The notes beneath the pieces are model-generated. The model did no database searches, was not told the DNA's origin, and saw nothing but the letters and a program-made list of their open reading frames with translations. Shown in pieces: positions 1-63,464 of a stretch of 63,464 nt of DNA. The stretch covers positions 1 to 63,464 of IMG/VR virus record IMGVR_UViG_3300042691_020231. One strand, written 5' to 3'. Origin of the DNA: a virus. The translations under genes were made by a program, and so were the position numbers. The number at the start of each line of letters is the position of its first letter. Position 1 is the stretch's first letter.

Positions 1-3000
1 TGCACCAGAACCAGTTTCGTCTGTTATTGCAGCAGCCAAATTTGCGCTTGATGGTGTTCCCAACCAAGTTGCAATACCGGAACCAAATGAAGTTATTCCA
101 GTACCACCGGATGCTACTGGTAATGTTCCTGTAGTTAATGTTGATGAATCACTGGCATAAACTGCTCCGTTTGTTGTAAAACTAGTAAGACCAGTTCCGC
201 CTTTATTGGTTGCTATCGTGGAAGCATTCCATGTTCCTGTTGCCACCGTACCCAGAGTAACAATACTGGTTTGTCCAGCATATGTATTTTTAATTGCAAA
301 TTGTGAACCGCTTTTTGTAAGCGTTATTTCATCTGCGGTATACGTTCCTGCACCAGAAAACTGTTCCCACAATATAGAATCAGTGTCAAGATTTGTTACT
401 GTTTCTGTTTGTATCCAACCCGTATTGTTATACGAGGTGCCTTCAGACACAAAGCAGAAATCACCGCCAACCCACTCTGCTGCTATATCGCCATCAGCGG
501 TTCTTCTTAATTCTCTTGCTCCATAAACATAATAAGTACCATTTTTTGAAGCACCAAGACCACCTGCATCGCCTTCATTTTTAACCAATATTCTGCTTGC
601 GGATGCTTCCGTTGTATTTGCTGTGAGAACAACACCATCGGTAAATCCACCGGCATCATTTGCAGCAGTGCCACCCGTCCAAGTAATTGCACCGCCAGCA
701 TAACTAACTGTTGCACCAGTTAGAGTTGCCAGTTTTGCTGTAGTTGCTGCTTTTGCAGTAGAATGAATGTGCAATCCCTGTGCAACCGAATCAACATAAG
801 ACTTTGTTGCAATAATAGAAGTATCTACTGCTGCTGTTACTGCCGTAGATCCATTATAAGACGTACCAGTTAGTCCTGAACCTAAAGTAAGAGCATTTGT
901 TGCTGTTGCTGTTACAGTTGCAGATCCACCGAGAGAAATTGATGAACCATTTACAGTTATTGCTGAATTCAATAATTTATCATTTGCTATTGAACCAGCC
1001 AACATTGTGTTGGTGACAGTTCCCGTGTCTCCGTTTGTTATTACAGTTCCACTAATATTTGGTAAAGTGATTGTTCTGTCTGCCGTAGGATCTGTGACTG
1101 TCAATGTGGTTTCATAATCGTCAGCAGTTGCACCTTCAAAAATTATTGAACCATTTACTGTAATTTGATTTGGCACATCATTGGTTCTACCAGGTCCAAA
1201 TACTACTATTTCTCCGTTGTGTGCTACATTGATCACTTTGCCCATGTTTTGCACCAAAACACTTGAAGAAGTGGGTCTTATGTTTGTTAATCCGCCACCT
1301 GAAGCAACGTATAAAGTTTGATTCACGGAGTATGTTGATGTGTTTATATTTCTAAAAACACCAAGAACTGTAATATGACCATTATTATTGTCTGCAATTG
1401 TAGTTTCAACTATACCCACTGCTGGCATTTTTGCTGAATCTGCTGCATCTGCTGGTGCTATTAACACTCTTCCACCCGAATAACCAACAGCATATACTGG
1501 AGTACCGCCAGTTATTGGGCTTCCAGTAGTGTTTCTAACTTCAAGTTGTACTGCACCCAAGAAATTTGCTTTTACATATCCTGCGTCTACTGTTAATTGA
1601 TTTGCCGCAGAATCGTAAATAAAAGCAGAAGTTGCACCCAGGGCACCGTTATTGTTGTAAACTACTTGTGTGTTTGAACCTGGAACCAAACCAATAGTAC
1701 CGGATAAATCTGGCAAGGTAATTGTTCTGTCTGCTGTTGGATCTACTAATGTTAATGTAGTTTCAAAATTGTTAGTAGTTGTTCCCTCAAATACAATTTG
1801 TACTGGACTAAAAGTAAGGTCTTCAGTCGATTTATTACCCAAATATAAATTACCACCAACAATTGAAACAAATCCCTCCCCACCTCCAGCAAAATCAATA
1901 CTTAAAGATGTTGTGCTTCCCATTGGCAAACCAAGAGTTGAGCCGCCAGATAATGTCAATGTTCCTTCATTTGCTACGATGGCGCCGTTTGTATTACCAA
2001 CACGCAATGTGGGATTTCGTATGCTGGCAGAACCACTAGTGGCTCCCATACTCAATGTTGTTGCACTTTGAGCAAAAGTAATACTGGTGGGAGTATTAAA
2101 TATTGCTCCACTTGATCCTGTTTGTTTATCCAAATTACCGAGTATATTTACCGTTGTGTCACCTGTGTAAACATTACCAATGTTAATTTGCAAACTTGAA
2201 CCAACAACAACATTCGTGGTATCCGATGTTCCGATGTTTATGGTTTTTGTAAATTCTCCAATATCGCCTTTTGCAATATTCGTAGTGGATGCCGCTGCTG
2301 TGCCATCATAACCTATATTTAAAGTGGTTGCGGCACCAAATGCATTTACAGTTGTTGCTGTTGTATCAAATACACCAAATGTCGTGCTTCCGGTAGCAAC
2401 TCCTGTGGTAAATGAAGGCGATGTGCCAAAAACTAAGGAACCAGTCCCAGTTTCATCTGATATAACCCCTGCCAATTCGGCGGAGGTGGTTGCGGCAAAA
2501 ACACTTAGTTTATTACTAGTATAGGCAACAGTACCACCTGAACCAAATGCCACAGAGGAAGAATCCGTTCCAGTAAAAGTCAGTGTGTTGTTTAGTGTGA
2601 TTGTTTTATTGTTAGCAATAGTCAGAGTTGCTGCTGTTGCCGGAGCAGTAATTGTAACATTATTAATTGGTCCGGACTCAACACTATCTGCAACAATTGC
2701 TTTAGTCCAATTTAAAGTATAAACCCCATTTGAAGCACTTGTTAGTGTTAATATACTTCCGGTTGTGCTTGTTCCTTCTGGAAACACATAAGGTTTTCCA
2801 CTAGTATCTGTTATAGAAGACGGAGCAATAAATGCAATATAATTTGTACCATTTGCAGAATTTTCGTATAGTTTCAATCCAGATCTATTATTAAATTCCA
2901 AATATGAGGTATTGCAACCACTGCCGCAGGTCGCACTCTCCTGCCAAGTTAAATCTGAAGTTGAACCAAAACTACCATTATCGTTAAATTGTATTTCTCT

Positions 3001-3189
3001 ATCATTACCAGCTGGTGTTCCACCGCCTGTAGCATTTCCGTCCACAAGTAAACCAACTGTGTCAGTTGAATCATCACCAATATAAATTTTCTTATCGGGT
3101 ATATTGATAGCAAGTTCGCCTAATTCCAAATCCGTAGGAACGTTTCCAGGCGTAACTGATCTTTTAATTTTTATTCTTACATCAGACAT
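1..3189 (-). CDS. Tail-fibre-like structural protein, 3' end outside window
   Basis: An open frame of 1063 codons starts with ATG at 3189 and runs to base 1 with no in-frame stop in the part I checked codon by codon (1-1680) and a continuous fibre-like translation beyond, so the C-terminus lies outside the window. It begins MSDVRIKIKRS and continues with 'LELGELAINIPDKKIYIGDD', a typical start of fibre-like proteins in marine T4-like phages. The body is low-complexity, rich in Thr, Gly, Ser and Ala, with fibre phrases such as ISDETGTGSLVFGTSP and LPVASGGTG. The motif DPTADRTITLP occurs twice (about 1690-1770 and 1060-1115). The ATG overlaps the stop of the 80-residue gene upstream (TAATG). 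Probable role: virion fibre or baseplate-attached adhesin; the receptor-binding part is not visible. Fibre-like nature is fairly sure, exact position in the virion is not. Confidence 0.8.
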   Translation of the reverse strand, partial: MSDVRIKIKRSVTPGNVPTDLELGELAINIPDKKIYIGDDSTDTVGLLVDGNATGGGTPAGNDREIQFNDNGSFGSTSDLTWQESATCGSGCNTSYLEFNNRSGLKLYENSANGTNYIAFIAPSSITDTSGKPYVFPEGTSTTGSILTLTSASNGVYTLNWTKAIVADSVESGPINNVTITAPATAATLTIANNKTITLNNTLTFTGTDSSSVAFGSGGTVAYTSNKLSVFAATTSAELAGVISDETGTGSLVFGTSPSFTTGVATGSTTFGVFDTTATTVNAFGAATTLNIGYDGTAAASTTNIAKGDIGEFTKTINIGTSDTTNVVVGSSLQINIGNVYTGDTTVNILGNLDKQTGSSGAIFNTPTSITFAQSATTLSMGATSGSASIRNPTLRVGNTNGAIVANEGTLTLSGGSTLGLPMGSTTSLSIDFAGGGEGFVSIVGGNLYLGNKSTEDLTFSPVQIVFEGTTTNNFETTLTLVDPTADRTITLPDLSGTIGLVPGSNTQVVYNNNGALGATSAFIYDSAANQLTVDAGYVKANFLGAVQLEVRNTTGSPITGGTPVYAVGYSGGRVLIAPADAADSAKMPAVGIVETTIADNNNGHITVLGVFRNINTSTYSVNQTLYVASGGGLTNIRPTSSSVLVQNMGKVINVAHNGEIVVFGPGRTNDVPNQITVNGSIIFEGATADDYETTLTVTDPTADRTITLPNISGTVITNGDTGTVTNTMLAGSIANDKLLNSAITVNGSSISLGGSATVTATATNALTLGSGLTGTSYNGSTAVTAAVDTSIIATKSYVDSVAQGLHIHSTAKAATTAKLATLTGATVSYAGGAITWTGGTAANDAGGFTDGVVLTANTTEASASRILVKNEGDAGGLGASKNGTYYVYGARELRRTADGDIAAEWVGGDFCFVSEGTSYNNTGWIQTETVTNLDTDSILWEQFSGAGTYTADEITLTKSGSQFAIKNTYAGQTSIVTLGTVATGTWNASTIATNKGGTGLTSFTTNGAVYASDSSTLTTGTLPVASGGTGITSFGSGIATWLGTPSSANLAAAITDETGSGA

Positions 3190-3431
3190 TAAAAATTACC
3201 ACCATCAATATTTGCTATTTGAAATGTTATTTCACCTACATTTAATTTGTCAAGATAGGACTGATCATTTACTGTTAATATAGAGAATGGTTTTAAAACA
3301 CCGAGTGGACCCTGCAAATAACTTTTGATTGTTGTCAAAGTAGGAGTAGACTCCACTACTTGCGTTACTGGCGCAGGAAGTGTTTTTATACCATCTTCGG
3401 TGTTTTTATCGTAGTAGTAGACTTTTGGCAT
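3189..3431 (-). CDS. Hypothetical protein, 80 aa, in fibre module
   Basis: I do not recognise this 80-residue protein (starts MPKVYYYDKN, ends NIDGGNF). It has no membrane segment, signal peptide or Cys motif. Its stop overlaps the start of the large fibre gene downstream (TAATG), and a 39-codon frame ends 1 base upstream, so it is probably translated as part of the same operon. A small virion protein or fibre accessory factor is an inference from context only. Confidence 0.65.
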   Translation of the reverse strand: MPKVYYYDKNTEDGIKTLPAPVTQVVESTPTLTTIKSYLQGPLGVLKPFSILTVNDQSYLDKLNVGEITFQIANIDGGNF

Positions 3432-3432
3432 T

Positions 3433-3552
3433 TTAAGGGACCAGAATAGTTGTAGTTTTGTTTCCCATTTTTTTAATTACTAATCTATTTATTGTGCCTC
3501 TTTTATGATATGGTTTGTTTCTAACTGTTTCGGTTACTTTAAGTTTTCTCAT
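3433..3552 (-). CDS. Small basic protein, 39 aa
   Basis: ATG at 3552 is preceded by a strong GGAGG ribosome-binding site lying inside the end of the previous gene, and its ATGA overlaps that gene's TGA stop. The product (MRKLKVTETVRNKPYHKR...TTTILVP) has 39 residues and is strongly basic in its first 30. It fills an otherwise empty gap of about 115 bases between two genes, which with the coupled start makes it a likely real gene. No family recognised. Confidence 0.55.
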   Translation of the reverse strand: MRKLKVTETVRNKPYHKRGTINRLVIKKMGNKTTTILVP

Positions 3553-3929
3553 GCTGCCTCCACCGCAAACTTACCCTTAAGAAGCATAGTATGATTACCG
3601 TTTAAAACTCTAACCAAAGTGTAAAAATAATTTGTTGGTTGCAACTGACTCATTGTTTCTGAGGTTATATTCAACGTCGCTATATTGTTTGAAACAGAAA
3701 TTGTTCCATAACCATTGTCGGACGAAGGAAATGGTAAAGCCCCTTCTTCAACAACTCCGGTAGAATTTACTTCAAAAAACACATCGTAAGGCAAAACTGA
3801 CTTTTTTACAGAAAAAATTAAATCACCTTGTCCCAAATTAATAACAGTACCGTTGTTTTCGGTATATTCGAATTCGACGGTATAATCTACCCCATAGTCT
3901 GCATATAAATCGTAATTTCCTGCATCCAT
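3549..3929 (-). CDS. Ig-like/BppU-type structural protein, 126 aa
   Basis: The start ATG overlaps the regA stop (TAATG). The protein looks like one all-beta domain: a 'YADYGVDYTVEFEYTENNG' start, a central strand-rich stretch (GTISVSNNIATLNIT) and a closing 'NYFYTLVRVLNGNHTMLLKG'. That pattern (quasi-Ig domain, 'Ltitsettsql..tnyfYtl.l..g....lLkGkf.v') is seen in small baseplate or fibre-associated phage proteins such as the N-terminal domain of BppU. The family link is from memory of the pattern. Position at the head of a fibre module supports a virion role. Confidence 0.6.
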   Translation of the reverse strand: MDAGNYDLYADYGVDYTVEFEYTENNGTVINLGQGDLIFSVKKSVLPYDVFFEVNSTGVVEEGALPFPSSDNGYGTISVSNNIATLNITSETMSQLQPTNYFYTLVRVLNGNHTMLLKGKFAVEAA

Positions 3930-4339
3930 TACTTTTTACCCTTTCCTATGTGGTATTTAGGACACAATTCCCATTCTGTTTTTTCTTTATGTGGTATTAT
4001 TTTAATTTGATTTATTGGTGTCAGAATACTGTTAACTTTATCTTTATCAACTACCGATAATAAATTCCATTCGTCTAAAAGTTTTGCAATAGTGTTTCTT
4101 CTACCAATATCTGTTTCATTTATGTCGGAACTCAATCCATCTAACAAAAATAATTCTTTAAAGTGAACAATATAATATTTACCTCTTTTATGCAAAATAT
4201 GACAAGACTGATAAAGTTTCTTTTCTTTTTTGGAAGAAACTCCAATTCTTGTCAATGTTTCTTTAATTTTTAAAAAACACTCTGTGTCTTTTAATTGCAC
4301 TTCTAACAATTCATTAACATCAATGCTGTTCTTTTCCAT
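3929..4339 (-). CDS. regA: RegA translational repressor
   Basis: RegA binds the ribosome-binding regions of early phage mRNAs and blocks their translation; in T4 its targets include genes 44, 45 and regA itself. This 136-residue protein aligns with T4 RegA (122 aa) through the conserved core: ETLTRIG (about 26-32), LYQSCHILHKRGKYYIVHFK (about 42-61), then LLDG and the C-terminal EWELCPKYHIGKGKK (T4: EWKLVPKYTIGN). Gene order 45-44-62-regA is exactly T4-like. Its own ATG has only a weak SD (GGAT 8 bases upstream), as expected for a tightly controlled gene. Downstream, T4 would have DNA polymerase gene 43; here a fibre module follows. Confidence 0.95.
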   Translation of the reverse strand: MEKNSIDVNELLEVQLKDTECFLKIKETLTRIGVSSKKEKKLYQSCHILHKRGKYYIVHFKELFLLDGLSSDINETDIGRRNTIAKLLDEWNLLSVVDKDKVNSILTPINQIKIIPHKEKTEWELCPKYHIGKGKK

Positions 4340-4373
4340 GATAATTATCCATATTATTTAAAAATCCTACTAA

Positions 4374-4381
4374 TATGTATA
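4374..4381 (-). promoter_or_regulatory. Possible variant late promoter upstream of regA
   Basis: The minus strand reads TATACATA inside AATTATACATATT, one base from the T4-type late box TATAAATA and 34 bases before the regA start. The same 13-mer occurs upstream of gp18 (33663-33675). The functional call is weak. Confidence 0.3.
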
Positions 4382-4385
4382 ATTA

Positions 4386-4760
4386 TTACTTTCTAACTCC
4401 GCCAGTTAAAGATCGGATATGTTCTAATTGTTGAGCAGTTAAAATAGACAAAATTTCTAGTGCTTTTTTGGTGGAATAACCATAGTAATTTTTCACAATT
4501 TCTAGATCTTTATTGTCGTGTTTTTTATCCCACTTTGAAAACCGTTTTCTCTTCCTAACAACCATTCGCAAATAATCATATTGCATCTTTTTAGAAAGAA
4601 AATGCTTGTGATTCATTTCATTTGCATGAAACAATGTGTCCGGAAAATAAGACAAAGATCTATTGACGATGAAAGGAATATATTCTTTCTCCATCAAAGG
4701 ATCTTCGATCAAGTTTTGTTTTGTATAATTGATAGAATTCAACCAATCAGTTAATTTCAT
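4386..4760 (-). CDS. 62: Clamp-loader small subunit gp62
   Basis: gp62 joins four gp44 subunits to form the clamp loader that puts the gp45 sliding clamp on DNA. I choose ATG 4760 (MKLTDWLNSINYTKQ) because it forms an ATGA overlap with the gp44 stop; the frame can be read 12 codons further upstream from ATG 4796 but that stretch shadows gp44. The product is 124 residues, much shorter than T4 gp62 (187), as in cyanophage gp62. Diagnostic segments are FIVNRSLSYFPDTLFHANEM (about 28-47) and RKRKRFSKW (about 71-79), matching T4 'MVENALSQFPECMPAVYAMN' and 'RGKRYGKW'. Overlapping start and stop suggest translational coupling to gp44. Confidence 0.9.
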   Translation of the reverse strand: MKLTDWLNSINYTKQNLIEDPLMEKEYIPFIVNRSLSYFPDTLFHANEMNHKHFLSKKMQYDYLRMVVRKRKRFSKWDKKHDNKDLEIVKNYYGYSTKKALEILSILTAQQLEHIRSLTGGVRK

Positions 4761-5704
4761 TTGAAATTGCACTCCATCATTAATTGCACCAAACAAGCAG
4801 TCATGTTAATTTCTTGATCTGCAACAAATGCAGACTTGTATTGATACTCGGAAATTGTTAAAACAAAAGCAGGAATACTTTCGGATTCCATCATTTCTTG
4901 CAACCCATCATACAACTTTCGGAATACCTGAGATTGATCGTTATCTAGATTTGCAACAACCCATTTGCGAACGGCAGGGAAGTTCTTCTTCTTCATTGCT
5001 TCTGCCAATTCGTCAATATTTAAATCACCAACTTCCTTGAGAATACCAACATCAATCTCACCAGAAACAGAATACCGCTGCAACTCATTCAAGAGTCTGC
5101 GGAGATCCGGTGCATGACGCATGATGAGTTTGACAAGAACTTTCTCATCATACTTTACTTTTTCCTTGTCCAAGATAAACTTGACACGATCCAAAATAAA
5201 CGGACCAAGTTTCATCTTGTCTTTCGGAGTGAACTTAAAGTCAATACAAGTGCAACGAGAATGCAGAGGTTCAATCACCCGATTCTTGAAGTTACAAGTC
5301 AGAATAAAACGACAATTATCCGCAAACTCTTCAATGAAGCCACGCAAAGCAGGCTGCGTAGACTGGGGGTTTGAGTAATCAAATTCGTCTAGAATAACCG
5401 CTTTGCGGTTTCCGGTTAAAGATACGGTGCTTGCAAAGTTTCGGATCTTTGTACGCAGAGTATCAATATTACCATCTTCCGAGCAGTTGATGATGATCCA
5501 TTCCATGTCCAATTCATTGCAGAGAGCCTTTGCGACGGTTGTTTTGCCACAACCTGGTCCCCCAGAAAGGAGAAGGTTCTGGAGTTCTCCAGAACCAACC
5601 ATCTCCTTAAAAGTTTTCTTCAAACCATCTGGAAGAACACAATCATCAACTTTCTGTGGTCGATATTTTTCTACCCACAGGAACGTATCGTTGTTTGTTT
5701 CCAT
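4757..5704 (-). CDS. 44: Clamp-loader ATPase gp44
   Basis: This is the AAA+ ATPase of the gp44/62 clamp loader (RFC-like), which opens and loads gp45 using ATP. In 315 residues (T4 319) it shows the N-terminal WVEKYRP motif (10-16), Walker A GGPGCGKT (48-55), Walker B VILDEFD (103-109), sensor 1 TCN (136-138) and the arginine-finger SRC motif (149-151). It starts 3 bases after the gp45 stop and ends in an ATGA overlap with gp62. It is intact, with all catalytic motifs present. Confidence 0.97.
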   Translation of the reverse strand: METNNDTFLWVEKYRPQKVDDCVLPDGLKKTFKEMVGSGELQNLLLSGGPGCGKTTVAKALCNELDMEWIIINCSEDGNIDTLRTKIRNFASTVSLTGNRKAVILDEFDYSNPQSTQPALRGFIEEFADNCRFILTCNFKNRVIEPLHSRCTCIDFKFTPKDKMKLGPFILDRVKFILDKEKVKYDEKVLVKLIMRHAPDLRRLLNELQRYSVSGEIDVGILKEVGDLNIDELAEAMKKKNFPAVRKWVVANLDNDQSQVFRKLYDGLQEMMESESIPAFVLTISEYQYKSAFVADQEINMTACLVQLMMECNFK

Positions 5705-5707
5705 AAA

Positions 5708-6391
5708 TTATCCGTTGTACTTTGAATCCGGTTCAAGAGCAATCCAATAAGACAAATTCAAAGTTTCGTGAGTAAATTTGCTTACAATCTTTTCAGTAAT
5801 TTCTACGCTATAATCACCGTTGATTAACTTAAGATTTTCTACCTTGAAGAAGAATTCAAAATCAACATCAGTTTCACCAACATCGACAGAATAACTGTTT
5901 GAGGTAGTGTCGTTCTTGTCAAGCGCAACCAATTCAATTCTACCATCATTTGAACGCACTGCAATATCCGGTAATTGCAAAACTGATGCGGCTTTTTGCA
6001 GTTCAGTAAAATTCTTTTGAGTCAACTTAAAACTGACAACAGAAGATGGCATTTGGATCTTCTTGGTTGGTGTAGTCAGTAGTTTTGGTTCACAGTAAAA
6101 ATACTTAACGGACGAACCATTTGAACCAGAAATAGTTACATACTTGTCGTGAAATTCAAACTCAGGATCGTTGAAAAGACTGATGGTTCCAAGAAACTTA
6201 TTAAGATCCCACACACCAAACTGTACATCAAACGCTTCATCAACCGTTGCTTCGGCAAGAACGTTCTTCACCGGAGAAATAGTGGTAATGGTATTTCCCG
6301 GATTAACCAAAATATTAGAATTGATTGACGCAAAGTTCTTTAAAATTTCTAGAGTCTTTTTTGATAATTTAATTGTAGTCACCGTGTTCAT
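5708..6391 (-). CDS. 45: Sliding clamp gp45
   Basis: gp45 is the trimeric DNA polymerase processivity clamp; in T4 it also activates late transcription by sliding to gp55/gp33-bound RNA polymerase. The 227 residues match T4 gp45 (228) in length and in layout: MNTVTTIKLSKKTLEILKNF at the start and two similar clamp halves, with LSYWIALEPDS near the C-terminus (T4 family: 'vhYwiAlE'). It precedes gp44 by 3 bases and follows a Cys-rich gene by 2 bases. With exact late boxes and gp55 present here, a late-transcription role is likely. Confidence 0.95.
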   Translation of the reverse strand: MNTVTTIKLSKKTLEILKNFASINSNILVNPGNTITTISPVKNVLAEATVDEAFDVQFGVWDLNKFLGTISLFNDPEFEFHDKYVTISGSNGSSVKYFYCEPKLLTTPTKKIQMPSSVVSFKLTQKNFTELQKAASVLQLPDIAVRSNDGRIELVALDKNDTTSNSYSVDVGETDVDFEFFFKVENLKLINGDYSVEITEKIVSKFTHETLNLSYWIALEPDSKYNG

Positions 6392-6393
6392 AA

Positions 6394-6918
6394 TTATTCT
6401 CCATGCTTTGAGTGTTCTGTAATATACTCTACGCCAAATTTATTTTCAATATCTTTCTTTCTTGGATTCTGCGTTTCTGTTGGTTCTTCTGAAGAGGGTT
6501 TGTATGGTTGAAATCCTGGCATGTTTAATGGACACCAGACTTTCGGATAATCCAGCTTACCATACTGTTCTTTACCATTAACGCTTATATCTGTTAATTG
6601 AGTTCCTTGCTTGTCTCCGCAACCGCAACCATTGCAAAAATATGAGCCTTTAAAGTTTTGACTTTCTTTTCTGTTGCCACAAGGTGCGATGGATTGACCA
6701 TCACCGTGACAACTGACTCTTCGCAATTCCTTTGTCTCTGTGCTGCACTTTTTATTATCCAAACCTCTTGACGCCATGGAAGAAGCATATGATGCTGCTT
6801 TTTCCATAAAGTTTTTGCGATCTGCCGCAGATAATGCAGCCATTTCTTGTCTCAGTTTGGCAAACTCTTGTGCCATTTTATCTAAATCTTTGGGGGTTTC
6901 ATTATTTTCTGTGCTCAT
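6394..6918 (-). CDS. Cys-rich, probably metal-binding, phage-conserved protein
   Basis: ATG 6918 (MSTENNETPKDL) has a TGAGG ribosome-binding site 8 bases upstream; an in-frame TTG 12 bases earlier is less likely. The 174-residue product has a charged N-terminal helix (about 10-50), then a Cys-rich centre: RRVSCHGDG, APCGNR, YFCNGCGCGDK and KLDYPKVWCPLN. Spaced CxxCxC and CP pairs suggest a zinc or other metal site. I recall the 'CNGCGCG ... KLxYPxxxCP' pattern from uncharacterised proteins of cyanophages and other marine T4-like phages, but no function is known to me. Place between RNase H and gp45, roughly where T4 has rpbA, suggests a replication or transcription accessory role (inference). 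Confidence 0.7.
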   Translation of the reverse strand: MSTENNETPKDLDKMAQEFAKLRQEMAALSAADRKNFMEKAASYASSMASRGLDNKKCSTETKELRRVSCHGDGQSIAPCGNRKESQNFKGSYFCNGCGCGDKQGTQLTDISVNGKEQYGKLDYPKVWCPLNMPGFQPYKPSSEEPTETQNPRKKDIENKFGVEYITEHSKHGE

Positions 6919-6930
6919 GGTATACCTCAA

Positions 6931-7767
6931 TTAAAAATCTTGAATGTCATTCATTAAGTTCTTTAATCCTTTGTCTACAAAGTAATTGAAAATCTTACTT
7001 CTGTCTGCATTAACAGGTTTATTGTATTCTGCAAGAATAGCCTGCTCATACTCATTAGGTATGTATGACAGATCTACCAACATCTGGTTCCGATTCCAAT
7101 TAGATTCATATTCATCTGGAATCTTTCCATTTGAAGACCAAGTGTCCAGTTTCTTTGCGGAAAGTGGCTTCTGTCGCTTGCCATCTATAGCAAACACATC
7201 ATCGTCAGAAAGAACATTTGGAATACCGTCACCAGAATCACCGCGAACAATGTGTTCAAAAAGAAACTTATCGGGTGCATCGCATGTAATAAATCCCTTT
7301 TGATTTGGACTATACTGATTGATGTTTGGATATCTCATTAATTGCTTAAAATCTTTATCACCAGAAACAATCAGGATCTTTTCGTTGGCGTGATAATGCT
7401 TGCAGAGAGTGGCAATAATGTCATCAGCCTCACACCTTTCAATACGCATGGTTTTGTATGGCATATTCTCGGCAACTTCATTTCGAATCATAGTCAGTGT
7501 TTCGAAAATTTGTTTCCAATATACTTCATCTTTGGCTTGTGCCTTCTTGCGATTGTATTTGTAGTAGGGAAAGATTTCTTTTCGCCAATAATTACCAGCA
7601 TCTTGACAAATAACCAACTCACCGTATTCTTCGTGAAAACGAGTACGATAGTAGCGATAGGTGTTTAAAGTAATGTGACGAATCATTTCTTCGTTTACTT
7701 CTTCTGGACCCTTATACTGGGAAAAAATAGACGATAGAATGATTTGTGTATTGTCAATAAGTATCAT
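6931..7767 (-). CDS. rnh: RNase H / 5'-3' exonuclease (FEN family)
   Basis: In T4 this enzyme removes RNA primers and flaps from lagging-strand fragments. The 278 residues (T4 305) show the FEN layout: N-terminal MILIDNTQ with Asp5, VICQDAGNYWRKEIFPYYK (active-site Asp and basic helix), RCEADDIIATL and VSGDKDFKQL (acidic metal ligands), then RGDSGDGIPNVLS, the helix-three-turn-helix DNA-binding motif. It starts in an ATGA overlap with the 384-residue unknown gene upstream. It is intact. Confidence 0.93.
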   Translation of the reverse strand: MILIDNTQIILSSIFSQYKGPEEVNEEMIRHITLNTYRYYRTRFHEEYGELVICQDAGNYWRKEIFPYYKYNRKKAQAKDEVYWKQIFETLTMIRNEVAENMPYKTMRIERCEADDIIATLCKHYHANEKILIVSGDKDFKQLMRYPNINQYSPNQKGFITCDAPDKFLFEHIVRGDSGDGIPNVLSDDDVFAIDGKRQKPLSAKKLDTWSSNGKIPDEYESNWNRNQMLVDLSYIPNEYEQAILAEYNKPVNADRSKIFNYFVDKGLKNLMNDIQDF

Positions 7768-8918
7768 TTGATTACCTGTATGATTACGGTATTTTCATTG
7801 AATCTACCGTTGGGTTTAGTTTCTTTAGTCTTAACTGTTTCCCAGCCATTATTGATGGCTCTAACACCACCAATCATTCGCGGGAGAACACTCTTAGGAT
7901 CACGAAGTTTTTTCGTCTTAGACGCTGCTTCGTCGTAACCCAACAGGGTGGTTCCTTTGACTGTAAAACCATCAACCAAAGGAGATGCTTCGTACAACGT
8001 AAGTGTACGATATTTTGAGTTAAATGCAACCAATTTCTTTGCACCAATTATTTCTTTTGGATCGACAGATGTTATATTAAATTCGGTGCATTCTTTTTGA
8101 TATTTTAATTTAGCAATTAACTGCTCTGGTTTCTTTTTCTTTTTCTTTCGCGGTTTACGAATAGTTTTGGCAAACTGCGACTGTGCTTCAAAATGAACAA
8201 CCATTTCTTGATGAAACTCAAGAAACTTCTTCAATTTTGGTTTTGATAGCCAAGAATATGCTTGTTTTAGATCTTCGTCTTTTCCTTCAATTGCTTCCTG
8301 CAATTCCTTGATTCTCGGTTTAAAGGAATCAGCGATCATTTGTGCCTGCATTGACTTAATTTCTTTTTTCTTGATCCAGTCTGGCACATCAAAATCAAAC
8401 TTATGTGCCTTGGGTTGAGTTAGATATTCAACCAATTCATCAACTTTTATTTCCAATTCAGAAATATATTCGGAAACTTGTTCTTGAATTCTTTCTTGAA
8501 TAGAAACTTTTGGTCGTTCAACTACTGTTGGTAAAATTTTGGCAGCAGTACCATCTCCAATCAGATTTTTAATATGGTTTTCTACCAGTTTCTTTTTAAT
8601 ATCTGGCAAATTAACGCCAATATTTGAAACGCGACAATAGCCACCAGCACATCTAAAATCAAAACTGACAGTGGACGCATTGTTCACTGCTTCTTGATCT
8701 GCTTTTGAATACTTGTTTTTCTTTAGGTATTCCAGAGTGGCTTTGCGGTAGTCTCGTTCTGACCAATTATAATTATACCAATTAAGTGCTTTCTGGATTT
8801 GCCAGATAAGTTCACTTTCATCGGTAATATTCATTGCTGCAATATTTGGCTCTCCACCAAGCAGCACCGATTCTACTGTATCACCCTTACCAATCGACTT
8901 GTAGCGTTTTTTGCTCAT
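7764..8918 (-). CDS. Large phage-conserved protein of unknown function, 384 aa
   Basis: No function recognised. Visible features: an N-terminal 'ALNWYNYNWSERDYRK' segment (about 45-60), 'FDFRCAGGYCRVSN' (about 87-100), a helical, charged middle with likely coiled coil (about 140-240), a strongly basic patch RKPRKKKKKKPEQ (about 253-265), and a beta-rich C-terminal domain (YRTLTLYEASPL ... FTVKGTTLLGYDE). The basic patch suggests nucleic-acid contact. I recall the 'LNWYNY' and 'CAGGYCR' phrases from uncharacterised proteins of large marine T4-like phages. The ATG lacks a clear SD, and a sigma-70-like promoter places its transcription start about at the ATG. It lies between the methyltransferase-like gene and RNase H. 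Confidence 0.8.
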   Translation of the reverse strand: MSKKRYKSIGKGDTVESVLLGGEPNIAAMNITDESELIWQIQKALNWYNYNWSERDYRKATLEYLKKNKYSKADQEAVNNASTVSFDFRCAGGYCRVSNIGVNLPDIKKKLVENHIKNLIGDGTAAKILPTVVERPKVSIQERIQEQVSEYISELEIKVDELVEYLTQPKAHKFDFDVPDWIKKKEIKSMQAQMIADSFKPRIKELQEAIEGKDEDLKQAYSWLSKPKLKKFLEFHQEMVVHFEAQSQFAKTIRKPRKKKKKKPEQLIAKLKYQKECTEFNITSVDPKEIIGAKKLVAFNSKYRTLTLYEASPLVDGFTVKGTTLLGYDEAASKTKKLRDPKSVLPRMIGGVRAINNGWETVKTKETKPNGRFNENTVIIQVIK

Positions 8919-8924
8919 GCGTAT

Positions 8925-8952
8925 AGTGTATCGAATTCAAAAGCAAAGTCAA
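8925..8952 (-). promoter_or_regulatory. Sigma-70-like promoter for the 384-aa gene
   Basis: On the minus strand TTGACT (8952-8947), a 16-base spacer and TACACT (8930-8925) end 6 bases before the ATG at 8918. The start point would fall on or next to the ATG, implying a leaderless message, consistent with the missing SD. The -35 overlaps the stop of the methyltransferase-like gene. Confidence 0.45.
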
Positions 8953-10535
8953 GGTTTATAGAACACGAATACAGGCTCGTATTTGTGAAATCTACCGTTT
9001 ACTTTACAGTAATTTTTACACTTGGGTAAACCATCTTCACCTACTCTGTTTTGTCCTGGCATATTTTCTAATGCCATCTTGAGTGTATATTTGTATTCCA
9101 TTCCAAGAGATTCTAGAATTTTGCGAGAATCTTCTTCCAGAGGAAGGTAATCGCCGCTCACCAAAAGATCGGCAATATTCCATAAAAGGTATCTGTCGTG
9201 TTTTAAATACTTTACACAAGTTTCTAAAGTTGGACGGAGGAAACCATCGCGCCAAGAATCATATGAAGAAAACTTTTTGTATGATTGATTCTCATCTTCC
9301 GAATAGGCTTCTCTATTAAAATAAGGAGGAGAAGTAAATACTAAATCTAGTTTGCCTTCGTATTGTTGAAAATCTTCAAGTCCAGCAATAGTCTCAGAAC
9401 CAGAAGAAAACATATGGTAACTATTAATAGATGAGAAGAAAGAATTTGCTCTATATGTTTTTGTATTATAAAAATCCGCAATAGCATGATATTTAGAAGG
9501 ATAACCGTCGCATTGCCAATTTTCTGGATTAGGATCGGTTCCAACATAGTGAATATTCCTATCATCTCTTACAGACATTGCTCCTAAAATTCTTCCGGCC
9601 CAGCCGCTCGAAGGATCGTAAATAACAATACGATCTTGATTCTTACAGTGTTCGGTAAATCTTTCATACAAATACTTTGCAGTCATTGGGGGGAAATTGA
9701 CTGCGGGTTGGATATAACCAATACGGAAAGATGCAAACCCCGCGGGGAATACTCTTCCACCTTTTTTGTATAAACGAATGGCATACAGTTTATCGTCTGG
9801 CAAGTTTTCGTGATCGAATGTCGAATAATGTCTATATGACATTTGTGGCTTCCATTTTTCAAACTGCTCTTTTGTCAGTTGAAGAATTTTAGACTGCTCA
9901 AGTTGGAAGTAACTTGTATTGGCTCCTTCACGAAGTTCCACCTGTTCCAACATAAAATCATAACCAACAAATACCGAAGGATTCGTAAAGAATGCTTCCA
10001 TCCACTCATCCCCGCTGCCAACATCTACGATAGAATATTTCTTATCGTGCTTTATGGTGGACAAGGCGTGCTTGTAGAACGAGTCTCTACGCAGATGACG
10101 CATGGTGCCACGAATCATGCGTGGAAGGTATTTGTCGTCCGCAAACATATCATAAATTGAATGTCCAGTATCATTTGCAGAATAATTTATTCTGGTTTTA
10201 AACATATTTGAAAACCATTGATCGACTTCTACACCAATTCTGGATTTGTTTATAATGACATCATCGGGAACGGTTGACAGTTCATCTGAATGCGTGAATT
10301 CGTGTACTGGGTATTGACCCAATTGATTAAATTGATCTATGATATCTTTTTCGTCTTTTCCGGTTCGCGGAGGACAGCCGTATGTGTCCCACGAATTTAA
10401 TATCGCTTTACGCATTTTGACAACCCACTGCTCAAACTCTTTTGGAGTCATGGCAAGCAAGTCCTCAAAAAATACATTTACATCAAGATTGTTTATTACG
10501 TGGTCATTACGCTCATAAAAGGGTTTCTTTCCCAT
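8949..10535 (-). CDS. DNA methyltransferase-like protein (TSPPY motif)
   Basis: An AdoMet-dependent DNA amino-methyltransferase is suggested by YDPSSGWAGRILGA (about 306-319, motif I) and LVFTSPPYFNRE (about 399-410, the SPPY catalytic motif of N4-cytosine/N6-adenine enzymes). Motif I precedes motif IV. IHYVGTDPNPENW after motif I fits the acidic AdoMet ribose-binding loop. About 300 residues precede motif I and include another possible loop, SIVDVGSGDEW; they are not a standard methyltransferase part. I choose ATG 10535 (MGKKPFYERND), with GGAG 10 bases upstream, giving 528 residues; ATG 10652 would add 39 residues that shadow the GNAT gene. Target base and any further modification are unknown. 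Confidence 0.75.
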   Translation of the reverse strand: MGKKPFYERNDHVINNLDVNVFFEDLLAMTPKEFEQWVVKMRKAILNSWDTYGCPPRTGKDEKDIIDQFNQLGQYPVHEFTHSDELSTVPDDVIINKSRIGVEVDQWFSNMFKTRINYSANDTGHSIYDMFADDKYLPRMIRGTMRHLRRDSFYKHALSTIKHDKKYSIVDVGSGDEWMEAFFTNPSVFVGYDFMLEQVELREGANTSYFQLEQSKILQLTKEQFEKWKPQMSYRHYSTFDHENLPDDKLYAIRLYKKGGRVFPAGFASFRIGYIQPAVNFPPMTAKYLYERFTEHCKNQDRIVIYDPSSGWAGRILGAMSVRDDRNIHYVGTDPNPENWQCDGYPSKYHAIADFYNTKTYRANSFFSSINSYHMFSSGSETIAGLEDFQQYEGKLDLVFTSPPYFNREAYSEDENQSYKKFSSYDSWRDGFLRPTLETCVKYLKHDRYLLWNIADLLVSGDYLPLEEDSRKILESLGMEYKYTLKMALENMPGQNRVGEDGLPKCKNYCKVNGRFHKYEPVFVFYKP

Positions 10536-10948
10536 TTGTATATCACTCCGGGAAGTTGTCCCCCCATCCAAGATATCTGTCCCACTTCCTGAAACTGGTG
10601 CTTCAGGTAAAACTTTTTTGCTCTTTCGTTGTTTGCTCTGACTGACAGCCATACATTTGTTCCTGCATATTGTAAGAATTTATTCAAAACTCTAGACGCG
10701 CTTCCATCTCCCTGAGTTGCTGCCGCTATTTGATGCAGCATGGTTTCGCCTTTCGGGACAACCAAGTTACCTAACTTGACATCCTTTTTATATAGGCTAA
10801 ACGTGATTACAACATTATCTTGGAAAATGGTATTGTTTGCAACTATTTTCCTAGTGACATAATCTTGGCGTATATGTGGAAAATATTCCTTGTGTTGTTT
10901 GAATATCTCCATCACTTCTTTTAAATTGTCAATAGAAGCCAGTTTCAT
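10496..10948 (-). CDS. GNAT-fold acyltransferase-like protein
   Basis: The 150 residues show a GNAT-like pattern: a central strand (FSLYKKDVKLGNLVVPKGE), LHQIAAATQGDGSASRVLNK (about 80-99, in the acyl-CoA pyrophosphate loop region), VWLSVRANNERAKKFYLKHQF (typical strand and 'N..A..FY.k.GF' helix) and a final VIYKWER strand. The usual Q/RxxGxG/A loop is seen only in degenerate form (TQGDGSA). Its start makes an ATGA overlap with the gp46 stop, and its end overlaps the methyltransferase-like gene by 40 bases. Known phage GNAT proteins include Mom of phage Mu, which modifies adenine in DNA. Pairing with a DNA methyltransferase makes a DNA-modifying role attractive, but metabolite or protein acetylation is equally possible. 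Confidence 0.7.
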   Translation of the reverse strand: MKLASIDNLKEVMEIFKQHKEYFPHIRQDYVTRKIVANNTIFQDNVVITFSLYKKDVKLGNLVVPKGETMLHQIAAATQGDGSASRVLNKFLQYAGTNVWLSVRANNERAKKFYLKHQFQEVGQISWMGGQLPGVIYKWERNPFMSVMTT

Positions 10949-12648
10949 GCTATTTTACTGAAATTATTTCTCTTTACAAACACCAAATGATCTTCAAATT
11001 TATCCTGAAGAATTTCTTTAGACTTGTGGGAGATTACGTAAATATTGGTATTCTTATCAAGATCTTTGAGAATATTCAAGAACGCTTCCGTGGCAGAATC
11101 ATCCAAACTACCATCAAGAACCTCGTCAAAGATCAATAGATTGCAGTTCAACGAATTCTTTAATTGAGCAATATATCTCCAAGCAAACAACAGAGCCAAG
11201 TCGATCTTGCGTTTTTCGCCTTCGCTAAAACTATCGTATGTAAAGATATCGCGGTGACGACTCTTGATTGTTTCTTCGAAAGAATCGCTCAATTCAAATT
11301 GCACAAAAAAGTCCATCTTGCCAAGATAGTTGTTAATTACCTTGTTCATAATTGGAAGATAGTGCTTAATGATCTTGCTCTTAATCCCAGTGTCTTTTAG
11401 AAGAATAGCAGCAACAGAATAGTATTGCAAATCATCTGAGAGTTCTTGTCTTTGTTCTGTTTCTTTCTTACCATCATCTACAATACTTTCCAACTTGGCA
11501 TTTTCTGCGTCAAAATCCACGGTATTGTCTTTGTTCATTTCTTTTTGCAACTTACTAATATACTGATTGCAAGCAGAAATGGTATTATTCTTGCTTGAGA
11601 TTTCTTTCTCAAGAGCAAGTATCTTCTTTCCAACTTCTCTATTTTGACTTAATTTTTCCTGCAAGTCTGTTATGACTACATCTAGTTTTTGAACTTCATC
11701 TGTAAACTTGGACTTGGATTGTTCAAGATCTCCGATAATACTTGTCTTGTGTTTTTCAGAAAGCGTTTGCTTGCACAATGTGCATTCTGTGTTCTTCTGA
11801 TAGTATTCAATTTGCTTTTGAATCTTAGATGCTTGCTCTCTCATATGACTTTGACTATACGAGAGTTTGCCACATTCATCTTCGTCTGCATCCAGCCACT
11901 CTTTGTTTACTTCTTCAATTTGTTCTTGAATTTTTGCAATTTCTTTTTGTAAATCTTCTACCGTGGTCTGATTTTGTTCTATCTCCGAAACAATCTTATC
12001 TTTAGACTCTTTGCTTTTATCTTGTAGAACTTTAATGTGATTCTTTTGTGCTTTTGCTCGCTCCATCAGAATTGCAAGTCTATGCTCAATATCTTTGATG
12101 CTATCCTTTGCGGTTGCAATCTTACCCTTCAGCAGAGTGTTCATAACAGAGAACACATCTATATCCAACAGATATTCTACAATCGCTCTTCGCTCCGCGG
12201 CAGTTAAACGCATAAAAGGCACGTAGTTTGTGCTGCCCAAAATGACAACTTGGCAAAAAGACTTATGATTCATCTTTAGCACTTGTTCTTCTAACATCTT
12301 TTGGTAGTCTTTAGATTTAGAATCTTGGTTTACCAGATTACCGTCTTTATAGATTTCAAAAATCTTAGGTGCTAATCCACGAACTATTTTGTAATTAGCA
12401 TTGCCGATGCCAAATTCAACTTCAACCCTACAGTCTTTTTGATTGATACTATTTGCTAATTGTGGAATGTTGATGTTTCTATATGGTTTACCAAATAATA
12501 CAAAAGAAATAGCATCAAGAAAGGTTGTCTTTCCTGCACCATTTTCACCACTGATAAGAGTAGTTTTGTTTTTTGTAAGATTCAGTTCCGTAAAGTTATT
12601 TCCAGTCGATAGGAAATTCTTCCAGCGAATCTTTGTAAATGTAATCAT
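10945..12648 (-). CDS. 46: Recombination nuclease subunit gp46 (Rad50/SbcC-like)
   Basis: gp46 is the ATPase of the gp46/47 complex (Rad50-Mre11 type) that resects DNA ends for recombination-dependent replication. The 567 residues (T4 560) have Walker A GENGAGKTT (34-42), two coiled-coil arms around a CTLC zinc hook (289-292), the ABC signature-like FSEGEKRKIDLALL, Walker B LLIFDEVLD and the H-loop YVISHKS. It lies two genes after gp47 and starts 3 bases past a basic-protein gene. It is intact. Confidence 0.97.
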   Translation of the reverse strand: MITFTKIRWKNFLSTGNNFTELNLTKNKTTLISGENGAGKTTFLDAISFVLFGKPYRNINIPQLANSINQKDCRVEVEFGIGNANYKIVRGLAPKIFEIYKDGNLVNQDSKSKDYQKMLEEQVLKMNHKSFCQVVILGSTNYVPFMRLTAAERRAIVEYLLDIDVFSVMNTLLKGKIATAKDSIKDIEHRLAILMERAKAQKNHIKVLQDKSKESKDKIVSEIEQNQTTVEDLQKEIAKIQEQIEEVNKEWLDADEDECGKLSYSQSHMREQASKIQKQIEYYQKNTECTLCKQTLSEKHKTSIIGDLEQSKSKFTDEVQKLDVVITDLQEKLSQNREVGKKILALEKEISSKNNTISACNQYISKLQKEMNKDNTVDFDAENAKLESIVDDGKKETEQRQELSDDLQYYSVAAILLKDTGIKSKIIKHYLPIMNKVINNYLGKMDFFVQFELSDSFEETIKSRHRDIFTYDSFSEGEKRKIDLALLFAWRYIAQLKNSLNCNLLIFDEVLDGSLDDSATEAFLNILKDLDKNTNIYVISHKSKEILQDKFEDHLVFVKRNNFSKIA

Positions 12649-12651
12649 AAT

Positions 12652-13086
12652 TTAATGTTTGTGGGGTTTTATTCCACCAATTGTTTTTCTTCTACGCAAA
12701 GAAATACGTCTTTTTCTGAGTGCTCTTCCCCGTTTACTTTTTGATTTTCTTGCTGCTCGTCTTGCTCTTCTTCGCATTTTTGCGAGTTCTGAACTTTTTC
12801 TACGAACACACCGTCTTTGAATTTTCTTTTCGCCGGGTTTACATCTAAATATTACTTTTCTTTTGCCACCCCGAATTACTACTTTACGTTTTGCAACACC
12901 TTCGTCCAATAATATTTCTAAAGTAGAATTGGTAAATTCTTCTATTAATTCTTCAAAAGAATCATATACAACAAAACTATTTTGAGATAAATCAAAATCA
13001 AAATAATTTTCTTCTAGAAATAGTTCTACCATTCCCGTTTCTTCATCGGTATCAACCGTAATAATATTTTCTACTATAGTAATCAT
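12652..13086 (-). CDS. Small protein with acidic N-half and very basic C-tail
   Basis: I choose ATG 13086 (MITIVENIITVDTDEE), which makes an ATGA overlap with the gene upstream; 14 codons further up is only a shadow. The product has 144 residues. The first 75 are acidic (VELFLEENYFDFDLSQ); then 'FRCKPGEKKIQRRCVRRKSSE' gives a short two-Cys motif, followed by about 45 residues dense in Arg and Lys. I recall similar 'CkPGyk...CvrM' plus basic tail modules from short proteins of marine T4-like phages. A nucleic-acid-binding or DNA-condensing role is an inference from charge. It sits between gp47 and gp46. Confidence 0.7.
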   Translation of the reverse strand: MITIVENIITVDTDEETGMVELFLEENYFDFDLSQNSFVVYDSFEELIEEFTNSTLEILLDEGVAKRKVVIRGGKRKVIFRCKPGEKKIQRRCVRRKSSELAKMRRRARRAARKSKSKRGRALRKRRISLRRRKTIGGIKPHKH

Positions 13087-13652
13087 ACTTGTATTGTATT
13101 TATACTGTTTACACCTTCGGTAAACCAAAATGGCGTATTACCGGTCTTCCATTTTGCAAACCTAGATTTTTCGTGAATATAATATTGACGATACGCTTCA
13201 ACCGCATCTTGGTTTTTGTACTGATCCGGCATTGCTTGTGCAAATTGAGTCAGGGATACCCCGCGCAATTTAGTTGGGGTATTCACGAGAGTTTGCCGTA
13301 CAAGATTTGTATAAGTATGATCTTTATTGTATCTTGTCTTATATTGATGTAGCAGTTCACTGGTATGTACCCACAACCATTGGTAGTTTGCAATACTTTC
13401 CCTTGTCCAAATTGTGCAAGGATGATTAACCATAGTGCAACGCAAAAATGCAGGAACACCAATCAAATTTGGTGCTTCATATGTGCTGAACTTCCTACCA
13501 TTCTTTGCAACTCTAGTAATTTGTACACCATCAACTACATGATGTGCGGTTGACATTAATTGGCAAGACTCAACAATCATTTTCACAACGTGCTTATCGC
13601 ACATCATAATTGCTGCATATTGAGGATCGTTATCTAGTACAAATATGTTCAT
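13083..13652 (-). CDS. Conserved phage protein of unknown function, 189 aa
   Basis: The N-terminal 'MNIFVLDNDPQYAAIMMCDK' followed by HVVKMIVESCQLMSTAHH, and the middle 'MVNHPCTIWTRESIANYQWL', are phrases I remember from uncharacterised proteins of cyanophages and other large phages, sometimes loosely annotated as pyrimidine-dimer glycosylase-like. The Cys, His, Asp and Glu residues in these two blocks could form an active or metal site. I see no convincing DenV similarity. Both ends are coupled (ATGA) to neighbours, inside the 47-46 recombination block, which suggests a DNA metabolism role. Confidence 0.75.
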   Translation of the reverse strand: MNIFVLDNDPQYAAIMMCDKHVVKMIVESCQLMSTAHHVVDGVQITRVAKNGRKFSTYEAPNLIGVPAFLRCTMVNHPCTIWTRESIANYQWLWVHTSELLHQYKTRYNKDHTYTNLVRQTLVNTPTKLRGVSLTQFAQAMPDQYKNQDAVEAYRQYYIHEKSRFAKWKTGNTPFWFTEGVNSINTIQV

Positions 13653-14698
13653 GTTTCTTGTGAAGAAAGACTTTCAATATAAAGTTCATGAATAATCTTC
13701 TTGAGTTTTTCTTTATTCTGAACTTCCTGCATCCCATCAATTTCGTTGTTGATGATGGATACCGTATCCAATGATGCGTCAACTTTGTCTACCGAAAGTA
13801 TATCACTGTTTTGCTCTTCTGCAACAGTCAAGTTAGCAACTTGTGCGCCATAAAGACTATCCATAAACCTATCAAAAATATATGGTTTTGTTTTACTCTC
13901 TACTATAATTTTTACAAATTTATTCTTATAATAAGTAAAGTCCGTTCCCATTGGATCGGATTCTTTATCATTGTAGCGAATTATATGAAACATTTGATTT
14001 TTGTTTGGTATGAATTCCATCACTCGGGTTTCTGTGTCAAAAACATGAAATCCCTTGCGTTCATTTACATCACCAAACGTAATTTGATAAGGTGTACCCA
14101 GATAAGTAATATTCTTATCGGTTTGTTTGCAATGAAAGTGTCCGGAGTAAACGTGTTCAAATTTATTGAACAAGGATGGATCTGTACCTTCTTCGTGCTT
14201 TACACCACGTAATACTTGATATCCAACAAACTCAAAATGACCAAGAACAAAATCCGCTGAATTATTTTTAATAAACTGCAAACACAGCTCGCTGTTTGCC
14301 TTGTTTAACCAAGGAACAAAAATAAAATCAACACCACCAAAATTTAATTTTGCTGGCGAAAAATCATAAATCTGGAAGTCTCCTTCAAACAATTCTCGAA
14401 GAGAGTTAATATCGTTAGTATTTCTGAAATAAGTATCGTGATTACCCGCAATACAATGCATTTCATAATTTCCGGCTTTCAATTTGTCAATAAACCTTTT
14501 ACGCACTTGGTTTAAAGTGTGAAAATTAACAAACTTGCGACGATCCATAAGATCGCCCAAGTGAATAATTGTCTTAATATTGTTTTCTTCTAAGTATGGA
14601 AAGAATTGATTTTCAAAGAAATCCAAAAAATGATCTAAGAATAGAGGTGCATCGTTTCTTGCTCCGAAATGTGTGTCTGCCAAAAAAGCAATTTTCAT
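13649..14698 (-). CDS. 47: Recombination nuclease subunit gp47 (Mre11/SbcD-like)
   Basis: gp47 is the metallophosphoesterase nuclease partner of gp46. The 349 residues (T4 339) carry the calcineurin-like motifs in order: ADTHFG (7-12), HLGDLMDRR (46-54), AGNHD (84-88), VLGHFEF and YSGHFHCKQT. All metal ligands are present. It starts in an ATGA overlap with gp55 and ends in an ATGA overlap with the next gene. Confidence 0.96.
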   Translation of the reverse strand: MKIAFLADTHFGARNDAPLFLDHFLDFFENQFFPYLEENNIKTIIHLGDLMDRRKFVNFHTLNQVRKRFIDKLKAGNYEMHCIAGNHDTYFRNTNDINSLRELFEGDFQIYDFSPAKLNFGGVDFIFVPWLNKANSELCLQFIKNNSADFVLGHFEFVGYQVLRGVKHEEGTDPSLFNKFEHVYSGHFHCKQTDKNITYLGTPYQITFGDVNERKGFHVFDTETRVMEFIPNKNQMFHIIRYNDKESDPMGTDFTYYKNKFVKIIVESKTKPYIFDRFMDSLYGAQVANLTVAEEQNSDILSVDKVDASLDTVSIINNEIDGMQEVQNKEKLKKIIHELYIESLSSQET

Positions 14699-15273
14699 TC
14701 CATTGGTCCTTTTCTTTTCTTTTTCTTTTTCTTTATTTTCTTTGGTTTTTCTTCATCCATCCTAATTAAATAAGTTTCTTCTTCTTCACTGATACCCATG
14801 TGTTTGAGATATTCAGACAAATCTCCCTTTGTATCAAGTGATTTTAAGTACTTGTATTTAATTAAGTTCTGTTTCTTTTCTTTTTGAATTCTACGCAAGA
14901 ATGCATAATAAATTATTTGCGTAAAATATGAAAATGGATTGTTTGATTTTGTTGGATCAAAATTAGAACAATACATCAAACAATTCTCAACACCATCCCC
15001 TATCATATCATCTTTGAATTGATAATTCATGAAATTGGGTTTCTTTGCCAAGTTTTCCGCAATTTCCATAAAGCATTGACCAATATACGGAGTAACTGGT
15101 GGTATTGGTTCATCCATTTCTTTACATTCATTTACCTTTGTTTTCCATTCCACCATTTCATCAAAAAACTTTTTGTTGTTGATGTAATGTGATTTCTTTT
15201 GTATTTCTTCTACTATCTCTTCTGGTATTGGTTCTGTTACCAGGTCTTCAATCTTTTTCTTTTTCTTTTTCAT
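14695..15273 (-). CDS. 55: Late transcription sigma factor gp55
   Basis: gp55 is the small sigma-like factor that directs host RNA polymerase to TATAAATA late promoters. The 192 residues (T4 185) include YINNKKFFDEMVEWK (about 30-44), then IGQCFMEIAENLAKKPNF, 'MIGDGVENCLMYCSNFDPTK' and 'NPFSYFTQIIYYAFLRRIQK', the sigma region-2-like core where promoter -10 contacts lie. Both ends are Lys-rich. The SD is GGAG 7 bases upstream. Exact late boxes upstream of capsid genes in this window support the call. Confidence 0.93.
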   Translation of the reverse strand: MKKKKKKIEDLVTEPIPEEIVEEIQKKSHYINNKKFFDEMVEWKTKVNECKEMDEPIPPVTPYIGQCFMEIAENLAKKPNFMNYQFKDDMIGDGVENCLMYCSNFDPTKSNNPFSYFTQIIYYAFLRRIQKEKKQNLIKYKYLKSLDTKGDLSEYLKHMGISEEEETYLIRMDEEKPKKIKKKKKKRKGPME

Positions 15274-15302
15274 TACAAACTCCGTATGCTTGTGCTGCGG
15301 TT

Positions 15303-15330
15303 ATGATACACGATATAAAAAACAAATCAA
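15303..15330 (-). promoter_or_regulatory. Sigma-70-like promoter for gp55 and the 47-46 operon
   Basis: The minus strand reads TTGATT (15330-15325), a 16-base spacer and TATCAT (15308-15303), 30 bases before the gp55 start. The -35 lies in one arm of an inverted repeat shared with a divergent promoter. Confidence 0.5.
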
Positions 15331-15353
15331 GCAATTTTTAAAATTTTGCTTGA
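15327..15353. repeat. Inverted repeat spanning two divergent -35 boxes
   Basis: TCAAGCAA (15327-15334) and TTGCTTGA (15346-15353) are perfect 8-base arms around an 11-base AT spacer with an inner TTTTAAAA palindrome. Each arm overlaps one of the two divergent -35 hexamers. This could be an operator for a dimeric repressor or simply two similar promoters placed back to back. Confidence 0.45.
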
Positions 15354-15377
15354 CAGTTTTTTGTTTTCCAATATAAT
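15350..15377 (+). promoter_or_regulatory. Near-perfect sigma-70 promoter pointing against all genes
   Basis: TTGACA (15350-15355), a 16-base spacer and TATAAT (15372-15377) on the plus strand match both consensus hexamers exactly. Transcription would start near 15384 and run antisense into the end of the Sm-like gene. No plus-strand gene follows. Two small hairpins lie just downstream (15386-15399 and 15412-15426, the latter followed by CTTT). Confidence 0.5.
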
Positions 15378-15412
15378 TCTCTGTGCCGGTGGATACCGGG
15401 CCGTTCAATATA

Positions 15413-16066
15413 TTACTTGAGGTAATCTTTAGGATCTGGTGACCAGTCATCGGGATGATTTCCAAACCCCTGATTATCGGGGGTTTTATCATTTAATTCA
15501 TCTTCCATCAATTCATCATCAAACTGATCATCATCCATATCATTAAAATCTGGTCCGTTTAGATTTATACCCTGTTGTTCTAGATACTCAACCATTCCTT
15601 TTACTACGTCTAAGGGAAGGTTTAAATTAAAATTAGCCATTCCTGGAGGTGGACCAATCATTGGTGGTTTTTGTTTACCAAAGGGCGGCATCGGTGGAAG
15701 TCCCGGAACTATGGGAGGATTAACTTTCGGAAATCCATCATCTTGACTATTTTGTTTCATTTTCTTGTATAGTTCTGGCATATCTTGTTTTATTTTTTCC
15801 ATCTCGTAGCAATTTAATATAACAACATCCGGATACCATGATGCGGCAATAATATCTGTAGAAATTTCTATATCCTGAGTTACGCTATATTCTGCCCAAT
15901 TTTTTAATAATAAGGCTTCATTTACGTTCATATTTTCATCAACTACTGGTACTGTTTTAAATAACATAGGACGATGCAAATTAACTTTATTGTCCGGTGT
16001 AACTTCTGAAACAGCAGCAATTATGCTATCTCCGGATTTAAGTTTTAAGATTTTGTATTCTTCCAT
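15413..16066 (-). CDS. Sm/LSm-like protein with acidic tail
   Basis: The N-terminal 90 residues (MEEYKILKLKSGDSIIAAVS ... LHRPMLFKTVPV ... ASWYPDVVILNCYEME) fit a small beta-barrel with the 'kL.SGe.iia' opening of an Sm-like family known from ocean metagenomes and cyanophages, for which a crystal structure showed an Sm/LSm fold. In cyanophages such genes lie near uvsW, as here. After that come a Pro-rich linker (PPIVPGLPPMPPFGKQKPPM, about 115-135) and a very acidic tail (NDMDDDQFDDELMEDEL). An RNA-binding or RNA-chaperone role is inferred; the family function is not established. SD is AAGGA. The gene starts 1 base after the uvsW stop region. Confidence 0.75.
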   Translation of the reverse strand: MEEYKILKLKSGDSIIAAVSEVTPDNKVNLHRPMLFKTVPVVDENMNVNEALLLKNWAEYSVTQDIEISTDIIAASWYPDVVILNCYEMEKIKQDMPELYKKMKQNSQDDGFPKVNPPIVPGLPPMPPFGKQKPPMIGPPPGMANFNLNLPLDVVKGMVEYLEQQGINLNGPDFNDMDDDQFDDELMEDELNDKTPDNQGFGNHPDDWSPDPKDYLK

Positions 16067-16067
16067 A

Positions 16068-17543
16068 TTATTCCTTTAATTGAATTAATATTTTTTTGTA
16101 GTCAAATTTTTCATGATCGTATATTTTTATTCTTTCTAGGAAGTGTCTCAATGTGTGATTTTGATGAGACTTCCAAGAAAGATCATCCGCTATATCGTAG
16201 AGTTTTGCTTTCTCTTTGAATTCGGATTTTCTCAATTGTCTACCAATACTCTGTAAAACTCTTATCCTGCTCTTGGATGGAGAAGAGAATACAATATTAT
16301 GTAGTCTCCTAATTGATATACCAGTACTGAAAGTTCCGTAAGAAGCCACAATGATGGCGTTTTCTTCTTTTTCTACGATCTTACGGATAGTCTCTCTATC
16401 TCCCGCTTCAGTGCCTCCATGAACAAAGAAAACTTTCTTTTTGTTATTTTTAGATAATATTTCGTATAGTACTTTGCCATGTTTTTCTACAAATTGAAAA
16501 AGAATTAAAGTATTGCCTTTTAATGACTCTGAAAGATTGCAAATAAATTCATTACGTTTTTCATTTTGTACCAACCAATCAATCTCTTCAGCATATTTTA
16601 GTTTCTTACAACTTTGTCTAACATCTGTTGGATAGTTGAGAACTATGCAATCTATAGACAACTTTGAAAGCAAATCTTTGTCCATGAGTTCTTTTGTACT
16701 TGTGACTTTATGAACTCTTCCAAATAAACCTTCTATTACGAGTTTGTGTGTAAAAGTTCCATCCAAAGTACCAGTTGTTCCTATGCGATACGGACAACTT
16801 GTAAGTTTGGTCATTATTGCTGTTAATGATTTTGATTTGAACAAATGGCATTCGTCACCAATTACAACTTCGAATTCGTCGAAGAATGTTTTTGGCATTT
16901 TATAAATGCTTTGCCATGTTGAAATTACTATCTGTTTATCTGTTTCTTTTTCTTCTCCACCGTGAATTTTGTGACAGTAATTTCTGAGTTTCCACGCAGA
17001 AGATTTTGAATATTCAAAAAAATCTGAATACATCTGTGTTACAAGAGATATAGTTGGAACAACAATCAGTATTTTTTTATTTGATTTAATCCTGTCCAAA
17101 TAGTATCGAACCAGAGTGTAAATAATTAAACTCTTGCCTGAACCTGTAGGAGATAATAAAAGACATCTATCATTGTTTATAGCATGACAGATGCCTTCAA
17201 TTTGATGTTCGTGTAATTGATAAGGTATTTTTAAAGTTTTACCAAACTCTACAACTTCTTCAGGAGTGATCCAATTCTTTTTTGCATGTTGGTATCTCTC
17301 AATGCTATACGATCTATCCTTGGCAAATTGGATGATGTAGTCTTCCAATCCAGCATAGATTTCTTGCTTGTAGAGGTTGTACAGTTTGATTTGACCATCC
17401 CACATTTTATTCCGAAATGCAGGCATGAATTTATGACCAGGTACTTTAAATGTGAAAAATTCGGAAAGTTCTTTTGCGTACCCTTTTTCACATTTTACCT
17501 TGATATAAACTGAATCAACTGGTTCAATAATTAAGTCACTCAT
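16068..17543 (-). CDS. uvsW: UvsW helicase
   Basis: UvsW is a superfamily 2 helicase/translocase that remodels forks, unwinds R-loops and helps switch T4 to recombination-dependent replication. The 491 residues (T4 503) show an N-terminal substrate-binding domain, motif I SPTGSGKSL (131-139), motif II GDECHLF (229-235), motif III-like GTTGTLDG, and C-terminal IVASYGTFSTGISIRRLH and QSIGRQLRKS (motifs V and VI). It is preceded by AGG directly before the ATG and by a CCTAAATA box that resembles the late box only loosely. Confidence 0.96.
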   Translation of the reverse strand: MSDLIIEPVDSVYIKVKCEKGYAKELSEFFTFKVPGHKFMPAFRNKMWDGQIKLYNLYKQEIYAGLEDYIIQFAKDRSYSIERYQHAKKNWITPEEVVEFGKTLKIPYQLHEHQIEGICHAINNDRCLLLSPTGSGKSLIIYTLVRYYLDRIKSNKKILIVVPTISLVTQMYSDFFEYSKSSAWKLRNYCHKIHGGEEKETDKQIVISTWQSIYKMPKTFFDEFEVVIGDECHLFKSKSLTAIMTKLTSCPYRIGTTGTLDGTFTHKLVIEGLFGRVHKVTSTKELMDKDLLSKLSIDCIVLNYPTDVRQSCKKLKYAEEIDWLVQNEKRNEFICNLSESLKGNTLILFQFVEKHGKVLYEILSKNNKKKVFFVHGGTEAGDRETIRKIVEKEENAIIVASYGTFSTGISIRRLHNIVFSSPSKSRIRVLQSIGRQLRKSEFKEKAKLYDIADDLSWKSHQNHTLRHFLERIKIYDHEKFDYKKILIQLKE

Positions 17544-17558
17544 CCTAGTATTTAGGAA

Positions 17559-17996
17559 TTATGTAACCCCATTTATAAACTTGCGCCAAGTAATGGCATC
17601 GCGGATATGGTATTGTCTATTGGAAATCATCTTAATGATGGATTCCAAGTAAAGAACTTTTTCCTCTTGCACAAATACTCTATCTTTTTTTTGTATTAAA
17701 TCTGCGTCAGATTCCATGTATAATTCGATATCTTGTTTTAAGATACGCAATTCAAATGGTTGCCAATTAAGTTCTTTTAATTGTTCTTCCGACATTTTGC
17801 CGGTATAGTATTCCCATTTAAGTTTAATAAGAGAACTTAATTCGTTTTTCCACTTACGCAGTACCAATTTTTCATCATATAAAAGGTTTAAGTATTTACC
17901 ATGTAACTGAGGAATACGGAGAGATTCTGTATCCAAATCAGTTTCATTGAATTTTAAATCGGCTTCCGCCATCTTTTTAATATCATCAAATAACAT
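17559..17996 (-). CDS. uvsY: UvsY recombination mediator
   Basis: UvsY loads the UvsX recombinase on gp32-covered single-stranded DNA. The 145 residues (T4 137) are mostly helical. They match the family in layout: MLFDDIKKMAEADLKFNETD at the start, then a helical centre with LKWEYYTGKMSEEQLKEL (T4: KARLDYYSGRG), a KQDIELYMESDADLIQ core and an ISNRQYHIRDAITWRKFING end (T4: IKSRGFAIKHIQDMRAFEAG). It lies between the gp3-like gene and uvsW as in cyanophages. SD AAGGAG is 6 bases upstream of the ATG. Confidence 0.9.
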   Translation of the reverse strand: MLFDDIKKMAEADLKFNETDLDTESLRIPQLHGKYLNLLYDEKLVLRKWKNELSSLIKLKWEYYTGKMSEEQLKELNWQPFELRILKQDIELYMESDADLIQKKDRVFVQEEKVLYLESIIKMISNRQYHIRDAITWRKFINGVT

Positions 17997-18012
17997 AAAA
18001 TCTCCTTTGTGG

Positions 18013-18040
18013 AGTATATCACATTTTTAACAAACTGCAA
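18013..18040 (-). promoter_or_regulatory. Sigma-70-like promoter for uvsY-uvsW
   Basis: The minus strand reads TTGCAG (18040-18035), a 16-base spacer and TATACT (18018-18013), 16 bases before the uvsY start. Its spacer length matches the other sigma-70-like promoters here. It would allow early or middle expression of recombination genes independently of the late capsid genes upstream. Confidence 0.5.
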
Positions 18041-18568
18041 TTAAATGTTTTGTCGTAGGGTTTCTACTGTAAAACCACTATAAGCAAAAGTCACACCAGC
18101 AATTGCGGGATTGATATCACTTACAGTACTGTCTAAATCTAATCCAGATATTGCCAATGGGAAACAATCACGATATGTAAAATGCAGCAATCCGAGAGAC
18201 TTGCTGTTCATTACTATTATTGAAATATCAGAAAATCTTTCCGTTTCTTTAACTTGATTATTGAATGTATCAATTGGAGTTATAGTTTTAAGCCAATTAT
18301 ACAGTTCTAACCAATTTGACATATCTTCGTTTACTATGAATTTAACATTCAAATCATCATGTGTTACCTTGCCGGGTGTTCTCTTTATATCTGTTGCAAA
18401 TGGACTGGGTTGCGATATGGCGCTAGATTGGATTCCTGGCAAATTAATAGATTGACAAAAATAAACTATGTGTGGTGTTCGGTGCAATACCATTTTGTAT
18501 TCGTTCAACTGCATTGGGTTGATCGACTTTGGCTGTCTTTGTATTGCGTTGGTTACTAAGTTGCTCAT
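18041..18568 (-). CDS. 3: Tail-tube-like protein, gp3-like tail completion/sheath stabiliser
   Basis: The 175 residues (T4 gp3 176) contain HRTPHIVYFCQSINLPGIQ (about 29-47) and 'VKFIVNEDMSNWLELYNWLK' (about 75-94), phrases of tail-tube-fold proteins. In cyanophages the gene in this place, between gp23 and uvsY, is annotated as gp3, which ends the tail tube. The name therefore rests on fold, length and synteny, not on a clear match to T4 gp3. No SD is visible before ATG 18568. Upstream lie the gp23 terminator hairpin and a TATAGATA box only 4 bases before the ATG. Confidence 0.72.
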   Translation of the reverse strand: MSNLVTNAIQRQPKSINPMQLNEYKMVLHRTPHIVYFCQSINLPGIQSSAISQPSPFATDIKRTPGKVTHDDLNVKFIVNEDMSNWLELYNWLKTITPIDTFNNQVKETERFSDISIIVMNSKSLGLLHFTYRDCFPLAISGLDLDSTVSDINPAIAGVTFAYSGFTVETLRQNI

Positions 18569-18572
18569 AATA

Positions 18573-18580
18573 GTATCTAT
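18573..18580 (-). promoter_or_regulatory. Possible late-like box before the gp3-like gene
   Basis: TATAGATA on the minus strand differs from TATAAATA by one base and follows the terminator at once. It leaves almost no leader before ATG 18568, so it would give a leaderless message or may be chance. Confidence 0.22.
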
Positions 18581-18612
18581 AAAACGAATAAGGGGTTCCT
18601 TTCGGAACCCCC
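18580..18612 (-). terminator. Intrinsic terminator after gene 23
   Basis: On the minus strand GGGGTTCC-GAAA-GGAACCCC (18611-18592) is a perfect 8-base stem with a GNRA-type tetraloop, followed by TTATTCGTTTTAT. It begins 25 bases after the gp23 stop and probably ends the abundant capsid transcripts. Confidence 0.85.
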
Positions 18613-18636
18613 TATCGAAGTGTTGTTATTTAATTA

Positions 18637-20100
18637 TTAAGCTCCACCACCGTATGAGGCATCGTTGCCGTGGAGGTTAGTTACCTTGAAGATGCGGTAG
18701 TATTGATTGCGTCTGCGAGTCAATGTTTCGGCATCTGGGAGGCTACTTGCGTTGAGAACATATGGGTTGCTTACCATACCATAACGGGTCTTGAAACCAA
18801 TCTTTGGTTGGAAGGAACCTGTATCAACGGCTCTTACCATTTGCAATGGAACGTATGGGCAGTAGAAGAGACCAGCGTCATATGGACTTGTTCCCTTATA
18901 ACCTACGCATACGAAGTTGATTGGTGAGAACGTTTCTGTGTGGGTTGGCATTGAGTATGGATCAATGTAAACCTTTACGCGACCACCGTGGAGTGTACCA
19001 GCAAAGGTGTTACCATTAACGTCTGTGTTAAGAGCACCACTGAAGGCTGGGGAGAAGTCGAGCAAACCACTCATACTGAGAGCAGCAGCAACGTCTGGGC
19101 TGACGATTACGAAGTTACCCTTACCACGACGAGTTTCTGCACCGACTACGTTGCATTCTCTTTCGATTTGGAAGGTCAAACCACGGAACTTTTCAGCACT
19201 CCAACGACCATCGGAGTCTAGTTCGAGATCGTATATACCACCGCCACCGTTGCCATTTAAGCCCTTACCAGAACCCTTACCATTGAGGTCTGATTGTTGG
19301 CAACCCAACTTAGCGACTTCATAAACTTGGCGAACCAATTCGCGGTTGATTTCAAACATAATTTCAGTTGAAAGAATGTTAGCCAACTCTGTCTCAGCGT
19401 CAAGTCCGTGAACAGCCTTGAGGTCTTGAGCGAGTTCGGTTGTGTATTCTGCCTTGAGGGCGCGTGTCTTGGCTGTAACGGCTGTCTTTTCGATTGTGAA
19501 AGACATTTCGTTAAATTGACCAGCACCAGCGGCACCTGATCCGAGTTTTTCACCCTTGGCAGTTGTCATACCAACACCGGCTTCAAATGCAGCATCAGAA
19601 CCGCCTTCGTCGTCAGCAAAAATGTCATCCATTTCACCAGCATGACCGGTTTCACCAGAATGACTTGTGTTTGCTTCCTTGAACAAGGCTTCGTTTGAGT
19701 TGTCTGGACGAGAACCAAATCCAGAACCAGCACCATACTTTGTCTTCATTGCGAAGATCAAGCCGGTTGGGCCATTCATTGGTTGAACACCAGCAATATC
19801 ATAAGCCATCAAATTTGGCATGGCGCGACGAACCAAACTGATCATAATTGGATCAAAGGCGTCGATACCTGTACCAGTTGTTTGTGTTGCACCAGCACTG
19901 GAGAAACCACCGATGGTTCCTAAGCCTGTTCCTGCTACACCTTGATAGTTTTCGCGGAGAGCGCGCTCTTGATTTTCCAAGAGAATTGTTGTAACAGTCT
20001 TCTTATAACTGTCCTTGATCTCTGGAAGAGCCTTGTGCTCGATGATTGGTTGCCACTTTTTGCGGGCAGATTCTGTTAACATTTGACGATTAGGGTCCAT
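18637..20100 (-). CDS. 23: Major capsid protein gp23
   Basis: gp23 forms the hexamers of the head. The 487 residues (T4 521) align clearly: KKWQPIIEHKALPEIKDSYK (14-33; T4 LLNKWKPLLEGEGLPEIANS), LVRRAMPNLMAYDIAGVQPM (T4 MVRRAIPNLIAFDICGVQPM) and NGPTGLIFAMKTKYG. In T4 the gp21 protease removes about 65 N-terminal residues after an (I/L)-x-E site; LRE at 48-50 is a candidate here. The frame is richer in GC and preferred codons than nearby fibre genes, as expected for a very abundant protein. SD AAGGAG, exact late promoter upstream, terminator downstream. No gene 24 vertex paralogue follows. Confidence 0.98.
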   Translation of the reverse strand: MDPNRQMLTESARKKWQPIIEHKALPEIKDSYKKTVTTILLENQERALRENYQGVAGTGLGTIGGFSSAGATQTTGTGIDAFDPIMISLVRRAMPNLMAYDIAGVQPMNGPTGLIFAMKTKYGAGSGFGSRPDNSNEALFKEANTSHSGETGHAGEMDDIFADDEGGSDAAFEAGVGMTTAKGEKLGSGAAGAGQFNEMSFTIEKTAVTAKTRALKAEYTTELAQDLKAVHGLDAETELANILSTEIMFEINRELVRQVYEVAKLGCQQSDLNGKGSGKGLNGNGGGGIYDLELDSDGRWSAEKFRGLTFQIERECNVVGAETRRGKGNFVIVSPDVAAALSMSGLLDFSPAFSGALNTDVNGNTFAGTLHGGRVKVYIDPYSMPTHTETFSPINFVCVGYKGTSPYDAGLFYCPYVPLQMVRAVDTGSFQPKIGFKTRYGMVSNPYVLNASSLPDAETLTRRRNQYYRIFKVTNLHGNDASYGGGA

Positions 20101-20134
20101 TTTTCTTTGCTCCTTTAAACCTTTTTGTCTAGTT

Positions 20135-20142
20135 TATTTATA
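20135..20142 (-). promoter_or_regulatory. Late promoter of gene 23
   Basis: Exact TATAAATA on the minus strand, 34 bases upstream of the gp23 ATG, in the 59-base gap after gp22. This is the T4 gp55-dependent late consensus. Confidence 0.8.
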
Positions 20143-20159
20143 ATTTCTTGATTTTTGAA

Positions 20160-21362
20160 TTAAGAATTTAGGGTTCTGTTGATTGTTTTTGAATAAAGTT
20201 CCATTAATGGTGAAAGTTCTTTTTGTTGATCTTCTTCAGAAGGTTCATCTGAAACTTTTTCCAATAATGTTACTTGTTCATTGACTTTAGTTGATTTTGT
20301 TGTGTTTTTACCATTAGAAACAACTCCTTCTACCAAATTCTTTACTTTGGAACGGAAGTCATCTTCACCAGCAAACTCAAGATTTTCTGCAATTTCTCTG
20401 GCTTTTTCTGCTTGTAGAACAGTCAAACCACGAGTTTCTTCGGCAAAAACTCTTTGTGCGGTCAACAAACTAATTTCTTTTGTCAATTCAACATTCTTTT
20501 CGAGTTCTTCATTGATTCTTCCCTCAAGAGTTTCTACTGCTTGAGTTAATTCTTCGAAAAGATCTACTTTATCTTCTGGTACTTCAACATAAGATTCAGC
20601 AAAAAGATTCTTCAAACCTTTGATAAAATCTTCTGCAATTTCTGTACGAAGACCGTTTTCAATTGCTACAGCATTTTCTTTTGCCCACTCTTGAACAACG
20701 TAAGCCAAGTAATTGTCTAATTGTTCTGTAAGAGCAGACTTAACTGTTTCAACTTCTTCAACCAACTTTTCTTCAAATTGTTCTACTAAAGCCTCTGTAA
20801 TTTTTTCTACTTTTGCTGCAACAGCGGCTTCATAAATTGAAGAAGCATTCTTTACGAATTCTTCTGAAAGTTCTTGTGAACCAAAGATAGCAGAAATATC
20901 GTTATTGACTTGTTCTGCTGTCATTTTTGGCATTTGTGGAGAACTAAAAGACGGCTTCATGTTGAGAGAAGCAGCGAGAGCTCCTGGATTTCCACCAGTT
21001 GGTTGTGTAATTTGTTCACCACCACCATGTGCGTCTTTTGTTCCACCACCAAGAGCATCATGTGCAACTTCACTACTCTTTGATGCTTGTGGTAATTGTC
21101 CTTTTAAAGAAATAGAAGCGGCGGCAGATGATGTTGAACCCTTAACAGCATTTCCAACAGCTTTTGCTACTGGAGCCTTATCTTCTGGTTCTTCTTCACC
21201 TTCTTCTTCGTTTTCTTCGCCTTCTTCTTCTTCACCGGCTTCTTCTTCCTCACCGGCTTCTTCTTCACCTTCTTCTTCCTCGTCTTTTTCTTTTTCTTCG
21301 ACGAGTTCGTATGTATTGAATAAATCTTTTACGATTTCTTCGGCAATTTTCTTAGGGTCCAT
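20160..21362 (-). CDS. 22: Prohead core scaffold gp22
   Basis: gp22 is the main internal scaffold of the prohead and is degraded by gp21. The 400 residues (T4 269) have a long Glu-rich segment (about 20-65), a low-complexity linker, and a long helical, coiled-coil-forming half (about 150-340; VEQFEEKLVEEVETVKSALT, LEGRINEELEKNVELTKEIS). Order 68-21-22-23 is that of T4. The Glu-rich insert and greater length are unusual compared with T4. The SD (AAGGAG) sits in the loop of a small AAATC/GATTT hairpin. Confidence 0.9.
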   Translation of the reverse strand: MDPKKIAEEIVKDLFNTYELVEEKEKDEEEEGEEEAGEEEEAGEEEEGEENEEEGEEEPEDKAPVAKAVGNAVKGSTSSAAASISLKGQLPQASKSSEVAHDALGGGTKDAHGGGEQITQPTGGNPGALAASLNMKPSFSSPQMPKMTAEQVNNDISAIFGSQELSEEFVKNASSIYEAAVAAKVEKITEALVEQFEEKLVEEVETVKSALTEQLDNYLAYVVQEWAKENAVAIENGLRTEIAEDFIKGLKNLFAESYVEVPEDKVDLFEELTQAVETLEGRINEELEKNVELTKEISLLTAQRVFAEETRGLTVLQAEKAREIAENLEFAGEDDFRSKVKNLVEGVVSNGKNTTKSTKVNEQVTLLEKVSDEPSEEDQQKELSPLMELYSKTINRTLNS

Positions 21363-21392
21363 TTGTTAAATCTCCTTGATTTGTCGCTCAGT

Positions 21393-21400
21393 TATTTATA
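21393..21400 (-). promoter_or_regulatory. Late promoter of gene 22
   Basis: Exact TATAAATA on the minus strand, 30 bases upstream of the gp22 ATG, in the gap after gp21. Confidence 0.75.
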
Positions 21401-21404
21401 TATT

Positions 21405-22052
21405 TCACATTTTAGATAAGAAATCGCGGAATACGTTTAATTTTGCCTCTTCCAAGTTTCTTGATCCTGCTTTTTCGATTTGTTTTTTGTAATTTTCAAT
21501 AATTGCTGGTTTGAATACCCCATTATCCCAAACCCATTCCTTACCTTCCATGATACCGTTTACAAAAGCATTTGGCGCAGAAGGATCAGCAACTACATCG
21601 ACAGCGGCGAGCATAAAGTCTCCTTGAACTACATTTACTCCGTTGCGCTCGACCAAAGAACCCATACCCCGAGTAGATACTCCAAGTTTGGCTCCTTCAT
21701 CTATTAAATTTTGTACAATTCTACCATATGGTGTGTCCATGATTTTTGCATTACCCATTACTTGGTTGCCTTCCATGTGAAGGTCTTTAATCATGTGACA
21801 TACGCGCTCAAGGTTAACTGTTGGACCTTCTGGGTGTCCAAGTTCACCTAATCCGCGACTATTTTTAACAAAATTTTCATTATAAACGTTTACTGCGGCT
21901 TCAAGAATAGGACGATCATATTCTCTGTTGTTTCTATTTATTACATTTGATTCAGCAAAAACGCCACGAATATAATATGCTCTTTTACCACCTTCGGCGG
22001 CTTCTGTGACATATTGAATGTCTTGTTGTCTTGTTTCTGTGATTAGTTTCAT
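21405..22052 (-). CDS. 21: Prohead protease gp21
   Basis: gp21 is the serine protease that matures the T4 prohead. The 215 residues (T4 212) hold the herpesvirus-assemblin-like catalytic set: GELGHPEGP with His73, LGVSTRGMG with Ser126 and VVADPSAP with Asp156. The N-terminus (IRGVFAESNVINRNNREYDR) is typical of the family. It starts 3 bases after the gp68-like gene. It is intact. Confidence 0.96.
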   Translation of the reverse strand: MKLITETRQQDIQYVTEAAEGGKRAYYIRGVFAESNVINRNNREYDRPILEAAVNVYNENFVKNSRGLGELGHPEGPTVNLERVCHMIKDLHMEGNQVMGNAKIMDTPYGRIVQNLIDEGAKLGVSTRGMGSLVERNGVNVVQGDFMLAAVDVVADPSAPNAFVNGIMEGKEWVWDNGVFKPAIIENYKKQIEKAGSRNLEEAKLNVFRDFLSKM

Positions 22053-22055
22053 TGA

Positions 22056-22475
22056 TTATCCCTTTTTCTTGCAGCGTTTTACACAATCTTCGAATGCATT
22101 ATGATATTCATTACCACCTTTTCCATGAACATTTTTCTCATGACATTTTTCAAAACAATCATCTTCTACTTCGCCTTCAGGATACGCATATCCTTCATTT
22201 GTTGATTTTTTAGCATTCTTTTGAGCAAGAGCAATAATATCACCTCTTGTGATCTTATTATGTGGTGCTCTTACTGCTGCCAATTGTTCTTTTGATAGTT
22301 TCTTTTTTTCTTCTTGAACTTCTTCTGGTTGTTCATTCATCATTGAAGCAGCAAGTTCTTGCTTCGCATTTTGCATATATTCCCCTGCTTTTGCGTATAA
22401 AGCAGTCCGAACTTCATTGCGGAATTTTTCAATATTGTTATCAAATAAATGATCTATCATGTTTTCTTTTGACAT
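22056..22475 (-). CDS. 68: Prohead core protein, gp68-like
   Basis: T4 gp68 (141 aa) is a minor core protein encoded just before gp21. This 139-residue protein has the same position and length, an N-terminal helix pattern NNIEKFRNEVRTALYAKAGE and QELAASMMNE as in cyanophage core proteins. Sequence similarity is weak. The C-terminal third is unusual: CFEKCHEKNVHGKGG and DCVKRCKKKG form two CxxxC pairs with His residues, a possible metal or disulfide knot that I do not know from T4. An exact late promoter lies upstream; SD is AGAGG. Confidence 0.7.
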   Translation of the reverse strand: MSKENMIDHLFDNNIEKFRNEVRTALYAKAGEYMQNAKQELAASMMNEQPEEVQEEKKKLSKEQLAAVRAPHNKITRGDIIALAQKNAKKSTNEGYAYPEGEVEDDCFEKCHEKNVHGKGGNEYHNAFEDCVKRCKKKG

Positions 22476-22491
22476 ATTTGTACCTCTGTTT

Positions 22492-22499
22492 TATTTATA
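22492..22499 (-). promoter_or_regulatory. Late promoter of the 68-21 genes
   Basis: Exact TATAAATA on the minus strand, 16 bases upstream of the gp68-like ATG, immediately after the RCC1-protein gene. It isolates the prohead genes from the accessory genes upstream. Confidence 0.75.
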
Positions 22500-22515
22500 A
22501 AATCAATTAACTGTA

Positions 22516-25500
22516 TTATTGGGGTTCTACAGGACTTATTTTTATTTGTAAATCCGTTGTTGCAAATGCTGGCATATCAAAATTTTCATTATCATTATCT
22601 CCGCAACCAAATAAAGTTAGGTTTTTACCAAGTGGTGGTAGCACATATTCTCCATTAATTTTAGGAGTTCTGCACATATAAGCATATGTTGCATTACCAT
22701 CACCAGAATTGCACAATTCATACTGCAAAACACCATCCGGTGGTAGAGGGAATACCGAATATATTTCGTGTAAAGGTCTACTGGTATGCAAACAACTATG
22801 TGAATAATATGGATGATGACATGTTTGATTTATTTCAATTTGTTCTTGTGCAGTTGTTATATCTTTTTTATTTGTTCTTCCATATCCAGGTGGGTTCTTT
22901 TTATAAAGATGATCATTTGGTAATTTTTCAACCAATCCCCACTTCCAAGCCAAATAACCTTCTACTTTTTGTATATTTTCGGGAAGTAAATTTCCATTGT
23001 GAACTATTATTTCATATAATTGAAATTTAAGTTTATTAAAACCATCAGTTTCTTGACCCAACGACCATAGTGAAGAAACTCCTGATTTATAAACACTTAC
23101 TGAATTTGGTGAAAAATTTATTCTTGTACCATTTAAAGAATTTTCTAAAGTAGGTTCAGGATATTGATTTCCGGTTACTCTATTAAATAGAGTTTTGGTT
23201 ACCGATAATATATTGCCTTCATTTACGTTTGGAGATCCTGCATTGTTTGGTGTTACTCTAAGATTACCTACCGATTCATTTCCAAAAATAGCACCAGAAG
23301 AGTTTAATCCAGGTAATGGTTTATATGCAACAAATATTGACCAAGTACTATTTACACCACTTGATATTGGGCTAAATACTCCCTGAGATATTAAACCATG
23401 ATCTAAACCATCAAATTCTATAACGCTTTTATTGTTTTGTCCATTAATTATGAATTTTGGTTTAGCATTAGAATTTAAAGGTATTGAATCTCTTACATTG
23501 GTAGAAAAATATGTATTTTTGTTTTTTAATTTAGTAACAGAAGACGAAGCATCAATATCAACATATTTTGTGTCCGAAGCGTCATACCATAAAGTTAATC
23601 CCGATTCACCAAGTAAATCTGGTTCCCAAAGTTGTCTAAATTGAATTGTATCGGCTTGAGGTATTTTGAATATACTGTAATAAATATCCCAGGCCTGGTC
23701 ACCGTCTGCTACCCATTTTACATTCTCCAATCGTCCTGGTTTTGAATCTGTATAACCAACAAATTTATCATAAGGTTTACACCAATTAGGTCTAGTATCG
23801 GCCGGTTCACCGGTGTTACTATCTGGTCCTGAACTGTTTTGATTTCTCCACTCTTCACATGTTAATGTACATGATGAATTTGGTTCACCACAACCAAAAA
23901 ACTCGGCAAGTTCTACACAACACGGACTCCATTCAACTTGAATACAATGTGGTTCCAGGTCAGAAACAATTGCACAACAAGAAGGATCACTACAACCCGG
24001 ATTTGTGGAACAAGTAACACAGTCTTGACTATCAGGATTACCACAAATTGGTGTTGGACAATTACAAGCCGCCAAGTTTTGTGCCCTAAAAGCACACTGA
24101 CTATCCCAACTAATACAACAAAGTGGATCAGCACTACAAACTGCTTGCTCGCACGCGCTGTTTACTGGACATCCGGGTTCAAAACTAGTAACACAACAAG
24201 CACTTTCATAACATTCTGGATGTGGTGTACAGCAAAATCTAGAATCGTAACATTTATCATTTCCAAAACAAGGTTTTTTGCAATTAGGATGCAGATAAGT
24301 GTTAGATTTACTGGCAATATTTGGTTTATAAATTCCGTAAGGTAATCCTAAATTTCCTCCAGACAAATTTACAGTTTCTTCTAAATTGTTTTGTTTCATT
24401 GGTGAAGAAATAAACAATTCAGATGTAATTGGCAAAATTGGATTTAATGTATAGTTTGAGTCTATAAATTCTTTTGCATGTGGTGCAAAATTTATATAAG
24501 AGTCGGGAACTGGAGTGGTTTCAAATATAGATTGAGTCCATTCATCCGTTTTTGTTGTCAATAAATATTGTATTCTTTGTGCTGTTGTGCTTCTATTTGA
24601 ATTTTTAAAATCTTCTAAATCCAGCAAAAAATGATTAAGTGTTGACCCACCCTGGGATTCAAATCCATACCATTCATTCCATAAAAAACTTGAACCACAA
24701 TTTGCACTATCACTAAAACTACCAAATGGTCCCGCGTATTTTACGCTATTTTGAGGACCAATAAATTTCATGCTAGTAAATCTTTTGTCTTTTCTTTGCC
24801 ATTCTAAAAGTGTATGTGCGCCAGATGGTGTTGTGTCGCCGTTTCTGAAAAAGTAATCAATTAAACCCATATCTCTTGCCCAATACGGGTTTTGGTTTAT
24901 GTCAGAAAACCATCGACCGCACAATTCTAAAGGAGATTTATTATTAAATGTAGAATATCCAAATGGTTCTATCCATTCCGTGTTATATGCTTTTACTGGT
25001 TGTATTATGATGTCGGCAAACCAACTTAAACCAGAATATTTTATTGGAAAACTATCTTCTACATCCAAATATGCTTCTAAGCAATCAAAATCTCCTCCTT
25101 GTGCCGTTGGTTTGCACTCATCACATATAGCTTCGGCTAAAGCCACACACGCACCGTCAAAGACTGTTCTGCAAAATGTATCTCCAGTGCCGGGTGTTAG
25201 TTCTCTCAGTCCGGTTGTGTATTCAAATATTTTTGGTAAACAACCCGGTACATATGCATTTGGTTCATTATTGGAATAAGAACCGTTCCAATTTGCTCCC
25301 AACCCATTACCAAGTTGTCCTACGCTATTATCACCATAACGCCAAAGTAATTCAACATATCTGCCAGTTATCCCATCTAGATCATTTACATCTTGTATAC
25401 CCGGCAAAGTTTGAAAAATAGTAAAATTGTCACCACAACTAATGTGTGTATTATAAAAGCCATTTGGATCTCTTGCTAAAAAATTACCATTTGTAAGAGA

Positions 25501-27219
25501 TCCACAATCTAATTTTGTCATGACCGAAAAATTTACACTATATGGTGATATTCTTCTGTCCCCAACATTCGTTCCGGGACCATTGTAATAACAAGTAACA
25601 ACGGTATGAGTTTTCCCACAACCCACAGATTCAAATGAGCGATTTTCCGCCGGCGGAAGTATCTCAACGGGAGATAGTTCATTTTGTTCTCCGTCTGTAT
25701 TCGGTGGTGTGTCTGCGCCAATTTGTCCTTCTAGATTTCTTCCCCACATCCAAAGATTTGTATTTGATGGTGTTGGTAGTGCAGCCACTCCATGAAGAAA
25801 TGCCAATAAAGCAGTATGATAACCACCACACTCAATTCTAGAACCATAATAAAATCTTGGAATATTTGATCCCGGTCTTGGATCAATATAATTTGGATCT
25901 GATGTGAATGTTACTTTTTGTGGTGTATTAAATTGTATAGATGAAGAATTTACACCAACTTGTCCATATTCATTGTTTCCCCAACAATATACACCTTCAT
26001 TTTGTGTAGAAAAAACACCTATTGCAGCACTATGATATAAACCACAACTTATGGCTTTTGCTGTTAAAGAAGTAATTTTCTTAGGAGTTAAAACATTTTC
26101 AGAACCAGAATAACCTAATTGACCAAACAAATTACTACCCCAACTCCAAACTTGTCCTTCTGTAAATTCACCACCAAAACGAATCGCAATAGTATGTTCC
26201 AATCCAGAAGCAACAGTATTAAAAGATTCACCAACCTTAACTGGTTCAGATTTGTCTAGTATATCACCTATTCCGAGTTGTCCTTTATTGTTTTTTCCCC
26301 ACGCCCATAAAGATCCATCTCTTTTTATTGCAAAACTACTAAAAGAACCACAAGCAACTGATGCCCATTCTCTACTTGTTCCTACTTGAACTGGAAGAGA
26401 AGCAAAACCGCCTGTAGTTCCATCTCCCAATTGTCCAAAACTATTGTCTCCCCATGCCCATAAAGATCCATCTTTTTTTATTGCAAGTGTGTGTTTTTCA
26501 CCAGAAGATATTTGTTTTTTTGGTCTAGAGGGTTCAATACCATCATTTTTAAATTGTAGTGGTACGTCATTAACTCCGTAGGCTCCGGGGCAATAACCAA
26601 GTTCTATGCATTTATTTTTATTATCGTGTTTTAATTTATAAAATTTCTTTTCTCTTGGACCACCAGCAGTTTCTGGAATATTGATTTTTTCTGTAGTAAT
26701 TTTTGTAGTACTTACAATATCAAGAGTATTAAAATTGTTGAAAGTGTTTACATGCTTACTGACTGTTTTTATTGGTGCAACATATATGCCAACAATTTCA
26801 TAATCCAGATCAAATGAAGTTTGATCGCCCACTTCTGAATCTTGTCCTTCTTGTGGATTTCTCAGTGTTACTTTATAAGTTTGGTTTCTCGAAATAGAGA
26901 ATGTTTGTCTTTGTCCGGGTGGAAAATACTTAAAATATTCTTTTGTACGAGTGCCGTCGCTCAAAACCAATCTTGGCACAATTTCATTAACACTAATTGA
27001 ATCGTCCCCAGTTCTAAATCGGTTTATTGATACATGACTAAACGGTTGACAAGGAACATCAAAATTTGCGGATATTGCAGGAAAAAGATATGATGCTTTT
27101 CCAGTAAATTCAAATTTTATGTTTTCTGGTAATTGTTCTTCAGGTAAATCGGGACAGTCGTTATAGTTTTCGCAACTACTACAACCGCAGCATTGTTTTG
27201 TTGTAACATTAGTTAGCAT
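22516..27219 (-). CDS. Giant accessory structural protein: RCC1 propeller, Cys-rich repeats, LamG-like domain
   Basis: A 1567-residue protein inserted between portal and prohead genes. N-terminal CCGCSSC cluster (10-16) and beta-rich region; then (about 238-650) RCC1-type repeats: WAWGDNSFGQLG, WAWGKNNKGQLG, WSWGSNLFGQLG, YCWGNNEYGQVG, WMWGRNLEGQIG, a degenerate unit, and WRYGDNSVGQLG, enough for a seven-bladed beta-propeller. About 963-1116 is packed with Cys in repeated 'CC...W...C' units (VCSADPLCCISWDSQC; IQVEWSPCCVELAEFFGC). About 1205-1435 (LTLWYDASDTKYVDID ... LAWKWGLVEKLPNDH) resembles LamG/concanavalin-like glycan-binding domains. No signal peptide or membrane segment. Likely a virion surface adhesin or head decoration; partner and ligand unknown. 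RCC1 and LamG calls come from visible repeats; role is inferred. Confidence 0.85.
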   Translation of the reverse strand: MLTNVTTKQCCGCSSCENYNDCPDLPEEQLPENIKFEFTGKASYLFPAISANFDVPCQPFSHVSINRFRTGDDSISVNEIVPRLVLSDGTRTKEYFKYFPPGQRQTFSISRNQTYKVTLRNPQEGQDSEVGDQTSFDLDYEIVGIYVAPIKTVSKHVNTFNNFNTLDIVSTTKITTEKINIPETAGGPREKKFYKLKHDNKNKCIELGYCPGAYGVNDVPLQFKNDGIEPSRPKKQISSGEKHTLAIKKDGSLWAWGDNSFGQLGDGTTGGFASLPVQVGTSREWASVACGSFSSFAIKRDGSLWAWGKNNKGQLGIGDILDKSEPVKVGESFNTVASGLEHTIAIRFGGEFTEGQVWSWGSNLFGQLGYSGSENVLTPKKITSLTAKAISCGLYHSAAIGVFSTQNEGVYCWGNNEYGQVGVNSSSIQFNTPQKVTFTSDPNYIDPRPGSNIPRFYYGSRIECGGYHTALLAFLHGVAALPTPSNTNLWMWGRNLEGQIGADTPPNTDGEQNELSPVEILPPAENRSFESVGCGKTHTVVTCYYNGPGTNVGDRRISPYSVNFSVMTKLDCGSLTNGNFLARDPNGFYNTHISCGDNFTIFQTLPGIQDVNDLDGITGRYVELLWRYGDNSVGQLGNGLGANWNGSYSNNEPNAYVPGCLPKIFEYTTGLRELTPGTGDTFCRTVFDGACVALAEAICDECKPTAQGGDFDCLEAYLDVEDSFPIKYSGLSWFADIIIQPVKAYNTEWIEPFGYSTFNNKSPLELCGRWFSDINQNPYWARDMGLIDYFFRNGDTTPSGAHTLLEWQRKDKRFTSMKFIGPQNSVKYAGPFGSFSDSANCGSSFLWNEWYGFESQGGSTLNHFLLDLEDFKNSNRSTTAQRIQYLLTTKTDEWTQSIFETTPVPDSYINFAPHAKEFIDSNYTLNPILPITSELFISSPMKQNNLEETVNLSGGNLGLPYGIYKPNIASKSNTYLHPNCKKPCFGNDKCYDSRFCCTPHPECYESACCVTSFEPGCPVNSACEQAVCSADPLCCISWDSQCAFRAQNLAACNCPTPICGNPDSQDCVTCSTNPGCSDPSCCAIVSDLEPHCIQVEWSPCCVELAEFFGCGEPNSSCTLTCEEWRNQNSSGPDSNTGEPADTRPNWCKPYDKFVGYTDSKPGRLENVKWVADGDQAWDIYYSIFKIPQADTIQFRQLWEPDLLGESGLTLWYDASDTKYVDIDASSSVTKLKNKNTYFSTNVRDSIPLNSNAKPKFIINGQNNKSVIEFDGLDHGLISQGVFSPISSGVNSTWSIFVAYKPLPGLNSSGAIFGNESVGNLRVTPNNAGSPNVNEGNILSVTKTLFNRVTGNQYPEPTLENSLNGTRINFSPNSVSVYKSGVSSLWSLGQETDGFNKLKFQLYEIIVHNGNLLPENIQKVEGYLAWKWGLVEKLPNDHLYKKNPPGYGRTNKKDITTAQEQIEINQTCHHPYYSHSCLHTSRPLHEIYSVFPLPPDGVLQYELCNSGDGNATYAYMCRTPKINGEYVLPPLGKNLTLFGCGDNDNENFDMPAFATTDLQIKISPVEPQ

Positions 27220-27228
27220 AGTAATATT

Positions 27229-28818
27229 TTATGGTGTTGGTGCGGTGCAACCACCGATTACGGCATTTGGTGCAGCAAAATAAAATCTTCCAAATCTATC
27301 TATTCTAATATCTACCATAGTTCCAAATGGAACGTGACCAAAATAAAAATCTGGTGAATTTTGTAATTTAAATCCTTCAGTTACGACCGTGCTTACTAAA
27401 CCCGGTACTGGAACGGAATTACCAGTTAACTTTATAGCATATGATGGCATATTGCTGGTTTCATATAAATTATATGCATATATTTCCGTTATTACTTCTT
27501 TTAAATTATTTACACCAAACGAATCAAATCCTGGTCTATTGCTCCAAGAAAACAAACAATCTGGAAAAAGTCCAGTATCTTGTCCTGCACAAAAACTAGA
27601 CTCTCCCAATTCTATAGTGTACTTCCACATTGAATGTGCTGGATCAATAATTGAAGCACCAGTAATCATTCCCCTAAATCCTTTTTCTAAATGGTTTTTG
27701 TGGTTAATAAAATACTGTTTTTGCCCATCAGCATTTACACCCATGTATAAAGGTACAACTATTCCTTCCGTGCCCGTTTGAGAAAGAAGTATTGTTTGTC
27801 CTACTCCAGTAGGAAGATCGAAAGGAAGCAATACTCCTGATATTGGGTCCGGACCAGGTTGATTTGGAGTAAAAGCAGGAATTGTTGAATTGTATTGAGA
27901 ATCAAAATTTAAAGAATCGTTTTCGGCTAAATTTAAAACTTTAATAATATCCGTAGAAAATGCAAATCTAGATGGTAAAGGTTCTTGATTTGCACCAGTT
28001 CCAGGATATAAACAATTATTGCTTATTGTGTATCTTGACGGATGACCATAATATACCCAACGTTTTGCACTATCCGGATATGGTTCACCCGGCATAGTTC
28101 CTGAATCAGTACTTCCTACTGCAAATATTTTTATAAAACCAATGTTTTTTACATTAAATACACCACTTATAGTAGAACCACTTGAACTTTTTTGAATACT
28201 TAAATCACAACCAATACCTGGATCTAATCTTAATGATGAAACGTTTCCTTGAACTTGACCGCCAGGAAATAGTGCTTGATTGTTGCAGTCAGAACAAGCA
28301 GTTATTGTTCCTCCGTGTATAGTGGAACAAGAACCAGATGTACCAAAAGTTAAATTTACTTCATTGTCTCCACCACCGCCACCACCATATATTGGAAACA
28401 CAAAACTTAATTGTTGTGTTTGACATGGTGTGCCATCTACAGGTGCAGTTATTGAAACTGTAGGTGCTCCGGCGGGATCTAAATCAGGATCAGCAGTGAC
28501 AGAACCAATTTCTATTCTTGTGCATTTTCCGTCTGCTCCGGGAAGACCTTGTTCTCCTGGTGCCCCCGGTGGTCCTTGCGGTCCTTGTCCACCACCACAT
28601 TCATCCGGCGGTGGCACAACAAAGTTTTGTTCACAATCTAATAATTTTGTTTGACACGATTCAAAATCACTACCAGATATATTTGATAAATTATTATCAA
28701 GAAGTTTTGCGGCCGAGTAAGTTAACTTTGGATTATATAAAATAATTGTAGAACCTTCAAACCCTATTTGTTTTGGTTCAAAAATTCCAACAAATATTTT
28801 AAAAGAAGTTGATGACAT
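27229..28818 (-). CDS. Collagen-like accessory structural protein, 529 aa
   Basis: The protein has an N-terminal head domain (about 1-75), a short collagen-like stretch of Gly-x-y triplets (GPQGPPGAPGEQGLPGADG, about 80-100), a beta-rich region with a run of five or six Gly (about 145) and several Cys, and a long C-terminal beta domain. Collagen triplets in phage proteins usually form trimeric stalks. It lies 9 bases before the RCC1-protein gene and 1 base after the next accessory gene, so the three form one cassette. Probable role: fibre or stalk of a virion appendage. C-terminal receptor binding is possible but not shown. Confidence 0.75.
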   Translation of the reverse strand: MSSTSFKIFVGIFEPKQIGFEGSTIILYNPKLTYSAAKLLDNNLSNISGSDFESCQTKLLDCEQNFVVPPPDECGGGQGPQGPPGAPGEQGLPGADGKCTRIEIGSVTADPDLDPAGAPTVSITAPVDGTPCQTQQLSFVFPIYGGGGGGDNEVNLTFGTSGSCSTIHGGTITACSDCNNQALFPGGQVQGNVSSLRLDPGIGCDLSIQKSSSGSTISGVFNVKNIGFIKIFAVGSTDSGTMPGEPYPDSAKRWVYYGHPSRYTISNNCLYPGTGANQEPLPSRFAFSTDIIKVLNLAENDSLNFDSQYNSTIPAFTPNQPGPDPISGVLLPFDLPTGVGQTILLSQTGTEGIVVPLYMGVNADGQKQYFINHKNHLEKGFRGMITGASIIDPAHSMWKYTIELGESSFCAGQDTGLFPDCLFSWSNRPGFDSFGVNNLKEVITEIYAYNLYETSNMPSYAIKLTGNSVPVPGLVSTVVTEGFKLQNSPDFYFGHVPFGTMVDIRIDRFGRFYFAAPNAVIGGCTAPTP

Positions 28819-28819
28819 T

Positions 28820-29527
28820 TTATTTTGTTACATTGGGTGTATAGTTTGCGGTTCCCTGTAAAACTCTTATGACATATGATGTTCTTGTAGAAGAACTAGC
28901 AGGTCCTAAACGATATCTAAATTCCATATCGTAAACATATTTTCCTCTAATTTCTCCTGAAGGATAACTACTCATTATTAAGTTATTATTTGAATTTGGA
29001 GTAGCAGTTCCGGGTGGAGGAAGAACTCCACCTGTTCCTGGCACAGAAGCAGCAGAACTTGTATTTAATTGTAATAATTTAAAAAATATAGAAGTTGATG
29101 CACCGCAAAGGTTTTCTCCACTAGAACAACTACTTTCATAATAAGTGTTTGTTCCCAAACTTGTAAAACTTGAAGAATTGGGATTACTTGCATATCTTCC
29201 CCACCTTGCACATCCACATGCTTTGACTTGTTCTCCTTGGGTGTTTACTCCAGTTTTCACTCGCATGGAAATTCTTAAAAACTCTCCGGCATCTACTGTT
29301 GTTTCTGCATTTGAATTTTTTAACCAACCAAACGCATCATCTATATTTGGATATAATAATTTTATTTCATCTGGTATATCAAAATTATAAGAACCATTTG
29401 AGTAAAAATCTTGATCAAAATTTGGTATAAATTTAAACAGATTTCCCGTTGTACTGTTAATTATTTTAAATCCTGCAACAAAATTTGTATTTTCTTCTAA
29501 ATTAAATTCATAATAGGCTGCTGGCAT
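28820..29527 (-). CDS. Accessory structural protein, 235 aa
   Basis: ATG 29527 (MPAAYYEFNLEENTNF) has GGAGGAG 9 bases upstream; a frame extension of 28 codons overlaps the end of gp20 and is ignored. The gene overlaps gp20 by 20 bases. The product is beta-rich with a four-Cys cluster (KACGCARWG and SSCSSGENLCG), a Pro/Gly linker (GTGGVLPPPGTATP) and a YDMEFRYRLG ... SYVIRVLQG end. No family recognised. Its tight link with the collagen-like and RCC1 genes and with the portal suggests a virion protein, perhaps the attachment base of the appendage (inference). Confidence 0.65.
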   Translation of the reverse strand: MPAAYYEFNLEENTNFVAGFKIINSTTGNLFKFIPNFDQDFYSNGSYNFDIPDEIKLLYPNIDDAFGWLKNSNAETTVDAGEFLRISMRVKTGVNTQGEQVKACGCARWGRYASNPNSSSFTSLGTNTYYESSCSSGENLCGASTSIFFKLLQLNTSSAASVPGTGGVLPPPGTATPNSNNNLIMSSYPSGEIRGKYVYDMEFRYRLGPASSSTRTSYVIRVLQGTANYTPNVTK

Positions 29528-31148
29528 CGTAATCGACTCCTCCTTGCGATGGTTGTTGAGGCGATGCCCCAGTTTCTTGACCAGATGAAGCACTTGGAGA
29601 ACTTTGTCCACCCATTGCTCCCATAGTTTGTGTAGCTAATTGTTCTGCACGCATCTGTTCTTCCATTTGCTTTTGTTCTTGCAACATTTTTTCTAATTCA
29701 ATTTCAGAATCAATGTCTTGAATATCTTCATCTGTTTGACGCAAAATATTCTTACGAATCCATCTTTCGGAGAAATATTTACCCGCATAATCAGATACTT
29801 CACGAAGAACAGCCATTCTGTCTTTCAATACTTCTGTTTGCTTGGACTCCAAGAATATTGAGTCGGTTGAATAATCGAATTTAATATGTTGACAAATTTT
29901 TTCCCATTCGTCAATATCTACTATTCCTTTGGCAACAAGTTGAGTCTTCAAGAAACTCAAGAACAATTCGGAGAATCTTAAACGAAGTCTGCTGATGAAT
30001 TTGGCAAATTTAAGTTCATCTCTGCTAATATCGGCAGCACGACCCATATTAAAACCATTATCTGCCTCTAAACGAGAAACAGGGATGTTCAAACTGCGGA
30101 ACAATCTCTTTTGGAAATACTTAACATCTTCCATTTCTCCCAAGTTTTGACCACCCGGCAATGTCTGTATTTCTGTTCCTTTACCACCTTCGCGTCTTGG
30201 AAGCCAATAATCTTCCAACATGCTCATGTGTTTACGATCATCTCGTATTTCACCTGTTGTTGCATCATAAGTTATCTTATTACGATAACGCAACATAATG
30301 TCACGGAGGTATTGTTCTGCTTTATTCTTTGGAAGAGAACCAACATCAATGTAGAATATTCTGCGTTCTGGTGCTCTTGACCAACGATAAATTACCGTAG
30401 CGTCTTCTACCATTCTTAATTGATTTAATGGTTTAATTGCTTTGTGCAAATAACTTACGACTCTTTTTGAACCGTAATCATACAAACCGGAATGACAATA
30501 ATTTACTGAATCTGGGGATAATTTAATTCCCTGAGTAGTGTCGTACATATTAAACCGCTCTTGAACAGTATACAAATAATACTCTTCAATGCCGTCTATT
30601 ACATCTACTCCATTTACTTTGTCTTTTTTCTTTAATTCTCTTACCTTTTTAATTCTAAGAGGATCAATTTGTCTAATTTCCTTAATACCTTGTCTTACAT
30701 CGTCTTCCAATATCATGTGATAATAAAGACGACCATCTATGTACCAACGTCGAGCAATGTCGTAACATTTTCGATTAAAATCCAGCAAATAAATTATGTG
30801 CTGAAATTCTTCGTACATTAATTTTTTAACTTCTTCTGGTATTATTTCATTTGGTACTTTGTCTACATTTAATTTTACAATTCTACCCGAAGCATCTTCT
30901 GTTATCATATCATTGATAACGTCATCTATAGCCATTTCTACTTCGGCGTGTAGACTCATTTCCCGATACTTTTTTACAAGATCTACGTCAGATTTAACAG
31001 TACCGTCTAAATCGACATACCATCCTTGAAAACCACCAGCTTGAACGAAGGAAGCCCCATCGTCCATTGCTGGCGGTATCACGGAAGGTGTTTGCTGCTG
31101 CTGCTCTTTAGTTTTACCAAATGTAAAACCGAATAAATCGAATGCCAT
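29508..31148 (-). CDS. 20: Portal protein gp20
   Basis: gp20 forms the dodecameric head portal, which starts head assembly and holds the packaging motor. The 546 residues (T4 524) include YREMSLHAEVEMAIDDVIND (about 62-81), KVRELKKKDKVNGVDVIDGI, 'RAPERRIFYIDVGSLPKNKA', MEDVKYFQKRLFRSLNIPVS and SRLRLRFSELF, all strong portal phrases used in marine T4-like diversity studies. The C-terminus is Gln-rich. SD AAGGAG 8 bases before the ATG. Confidence 0.97.
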   Translation of the reverse strand: MAFDLFGFTFGKTKEQQQQTPSVIPPAMDDGASFVQAGGFQGWYVDLDGTVKSDVDLVKKYREMSLHAEVEMAIDDVINDMITEDASGRIVKLNVDKVPNEIIPEEVKKLMYEEFQHIIYLLDFNRKCYDIARRWYIDGRLYYHMILEDDVRQGIKEIRQIDPLRIKKVRELKKKDKVNGVDVIDGIEEYYLYTVQERFNMYDTTQGIKLSPDSVNYCHSGLYDYGSKRVVSYLHKAIKPLNQLRMVEDATVIYRWSRAPERRIFYIDVGSLPKNKAEQYLRDIMLRYRNKITYDATTGEIRDDRKHMSMLEDYWLPRREGGKGTEIQTLPGGQNLGEMEDVKYFQKRLFRSLNIPVSRLEADNGFNMGRAADISRDELKFAKFISRLRLRFSELFLSFLKTQLVAKGIVDIDEWEKICQHIKFDYSTDSIFLESKQTEVLKDRMAVLREVSDYAGKYFSERWIRKNILRQTDEDIQDIDSEIELEKMLQEQKQMEEQMRAEQLATQTMGAMGGQSSPSASSGQETGASPQQPSQGGVDYDASSLL

Positions 31149-31181
31149 TATAAAACTCCTTCACTAGTATATAGTTCTATT

Positions 31182-31766
31182 TTATGGTAGAATTCTACCG
31201 GCTGAACTGGCCAAAGATGTACCAGCAGAACCAGACGTATTTGTATTTACTTGGAAGTAGTGATACTTCAAACTTACAGTAAATTCAACTAAAGCATCTT
31301 GGTTGTCGTGGGACAAATCTACGGCTGACACATCGCTGCACCATGCTCTTTGCAAGTGATATTGACGTATTGGAGCATGTGTACGATCCAATTGTGAAAG
31401 AGTCACTACTGCGTTAAAAGCATTAGGAGTTGGCAAAAGTCCTTGATTGTCAAAATGACGATTCCAAACGTGGTTCCATTCTTCAAAGAAGTGACGAATA
31501 CGCATATTAGTACCGTCACTCAATATTGTTAATTGAACATCGTTGTAAACTCTATCACCGGGGAATTTATAAATTCTTCCCATGTGATTAACAGGTATTT
31601 CTCCAACGGTAGTTTCTGGCAATTGAATTGCCTTTACGTGTACAAATTGATCTTCAAAACTAAGAGGAGTTACACCTTGTGGCAAACCAGTGATCTGTAT
31701 TTGAAACAGATTTGATCTTGCGCCGCCGTCAAAGTTAGAAGTAAATGTTGAAATATTAAATGCCAT
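31182..31766 (-). CDS. 19: Tail tube protein gp19
   Basis: gp19 polymerises into the inner tail tube. The 194 residues (T4 163) carry FQIQITGLPQGVTPLSFEDQ, 'AIQLPETTVGEIPVNHMGRI', KFPGDRVYNDVQLTILSDG and IRHFFEEWNHVWN, the typical tube signature. It starts 15 bases after the sheath gene, as in T4 18-19 order. The extra C-terminal Ser/Thr-rich tail (about 178-194) is longer than in T4. Confidence 0.95.
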   Translation of the reverse strand: MAFNISTFTSNFDGGARSNLFQIQITGLPQGVTPLSFEDQFVHVKAIQLPETTVGEIPVNHMGRIYKFPGDRVYNDVQLTILSDGTNMRIRHFFEEWNHVWNRHFDNQGLLPTPNAFNAVVTLSQLDRTHAPIRQYHLQRAWCSDVSAVDLSHDNQDALVEFTVSLKYHYFQVNTNTSGSAGTSLASSAGRILP

Positions 31767-31784
31767 TTTTCTTTAGCTCCCTCT

Positions 31785-33608
31785 TTATGCTCCAACTACT
31801 TCTTCAAAACTCAAACCAGATGGTGTGGCAATGAAGTTAAGTTGAATGAAGTTGATTGATTTGTTTGGTTTGATGTAGATGTCTGCTACGAAGTTATTTG
31901 AGTCAATAACTTGTGAAGTGTTGTTTGTTTCATCACATACTACACGGAAATCAGTGATACCTCTTCTTCCAAGAACATTTCTGAGGAATGGAGTTACCAA
32001 ATTTACAAATTGTGCTCTGGTGAACTCATCATTAAATTCAAAGAGTTGGAATCTTGCGGCTGTTGCAATTGATTTTTCCAAAATGATGAACAATCTACGA
32101 ACATTGATTCTGTCGAACGCAGAAGGTCTTGTAAGTAGTGTCTTGTCACCAAAGAGGACAGGACCACTGCCTGGGAAAGCAACTACTGGATTAATACCGA
32201 CTCTATACAATTCATCTCTTTGTGTTTTGTTTGGATTGAATGGCAACTTAATTACTCTATTAATATTACCACGATTTAATCCTGCTGGTGAGAACCAAGG
32301 ATCATTGGTTTCATCAGTTCTTGCACAAAGTCCTGCAATATCGGCGTTAAGAGGAATATAAACATATTCATCGTTGTAATTATCATATTGCAATTTGTAA
32401 CCAGTATCGGCTACACCATAAGAAGAAGAATCTCCATTGGTTCTGAATGCAATTATGTCGCTTAAATAAGCAGTTGGTGTTTGGTTGAATCCGCTTGTTG
32501 GAACTGGCGAAGCAAATGCAACTACGTCTTTTCTTGCTTCAGCAATTTCGATTACGCGATAAGCCGCCGTTTTACCAAGAGGTCCTGTAATAAACATGGA
32601 AACGTCAATAATTTCCGGATCTCCCATATATGTGTTATATGCTTCAGCAATATCGTTGTCGTTTGGAGTAGTTCCTACTAAACCACCATCCAAATTAGAT
32701 ACGTGTATTTTTTGTGATCCCGTACCAATTAATGCATATGCGGTGGTTGTAGTTGTTGCAGCCGTACCCCAAGCAGTCCCTGAAGTAACAGATACAGCAG
32801 CATTACTTGCATGTTGATCGACTTGAGCATTGTCCAAGTGATTTAATGACCAAACATATTGAGATTGATTATTTATTACGTCTTTATAATAATTGGATGT
32901 ACCATTTTGGTTTACAGCATTAGATGCTTTGGAAACATATGCATATTTTTCAAGAATGGTTCCTGGAGTTCCAGAAATTTTACCATCTTTGTCTATTACA
33001 AGAACGTGAAGTTCGTCCTTAATTTCTGCACCAGTTAATGCTTCTGCCCAAGGTGATGTGCCTGGAAGACCATCAAAGAAACCAATGTAATCTACGTATT
33101 GATCTGCATTACCATCTGTATTGGCTTCATATGTTGCGGTAGCATAATAGTCAAGAACAACTACTTTTACGCTGTTACCCAGTTCGCCCGGATACTTTGC
33201 TGCCCATGCACCGTCTGTTAACCCTGCTGGAGAAGTGTAGGTTCTAAAAGAAGACAAACTGCATAAATCTTCCCCATTAATTGCAGTGGTTCCAGAAGTT
33301 GCTGTTTTTGAGCCACCACCAGAATTAATGAATCTTACTACCTTTAAATTGTTTCCGTATGAAAGGAAATTGGCAGCAGACCACCACCATCTGTTATATT
33401 TTGTAGCATCTGTCATTGAACCCGATGCTTTGGCTGGCTTATAAAAAATTTCAGCCAATTCTTTTTCGTTTGCTATGGTTACTGGTTCATTACCTGGTCC
33501 CCATTGGAACAAACCAACCATACCAGCGGGAGTTGTGGCTATTGCTGGTACTAAAAGTGTTATATCTTTCTCGGTGACATTTACGCCTGGACTTATTTGA
33601 ATTGCCAT
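31785..33608 (-). CDS. 18: Tail sheath protein gp18
   Basis: gp18 is the contractile sheath. The 607 residues (T4 659) begin MAIQISPGVNVTEKDITLLV and include 'TPAGMVGLFQWGPGNEPVTI'. They end with the conserved core: INVRRLFIILEKSIATAARF, 'FEFNDEFTRAQFVNLVTPFL' and YIKPNKSINFIQLNFIATPS. These match the sheath handshake domain. SD AAGGAG 6 bases upstream; a weak late-like box lies further up. Confidence 0.97.
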   Translation of the reverse strand: MAIQISPGVNVTEKDITLLVPAIATTPAGMVGLFQWGPGNEPVTIANEKELAEIFYKPAKASGSMTDATKYNRWWWSAANFLSYGNNLKVVRFINSGGGSKTATSGTTAINGEDLCSLSSFRTYTSPAGLTDGAWAAKYPGELGNSVKVVVLDYYATATYEANTDGNADQYVDYIGFFDGLPGTSPWAEALTGAEIKDELHVLVIDKDGKISGTPGTILEKYAYVSKASNAVNQNGTSNYYKDVINNQSQYVWSLNHLDNAQVDQHASNAAVSVTSGTAWGTAATTTTTAYALIGTGSQKIHVSNLDGGLVGTTPNDNDIAEAYNTYMGDPEIIDVSMFITGPLGKTAAYRVIEIAEARKDVVAFASPVPTSGFNQTPTAYLSDIIAFRTNGDSSSYGVADTGYKLQYDNYNDEYVYIPLNADIAGLCARTDETNDPWFSPAGLNRGNINRVIKLPFNPNKTQRDELYRVGINPVVAFPGSGPVLFGDKTLLTRPSAFDRINVRRLFIILEKSIATAARFQLFEFNDEFTRAQFVNLVTPFLRNVLGRRGITDFRVVCDETNNTSQVIDSNNFVADIYIKPNKSINFIQLNFIATPSGLSFEEVVGA

Positions 33609-33664
33609 TGTTTCTCCTTCTAGACGCCTTATTTCTGTAATTAGAAAATACTATTTGCTAGGAA

Positions 33665-33672
33665 TATGTATA
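33665..33672 (-). promoter_or_regulatory. Possible variant late promoter of gene 18
   Basis: TATACATA on the minus strand in the 84-base gap between terminase and sheath genes, 56 bases before the gp18 start. One base from TATAAATA and identical in its 13-base context to the box before regA. The rest of the gap shows only AT-rich sequence and the gp18 SD. Confidence 0.35.
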
Positions 33673-33692
33673 ATTTTATGTCATTTCATAAA

Positions 33693-35315
33693 TTATAGAA
33701 TAGTATCTCCAAAATTTACGCCAAATTCGTCATTTTCACCATCATCTACCCCACTCAAGAATCCAAATGGCATTACTTCTTCTTCAATTGCGTCTAATTG
33801 TTTTTGGAAAAGTGTTTTTCTAATATCCAAGTCCGTCAAGTCCTTAAAGTAATTTTGAGTACTCAACCACCCAAATAATACCAAGCACATAACTAAATCA
33901 TCATGACTACCAGTTTCCGCCTCATAGGAGGCATTTTTGGAAACAAAGGTAACAAGTTCTCTCATAATATCTATATCACTAATTATTAATTTGTCCGATT
34001 CTATCATGCTTTTTAAAACGGAGCAACCGAGTCGTTTTACAACTTTGGTTGTTCTTATGCCCAACTGAGTATCCGAGTTACCGAATCCACCGTCTAGAGT
34101 TTGTCCTTTTCTACCACGGACAGACGAAATTAATACATTTTCATATTCCAGATCTTTATATAAAATATCAGCAACTTGTCCACCTATGTCATTTATTTCT
34201 ATTAAAACAAACGCATCATTATATTCTCTGCAAGTGTTCATAATGATATTTGGATAAACCATAGGAGACATCATATTATTTCTGAATACAGCAACTACCT
34301 TATATGGCATTTCGGTAACATCAATTATACAAAATGCATTATAATCTATACCCTGTCCTCTTGAAGTATCTACTAAAGTAATATAACTGTGTCTTTCCTT
34401 TGGTTTTTCATATACCCGCAAACCATCGTCATTTTTGTATACAGGATTTCTAAAAACCAAAGTCTTAAGTTTATTTGCACTAATAAGAGTGTTGGTTGAA
34501 CCAATGAAGTCGCATTCGTGTTCTGTTCGGAATTTATCCTCAGAACCCAAATTTCGTATTTCTTGTTCTCGCCATTCTTGATCTCTACCGGGTACTTGAC
34601 TCCAATGAATTTCTACATTTTTAAAATCATTTCTATGCTCAACAGAATCAACCCAAATCTTATAAAACAAATTCAATCCGTTTGGTGTTGAAATAATTAC
34701 TAATTTTGTAGTTTTACCAGAAGTTATTGTGGGAAATACTGAGGTATAAAAATCATTTGCAATATTTTCTGGAACGTGAGCAAACTCATCTAACATGATG
34801 AGATTGAAAGATCCACCACGAATAGCAGAAGCAGATGTTGCCGCAGCAACAATTCTAGAACCGTTTTCTAGTTCTATGCTCATTTTATTCCATTCTTTAA
34901 TACCTTGTTGCAACCATTTTGGCAAATATTCATAAGCAACTTTCAATCTATCCATGTGCAACTTAGCAACAGTTTGCTTGTTTGCAAGAATAGCAACATT
35001 GCTGGTAGGATTAAATAAGATATACCACAAAATATATGCTACCAATGTAGTGGACTTACCACATTGACGAGGCATTTTACCAATAGTAAATCGGTTATCG
35101 TTAATAGTGTTCACAAACAATTCTTGAAAATCAAACATGTCAAAATTAATAAGTCCTTTATCAAGACTTACTATCTTAACGTAGTTCTTAATAAAGTATA
35201 TTGGATCTTGTGAGCACTTTACATATTCCTGAACTTGCTCAGGCGTAAAGGATACTTGTACGTTTGCTCTCTTAAGATTTGGATTTCCGAGATATGTTTT
35301 CTCTTTATTCTGCAT
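33693..35315 (-). CDS. 17: Terminase large subunit gp17
   Basis: gp17 is the DNA-packaging ATPase and headful nuclease. The 540 residues (T4 610) show a Walker A-like MPRQCGKSTT (81-90), Walker B NLIMLDEFAH (171-180), coupling motif VIISTPNG, and the RNase H-like nuclease with VDTSRGQGIDYNAF, VLIEINDIGGQ and SHDDLVMCLVLF carrying the Asp/Glu/Asp triad. It overlaps gp16 by 11 bases. It is intact. Confidence 0.98.
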   Translation of the reverse strand: MQNKEKTYLGNPNLKRANVQVSFTPEQVQEYVKCSQDPIYFIKNYVKIVSLDKGLINFDMFDFQELFVNTINDNRFTIGKMPRQCGKSTTLVAYILWYILFNPTSNVAILANKQTVAKLHMDRLKVAYEYLPKWLQQGIKEWNKMSIELENGSRIVAAATSASAIRGGSFNLIMLDEFAHVPENIANDFYTSVFPTITSGKTTKLVIISTPNGLNLFYKIWVDSVEHRNDFKNVEIHWSQVPGRDQEWREQEIRNLGSEDKFRTEHECDFIGSTNTLISANKLKTLVFRNPVYKNDDGLRVYEKPKERHSYITLVDTSRGQGIDYNAFCIIDVTEMPYKVVAVFRNNMMSPMVYPNIIMNTCREYNDAFVLIEINDIGGQVADILYKDLEYENVLISSVRGRKGQTLDGGFGNSDTQLGIRTTKVVKRLGCSVLKSMIESDKLIISDIDIMRELVTFVSKNASYEAETGSHDDLVMCLVLFGWLSTQNYFKDLTDLDIRKTLFQKQLDAIEEEVMPFGFLSGVDDGENDEFGVNFGDTIL

Positions 35316-35763
35316 CTATTATATCGCCATTATTTTCCAACTTCTCAATCTCTTTCATTTTACCTTTAAGTAATTTTTGCAGTTCGGCTGTACTACCAAC
35401 AAATATTGAATTATTGGTTATTGTATTTCCAGAATTAGTTGTTTGAGGCGCGTCACCTTTTATTGTTTTCATTTTATTGTGCATATCCAACAAATCTTTA
35501 TTGGTGTCCGCAACGGTTTTAATCAACTGTGCTAAAACTTCATATGCTCTTGGTTGTTCGGTTTCTGATGCCAAATTTAAAATTCCATCAATAGCGGTTG
35601 TTCCTTTATTGATAAGTTCTTTTAAATTGTCTCTTACAACAAGATAATCTTTATCCAAATCTTCTTTATCTACCGTTATTTCGGTAACTTTTTGAAGTTG
35701 TTTTGGTTGTTCTTGTTTTGCTGGTTCTATGTTAAATTGTTTTTCTAATTCATCAAAAGACAT
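35305..35763 (-). CDS. 16: Terminase small subunit gp16
   Basis: gp16 regulates gp17 and binds DNA for packaging. The 152 residues (T4 164) match the family: DLDKDYLVVRDNLKELINKG (T4 DLEDDYGVVRRNMHFQQQM), 'EQPRAYEVLAQLIKTVADTN' (T4 [20 protein letters not shown]), KDLLDMHNKMK, and NNSIFVGSTAELQKLL (T4 NATVFMGSPTELMDEI). It starts 10 bases after a 55-codon gene. Confidence 0.93.
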   Translation of the reverse strand: MSFDELEKQFNIEPAKQEQPKQLQKVTEITVDKEDLDKDYLVVRDNLKELINKGTTAIDGILNLASETEQPRAYEVLAQLIKTVADTNKDLLDMHNKMKTIKGDAPQTTNSGNTITNNSIFVGSTAELQKLLKGKMKEIEKLENNGDIIDAE

Positions 35764-35773
35764 AATTTATCCA

Positions 35774-35941
35774 TTAATATTCCGTGATGGTTTGTTTTAT
35801 ATCGTAGTCATCACTTGGTACTACTTGTATACCCGATTTCAATTCAATTTTTTCGCCATCTGTATCTAGGATATAATCATCGTTTGTATCTTTTAAATAC
35901 ACTACTGGTTCTATATGAATATTTACTAGTTTTTTTGGCAT
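35774..35941 (-). CDS. Small protein, 55 aa, between gp15 and gp16
   Basis: ATG 35941 lies one base past the gp15 stop and the frame ends with TAA at 35774, filling the gap between genes 15 and 16. The product MPKKLVNIHIEPVVYLKDTN... is beta-rich and acidic towards the end (VVPSDDYDIKQTITEY). No family recognised; tight packing and full-length fit of the gap support a real gene. Confidence 0.6.
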   Translation of the reverse strand: MPKKLVNIHIEPVVYLKDTNDDYILDTDGEKIELKSGIQVVPSDDYDIKQTITEY

Positions 35942-35942
35942 A

Positions 35943-36611
35943 TTAGTCTAAATTGAAAAGATTAACATCAATTGTTTTGATAAGTCCTGCTTCTTTTACC
36001 GGTCCATAATAGTAAGTTCTTGCAACAAATTGTAATTCAAATATTATGGTTCTTTGGTTGTCATCCTTGAAAGAACCTTCAAATTGTTGATCTGTTACAG
36101 TATTGACTAATGTAATGGGTATATCCAATTTTTCATATCCGTCACCAAGAATACTTGGTTTTATTGTTATTGTAAATTCTGGAGTAAAAAATGGAAATAT
36201 TTGCTCCACAATCTTCAATGCATCATCCATGTTTCTGCTGTAAGCAAATAGTGAATAATTTAATTTATACGGAACTTCATTAAAATGATAGTTTATTGTT
36301 ATATCACCGTTTGTTTGTGTTTTTTCCGCTCTTCTTTTGGTTAAACTGTTTCTTTTGCGTTCGGTATCATATTCCAAGCCAGTCATCATAAAAGACATTC
36401 TTGGCACTCCGAGCGCAACAGCATACGCAACCGGATCATCCAACTCTAATGCCAACCTCTCCATCATTCTTTCTTTGGGAGCATAAGTCAGAGGGACTTT
36501 GATTTTTTTATAAGTGTTTCCTGTTCCTCTTTCAACGTATATGTTGTTAAACAGCGTACCAAATGCCGCTGTTATTTTTTTTGTTATACCATGATAGAAA
36601 GTAGTAAACAT
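35943..36611 (-). CDS. 15: Tail sheath stabiliser/completion protein gp15
   Basis: gp15 caps the tail and joins it to the neck. The 222 residues (T4 272) match: FTTFYHGITKKITAAFGTLF, NIYVERG, IKVPLTYAPKERMMERL (T4 IRVPITYASKEHFMMKL), 'LNYSLFAYSRNMDDALKIVE' and QIFPFFTPEFT (T4 QILPYFQPHF). Shorter C-terminus than T4. The start overlaps the gp14 stop (TAATG). Confidence 0.94.
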   Translation of the reverse strand: MFTTFYHGITKKITAAFGTLFNNIYVERGTGNTYKKIKVPLTYAPKERMMERLALELDDPVAYAVALGVPRMSFMMTGLEYDTERKRNSLTKRRAEKTQTNGDITINYHFNEVPYKLNYSLFAYSRNMDDALKIVEQIFPFFTPEFTITIKPSILGDGYEKLDIPITLVNTVTDQQFEGSFKDDNQRTIIFELQFVARTYYYGPVKEAGLIKTIDVNLFNLD

Positions 36612-37327
36612 TAATACTTGTTCTCCGAGAATGGATCTATTTCAGTAAAATCAATCAAATCCCTAGTACCAGATTGCAAGATACTATTATCACTTGGTTG
36701 TCTGTTGTCTTGTATGGAGGTAATGGTATCATCTATGACTCCATCCGAGTTGTAATCTATTTGTTCTGTTACTGTTTGTGACATGTTTGTTTGAATGGAA
36801 TCAATATCTGAAATACCAGTATTGAGGTTTTCGTATGAATACTTGAACAATTCGCATTCTAATTTATAGGTATAGAGTTTACCGAATTGGTAAAATACTT
36901 CTTTATTGTCTACAAATTTAATTTCAAATAAAGATTTAGAAAAGGGATGATATATCAAATCCCCTTCCATCGGATTGGTTATTTGTACAGGACGATCCGC
37001 CATCAACTCAAATTTTGCTGCTTCTTTTTGAAATCTTCTTTTTGAAACGACCAAACTTAAAGTATCTCGGATTTCTAAACCAAATTTAGAAATAATTTCC
37101 CGCTCACCGGAAAACCCAGAATAATTATCCATGAACATTTCAATTTCAATCGCGTCTTTGAAGTAACTTGTGCTATCTTCGCCAAACAGTTGATCTAAAT
37201 TTGCAAATCTTCTTGGAATGTAATAAACACTTATACCATTAATTTTAATAGATTCCTCAACAAGATCTTCCATGAGATCTTGCTGTGGTTTGTAAGTGTA
37301 ATTATTGAAATATGGATTTAATGGCAT
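36611..37327 (-). CDS. 14: Neck protein gp14
   Basis: gp14 forms part of the head-tail neck. The 238 residues (T4 256) include DLVEESIKINGISVYYIPRR (about 21-40), FKDAIEIEMFMDNYSGFSGE, FGLEIRDTLSLVVSKRRF and RPVQITNPMEGDLIYHPFSK, family phrases. Coupled by TAATG overlaps to gp13 and gp15. Confidence 0.94.
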   Translation of the reverse strand: MPLNPYFNNYTYKPQQDLMEDLVEESIKINGISVYYIPRRFANLDQLFGEDSTSYFKDAIEIEMFMDNYSGFSGEREIISKFGLEIRDTLSLVVSKRRFQKEAAKFELMADRPVQITNPMEGDLIYHPFSKSLFEIKFVDNKEVFYQFGKLYTYKLECELFKYSYENLNTGISDIDSIQTNMSQTVTEQIDYNSDGVIDDTITSIQDNRQPSDNSILQSGTRDLIDFTEIDPFSENKY

Positions 37328-38157
37328 TATCCTATAAATCCTTGTGGTGGAAGTTCGTATTTAAGTTGTACTTGATCTTCTATTTTATCAATTTCTGCTC
37401 TTGCTTCAGATGCCATGTTCGCACCATTGAAAGACACACCACCCGGTAATGACATACCAGTAAATTTAGAAAGATTCAATCCCCATTGATATTTAATCAA
37501 AGCAGTAAGATACATTTTTAACAAACGATCATTGTATATTTCTGAATATAAAGAAGGATCTAAAATTCTATATGCTTCGAAAACCAAGTAATCTCCCTTG
37601 GTCATTTTTTCTTTCCAGTTTGCTTCTACATAAATTCTATTCGTAACTCTGCTGAATTGTATGCTCTTTTCGGGAGTTAACATGTCCTGTAACATTTGCA
37701 TGTGAGATCTTGTTATGTTATAACCAATCAAAGAATCACCATATGTGTTTGTTCTTAAACCATACAAATCATTTAGTGCTATTTGATATTTTGCATCAAA
37801 CATACCCAAACCACCAAGAGTATCGAACAATTGGAAACAACGAACAACACTTATAATTGAGTTTCCATCTGGATCTATTGCTGGAGCAGCCTCAATTGGT
37901 CTGGAACCATCTCCCTGCGCGGCCGCCAATGTTGGTTCTGTTAAAACAATATATCCCCTGTCTATGTCTAGTTGGGTAACTTGCTTTTTAAAATAAACAC
38001 GTTCTACACCATCAAAGTGGTATTCTGCAAAAAACTGCAAAGCATCATCTACGCGATCTTCTATTTGTGAATCATCCACGTTTATTTGAACAACGGGATA
38101 TCCTAGTCGTCTTAAACAGTAATCTTTAAGTTGTTCCCTAGAGCCTGGCTTTGCCAT
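37327..38157 (-). CDS. 13: Neck protein gp13
   Basis: gp13 works with gp14 to close the filled head. The 276 residues (T4 309) carry LKDYCLRRLGYPVVQINVDD (about 10-29), 'VDDALQFFAEYHFDGVERVY', IALNDLYGLR and TNRIYVEANWKEKMTKGDYL, strong matches to cyanophage gp13. SD AAGGAG lies 8 bases upstream of the ATG and within an inverted repeat that flanks an exact late promoter. Confidence 0.95.
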   Translation of the reverse strand: MAKPGSREQLKDYCLRRLGYPVVQINVDDSQIEDRVDDALQFFAEYHFDGVERVYFKKQVTQLDIDRGYIVLTEPTLAAAQGDGSRPIEAAPAIDPDGNSIISVVRCFQLFDTLGGLGMFDAKYQIALNDLYGLRTNTYGDSLIGYNITRSHMQMLQDMLTPEKSIQFSRVTNRIYVEANWKEKMTKGDYLVFEAYRILDPSLYSEIYNDRLLKMYLTALIKYQWGLNLSKFTGMSLPGGVSFNGANMASEARAEIDKIEDQVQLKYELPPQGFIG

Positions 38158-38162
38158 GTAAA

Positions 38163-38203
38163 AATCTCCTTGATTCTATATTATTTATAAAACCAAGGAG
38201 ATT
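38163..38203 (-). promoter_or_regulatory. Inverted repeat able to hide the gp13 ribosome-binding site
   Basis: Perfect 10-base arms AATCTCCTTG (38163-38172 on plus) and CAAGGAGATT (38194-38203) surround the late promoter. In a minus-strand read-through RNA, the arm from 38203-38194 can pair with the gp13 SD arm (38172-38163). RNA started at the late promoter lacks the first arm. On the plus strand the second arm is followed by CTTTTTTTG, so it could also act as a terminator in that direction. Confidence 0.55.
38182..38189 (-). promoter_or_regulatory. Late promoter of gene 13 (neck to tail operon)
   Basis: Exact TATAAATA on the minus strand, 24 bases before the gp13 ATG; the expected start point near 38176 falls just before the SD arm. 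Confidence 0.78.
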
Positions 38204-38223
38204 CTTTTTTTGTAGTTTATTGT

Positions 38224-38571
38224 TTATTCAACAAACAAATATTGAACTTTAGACAATTCTAGGACTGACATTTTGATGTCACCAAGCGCATCAATAGAAA
38301 CTGGTTCCCAAGAAATATCCACAGATTCTTCAAGAATCTCAGTTAATTCTTTAATGAATTGATCCTTGTTTTCATCTTTAACTGTGTTTCCTTCTTCACC
38401 AGCAAACTTTTTAATCAGTTTAGTTCTCTGATCTTCGATCAATTTTACTTCCTGATTTAGTTGATTTAACAATTTCATTAATTTAAATGAAATTTTTGCT
38501 GGCAGTGGTTCATCAATTAATTTGTTTAATGTACCAACAGAACTATAAATATCAATCAATTTCACCTTCAT
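38224..38571 (-). CDS. Small helical phage protein, DUF1617-like
   Basis: The 115 residues start MKVKLIDIYSSVGTLNKLID and are mainly helical and charged (LLNQLNQEVKLIEDQRTKLI, about 34-53), ending VLELSKVQYLFVE. The pattern of an MKIKL start, an 'L..kL...l..k....l.k' helix and an LIxKy loop resembles the DUF1617 group of phage proteins, from memory. Function unknown; position just before gp13 suggests a role in tail or neck assembly. SD AAGGAG 6 bases upstream. Confidence 0.65.
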   Translation of the reverse strand: MKVKLIDIYSSVGTLNKLIDEPLPAKISFKLMKLLNQLNQEVKLIEDQRTKLIKKFAGEEGNTVKDENKDQFIKELTEILEESVDISWEPVSIDALGDIKMSVLELSKVQYLFVE

Positions 38572-38585
38572 AATTTCTCCTTTAA

Positions 38586-41500
38586 TTATATTGTAGTTGT
38601 CGAAGCATAGTATTTAGACAAGAAATTTGCATAGGAACCCAAAGGAGGATTAACTAAACAAGAATAACCCATTGATGCTCCTGTACTCGAACCAAGATCT
38701 GTGTGATTATACCTTAAATATGCCGGTATTGCAATAGCCTGTGCTCTACCCGAAACAGTAATTGGACTATCCCAAACAAACCATTCACCAATATTTGATG
38801 CAGAACCACCTTGATCAGCTGTTAATGCGTTTGGATCGTTCTTTCCCTGAAATATGTCAACAAATCCATTTCCTTCTACCGTAATTGAATCTCCCAACAA
38901 GTTTGGCTCAAAAATTGTGTGATTTTTTGAACCAGTAACATAATCAAGATCTTCTTGAATACTTGAAGGAATTATATAATTTTGAAATAAAGGATGTGTG
39001 TGGTGTTCTGTATTATTTAAATTGGGATTAGATAATTCGGTTTCATCATATATAAAATGAATTGGATGAAATTCTAAATTATTTATTATTTGTTGAATAT
39101 TTTGATTTGCTTTAGTTCCAGTAAAAAATTTATCATAAAAATCTATAACATTTGCACATTCAGAACCATTAAATCTAATTTTTAATTTAATGTAATGTGT
39201 GCTTTTTTCCGTTGGGAATCCAGAAAAACTCCACCACAATAAAGGATATTGTCCTAATTGTTGTGGACCAGTTACGTTCGGAATGCCTTTTGGAATCTGC
39301 AAGTTTGTATCTGCTGCTTGTGATAATATCGTTGGTAAAGAACCGGTGACAGAATCGTTGCCAGTTGCAAATCGGTTTTCTTCATAATAAAAACTTGTGC
39401 TTGATAAGTAGGTTTTTTTAATATATTTTTCACCACTGCTTATGGCGTCGCTATCTGCAATAATCAATCCTCCGGCATTATAAGAAGTAGCAGGATCTGC
39501 TGGATCAATTCCAAACAAAGAGGTTATTGCTCTCCATATACTTTTTTCTTGTGTTGTCAATGAAGACCAACTAGTTTTTGCTGTTTGCAAAAAGTCGCTC
39601 CAACCAGATTGTTTCATACTTATAATTTTAGATTTTAGTGATGGATCTAACTCCACATACATCGGTAAAGTAAAAGTAACATCAGCAACCGAACCATTAC
39701 CCATTAAAATACCATGTACCATGTCGCCAAAAAATGTTAATTTAGTTGCCGGTGGTGTATCATTATACATGTATTCATTTGGAGCTGCCGCATGAAAAGC
39801 ACCAGTTGCTTCTGTTCCTATTTTACCTCTGCAATTTATTGGTGGTATTTTATAAACTTCTGAACAACCATCTGTTAAAGATTTTACTGGTTTTGAATTA
39901 TTATCAAAAGGCATATAGCAGTAACTTCCGCAACAATCTTGTGGATATATTCCATTAGTTCCAAATGCAAATGAAGTTCCGTGTTTTTCTTTTAAGAAAT
40001 TAAAATACATTGGTGCTCTATCACCATTAGTATTTGTCCAATTTGTGTTGTTGTAAAAATATTTACAATAACCTTCATTTCCTCCACAACCACCGCCTCC
40101 GCCTCCTCCACCACCACCGCCTCCGCCTCCTCCACCACCGCCTCCGCCACCGCCACCGGCACCATTTGGATCTGGTGGTGGACAACAAACTGCTATGCCT
40201 AATGATGTTCTTCTGCAACAACCATTTGGGGCTGATGCAGTTGATGGGCAATTTGGACAATTTAAAGTTAAATCACATTCACACAAAACTCCAGGATCAG
40301 TAGGATCGCTTCCATCTGATGTGTCTGGTCCAGTACAACCATTTGGATCTGGACATTGATTTGGATCGGTTGGATCACATGCTCCTGGATTTAAACAAAG
40401 AGCTTGATCAAAGAACAGATCTTGTCTGTATTTCCAACCAGACCACATATTATAAGCACAAACATTTCTAAAATTGTAATAATTGCTGAATCCATAAACA
40501 GCAGAACAGGATTCTTGACCACATCTATCCCAAGTATATCCACCACCGCCGCCAGTATCCGGAAACTCTTGTCTATTTCTTAGTAAAATATCCATATTAT
40601 AAAATGGATAGATGTTACTTTGTCTTTTTGGTGCAACTAAACTCGTAGAAAGCAAACCATTATAACCACCTTCAGCAGTAAAATATATTAATTGACTTGT
40701 TAATGGATCTACAAATGAATCGCTAAAAGCATGATCGTCCCACTTTACAACTGTATGTTTTTTAACAACACCGTATACAGAATCTCTTACAGAAAACGTA
40801 TCATAAGTTACTAATACATGCCCTGGTATTATTGGATAAGAAAGAGTTCCGGGTAAAAGTTCCTCTGTTTGTCTTGCATTATTATCCAAACTTGTCAGTA
40901 ATTTTTCAAAATATAATCCAGCAAATCCTATAGAAGATCTTTCATAATTTGTCAAATTTCTGTCTGCACTTGGAAGACTCAAAAAATCTACTTTTGTTTC
41001 TCTCATCCAATTTTTAAAATCAGAACCAACTCCAGATCCAAAGGTATTATAGTTCGTGGTAAAAAATCTTTGGGAATCTGTAGTTGCCGAAAATGTTTTT
41101 GCTCTGGAATTTCCAACGTATTTCCAATAATGTCTGTCTATTTTTGACGTTCTTGAATTTGCATTTGCACCATCATACAATGACGGAATATTTGAACTGG
41201 AATTAAATACAGTTAGTGTAAATCCTCCAATTTTTCTTGGTGTTGCGGTGGGTGGACCATTATTTAAATCGCAACCACCCACTGGAGAAGCAGTTGCTAA
41301 TTTACCATTGGTCAAATAAATGTTATTTGTTGAAAAATTAGAGCCGGATGTTTGACTACCGGAAGGAGTTCCGACTGTTCCAAATCCAACATTGTAGTAG
41401 TAAACAGACTCTCCCGTGCCGCAATAAACACAAGGTACAGTAACTACGGTATTGTCAAAAACTAAAACAGGCAACCCGTTTGCATCTCTAACATAAACTT

Positions 41501-41588
41501 TTGAAATTTCAAAAGGTACGGATGAACCACCTCTTATGAAGATTTTTGCTATTTCTTCGGGAAGATTATCACTTTTTCTAATAAACAT
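38586..41588 (-). CDS. Cys-rich adhesin-like structural protein with polyglycine run
   Basis: A 1000-residue protein. The N-terminus (MFIRKSDNLPEEIAKIFIRG ... VYVRDANGLPVLVF) looks like a short attachment domain, followed by a beta-rich part. About 350-475 is rich in Cys, Pro and Asp (CDPTDPNQCPDPNGC; CECDLTLNCPNCPS; NGCCRRTS). Residues 478-500 are 23 consecutive glycines, then CGGNEGYC. The second half is beta-rich with scattered Cys. Polyglycine helices form the core of receptor-binding adhesins such as gp38 of T-even-like phages, so a fibre-tip role is plausible. The 5' neighbour is a fibre-like gene. No catalytic motif seen. Confidence 0.75.
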   Translation of the reverse strand: MFIRKSDNLPEEIAKIFIRGGSSVPFEISKVYVRDANGLPVLVFDNTVVTVPCVYCGTGESVYYYNVGFGTVGTPSGSQTSGSNFSTNNIYLTNGKLATASPVGGCDLNNGPPTATPRKIGGFTLTVFNSSSNIPSLYDGANANSRTSKIDRHYWKYVGNSRAKTFSATTDSQRFFTTNYNTFGSGVGSDFKNWMRETKVDFLSLPSADRNLTNYERSSIGFAGLYFEKLLTSLDNNARQTEELLPGTLSYPIIPGHVLVTYDTFSVRDSVYGVVKKHTVVKWDDHAFSDSFVDPLTSQLIYFTAEGGYNGLLSTSLVAPKRQSNIYPFYNMDILLRNRQEFPDTGGGGGYTWDRCGQESCSAVYGFSNYYNFRNVCAYNMWSGWKYRQDLFFDQALCLNPGACDPTDPNQCPDPNGCTGPDTSDGSDPTDPGVLCECDLTLNCPNCPSTASAPNGCCRRTSLGIAVCCPPPDPNGAGGGGGGGGGGGGGGGGGGGGGGGCGGNEGYCKYFYNNTNWTNTNGDRAPMYFNFLKEKHGTSFAFGTNGIYPQDCCGSYCYMPFDNNSKPVKSLTDGCSEVYKIPPINCRGKIGTEATGAFHAAAPNEYMYNDTPPATKLTFFGDMVHGILMGNGSVADVTFTLPMYVELDPSLKSKIISMKQSGWSDFLQTAKTSWSSLTTQEKSIWRAITSLFGIDPADPATSYNAGGLIIADSDAISSGEKYIKKTYLSSTSFYYEENRFATGNDSVTGSLPTILSQAADTNLQIPKGIPNVTGPQQLGQYPLLWWSFSGFPTEKSTHYIKLKIRFNGSECANVIDFYDKFFTGTKANQNIQQIINNLEFHPIHFIYDETELSNPNLNNTEHHTHPLFQNYIIPSSIQEDLDYVTGSKNHTIFEPNLLGDSITVEGNGFVDIFQGKNDPNALTADQGGSASNIGEWFVWDSPITVSGRAQAIAIPAYLRYNHTDLGSSTGASMGYSCLVNPPLGSYANFLSKYYASTTTI
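40089..40157 (-). repeat. GGN-triplet tract coding 23 glycines, with 24-bp tandem repeat
   Basis: The 69 bases are all NCC triplets on the plus strand (GGN on the coding strand). Within it, 40092-40115 and 40116-40139 are identical 24-base copies. Slippage or recombination could change its length in 24-base or 3-base steps without loss of frame. Confidence 0.9.
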
Positions 41589-41601
41589 TATATACTGACC
41601 T

Positions 41602-44600
41602 TTATGCTTTTCTTATGAAAATGATTTGTCCGGGAGGTCCTTTTGCCGATCCTGCGGTTTCAGCGGTCAAGTTCGATTCTTGTCCATTTGCAAGAACAAC
41701 ATATAGTGGTCCTCTGGATGTGCTTGTAATATTTGTATCACCAAATATACTACTATACGTTGCATTATTATATATGAGGGCTGGTGTTACTGCTCCAGCA
41801 TTGTTGAAATCCAAACTGCTGTTAGCACTGGTAATGCAAATTGTATTTTGCATTGTTGGTCTTAGTCTGTTTACAGCACCAACCATCCATGCTTGTATTG
41901 GATCTGCACCGGCAGTACCATCGTTTGTTGCTTCGGACGAGGTAAATTTGTGCGTAGAAGCGTGATTTCCTGGTGTCAATCCTGTTACAGACGCTCCGGT
42001 AAAATCTACAGAAATACTGGTAAGATCGGTCTTTGGACCAAATTTAACATTACTTAGGAATACAAGAGATCCGGTGGAACTGATTGTAGTACTCAAAGCA
42101 TTGACAGAAGTAGAAGAAACATAGGCAGAAGTTACTTTTCTAAAGTCCAAAGAATTGCTTCCTGCTTTTTCCAAGTTAAACAAAACACCCTGATCATTTG
42201 TCCAGAATCTCAATCCGGCGCTTGGAGATACATGTGTTTCCGCACTGGATGCTGCTTGTAGCGTAAAGTAACTTGTTGCATTTGCAGCTTCGCATACCAG
42301 TGTATTTAAAAGAGTAGTCGTTGCCGCGGCATCCGTCACTCCGCTAAATGTTCCTCCGAGTTTCAGATTGTTTATGTTAAATCTTTGATTTGTTGTGTTT
42401 GTTGCCAATCCATTTGTAAATATTACATTTCCTGTTATAGCATTATATGTTTGAGCACCAGAAAGCAAAGTATAAGTGCCATTTACACCATCATGTCTTC
42501 TTATTGTTTTCTGATAGGTTGCAGCATGTTCAGTTTCAATTATACCAGATCCTAAAACTACACTTGAAGATATAGTACCAGTTCCAATAGTAGGCAAAGA
42601 AGTTGTTGACAAATTGCCTCCAATAAGACCACCACTACTTAAAATATGTTCTCTTGTTTTAGTGGCACAATACGTGGGGCTGGAACCTTGGGTAATTGGA
42701 ATTCCAATTTCCGAAAGTATTATATGAGAAGAATTTCCGCTGCCGAGTCTATCTTTGGAATTACCGTGACGAATTCTAGTAATTGACCATCTTCCAGACT
42801 CGTTATCTGCTATGTCTTCAATATCAAACGAAGTGGTATTAAATATTGGGTTTGTATCTGTAGTAAGATTTGTTTGAGCATTTATTGTATAATTAAAAAC
42901 AGGAGTACTGTCTGCTAATAAAGTCGCGGTTGGAGCACTTATTAATACATTTGTGCCAGCAGTTAATCTTAATGTAGCTGCGGCGTGAACCATGCCTTGG
43001 ATAGTACTGATCGTATTTACACTTGTTCCATTTACGCTTTGTAGTGTGTTAAAACGAGGTATTTCTAATTCTTTTCTTAAAGTAAGTGCAGTAAAATCCA
43101 GATTGTTTTTTACTAGTAAAGACATCAATCCCGAAGGACCAGAATATAAAACAGAACTTCCAATTAAAGTAAACTCTGACGGAATTGCACTAGTAGTACT
43201 AGAAGCATTTGCTAAAAATGTTCTTGGTTGTAGAGTTTTAATATCATGTTCTATTGTTAAAGTTTTAGTGGTGCTATTAAATGATCCGTTTACAATTAAG
43301 TTTGCAGAATTTGTAAACTGTATTTTATTGAAAGAACTGTTATCTACTGTAAAATCTGTGCTATTCAACAATACATTACTTATTGTATTTGTTGCACCTG
43401 TAGTTCCACCCGTGGTTCCACCTATGGTTAACGTATTTGTGGTATCATCATATGCTAAAGTAATAGAACCGGTTTTGTCAATCGTAAGTTGACCTGTAGT
43501 ATTTGCATTCAAATAACCAGGCGAACCACCACCATTTACTTTTATCAATCCAAAATAAGGCATCGGTAAAATTGGTGCAGTTCTTGGATCAGAAGAACCC
43601 GTCCATGCCAATTCTGTATTGGTCAATGCTTGTATTTCACCACCATTTGCTCTTCCGACAAAGCAATCAGCACTATTTGCTAAACTTATTAATCCCATTC
43701 CGTCTGTTGTGCCAGAATTACCAAGCAACACGTAATCATCAGTTACAGAAATATCAAAAGTCAACTCATCATTTGTGTCACCGGTTATTTCTATGAATCT
43801 ACCAGATTTTAGATTCAAAGTATCCGAAGATGTTTCTGCTTGTAAATATGCGGTTTCTGTATTTGAATAAGAATAAACAGAAATATTTGAAAATGCTGTT
43901 TGTGCTGTTCCTGTATTTTCTATTAATAGAGAAGGAGTGCCGGAAGGATCATCAACACTTAAAAGAATTCCGTTTCCTGCTTTGAGTCTGATTGTTCCAT
44001 TTTTCGATTCTGCTTCTACTGCACCGTAGGAACCTCCAGCGCCGTCTTCTACAATTTCCCATTGCCAATATACATTGCTGATTGTATCAATAAAACCAGT
44101 TGGAGCAATACCCAAGAAATATCTAACATCTCGTCTAGTTAATCTGGTTATACTAGAAGAAGGATTTGTAATATTATCTGTTAGTGTAGACGGCGTTACT
44201 CTACCGAACATAAATCCGGCCAGTTCGTCTGGTATATAATGTGATCCCAAACCTACATTGGCATAACTGCTATCCATAGTATACCCTATGGATTTGTGTG
44301 TCCAAGTGGGTACTCCGGCTGGTGTGGAAAAAGTTATAGTGTCTGTGTTGTCTAGTTGTAGGTCAGATAAACTATCTACACTTGCCCAGTCAGCAGTAAA
44401 TCCATTAGCACCACCGCCACGCAAAGAAACTATTTGTGGAGTAGAGGAAGAATCGCTTGTAATAATAGCATAATTTGTTACTGCTGCTGAACCAGTAAAC
44501 ACTACGTCATCTGCAACAATGGAGTCTGCCAATGCAGAAATCGTAACAGCATCATTTGTATCATAGGTAAATGTTACTCCAGATCCCGCTTGGAATACCA

Positions 44601-46377
44601 AAGTATCTGATGCTGAGTCTGGTGCATGAGTAAAATCAACCGTGTTTGCAGCATCTATGAATCTAAAATTGGTAAATATATTTGGTGTTTCTAGAGTTAT
44701 AGTTTTTGATGTATTGTTTGCGCTGATTGAAAGGCTGTTACTTACTAAATTTAAAGTTGTTGTGGGAGAAGATGGGGTCAGTGTACCATCTCCATCACCA
44801 CCTACACCATTTACAGCAAAGTTTTTAAATGTGTCTTGGGCGCCTGCAAGACCATCAACTCTTATTGATATTTCATTTGTTGGTGTAACATCAAATTTAA
44901 TGTTTTGTCCAGCAATAAATTTCAAATCAAAATTCGAAACATCTATATTTAATGTTTCTTCTTCATCTGTATCATTATAATTAACCGTTATAGAACTAAT
45001 ATTGTTGGTTACAACTCCACCGGAAGAAATCAAAATACCACTGTTTGCTGACAAAGCGACGAACAATGGTTTCAGTATGCCAGTTGTATAAGTACCTTCT
45101 TCAACATATTCACCAGCAACGGTTTGAGAAAGATAATATTTTGAACCAGGTGTTAGTGTTGTTCCACCACTTAATTCAAATTCACCATTTAAAACTATTA
45201 CTACTTCCGAAGCACTTACAGATTCTACTATACCAACTACATCATAATTTTCACCATCTTGTGCTAGTGCTTTTATATACTCTGAACTGCCATCGGTTTC
45301 CGTACTTACCGCAACAACATCACCAGCAACTAAAACACCAGAATAATCTGTTGTTTTTATTCTATTTGTAAATTTCTTATTTAAAATACCAGAAGTATTT
45401 GTCAATGGTACTTTATATGAAGTGCCATCTGGTCCGGTTATAAACTGAGGAGAGTTTTCCAAATCTTCAATATAAATTGAACCATTTAATGCCAAATAAT
45501 TTGTGTATGAACCCAGTTTTTGTAAACTCAAAATTACTTGAGAATCATCTGTGCTATTGCTGTCTCTGTGCAATATATCAATAGAATTATAATCAAAATT
45601 CAAACTCCAAGTTGCAGGCCAAACTGTTGTTTTATTTGTTGATCCCGAGTACCAAGTACTTGGGGCAGCACCTACATTGAAATTGAAAGTAAGAGCGGTT
45701 GGTTCTATGTCATCACCATCTGTATTTAAATTTGCGCCTTTGTTTATGTGTGTGGAAAAATTAAATACAGAAGAAGAAGTGACCGTGTCAATATCTTTTG
45801 AAATTATAGAATAACCATTAGTGGTGCCAAGTGCTAAATTATTTTCAAATGACCATAAATTATATAATCCCTCAAACATCAATCCTTTTTTACCGCTATT
45901 GATACCTGGAACAATTCTAGAAACCCAAGGATCTGAATTGTTGTGTAAAGATCTAGTAGGACTCAATAAAATGTCTTTGCTGTAAGAAATATCTTCAGCA
46001 AATGTATGAACATGATTAATTAAAGTAGGAAGTAAACTACTTGCTTTTACTTTTCTCAATAAACTGCTTCTGTCTAACAGAAAATAATCCGTGGATAAAA
46101 CAGGAGAAATTGCAGTTGTCGAAGAGGATTCTGAGACATTGTTAAATGTTAAAGTAGTTTCTCCGGTTGGAGTAAATCCTATACCCGGACCTGGATCAAT
46201 TTTTATTGTAACAATTCCATCTGCTCTAAAAGTGCAAATACCATCACCTTCAAATACATCAGCAACATAAAGAGTGTTAATACTGTTTATTATTTGGTTT
46301 GTGCGTAATAACCAAGTGGTTACAGTATCATTACCAGTTAGTGTTTGTATATCAAACAGAGGTTCTCTTGTGCTCAT
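41602..46377 (-). CDS. Long fibre-like structural protein, 1591 aa
   Basis: The 1591 residues start MSTREPLFDIQTLTGNDTVT with a LLRTNQIINSINTLY helix, typical of N-terminal attachment regions in large marine phage fibres, followed by repetitive, Ser/Thr/Asn/Gly-rich beta sequence to the end. Phrases such as HVHTFAEDISYSKDILLS and the collagen-like C-terminal GPPGQIIFIRKA support a trimeric fibre. No intramolecular chaperone domain is obvious. Its ATG overlaps the end of the 65-residue gene (ATGA). Role: virion fibre in the place where T4 has genes 9-12 and wac; which one it replaces cannot be told. Confidence 0.8.
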   Translation of the reverse strand: MSTREPLFDIQTLTGNDTVTTWLLRTNQIINSINTLYVADVFEGDGICTFRADGIVTIKIDPGPGIGFTPTGETTLTFNNVSESSSTTAISPVLSTDYFLLDRSSLLRKVKASSLLPTLINHVHTFAEDISYSKDILLSPTRSLHNNSDPWVSRIVPGINSGKKGLMFEGLYNLWSFENNLALGTTNGYSIISKDIDTVTSSSVFNFSTHINKGANLNTDGDDIEPTALTFNFNVGAAPSTWYSGSTNKTTVWPATWSLNFDYNSIDILHRDSNSTDDSQVILSLQKLGSYTNYLALNGSIYIEDLENSPQFITGPDGTSYKVPLTNTSGILNKKFTNRIKTTDYSGVLVAGDVVAVSTETDGSSEYIKALAQDGENYDVVGIVESVSASEVVIVLNGEFELSGGTTLTPGSKYYLSQTVAGEYVEEGTYTTGILKPLFVALSANSGILISSGGVVTNNISSITVNYNDTDEEETLNIDVSNFDLKFIAGQNIKFDVTPTNEISIRVDGLAGAQDTFKNFAVNGVGGDGDGTLTPSSPTTTLNLVSNSLSISANNTSKTITLETPNIFTNFRFIDAANTVDFTHAPDSASDTLVFQAGSGVTFTYDTNDAVTISALADSIVADDVVFTGSAAVTNYAIITSDSSSTPQIVSLRGGGANGFTADWASVDSLSDLQLDNTDTITFSTPAGVPTWTHKSIGYTMDSSYANVGLGSHYIPDELAGFMFGRVTPSTLTDNITNPSSSITRLTRRDVRYFLGIAPTGFIDTISNVYWQWEIVEDGAGGSYGAVEAESKNGTIRLKAGNGILLSVDDPSGTPSLLIENTGTAQTAFSNISVYSYSNTETAYLQAETSSDTLNLKSGRFIEITGDTNDELTFDISVTDDYVLLGNSGTTDGMGLISLANSADCFVGRANGGEIQALTNTELAWTGSSDPRTAPILPMPYFGLIKVNGGGSPGYLNANTTGQLTIDKTGSITLAYDDTTNTLTIGGTTGGTTGATNTISNVLLNSTDFTVDNSSFNKIQFTNSANLIVNGSFNSTTKTLTIEHDIKTLQPRTFLANASSTTSAIPSEFTLIGSSVLYSGPSGLMSLLVKNNLDFTALTLRKELEIPRFNTLQSVNGTSVNTISTIQGMVHAAATLRLTAGTNVLISAPTATLLADSTPVFNYTINAQTNLTTDTNPIFNTTSFDIEDIADNESGRWSITRIRHGNSKDRLGSGNSSHIILSEIGIPITQGSSPTYCATKTREHILSSGGLIGGNLSTTSLPTIGTGTISSSVVLGSGIIETEHAATYQKTIRRHDGVNGTYTLLSGAQTYNAITGNVIFTNGLATNTTNQRFNINNLKLGGTFSGVTDAAATTTLLNTLVCEAANATSYFTLQAASSAETHVSPSAGLRFWTNDQGVLFNLEKAGSNSLDFRKVTSAYVSSTSVNALSTTISSTGSLVFLSNVKFGPKTDLTSISVDFTGASVTGLTPGNHASTHKFTSSEATNDGTAGADPIQAWMVGAVNRLRPTMQNTICITSANSSLDFNNAGAVTPALIYNNATYSSIFGDTNITSTSRGPLYVVLANGQESNLTAETAGSAKGPPGQIIFIRKA

Positions 46378-46571
46378 TGATTGTTACCTTTTAATAACAT
46401 TTTTACAATTTCTTCTAATTCCTGCACTCTTTTTTCTAAATTTATGTATCTAATATTTTCTTTTCTTATTCTCTTTGCTTCTAATAATTTAGATTTGTTA
46501 CAAGACAACAATGCTCCGGTTTTTGGATCTCGTACTATATCTTCTCTTCCTTCTATATTTTCATAATTCAT
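46374..46571 (-). CDS. Small coiled-coil structural protein, 65 aa
   Basis: The protein has an N-terminal IEGREDIVRDPKTGALLSCN (7-26), a phrase I recall from short uncharacterised proteins in the structural regions of T4-like marine phages, followed by a heptad-patterned helix (about 33-60; LEKRVQELEEIVKMLLKG). It is translationally coupled on both sides: TAATG with the 1964-residue gene and ATGA with the fibre gene. Probably a small trimeric or dimeric linker or assembly factor (inference). Confidence 0.75.
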   Translation of the reverse strand: MNYENIEGREDIVRDPKTGALLSCNKSKLLEAKRIRKENIRYINLEKRVQELEEIVKMLLKGNNQ

Positions 46572-49500
46572 TAAAGTACCGCAATACCTCTCAAGTCTTT
46601 AATCTTTGGAACATAAGCAGGATTGCTGCTGTATAAGCAAAGTTTAATAGCAAATTTATTAAATTCGATTGGAGTATCTTGTGGTAAGTCAAATTCAACA
46701 TCAACAAATTCATCTTCTGTTTGAGTAAAGAATGAATTAAATTGAGTTTCTCCCATTTTTGGTAACAATTGAATATAAGAATTTTCGTGGAATTCTTTTG
46801 TTTGCTCAACTGTTTGGTGCTTTAAGAACGCTTGAATTTTTGTTCCTGTTGGTTTGTTTATTGAAAGAATTAATTTAAATCCGTTAGATTCAAATCCCTC
46901 TTCCAAAGATACTATCTTTGTTATATATCTGGCTCTTGCCAAATCGCTTTGCGACACACCAGATGCATAGGGTAACAACTCTCCATTAGTTTCTAGATTA
47001 GTATTGTTTTCAATATTGTTTTTTATAAAGAATACAGACAATCTTTCCTTATTTATAACTGGACTAATATCTTTATTAGTTGTAATACCAACGGCTTGGA
47101 AATACAAGTTACCACCACTGTTTAGTGTTTGAGTTGATGTAAATTGTATGTTTGTATTTGGCTCTGCATCAGTAACTATTAAATTAGAATTATCACCATA
47201 AGACCAAGACAAAACGGCATTGTCAAATTCTTGATAGGATGAACTGAAATTCATTAGTTCATATTGAATGTTTTGGTCGTAGTCATCTGTTTTTGTGGTA
47301 AATGTGTGTGAAACATTTGTTGGGAATTCACATTTATTAATTACCATCATCATGTCCATTGTTGGTTCTGGTGCCCAAGTTGTTGCATTTGAGGACATAA
47401 ACAGAACACCGACATATGGTTGTTGCAATACTTTTTGTGTGCTGTTTAGTAAAGTTCCTCCTACTTCAGCAATATAAACTTCATATTCCTGCGTAGTCGA
47501 TTGAACAACAAACGAATGTTCACCAGGTTCTAAGTAAACAGGATATTCAAACGTAAATCTTGTTGCAGTTTCCAAGTTATTTGCCGCAGGGAAGTCGGAA
47601 ATTTTAACTTGGGAAGGATGCAAAATACAAGTTCCGCCTGGATAAATTTTATTCGAATCCGGGAATCCATTTACAGTTGGGCGCAGTTCTACTTTAACTG
47701 GTATATTTGTAGAATTGTCTGGTTTTCTGGCAAAGAAAACATCAATACTGCTTACAAATACACCGTTTGGATACAAATCTCTATTAATTTGGAATGTTTG
47801 AGCAAGAGGATCATCACTCCAAACTTCAACACTTGTTTCGGATCTTACTCTTTCTTCAACTTCATCTATCGTTCTTGTATCAAAATTTCTAATAGTTGCA
47901 GTTGATGATTGTCTTACTTGAGATAAACCATATGCACTATAAGTACCAGAACCAAAAGTTGATGCTTTTGTAAAGTCATTATTAACGTCATCTGAAATTG
48001 TAAACTTTCTGTCACCTGTTCTAAAAGTTCCTGCTGGTAATTCAAAAATTATAAATGCACTTCCTTGAGCATTTGTTTTCTTTATATTTGTTGTAAATTT
48101 ATTTGCTGCTGGCAAAGTTGCTGTGTTTATGTTAGAATTGATTTCAGCAACAGAGTTGAAACTGTAGCAGTGTTCAGAAACATCAATACCATCAAAGAAT
48201 GGATAGATCCTGGAATTGCCCTTCATTCCAGTCGCCACTACAGCAAGTCTTTTGCCTCTCATATAAGGAATGATATCAATATTAACAACTCTTTCTCCTA
48301 GCGAAACATTTTGTGTAGATGTTGTTAATTCTTTGCCCGTTATTCTTCTTCCTTCTCGAATCTTGGTATTTGTTGTTCTAGTATTCCTTCTTCCGCTTCT
48401 AGTTGTTTTTGAAGTAGATTGCCTACTGAACTCAGTCCAATTACCAAAAGTCTTTGAGAAAGGACCAGTTGGACTTGAATTTAATTCATCTAAGATGTCA
48501 TCCCAGATGTCATTCTCACCTGCCAAATTTACATTTAGTTCTGGTAAAGTTGTTGTATCTATCCAGTCATCTTCTCTGGGTACTAGACGTATTGCTCCTT
48601 CTTTTTTAACATAATCAAAAGGAGTGGCGGTTATTGCTCGGGTTGCTTGTGGTTGCACTATGAATGGAACCTCTGTAAATGGCAACATGAACAATCCGGT
48701 GCTTACTGCTCCGTTTTCAGTAGATCCGGTTACTCCAGTCTTTGTATTGAAAATTTCAACAAATTTTGGTAAAGTTGCCAATGAACTGGAGGTAGTTGGT
48801 GTTAAATGTAAATTGGTGGTTGTGGTTTCTGGTCTGATACATTGCAATTCAGAATCTACCGAAATTCTATAATCTGGATGAGAACTTTGACCTATTTTAT
48901 GATCTTTAAATGGATCAACAATTATTCCATTCTTAAATCTGTTGTTCCCGTTTTCATCTTGAACCAAGAATGAATCTGCACTTTTTTCCAGCAATGAAAG
49001 AGTAGAATATGTTTCTAATTGTTCTACTCTTTTTTCTATATTACCGATATCTCTCATGGTAAATCTTTTATTGTCCGTATAGATCAAAGAAAGATCTTTA
49101 GATGAGAAAACATATTCTGGTTTTGATACTTTATATAAAATCATTCCACTTTCTGGAAGCGTTGGATAAACTGGATCAAAATCCGGTTTACCATAAACAA
49201 TTTTAAATTTTCCTTCCTTAGTCATATACAACAAATCTTTTCTTGGCAAATACACGCCAAGTGTTGTATTTACAGTGGAAGAACTTGGGAGTGGTACGCA
49301 CTTTGTATTTGTAACACTTCCGTTTACGTCTATTGTTGGTCTAAAATCTAAAACATTTGAAGAATGATATTCTATACCATCAACTTTGGACTTATAGAAA
49401 GGCATACTTCCTATTGATTGTTTTTGATTTGTTCCTAGAGTCTTATAGGATTCTCTTAAGTAGACTCCACCAGTATTAATTAAATCGTAAGAGGTGCCAG

Positions 49501-52465
49501 TAACAACCAACTCGACATAATAATCAAGAGCATTTACTCCATCTTGAACAATTACTCCAAATTCTGGTATTTGTGGTACATTTATGGAGAGCGGACCGGC
49601 TGCTGCATCACTATTAGTATTAACTTTTAAATAGTTGTTTGAAAGTATTAAAACAACTGGTCTATAAAAATAATCATCTACTTCTTTAGAAATACCAAAA
49701 TGTTCTTTAAGATTTTTAGTAATTAAATTACCACTGCTAGTATAAAATACTGAAAGGAGATTAATTAAATCATATTGGTTTAATGTCGCTGTCCACTTTC
49801 CTTTGTGTTTGCCAGAACTTTGATAACGCAATTTTACTGTTTCAGTAAATTGTTTTGGTTGTTTATTTTTAGTTATACCAACAACTGGTGCTTTAATTTC
49901 TGCACCAAAAATAAATGTAGAAATACCAGAAGAACCAGTAGGTGATTTTCTTCTAAAAATTACTCTATCTCTTGGTGATTCTGCACTATCTTGTAACACA
50001 TCGTAATACAAAGTTGAAAAATCCGAAGGAACTATTTCAGAACCAGCGTTTACAAGATCTGTGTATTTTATAAGTTTAAGTGTTTCACCAGAAGAACTTA
50101 CGGCAAACGAATAATCAGATGAAAAAGTATTTACAAATTCTGCGTTTGGAACACTATTTCCGATATTTATTACAATAGTGTTACCATCTCCACCGGCAGA
50201 AGAAAATACAACATTATAAATTTTTTGTATTGTTAATTCATTTGAACCAAAATTTGCATTTCCTTCTGTAACGTTTTCAATAATTGGACCACCCGGTAAA
50301 GACACTATGTTTTTATCTTTATATGGTTCATAAAGAATTGTTTTTGGTTGACCATTTACAATTTCTTGTGATATATTAACCACAGGATATATTGTTTCTA
50401 CTATTGGACTACCGCTGTATTGCACTAATCCTATTTCTGAAACATCTGATAAAGAAACACTTGTAGATGGGAAAATTATTGTTGTGTCTAATAAGTGATT
50501 TTTATATACATTTCCTGCATATTGTTGGAATGCTTTTATTCTTGTTTTACCTATTGATGAACCTTTAGCAATTGTTCCTATCGTAGAGGGCACACCGGAG
50601 GGATCTGTCAATTCTGTAGTTGATGCCGATTGTTTTACGTTTATTGAATTAAAATCATACCAAGAAACTAATTGTCCTACAGTAGAAGTAACGGTATTAA
50701 ATATTCTAAATGGTAAAATATTTCTTTGACTGTTTTTGATTATAATGGCATCTGTGCTTTGTGGAGTTAGTGTTTGACCAAATCTAAATCTAGAAAGAAC
50801 TTTAGATCTAGACAGAAGCGGATTGCTAGATTCAATATCAATTGGATTTGTAGTGCCATATTCTAAACGTTTTATTACAAGTCTAGATGGAATGGTTGCT
50901 AATGAAGTTTTATTTGGTTCCCACGACACAACTCTGCCTGCTGCATAATTTGTTATAACATTTGAGTTACCGGCAGAAGTGGTTAGTGGTTGTATTACAA
51001 TTTCTCCTGGTACATATTCATAAGATGGATTATAACTAGTACCACTGGAAGTTACTGTTTGTACTAAAAGTTCACCAGTAGAAATTCCAGTGGCAGTTAA
51101 TGGCCAATTTTGAGTATATTCTCTACCAGAAATATATGGCACGCTTCCTTCTGTGTCTGGTGTGCCTGAAATATTAACAAACGATCCAGTTTGACGAACA
51201 AATCTACTCTTAGACGAATCTATTGCGCTTCCACGATATATTAAATTACCAGATCCATCTTTTTGGTAAACATTTCCATACTTTATTTCAAAAGAACCTG
51301 TCCTGCAAAGAACAACTAACGTTTTTGTGGAGGCGTCCCAGTTCATGTATTCGCCTTTAATTTTATATACCGATTCAGCCGCAGGAGGAATGTGATTAGC
51401 ACCATTTCCTTCGTGGTTTCCTGCTAATTCCCATTTCCATTGATATAATTCATAATTTGGAATAAAATTTTGTTGGATTTCATCATTAAATATTATTTTT
51501 TGCACAGTTCCACAAGTTGGTGTGCTGATTAATTGTATAGATCCGTTTGATATTCTATAAGTGCAGCAACTGTCTATACAATTTCCTGCTTCAGAACCAC
51601 TGCAAAGAATTGCTTTTGGTGGTGTTGTTCCTTGAAAATCAAATAGACTACCAGCACCTTCGGGTAATGTTCTGTCTAATTCTACAAACACAACAACTTT
51701 GTTTGTTGTGCTGTCCACTGCTACAGATATAACTTTTCCTTTTGCAATGTAATTGGTGCTGCATGGCAAATTAGTAGTAGTATTTGTTAAATTTGGATTG
51801 CTTTTTAAATATACGGTATCTCCTACTTTATACAATCCAACACCAACAAAATATTCTTCATTACCACAGGTATTTGATCCCAAAGACTGAGGTGTACCGT
51901 TTACTGGTTCAACTGTAACCATTTTATAAACATTAGAAAGCGTTTGAATGCTTTTGATGGCAACACCACCCCATGCAATATTTGGTGGATATGTTTTTGA
52001 ATTATTTGTAAAACTTAGTGCTTCGTTTGAAAAAACTACACCATTTGCAATATTAAATGCAGAAGGGTTTGTGCTTGCGTGAAATAAAACTTTAATGAAT
52101 AATGTACCGCCGCCGCTTTCTACTGATCCAGGAACCCAACGAAGCGCAATTCCTTCTGCTGAAACTTTACCAGTTGCCCCATCTATTTGTTTTACTCTAA
52201 AATGTTTTGCTAAATTATAAGAAACTGTAGATCCAGTTGGCACGCCTGCTTCTACTCTAAATCCTATTTGCCCAGTTGTTACATTTGTAGGATCATATGC
52301 TGTTCTAAAATTGTTTCTCCAAACATCTGCAAAAGAAACTTTTACTACGTCTTGGACTTTATCAGAAAACCATCTAGCAGTATAGGTTGCTTCTGAAGAT
52401 TCTCCAGAAACAACCATTAAGTTTGATGCTAAATTATTTGTAAATCCGTTATTTGTTGTGCTCAT
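46571..52465 (-). CDS. Very large baseplate/fibre structural protein, 1964 aa
   Basis: The N-terminal 1100 residues are beta-rich and unrecognised, with a few Cys near 285-320 (CSGSEAGNCIDSCCTYRI). Around 1145-1165 an IEKRVEQLETYSTLSLLE helix, then the C-terminal 400 residues (about 1550-1960) show 'DPLAQTFQINRDLYPNGVFV', SIDVFFARKPDNSTNIPVKV, 'LRPTVNGFPDSNK', FEYPVYLEPGEHSFVVQS and 'LQQPYVGVLFMSSNATTWAP'. I recall this C-terminal set from large DUF4815-type structural proteins of cyanophages, usually in one protein with the DUF4815 N-terminus; here that N-terminus is encoded by the gene just upstream. Virion protein, probably baseplate-associated. Confidence 0.82.
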   Translation of the reverse strand: MSTTNNGFTNNLASNLMVVSGESSEATYTARWFSDKVQDVVKVSFADVWRNNFRTAYDPTNVTTGQIGFRVEAGVPTGSTVSYNLAKHFRVKQIDGATGKVSAEGIALRWVPGSVESGGGTLFIKVLFHASTNPSAFNIANGVVFSNEALSFTNNSKTYPPNIAWGGVAIKSIQTLSNVYKMVTVEPVNGTPQSLGSNTCGNEEYFVGVGLYKVGDTVYLKSNPNLTNTTTNLPCSTNYIAKGKVISVAVDSTTNKVVVFVELDRTLPEGAGSLFDFQGTTPPKAILCSGSEAGNCIDSCCTYRISNGSIQLISTPTCGTVQKIIFNDEIQQNFIPNYELYQWKWELAGNHEGNGANHIPPAAESVYKIKGEYMNWDASTKTLVVLCRTGSFEIKYGNVYQKDGSGNLIYRGSAIDSSKSRFVRQTGSFVNISGTPDTEGSVPYISGREYTQNWPLTATGISTGELLVQTVTSSGTSYNPSYEYVPGEIVIQPLTTSAGNSNVITNYAAGRVVSWEPNKTSLATIPSRLVIKRLEYGTTNPIDIESSNPLLSRSKVLSRFRFGQTLTPQSTDAIIIKNSQRNILPFRIFNTVTSTVGQLVSWYDFNSINVKQSASTTELTDPSGVPSTIGTIAKGSSIGKTRIKAFQQYAGNVYKNHLLDTTIIFPSTSVSLSDVSEIGLVQYSGSPIVETIYPVVNISQEIVNGQPKTILYEPYKDKNIVSLPGGPIIENVTEGNANFGSNELTIQKIYNVVFSSAGGDGNTIVINIGNSVPNAEFVNTFSSDYSFAVSSSGETLKLIKYTDLVNAGSEIVPSDFSTLYYDVLQDSAESPRDRVIFRRKSPTGSSGISTFIFGAEIKAPVVGITKNKQPKQFTETVKLRYQSSGKHKGKWTATLNQYDLINLLSVFYTSSGNLITKNLKEHFGISKEVDDYFYRPVVLILSNNYLKVNTNSDAAAGPLSINVPQIPEFGVIVQDGVNALDYYVELVVTGTSYDLINTGGVYLRESYKTLGTNQKQSIGSMPFYKSKVDGIEYHSSNVLDFRPTIDVNGSVTNTKCVPLPSSSTVNTTLGVYLPRKDLLYMTKEGKFKIVYGKPDFDPVYPTLPESGMILYKVSKPEYVFSSKDLSLIYTDNKRFTMRDIGNIEKRVEQLETYSTLSLLEKSADSFLVQDENGNNRFKNGIIVDPFKDHKIGQSSHPDYRISVDSELQCIRPETTTTNLHLTPTTSSSLATLPKFVEIFNTKTGVTGSTENGAVSTGLFMLPFTEVPFIVQPQATRAITATPFDYVKKEGAIRLVPREDDWIDTTTLPELNVNLAGENDIWDDILDELNSSPTGPFSKTFGNWTEFSRQSTSKTTRSGRRNTRTTNTKIREGRRITGKELTTSTQNVSLGERVVNIDIIPYMRGKRLAVVATGMKGNSRIYPFFDGIDVSEHCYSFNSVAEINSNINTATLPAANKFTTNIKKTNAQGSAFIIFELPAGTFRTGDRKFTISDDVNNDFTKASTFGSGTYSAYGLSQVRQSSTATIRNFDTRTIDEVEERVRSETSVEVWSDDPLAQTFQINRDLYPNGVFVSSIDVFFARKPDNSTNIPVKVELRPTVNGFPDSNKIYPGGTCILHPSQVKISDFPAANNLETATRFTFEYPVYLEPGEHSFVVQSTTQEYEVYIAEVGGTLLNSTQKVLQQPYVGVLFMSSNATTWAPEPTMDMMMVINKCEFPTNVSHTFTTKTDDYDQNIQYELMNFSSSYQEFDNAVLSWSYGDNSNLIVTDAEPNTNIQFTSTQTLNSGGNLYFQAVGITTNKDISPVINKERLSVFFIKNNIENNTNLETNGELLPYASGVSQSDLARARYITKIVSLEEGFESNGFKLILSINKPTGTKIQAFLKHQTVEQTKEFHENSYIQLLPKMGETQFNSFFTQTEDEFVDVEFDLPQDTPIEFNKFAIKLCLYSSNPAYVPKIKDLRGIAVL

Positions 52466-52478
52466 TTATTAATACCTT

Positions 52479-54446
52479 TTAAGTTTCTTTTTCTGCTACA
52501 AAAATTACACTTTCGTATGGATATAAAACAGATTCAGTTTCTACGCCATAAATTTTTGGCAAATCTACCTGATTTCCTATTACTTCAGAATTAAATGAAG
52601 CAGTGAATGGATTCCAAGACAATATTCTGGCTTTTACCTGACTGCTTATTGTTGGATACAGCAAGAAAGTATTTAAATTATGATCTATTAATTCTAATTC
52701 GGGTAAAGTTTCAAAATCTATATTTGCAACTGGACTGCTTGCAGTCCTTGCCGAAAAAGAACCATAAACATAATTACCAAGTTCAAAATTTACATTTAAT
52801 CCTGTGCTAAATTTTATTTCGGATTGATTGCCATTTTGCAAATATGGTATTGTTCTTGGGGCAAATGTTTCATATTCATAACCGTAAATATATGCTTTTC
52901 CCGGTTGTAAAGTAATTGCAAGTTTTGAAGAATCTCCTCTTGGAATATCTAAAGTAGAGTATGCCCCCTGAGAATCTATTTGTTTGCTAAAAGAAGAAAT
53001 TCTAATAACCAAGTTTTCACTTGATGTGTTTTTTCTAATATAATAATCAACTGCCCCACCGGAAACAAAACGTTTATTATTTAAAAGTTCAATTACTAAT
53101 TTAAGTGTTTTTTGTGGTGGATTTAAAGTCATGTCATAATCTGGAATTATGTCAACAATTTTACCTATTGCTGCTGTAGCAGTATCCAAAGACGACAATG
53201 AAAATGGATTTATATTTCCACCAGAAGTTTGCCAAATATAACTGTTTATTGTTACATTTATTTGATTAGAACTGTTGAAAAATAAAGATATACTTGAAGG
53301 AGAAACTTCAAAAATATACTTATCTTTTCTTAAATGATTTTTTACATCTGCTATAAATGGATTTACTGTATAAGAACCCGACTCGTCTTGTGTTCTTCTT
53401 GCAAATAAATCTAAAATCTGAGAATATGTTGTTTTATCTTTAATGTAATCTACAACACCTCTTGTAGTTCTTAATAGTTGTATAAAATTTTCGCTAACAT
53501 AATTATCAATGTCTACAGATAAATAATCGTATTCAATTGTTTTGAGACTCAAAGATATTTTATATCTGTCTGCTCCGGGTGCATTAAAATTGTAATAACC
53601 TTTTGCCGGATCTCTTAAAGTTGTGTCTTCTGTGACTGTAACAACTTCTCTGGTAATTTCATAACCTATTCTAGATGATGGAGCAGAAAATAATCTGATT
53701 CCATCCACAGCAAAATCGTAATTTATGCCATCTTCTAAAGTTTTTTCTGATTCGTTATCTGTGGATTTTTTATACAAAGCAACTGTTTGTTTTGTTGCCG
53801 TGACAAAATAACCATCAACATAAAAAATTCCATCATCAACAGTTACTAGTGTTCCTTCACCAAAAGGATTTATTGTAAATTGATCAGGTGATGTTATCGA
53901 AAATGCTGGATTTATAACTTTTAAGAATGGTCCAGATGCAGATACCCCAACATAGAAATCTCTTTGCATCTCAAACACACCACTTGCTACTGTTGAAGCA
54001 ACTGAAGTAACATTATAAAACACCACGGCATAATTATCATTTGTTGAAAAACCAGATGGTTCACTGTGCAACAACTTTACTGAAGCCAATTCAACAAAAG
54101 TAGAATTTATTTTAGAGTAAACTTTTAATAAATTGGTATTTAATGTTTGTAAATACGAGTTTGCGGTGGTTGTTGTTGCGCCAGTAGTATTATGGACTAC
54201 ATTTTCTACTCTAATATATGGACTTTTTGTTACTTGTAAACCGCCTCCGAATATTTGACTACCATCTTCAAATATATGATCTGCAAATTTTGCAATTTGC
54301 GATTGCAAAAGTGTTTGTAACTGCGTCAATTCTCGTGCTTGAACCGCATAGCCCGGTTTAAATAGAATTTTTAAGAAGTTTTTTGCTTCTTGAAAGTCAT
54401 CACCGTATGGTATATTTGAAATAAAATCTGGATTTTTTAATGGCAT
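52479..54446 (-). CDS. DUF4815-type structural protein, 655 aa
   Basis: The N-terminus PYGDDFQEAKNFLKILFKPG (13-32) followed by YAVQARELTQLQTLLQSQIA and 'FEDGSQIFGGGLQVTKSPYI' is the signature of DUF4815 phage structural proteins. The rest (about 80-655) is beta-rich with GKAYIYGYEYETFAPRTIPY, a typical domain phrase. It ends 13 bases before the 1964-residue gene that carries the matching C-terminal domain. It lies 7 bases after gp8, in the baseplate region. Probably a baseplate or fibre-adaptor protein; no T4 counterpart is clear. Confidence 0.85.
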   Translation of the reverse strand: MPLKNPDFISNIPYGDDFQEAKNFLKILFKPGYAVQARELTQLQTLLQSQIAKFADHIFEDGSQIFGGGLQVTKSPYIRVENVVHNTTGATTTTANSYLQTLNTNLLKVYSKINSTFVELASVKLLHSEPSGFSTNDNYAVVFYNVTSVASTVASGVFEMQRDFYVGVSASGPFLKVINPAFSITSPDQFTINPFGEGTLVTVDDGIFYVDGYFVTATKQTVALYKKSTDNESEKTLEDGINYDFAVDGIRLFSAPSSRIGYEITREVVTVTEDTTLRDPAKGYYNFNAPGADRYKISLSLKTIEYDYLSVDIDNYVSENFIQLLRTTRGVVDYIKDKTTYSQILDLFARRTQDESGSYTVNPFIADVKNHLRKDKYIFEVSPSSISLFFNSSNQINVTINSYIWQTSGGNINPFSLSSLDTATAAIGKIVDIIPDYDMTLNPPQKTLKLVIELLNNKRFVSGGAVDYYIRKNTSSENLVIRISSFSKQIDSQGAYSTLDIPRGDSSKLAITLQPGKAYIYGYEYETFAPRTIPYLQNGNQSEIKFSTGLNVNFELGNYVYGSFSARTASSPVANIDFETLPELELIDHNLNTFLLYPTISSQVKARILSWNPFTASFNSEVIGNQVDLPKIYGVETESVLYPYESVIFVAEKET

Positions 54447-54453
54447 CTTATCC

Positions 54454-56874
54454 TCAGAATTCTACTAAAAGTTTTAGATTTTCTGAATTCTCCAATCTTC
54501 GTTGTATTGGTCCTGCATCATTTATGTATAATATTTTTCCAGAATACCTTACTATACTTGGAGCATAAATTATACTTTTTACTGTCATTTTTGAGTCTTT
54601 ATAGTTGTCGAGAGATGGGTTGTACAAATCATCAATTATATAAATTGGTTGAGTATTTACTTCAAATGCACCATTGTAGTTATTTACATAAAGATATACT
54701 ATGTCACTTTGACCCGTACTATCTGGTATTCCTGTTCTTATTATTTTACCTACACTACCATTCAATCCTTGACGAATTATAATATTAGTATCCAGAGATA
54801 TACCGTCTTCATTTATCAAAGCAGCGGGAGTATCATTTGATCCATCGCGGTCAATTTGACATTCTAAAATATAAGCATATCCTAGTGTGTCAGTACCAAC
54901 ATAATCTATGGGTTCGCTCAATGAAACTAAAGTTCCTCTATTTTTTATAATTGATTGTCCATCAACTATTTTGATTGCTGTTATTATTTCGCCGGGAGTA
55001 TACACACCGTCTATGTAAGAGGATTCAATAAAACCAACTCCAGCAATGTTTTTAACTTTTATCTTTACTCTGTTTGGGAATAAAGGATTAACATACACAT
55101 TTGGTAAATCTAATTTTATTATTTTTGCATTTGTAAGACTTGTCGATCCGTATACAACATCATCTACCGAAAAATCGTCTTCTCTAAAAATATTTGTATA
55201 AAAATGTGCAATATTTTCCGAACAATTTAACTGACAGTCTTGAAAGTTTAAAAATTCATCATCATCAGTCTCTGTTGTTTTCTTTAAATTCTTTATTCTG
55301 TAACCGGAATATGTTTCAAATGCACCATTTATTAAACTACATTTGAGAGTTGTAGAAAATGCACCAACAGAAACTTCAATTATTTCCGCTCTAAATTGAT
55401 CAATAAACCCAGTTGGTCCTCTTACAATAGTATCCCCTACGTTAAAAAAACTTAAAGGATTTTTATATGGTTTGGTTGCTGTACCTATGATTATTGTGAT
55501 TTCCGGATTTATTGCCTCTAATACCATTTCTCTGACTTCTTCTACCGTAGTTCCTGCTATTTCTTCTAGATTATTATTAATTACTTTTGGACTTTTAATT
55601 AAAGACAGTTGTGTATAATATGTTTCAGGAGAAATTATATTTGTATATTGATCACCGAGATATACTACTCCTGTGTTTTCTGGAGAGGAATAAATCAATG
55701 GATCTGTTTCGGATAAACTAATTAAAGGTCTTATGGTTTTTGATATCATAACATGTTTTACACCTAATAAATCTATAATGTCATTTCCAAGACCATTCAA
55801 TCCTATAATTGGTTGTAAAGTTGTACCGTTGTTTGCTGGTACTTCAACATTAACATAACTGTAATTTCTTCCCCCGGAAAGTACGGTTACTCCAGTAATA
55901 AATTTGTCTTCATTTACAATAGGCACGGCATAAGCATCAAATCCGTTTCCAATTATTTTAATTCTAGGTAAGATCCTAAATTGATAACTGATATCAAGTT
56001 CATCATTATTTGGAAAAGTTTCACATAATACAAATTCTAAATTACCAGAAGCATTTACAAAACAATCATCAACGACCGCAGTAAACCCATTTTCAAAATT
56101 TATTACATATTTTTCATTATAAAAATCGGATGTTAATATTAATTCATTTTTTCCAGTAGGATCTATTTCTAAATTTACTGTATTGTTTGCATTTACTGTT
56201 TTACTTGCTGCAACATATATTGGACTCAAAAAATTAGAATTTGCAATAGCGGCATATGCGTTTCCTTGAGTTATAAGAGTTATTGCTTCTATAGCACCTC
56301 TTACAGTTTCAAACGAAACCATTTGCTGTAAAACTCGCTCGTCTGTGTATAAGTCTGTGCTTATTTCTTTTATTGGCAAAAAATTAGGGTAGTTAAATTT
56401 TTCTAAATCAAATTCGGAAACTTTATATAAAAATTTCCAACTATAACCATCTAATTTTGTTTCTATTTGAGTAGTTTCTCCTGTGGGGGGAGAAGTGCTT
56501 AACAAAGTTTTATTTGACGGTGCTGCTAAACAAATATAAACATTATTGTTGTTTGAATTAAAAACATAAAATTTTTCACCAAGATCGTATTGATTTAAAT
56601 CTTTATTGAATGCCTCGTACCTTGTGTTTGGTTGCCAAGTAATTTGTCTCAACATTAAACTTGCGTCTTGTTGTGTAACTTGATTTATTAAAAATAAATT
56701 ATCCCAAGTATTATAATCAGACTGCACTGTATCAGGCGTTCTAGATAGAGGATATGCTTGACTTGTTACAGCATTTCCTATTCCCAAAAAGTACGATACA
56801 TTTTTAGAAGGAACCAAGTCTTTTAAAAATATTTTTGCGTTGTTTTCTCTTCCTTTTTGTCTGAAAATTCCCAT
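54454..56874 (-). CDS. 8: Baseplate wedge protein gp8, enlarged
   Basis: gp8 links wedge subunits in the T4 baseplate. T4-like landmarks appear in order in the first 200 residues: YNTWDNLFLINQVTQQDASL (T4 DMWTHMMGTVKVLPSML), ITWQPNTRYEAFN (T4 RDWGDTRYPD), FYVFNSNNNNVYICLAAPSN (T4 VYRCLDVPD) and DGYSWKFLYKVSEFDLEKFN (T4 DGYVWEYLFEIPPDVSINRC). At 806 residues it is more than twice the T4 length (334); about 500 C-terminal residues are extra beta-rich sequence with no family that I recognise. Position before the DUF4815 gene and 13 fits T4 order 8...13. Confidence 0.8.
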   Translation of the reverse strand: MGIFRQKGRENNAKIFLKDLVPSKNVSYFLGIGNAVTSQAYPLSRTPDTVQSDYNTWDNLFLINQVTQQDASLMLRQITWQPNTRYEAFNKDLNQYDLGEKFYVFNSNNNNVYICLAAPSNKTLLSTSPPTGETTQIETKLDGYSWKFLYKVSEFDLEKFNYPNFLPIKEISTDLYTDERVLQQMVSFETVRGAIEAITLITQGNAYAAIANSNFLSPIYVAASKTVNANNTVNLEIDPTGKNELILTSDFYNEKYVINFENGFTAVVDDCFVNASGNLEFVLCETFPNNDELDISYQFRILPRIKIIGNGFDAYAVPIVNEDKFITGVTVLSGGRNYSYVNVEVPANNGTTLQPIIGLNGLGNDIIDLLGVKHVMISKTIRPLISLSETDPLIYSSPENTGVVYLGDQYTNIISPETYYTQLSLIKSPKVINNNLEEIAGTTVEEVREMVLEAINPEITIIIGTATKPYKNPLSFFNVGDTIVRGPTGFIDQFRAEIIEVSVGAFSTTLKCSLINGAFETYSGYRIKNLKKTTETDDDEFLNFQDCQLNCSENIAHFYTNIFREDDFSVDDVVYGSTSLTNAKIIKLDLPNVYVNPLFPNRVKIKVKNIAGVGFIESSYIDGVYTPGEIITAIKIVDGQSIIKNRGTLVSLSEPIDYVGTDTLGYAYILECQIDRDGSNDTPAALINEDGISLDTNIIIRQGLNGSVGKIIRTGIPDSTGQSDIVYLYVNNYNGAFEVNTQPIYIIDDLYNPSLDNYKDSKMTVKSIIYAPSIVRYSGKILYINDAGPIQRRLENSENLKLLVEF

Positions 56875-56884
56875 TTTGTTACCT

Positions 56885-59800
56885 TTAATTATTTGTTGTT
56901 TCGTTCGTACTTTCAGAACTATTAGTAGATATATCTATTTGTTCTTCTTCTAACAATCCATAAACTTCCAGTTCTGTTGTCATTAATGGACTGAAGGGAG
57001 ACAAAGAGCTGCTCTTTAGAAGAGCCGGTTGATCTGGCAAATCTTTAGAATATGGTAAAGTACTTCTTTCATTTTGATGTATGTATTCCAATATTTCTTG
57101 TCTTACTTCTTTTATTAGAGGAGCATCACTTGCATATGAACCCAACATTACAACATATCCACGATCAACGTAATTTTTTACTCCTTGGAATATTTCATTT
57201 TTAACATATTGATATTCTTTGGAATTTATATCATATTGTCTACCATCATCTTTTCCACCAATTACGTTTGGTTGATTCGACAAACAACCATTTCCGGGTG
57301 TAGCGCATGTACTTGAAATTGGTAATGCTGCACCGTTATGCCATGCGGGTACTCTCCACCAATCTGCTCCTACAGTTGGACTGAGTGTTCCGAGATTTTC
57401 AAACATTGCAACAACTTCTGTTGTTTGCTTGTCCCAACACCACATTTGATTTGGGTCCACACCGTACCAATTAATTGGTTTAGTTGGATCATATCTGCTT
57501 CCGGGTCCTGTCCACGATTGATCCAGATTACCACTTACTAAGCCAATATATCCACAGTATTGATAAGCATCTCCTGAATATTTAATCGAAGATGGACCGT
57601 AATCTGCTCCATCTGGATTTAATTTTCTGAAACGTTCTCTTCCCTTTGTATCATGTACAGTTCCGAAACTGTCAGTTAACTTCCAACAATTATCCACGAA
57701 AACTGTATTGTCTTGGTTTTCTGTGCCAACTTTTATTCCCTTACAAACTTCGTCTACTGGTGTAGAGTAATAACTCTTTCTTGGCATATTACCACCAACT
57801 CTGCCTGATGGAATTGGTTTATTGAATTCATCCAAAACAGGAGCAACGTCATCATATGGAATCGCCTCTCCATATATCTTTCTTAGTTGCGGCCATCTAG
57901 ATCTTAACCAATTTTGATAATCACCAACCGGGGTTCTATCAACATCCTTTGCAATAGTTCCGCCATTTTCGTAATTTGCAACACCATAACCAACATCAAG
58001 TCCAAGAGTTTTAATTCCTATGTTAAACCAAGGAGCCAATTCCGCTTCCAAGAAAGTGCGGTGTTCTGGATTATTTTCTGGATCTGGTATCGCCCACAGT
58101 ACATTTTGACCAGTTGGTCCATTACCAGCAGCACCTTGAATTGCTATGGTGCCTGGTTTTGGTTTTGGTGGATCATTTCCAACACCACCGTCAAGAGGTA
58201 TTGTGTAACCGATATATAAACCTACTTCTGCATCTGGACGTTCTTGTATCCATTTACCCAAGCAAGTTAACCATTCATTCAACCTTCCTTCTGGTTCAAA
58301 ACATGGCACAGATGGGTTTGAAGAACACAGTGGTAGACTTTCTGCAATTTCTGGAGTTGCAGGAATAAACAATTGATTGTTTGGATTACTTGGATTTGTT
58401 GCATGTTCTGCCGCATCCAGTATGACAGGAGTTGTTATATTTTTCCAACATGCTTCCGAAGGATTAACATATTTCTTTAGAGGACCTGTTGGATTGTCAA
58501 AATCAATTCCTTCTACGGTTCTCAGTTTCATACTAGAAGTTATTGCAGAAGTGTAACCATCGCAGCACAATCCACCAGAGCAAGATTGATTCTTGTAAAC
58601 TACACCAGATGGAACCCAAATCATAAATCTTCTATTTGGTAGTTCTGGTTGTAAACGACCACCATGTGGTAAGTTATAAGTATAAGTCAGTGTTTGTTCT
58701 ATTAATTTTTGTATTCCTGTATTTGTTATTGGTTCATTGTTGGTGTTTAGGCATTTCTTCCAGAAAGCACCAAAACCATAATTGCAGCAATCGCTGTTGG
58801 AACCATAACCCCAAGATACTTGACCAAGTTTGTTGCATCCACCCGAAACGGATTGGGTGTTAAAGAATATTGGTCTTCTGTCTACGGAGAATTTTGGTGT
58901 CTTTAATGGCCATTGTCTTCTGTATTTTTGATCTGGATTTTTAATGTATTTGACCAAATCGTGGTGTTTTTTGATATTCAAAACAACAGATTGTGCTTCT
59001 ATTCTCTTGGATGTTTCCGATCTTCTCCACCAAGGCCACTGCATTATGTTAGTGTTTGTGGTTGGTCCTGCTGAAGAAATGTAAGGATCAAAATCACCAT
59101 TTGGTCCATAATAACCAACCCAATAACTATCGTTAGTTATATCTTTGTAAGGTATAGTGACAAGATCATCATATCCTGCAAATTCACAAGCAAGATCATA
59201 CATTAATTTTCTGCTAAACAAATTATTAGTTAAATTGTATCCGGACAGACCAGCACTTGTCAACTCTGGAGTATTTTTTGTATCTCTTCCGATATAATAA
59301 CAATAATCAACATAATCAGGATTAGAAAGAGAACTTCCTCCCGGTCCACCGTCATTAGTCAAGAAAGAATACCAAGGATTTAATCTTAGTTTAAATTCTG
59401 GACCACTTTCCAGCAAATCTGTACCAGAAACTCTTCTAGACCAATCGGAAGGTCTTCTTCCAGATATTCTATAAGGAATTACGTATGGTCTAGCTGCTAT
59501 AGTGCTTAGATTTAAACCAGATGCTCTTGGAGTACCAGACAGTGAAATAGATGTCAATGGTCTGCAATTAACACAATTATTAAATTTCTTTGTTGTTGGA
59601 TTGCATGGATCTGGTGTTCCCGTTATGATATAATCCAAGCAATTTTCATCGCAAGGAATTTCTCCTGCTTGACATGGACGCATTTGATCGTAGAAATTCT
59701 TTGGTGCAGATGGAACCAGAGCACTTCCTTGATCATAACTTTGGAAAGCATCCCAATTAAACAATACTCCTGGATTGAATTTCAACGAAGCAGCAACAGA

Positions 59801-62800
59801 ATATTTGTATATTTCTGGAAGACTCATATGTATTTTAGGAGCATATTTTGACCAATTTCGATCTCTATATTCTCTTTTACCGCAAGGATTTCCATCGGGA
59901 TTCGTGTTGTCACAGTTATTTGTATTCCATTGTTCCTGAGTCCATGTGTTTGATCCATTAAATGAAGAATAGAACATACAGTTCGCATCACTGCCGCATA
60001 CACCCTGAACCGTTGGAGCAATCATTGGACCATATTTTTGTCCAGTAGTCGTAACTGCATTAATTGTATTTACTTGATTTTCTACAATATTTCTTGTTTT
60101 GTCTATGAATTGCTCTGGATCTACTCCTGCTCTATTGAAATTTGAAGTAACAGAGTAGTAAGTGTATACATTATCGGTCATCAAATCCACAGAAGAATTA
60201 GGATAATAGTTTAAATCTCGTATTGTTACGTCTTCGAGTGTCAATTGTGGGAAGATTTCCATAAATTCATGCAACACAATTTCATCTTCTTCTCCGGGTT
60301 CATTTACAAACATTATTGCTTTTGTGCAAGCACTTGCGGATTTTTTTACTCTCTCAAGAATATATTCGGCCGCTTCTTGGCAAGAACTTGCAAATCCTCC
60401 TTCAAACATAGGATCTACGCAATTACTTTCGAATGGAGTTGAACCCGGTTGACAATTTGCCGGACTGATATATTTTTCAACCCACATACCACCATCAGTT
60501 GGGTAACGACCATTTAAAGACCAGGCTTGATAAGAATTCCACAAAACAGGACTGTAATAATACACCTTTGTAGTTGGGAATATCTTTTTGACAATTGATG
60601 TCATTTTTCTCAACAATTTAACATAAGACACCCACCTCTTAAACATTTCTCTAGTTAGTGGCATACCAGCCATAGAACCATAAATTCTCTGAGGAGTTTT
60701 TACTTCTTCTTGATATGTTGGTATAGTATAGTTTTCTTTTTGTATTTTATCCAAACGTATTGGTTTAAAATTCACACTATTTGTGGATAGTTCGTCTAAT
60801 GTTTGTTGAGTCAATTTAAATAATGTTGGATAATTTACAAAGTTAGTTGTGTTTAGATTAACGTTATTAACCAATGTGTAACCACCAACAAGATTGCTTG
60901 CTTGGGTGGTATCTGGTAGTAATGTGTCGTAAAGTAGATTACTTTCAAATATGTTTTTCATATTTGGTATTTCTACTGGATTTAGTGAGAACGTACTAGA
61001 CGTACCAGTACCAGAAAAAACAAATTGTTTTCTTATAGATTCATACTTTTTCTGGTATGCATCTTTTCTTATATCAACTTTGTTTAATAAGCCAGCAGCA
61101 TTGTTTGGCACAGGATTGAATCTGAATACATCTTTACCATCCGATGAAGTGGAGTAAGTCCAAGGCGAATAATCGGTGGCAAAAAGCACTTGATTTGTTC
61201 CCGATTCAAGAGGACCACCGTCTTCGTACCAAGGTTCTTGATCTATATTCAAGCACGCCTGTATTTGTGTTGAACTATTTAAAGTACCACTACCATTCCA
61301 TTCCTCTGCTGTGTATTTTGCTTGTTCTGTTGCTTTTGAACATTCTAAGAACATGTTATTTTTGACAGTGTGATATACACCACCATTGAAATAAACTGCA
61401 CCAAATTTTCCAGAACCACATTGATAAAATACATTTGATTCTATATTATGACCGCTTTCTCTGTCGTCAAAATATATTGCAGCATTTCCGTGTGTATGAA
61501 CTGCTTCTGTACAAGGATAAGAAACACTTCCAGGCAACAAAGTTTTACAATTTTTGAAAATATTATTTCTAATTGTTGTATTTCTGGAAGACATGTTTCT
61601 GCCGGTATAAACTGCACCCCAATCATCTGCATAATTTCCTATATTTTTGATGTAATTGTATTCAATAATATGATCATTTCCGGATGGATTAATTGCGGTT
61701 CCACCGTTTTCTATCAAATTACCTACAATTCTATTAGCCACACCATTAATATTTACACCGTGTGTTCCAATATAGGAATACATACCAAATTTTTTAATTA
61801 CGCAATTTGATATTTTGTGGTTTGCTGGAATTAATTTTTGTCTATTTCCTCCGGTGAGAACAACAGCACTTAAGCCAATGTTTGTCAATTCACAGCCATC
61901 AATGGTTATGTTTTTCCCGCCTTGTGCGTTAATTCCTCTTCTTCTGATATTGTTGAATTTGGATTTTTTGATTTTTACATCTTTGCAGTGATGTAAATGA
62001 ATACCGGAACCGCTAGTATCCGCAAATTTTAATCCTTCTATAACAACATTTTTTACATTTACAAATTTAAACAAGGATGCCAAAGATCTTCTTGTGTTGT
62101 AACCAGTCTTGGAGTGTACACTTCCTCCCTTTTGATACCAACCAGCAGCAGAAGTTGGTATTCTTGGATCTTCTACCCAACCTTTATAAACATATTCACA
62201 ACCATCATTAGACAAATCTTGACCGGCTGGTCCTACTTGTCTGTCACGACAATCCGTATTTTCATTAAAACAATTTCCTTCTTCCACTACACCATCACAA
62301 CAACTTTGTCCTTGAATACTTGAATCACAGTTTCTGCAAGCTTTTCCAGTAAATCTGTTTCTTCCACCTTCAAGATCACTGTTGTCTTTTTTTGGTCCTG
62401 GTCCTGCAATTGCTCTAGAAGTAAATCCAATGTTGGTGTTTGAAGTAATATTTGATGGTGGCCAGAAATACATTTTTCTGGTTTCTCTATCAATATAGTA
62501 CTCACCCGGAGAATCCAACCCATACAAGAAATTAAAAGCAAACCATCTTCTTGGGGTCGGATTTGTTGGTAAGTATGTCCCATTTCCACTGGCAGGACAT
62601 GCGGCAGTTCTCAATATACCATATGATCCATTTCTAGAATTAACAGTTATTCTTCTGTTCACTTTATCAATTGACAAAACTTTATATACTTCATCTTGCC
62701 AATCCCATCTCCAGAATCCATGCAACCATATTCCCTTATCTACATCCCAGTTTTGCACAACTCCATCATAAGATGAAGGATAAGTAAATACTCCATCTAC

Positions 62801-63463
62801 AGTTCTAACAACATTGAAGTTTGCATCCAATCCGCTTTCTATGACGCTTTCAATAGTAGCGCAAGATTCAAATTCAAATCCGGTTGAATCTTCTGCGGTT
62901 TTATTTGGCCACCTTGCTAAAGTCATCAATTTATTATTAAAGACCAATTCTGGAAGTGCGGGAAGTTGTGTTGTATTCACAAATCTGTCACCTCTCCAGA
63001 AATTAGGAACAATACCCAAATCATAACCACATAGATTTATTTCATAAACATTTCCTCTTGCCTCTGTTGGTAATTTATTCCAAACATCAGGATTGCTGCT
63101 TTCGGTTACGAGACTAAACTCATCATTATTCAAACGATATGCACCACTAATTATTACTTCTTCATTATTGTGTGGTTTAAATGTTAATGTTCTTCCATTA
63201 CTCAAATTATAAGTTTCGTCCATATAGAAAGATTCTTCAAGAATTCTATATGTACCACCTCTAATTCTTATTTCTACATTAAGAGTTCCCGTATACGCTT
63301 TTGCTAAATCTGCTGCTTTCTGGAAACTTGCAACAGGCGCACTCAAAGACAAACCATCATTCGAGTCGCTTCCTGTTGTTGAAACATATATTGTATGAAC
63401 CGAAACTGTAGGATCTAATACTCCCCACCGCGCTGTCGCATCAATATACATCATATTTGTCAA
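56885..63463 (-). CDS. Giant virion enzyme-like protein: beta-helix glycoside hydrolase and barrel-like regions
   Basis: The frame is open to the window edge; ATG 63451 (MMYIDATARW) is possible but the true start may lie outside. After IYVSTTGSDSNDGLS (about 25-40, start of DUF1565/beta-helix enzymes), residues 180-335 contain MTLARWPN and DSPGEYYIDRETRKMYFWPP, phrases I associate with GH141-like and related right-handed beta-helix glycosidases. About 465-710 is the helix ladder (VVIEGLKFADTSGSGIHLHH ... ITIDGCELTNIGLSAVVLTG). A six-Cys cluster lies at 374-404. Further on are two barrel-like regions: about 950-1300 (IMFVNEPGEEDEIVLHEFME) and 1500-1900 (NIGIKTLGLDVGYGVANYEN). No catalytic residues are assigned. 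Likely a tail-attached capsule or slime depolymerase or glycan-binding giant. It lies just upstream of gp8, where T4 has gene 7. Confidence 0.8.
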   Translation of the reverse strand: MTNMMYIDATARWGVLDPTVSVHTIYVSTTGSDSNDGLSLSAPVASFQKAADLAKAYTGTLNVEIRIRGGTYRILEESFYMDETYNLSNGRTLTFKPHNNEEVIISGAYRLNNDEFSLVTESSNPDVWNKLPTEARGNVYEINLCGYDLGIVPNFWRGDRFVNTTQLPALPELVFNNKLMTLARWPNKTAEDSTGFEFESCATIESVIESGLDANFNVVRTVDGVFTYPSSYDGVVQNWDVDKGIWLHGFWRWDWQDEVYKVLSIDKVNRRITVNSRNGSYGILRTAACPASGNGTYLPTNPTPRRWFAFNFLYGLDSPGEYYIDRETRKMYFWPPSNITSNTNIGFTSRAIAGPGPKKDNSDLEGGRNRFTGKACRNCDSSIQGQSCCDGVVEEGNCFNENTDCRDRQVGPAGQDLSNDGCEYVYKGWVEDPRIPTSAAGWYQKGGSVHSKTGYNTRRSLASLFKFVNVKNVVIEGLKFADTSGSGIHLHHCKDVKIKKSKFNNIRRRGINAQGGKNITIDGCELTNIGLSAVVLTGGNRQKLIPANHKISNCVIKKFGMYSYIGTHGVNINGVANRIVGNLIENGGTAINPSGNDHIIEYNYIKNIGNYADDWGAVYTGRNMSSRNTTIRNNIFKNCKTLLPGSVSYPCTEAVHTHGNAAIYFDDRESGHNIESNVFYQCGSGKFGAVYFNGGVYHTVKNNMFLECSKATEQAKYTAEEWNGSGTLNSSTQIQACLNIDQEPWYEDGGPLESGTNQVLFATDYSPWTYSTSSDGKDVFRFNPVPNNAAGLLNKVDIRKDAYQKKYESIRKQFVFSGTGTSSTFSLNPVEIPNMKNIFESNLLYDTLLPDTTQASNLVGGYTLVNNVNLNTTNFVNYPTLFKLTQQTLDELSTNSVNFKPIRLDKIQKENYTIPTYQEEVKTPQRIYGSMAGMPLTREMFKRWVSYVKLLRKMTSIVKKIFPTTKVYYYSPVLWNSYQAWSLNGRYPTDGGMWVEKYISPANCQPGSTPFESNCVDPMFEGGFASSCQEAAEYILERVKKSASACTKAIMFVNEPGEEDEIVLHEFMEIFPQLTLEDVTIRDLNYYPNSSVDLMTDNVYTYYSVTSNFNRAGVDPEQFIDKTRNIVENQVNTINAVTTTGQKYGPMIAPTVQGVCGSDANCMFYSSFNGSNTWTQEQWNTNNCDNTNPDGNPCGKREYRDRNWSKYAPKIHMSLPEIYKYSVAASLKFNPGVLFNWDAFQSYDQGSALVPSAPKNFYDQMRPCQAGEIPCDENCLDYIITGTPDPCNPTTKKFNNCVNCRPLTSISLSGTPRASGLNLSTIAARPYVIPYRISGRRPSDWSRRVSGTDLLESGPEFKLRLNPWYSFLTNDGGPGGSSLSNPDYVDYCYYIGRDTKNTPELTSAGLSGYNLTNNLFSRKLMYDLACEFAGYDDLVTIPYKDITNDSYWVGYYGPNGDFDPYISSAGPTTNTNIMQWPWWRRSETSKRIEAQSVVLNIKKHHDLVKYIKNPDQKYRRQWPLKTPKFSVDRRPIFFNTQSVSGGCNKLGQVSWGYGSNSDCCNYGFGAFWKKCLNTNNEPITNTGIQKLIEQTLTYTYNLPHGGRLQPELPNRRFMIWVPSGVVYKNQSCSGGLCCDGYTSAITSSMKLRTVEGIDFDNPTGPLKKYVNPSEACWKNITTPVILDAAEHATNPSNPNNQLFIPATPEIAESLPLCSSNPSVPCFEPEGRLNEWLTCLGKWIQERPDAEVGLYIGYTIPLDGGVGNDPPKPKPGTIAIQGAAGNGPTGQNVLWAIPDPENNPEHRTFLEAELAPWFNIGIKTLGLDVGYGVANYENGGTIAKDVDRTPVGDYQNWLRSRWPQLRKIYGEAIPYDDVAPVLDEFNKPIPSGRVGGNMPRKSYYSTPVDEVCKGIKVGTENQDNTVFVDNCWKLTDSFGTVHDTKGRERFRKLNPDGADYGPSSIKYSGDAYQYCGYIGLVSGNLDQSWTGPGSRYDPTKPINWYGVDPNQMWCWDKQTTEVVAMFENLGTLSPTVGADWWRVPAWHNGAALPISSTCATPGNGCLSNQPNVIGGKDDGRQYDINSKEYQYVKNEIFQGVKNYVDRGYVVMLGSYASDAPLIKEVRQEILEYIHQNERSTLPYSKDLPDQPALLKSSSLSPFSPLMTTELEVYGLLEEEQIDISTNSSESTNETTNN

Positions 63464-63464
63464 A

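Follow-up and report, generated by a model that had tools for sequence, protein, structure and literature searches.

A methyltransferase-fold protein with alternating partner enzymes, among them a GNAT acyltransferase, in T4-like phages: a candidate DNA-modification locus

Within the replication gene block of an uncultured T4-like phage, a GNAT acyltransferase is encoded next to a methyltransferase-fold protein (hereafter MT), the conservation of which exceeds that of several core replication proteins and which adjoins, across related phages, a slot in which PLP enzymes, GNATs, glutamine synthetases and sugar-transfer enzymes alternate. The interpretation that we favor, with moderate confidence, is that MT modifies an exocyclic amine of the phage DNA and that the partner encoded next to it tailors the product, which in this phage would amount to acylation by the GNAT. 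The original prediction for this locus was a DNA-modification cassette of three proteins with a putative two-step addition of methyl and acyl groups, in which the GNAT was likened to Mu Mom; the GNAT-MT pair and the DNA-related contexts of the MT relatives uphold the cassette in part, and the Mom analogy and the third protein had to be abandoned.

The locus and its neighbors

The analyzed sequence (the window) is an entire 63 kb virus record. The major capsid protein is about 53% identical to the nearest sequences, those of Methylophilales phage Melnitz and of cyanophages; the clade is aquatic, and the close relatives are all metagenomic fragments, with no isolate among them. The relevant features, all on the minus strand, are:

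6931–7767 (−): T4-type RNase H, right neighbor (Pfam)
7764–8918 (−): 384-aa conserved phage protein, phrog_11903, a neighbor outside the cassette (PHROGs; isolate survey)
8949–10535 (−; longest ORF to 10652): MT, methyltransferase-fold protein, hub of the locus, likely 528 aa (PF01555, PHROGs, PADLOC, alignment, AF2/Foldseek)
9318–9335 (−): catalytic motif IV TSPPYF of MT, residues 401–406 of the 528-aa form, invariant (alignment of homologs)
9591–9617 (−): SAM-binding motif I DPSSGWAGR of MT, residues 307–315 of the 528-aa form (alignment of homologs)
10496–10948 (−): GNAT acyltransferase of 150 aa, an optional partner of MT (PF00583, AF2, IMG/VR linkage)
10546–10549 (−): GGAG, likely Shine-Dalgarno sequence for the MT start at 10535 (sequence)
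10945–12648 (−): gp46, SbcC-like recombination nuclease subunit, fixed left neighbor of the slot (Pfam; gene order in relatives)

All three ORFs described between gp46 and RNase H are present in the predicted order, i.e., gp46, GNAT, MT, the 384-aa protein and RNase H. An ATGA overlap joins the gp46 and GNAT genes, and the genes for the 384-aa protein and RNase H overlap by 4 nt. Many IMG/VR contigs share this gene order, with near homologs of GNAT, MT and the 384-aa protein, so that this run of three genes is more than a chance arrangement. Collection scans were seeded by short peptides and 80 loci were kept; the resulting frequencies are indicative.

The 384-aa protein, which was proposed as the third component of the cassette, belongs to phrog_11903 (E 5e-72) and does contain the noted basic patch of Lys/Arg residues. 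Its family is found in 42 isolate records and in none of the 24 isolates with an MT match; in phage phiM12, it adjoins RNase H and a glycosyltransferase, and in Cr30, heptose-sugar and glycosyltransferase genes. Given this placement in phages without MT, a role as a third enzyme was rejected, and we judge the protein to be separable from MT and to lie outside the modification cassette.

Three other genes of the window deserve mention. A pyrimidine-dimer glycosylase-like gene (13083–13652, −; PF03013, E 1.4e-7; phrog_624) is located between gp47 and gp46 and overlaps a gene for a 158-aa protein (12652–13128, −) with a very Arg/Lys-rich C-terminus, the sole match of which is phrog_33445. The structural region encodes a 1567-aa protein (22516–27219, −) with RCC1-like repeats according to PHROGs.

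The methyltransferase-fold protein

Homology of MT to its relatives begins near residue 40 of the longest ORF, and the ATG at 10535 is preceded, 10 nt upstream, by GGAG; thus, judging from the sequence, the annotated start (10652) is likely too early, with the real start at 10535 yielding a protein of 528 aa. The match to PF01555 (N6_N4_Mtase; E 2e-5, 25.1 bits) is just under the gathering score of 26.7, which is exceeded by a distant relative, MT' (28.3 bits); MT also matches phrog_498, phrog_67, phrog_12517 and the PADLOC model MTase_II. As stated in the original prediction, AdoMet and SPPY motifs are present: an alignment of 21 homologs shows little or no variation in either DPSSGWAGR or TSPPYF. 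The combination of a (S/T/N/D)PP(Y/F/W) catalytic motif with SAM motif I is that of N6/N4 amino-methyltransferases. The AF2 model is of moderate quality (pLDDT 71, with the N-terminal half poorly modeled) and displays a class I SAM fold, for which the best Foldseek matches are RNA and small-molecule methyltransferases, Trm11 being the first. A match to an acp-transferase at rank 33 was set aside as evidence because generic Rossmann methyltransferases dominate the list. The N-terminal domain of 290 residues has no Pfam match and presumably binds DNA. An alignment search of the genome-contig collection with MT gave no match, and PDB sequence searches with MT and with the PLP enzyme returned nothing useful.

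Across 62 loci fetched with the PLP enzyme, a set chosen because one fetched with MT is biased toward conserved MT, the median identity to the window is 66% for MT, compared with 44% for gp46, 50% for gp47, 55% for gp45 and 50% for RNase H. For an ordinary restriction-escape methyltransferase, greater variation would be anticipated, and MT varies less. The dN/dS values (Nei-Gojobori) are 0.02–0.05 for MT and 0.03–0.15 for the part of the GNAT gene that does not overlap MT, so that both genes are maintained by selection.

The GNAT protein and its linkage to MT

The assignment of the 150-aa protein as GNAT-like is borne out by a match to PF00583 (E 3e-4, 21.4 bits) above the gathering score of 20.7 and by an AF2 model (pLDDT 90) with the GNAT fold and 126 PDB matches at E ≤ 0.001, those listed being GNATs. 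The invariant residues are FPHxRxDY and N107, R109, A110, F113 and Y114. The nearest folds are RimI, Ard1, Naa50, Naa60, PaiA and the spermidine and serotonin acetyltransferases, all of which acylate amines, and the closest sequences belong to N-terminal and polyamine acetyltransferases; a RimI model is matched weakly. Kinship with Mom was rejected: the protein shows no match at E ≤ 1 to the Mom families PF25680 and phrog_1384, and hhalign against Mu Mom gives a probability of 0.2% over 10 aligned columns; as a control, Mu Mom itself matches PF25680 at 2e-75. When related contigs were searched for Mom, neither the search nor its controls returned anything. Two proteins of the GNAT family, used as queries against sequenced phages, gave no match.

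A search of the IMG/VR collection with the GNAT-family alignment returned 44 contigs. MT lies within two genes of GNAT in all 42 that have readable flanks, the other two ending at the contig edge, and most of the GNAT loci occupy the position between gp46 and MT. The tree of 77 MT proteins shows four switches of the 5' partner and places GNAT in three separate subclades. It therefore appears, from the sequences, that GNAT was gained beside MT in at least three subclades and again beside a distant MT (31% identity). The latter belongs to an overlapping operon, MT'-PLP'-GNAT' (L197, L198 and L201), which sits between gp43 and the next replication gene, UvsX/RecA-like in our reading; another contig (L196) contains a distant MT, an Asp/Asn-hydroxylase (PF05118), GNAT and then gp62. 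The proposed genetic coupling holds across independent lineages. One outcome that had been named in advance as evidence against the cassette was a GNAT structure of the protein or small-molecule acetyltransferase type combined with a GNAT gene that is not coupled to MT elsewhere; the structure resembles such enzymes, yet the link holds.

The partner slot beside MT

The content of the slot was surveyed in 41 non-redundant loci that were fetched by MT alone and have both flanks, with GNATs overlapping MT assigned from six-frame profile matches. GNAT is present in 16 loci, the PLP enzyme in 13, glutamine synthetase in 12 and an epimerase in one, in various combinations, and two loci have none; at least one partner is directly beside MT in 39 of the 41. 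PLP and GNAT never occur together in the MT clade of the window. The loci with GNAT are a minority, most holding the PLP enzyme or another partner instead, and hence MT does not need GNAT, which is an optional component. The glutamine synthetase is GlnII-like (E 7e-113); in two contigs (L030, 9605–11035; L040, 9599–11056), a glutamine synthetase with a thioredoxin/glutaredoxin-like N-terminal domain is encoded directly 3' of MT. Further partners are glycosyltransferases and a sugar epimerase: in some contigs, PLP and MT are separated by a gene for a 330-aa glycosyltransferase-like protein or for a second protein that resembles transferases, and some have a galE-like epimerase gene 3' of MT. 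The glycosyltransferase assignments are weak (the best is PF13524, E 4e-4). Other genes that enter the slot between gp46 and MT in some contigs are those for endonuclease VII, SNase-like proteins and phosphoesterases.

Several individual loci show additional features. In a T4-like phage contig (L044, 39–1317), two genes, the first for an MjaI-type restriction endonuclease (PF09568, E 1e-42) and the second for an SPPY methyltransferase, directly precede MT. In an uncultured phage of 485 kb (L206, 2784–6473), the frame that contains the MT relative is 1230 residues long and includes large insertions resembling homing-endonuclease or intein segments. A SET-domain protein (PF00856, E 7e-13) is encoded near gp46 in some of the PLP-type phages (L278, 2431–3465, and about 16 other loci).

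The PLP enzyme and DNA-modification contexts

The PLP enzyme (fold type II) matches PALP and phrog_7093 and retains the PLP lysine. Its associations place MT relatives in DNA-modification settings, in agreement with the original prediction. In Erythrobacter phage ZS04, a single protein of 812 aa consists of a ParB-like domain, one half of an MTase, the PLP domain and the other MTase half with SCPPY; in Microcystis phage Mae-JY30, ParB, MTase and PLP are encoded by adjacent genes; and in one bacterial genome, the same three genes, of which MTase and PLP overlap as ATGA, are located beside a terminase-like gene. A Bauldia MAG encodes a Mrr nuclease-helicase, a small protein, an MT::PLP fusion with GWGGR and TSPPYF, and a 330-aa protein. 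This island, in which the fusion is found near resolvase and integrase-like genes (L286, 145–7736), is a candidate for a new restriction-like system. The glycosyltransferase-like 330-aa gene adjoins PLP both in the Bauldia island and in phage contigs. Among the MT relatives, matches to DNA methylase, Eco57I and MTase_II models are observed, and a bacterial one is identified by PADLOC as MTase_II and mad2. The MT-PLP pair is thus connected with DNA modification by the ParB-MTase-PLP fusion and operons and by the fusion in the Mrr island. For GNAT, a DNA role is suggested by the slot and the operon that it shares with PLP, the fused DNA contexts being those of PLP and not of GNAT.

Among about 780 sampled bacterial genomes, the PLP domain is present in one besides the Bauldia MAG, and a search of plasmids for the MT-PLP fusion found none. 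A few contigs have PLP without MT; in L210 (5974–8541), the PLP gene is located between gp47 and gp46, with no MT within 12.7 kb.

Proposed function and alternative explanations

The genes and their folds, linkage, fusions and purifying selection are direct observations, from which we infer the following scheme. MT would use SAM, belong to the type of DNA methyltransferase that targets exocyclic amines and act within the replication gene set, with DNA as the predicted substrate in this phage, and a second enzyme encoded beside it would tailor the product. In this phage, the tailoring step would be acylation by GNAT of an amine that belongs to, or lies close to, the modified base; the role would fall in most relatives to a PLP fold-II enzyme or another partner, sometimes together with glutamine synthetase, a glycosyltransferase or a sugar epimerase. 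The choice of base, the transferred group and the order of the steps are likewise predicted, and the modification likely serves to shield the phage from restriction and other host defenses. A rather improbable variant of this scheme is that MT transfers to the base amine not a methyl but the 3-amino-3-carboxypropyl group of SAM, and that the partners work on this side chain. GNAT would then acylate the side-chain amine, the PLP enzyme would act on the alpha-amino acid, glutamine synthetase would amidate the carboxylate, the Asp/Asn-hydroxylase would oxidize the side chain, and glycosyltransferases would extend it; speculatively, every partner type found is compatible with such a substrate. If true, this would represent modular amino-acid-based DNA hypermodification in phages and, in the form of the fusion, in a bacterial restriction-like system.

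An unlikely, though serious, alternative to the proposed tailoring of MT-modified DNA is that MT is an ordinary orphan N4C/N6A DNA methyltransferase and that GNAT is unrelated, Rac/RimI-like cargo for host takeover in a variable slot. The nuclease and phosphoesterase genes that enter the same slot, as well as the closeness of GNAT to N-terminal and polyamine acetyltransferases, with a fold that fits protein or small-molecule acetylation, are compatible with this possibility, and phage-encoded GNATs that modify the host RNA polymerase are known (PMC7824862, PMC7552054). Cargo, however, would be expected elsewhere too, yet MT is found within two genes at every GNAT locus that could be judged; moreover, GNAT also accompanies the distant MT in a rearranged operon at another genomic site (gp43-UvsX), and the slot favors amine- and sugar-acting enzymes. 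The notion that PLP, GNAT and glutamine synthetase serve the metabolism of the infected cell, through nitrogen and amino-acid supply, and lie near a conserved gene by chance appears very improbable: the GlnII-like glutamine synthetase would suit it, but unrelated genomes encode MTases with PLP inserted into them or attached to them, and the partner directly adjoins MT in nearly all of the MT-fetched loci.

The two remaining alternatives concern the substrates of the individual enzymes. MT could modify tRNA, rRNA or phage mRNA, with the partners tailoring RNA: Trm11, the top Foldseek match, combines an N-terminal RNA-binding module with an amino-methyltransferase in the same motif order, and TSPPYF is compatible with any exocyclic-amine enzyme. 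Considering that relatives of MT are fused to ParB, flanked by a Mrr nuclease-helicase and matched by DNA methylase, Eco57I and MTase_II models, we regard RNA as an improbable target. Direct action of GNAT on DNA adenine in the manner of Mom, independent of MT, would be in line with a GNAT fold in a phage, but is scarcely credible given the negative results of the comparison with the Mom families and Mu Mom and the absence of a link between Mom and this MT.

Comparison with known systems

DNA hypermodification is a main route by which phages evade restriction and CRISPR, and new chemistries are still emerging. The DNA decoration in this clade is probably modular and of a kind not yet described; a search of the open-licence literature found no description of a PLP- or GNAT-coupled DNA methyltransferase. 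The PLP version is present in cultured phages (vB_EliS_R6L and ZS04 of Erythrobacter and Mae-JY30 of Microcystis), which makes the question open to direct testing now.

MT shares TSPPY, SAM motif I and the class I fold with DNA amino-methyltransferases (PF01555, phrog_498/67, PADLOC MTase_II) but differs from them in the form of motif I (DPxxGWxGR), the position of the SAM motif before the catalytic motif, the Pfam-unmatched N-terminal domain and the partner enzymes encoded alongside. In T4, the alpha-glucosyltransferase gene is found in the 46-47-55 region, i.e., a DNA-modifying gene lies inside the equivalent replication block; the likeness is one of position only, the fold and chemistry being unlike those of GNAT and MT. 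A gene of the thymidylate synthase/dCMP hydroxymethylase family, as used in T4, SP8 and the thymidine hypermodification routes, was found in none of 11 related contigs, which are fragments. Mu Mom (PF25680, phrog_1384) resembles GNAT in its fold, phage origin and suspected DNA role, but no sequence relation was found, and Mom works without such an MT. Other small phage-encoded GNATs, such as Rac, act on proteins of the host and, unlike the GNAT of the window, are not coupled to a methyltransferase gene (PMC7552054, PMC7824862).

In concept, the locus resembles CmoX/CmoY of Synechococcus phage S-B43, the carboxymethylcytosine hypermodification system in which a methyltransferase-fold enzyme sets a handle and a second enzyme, which varies between phages, decorates it (PMC12783734). 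CmoA, the Cx-SAM synthase, was above the cut-off in none of 10 related contigs, again fragments, with one weak match. CmoX is a C5 enzyme with SPPC (PMC12783734), whereas MT lacks this C5-cytosine motif and has SPPYF, indicative of an exocyclic amine.
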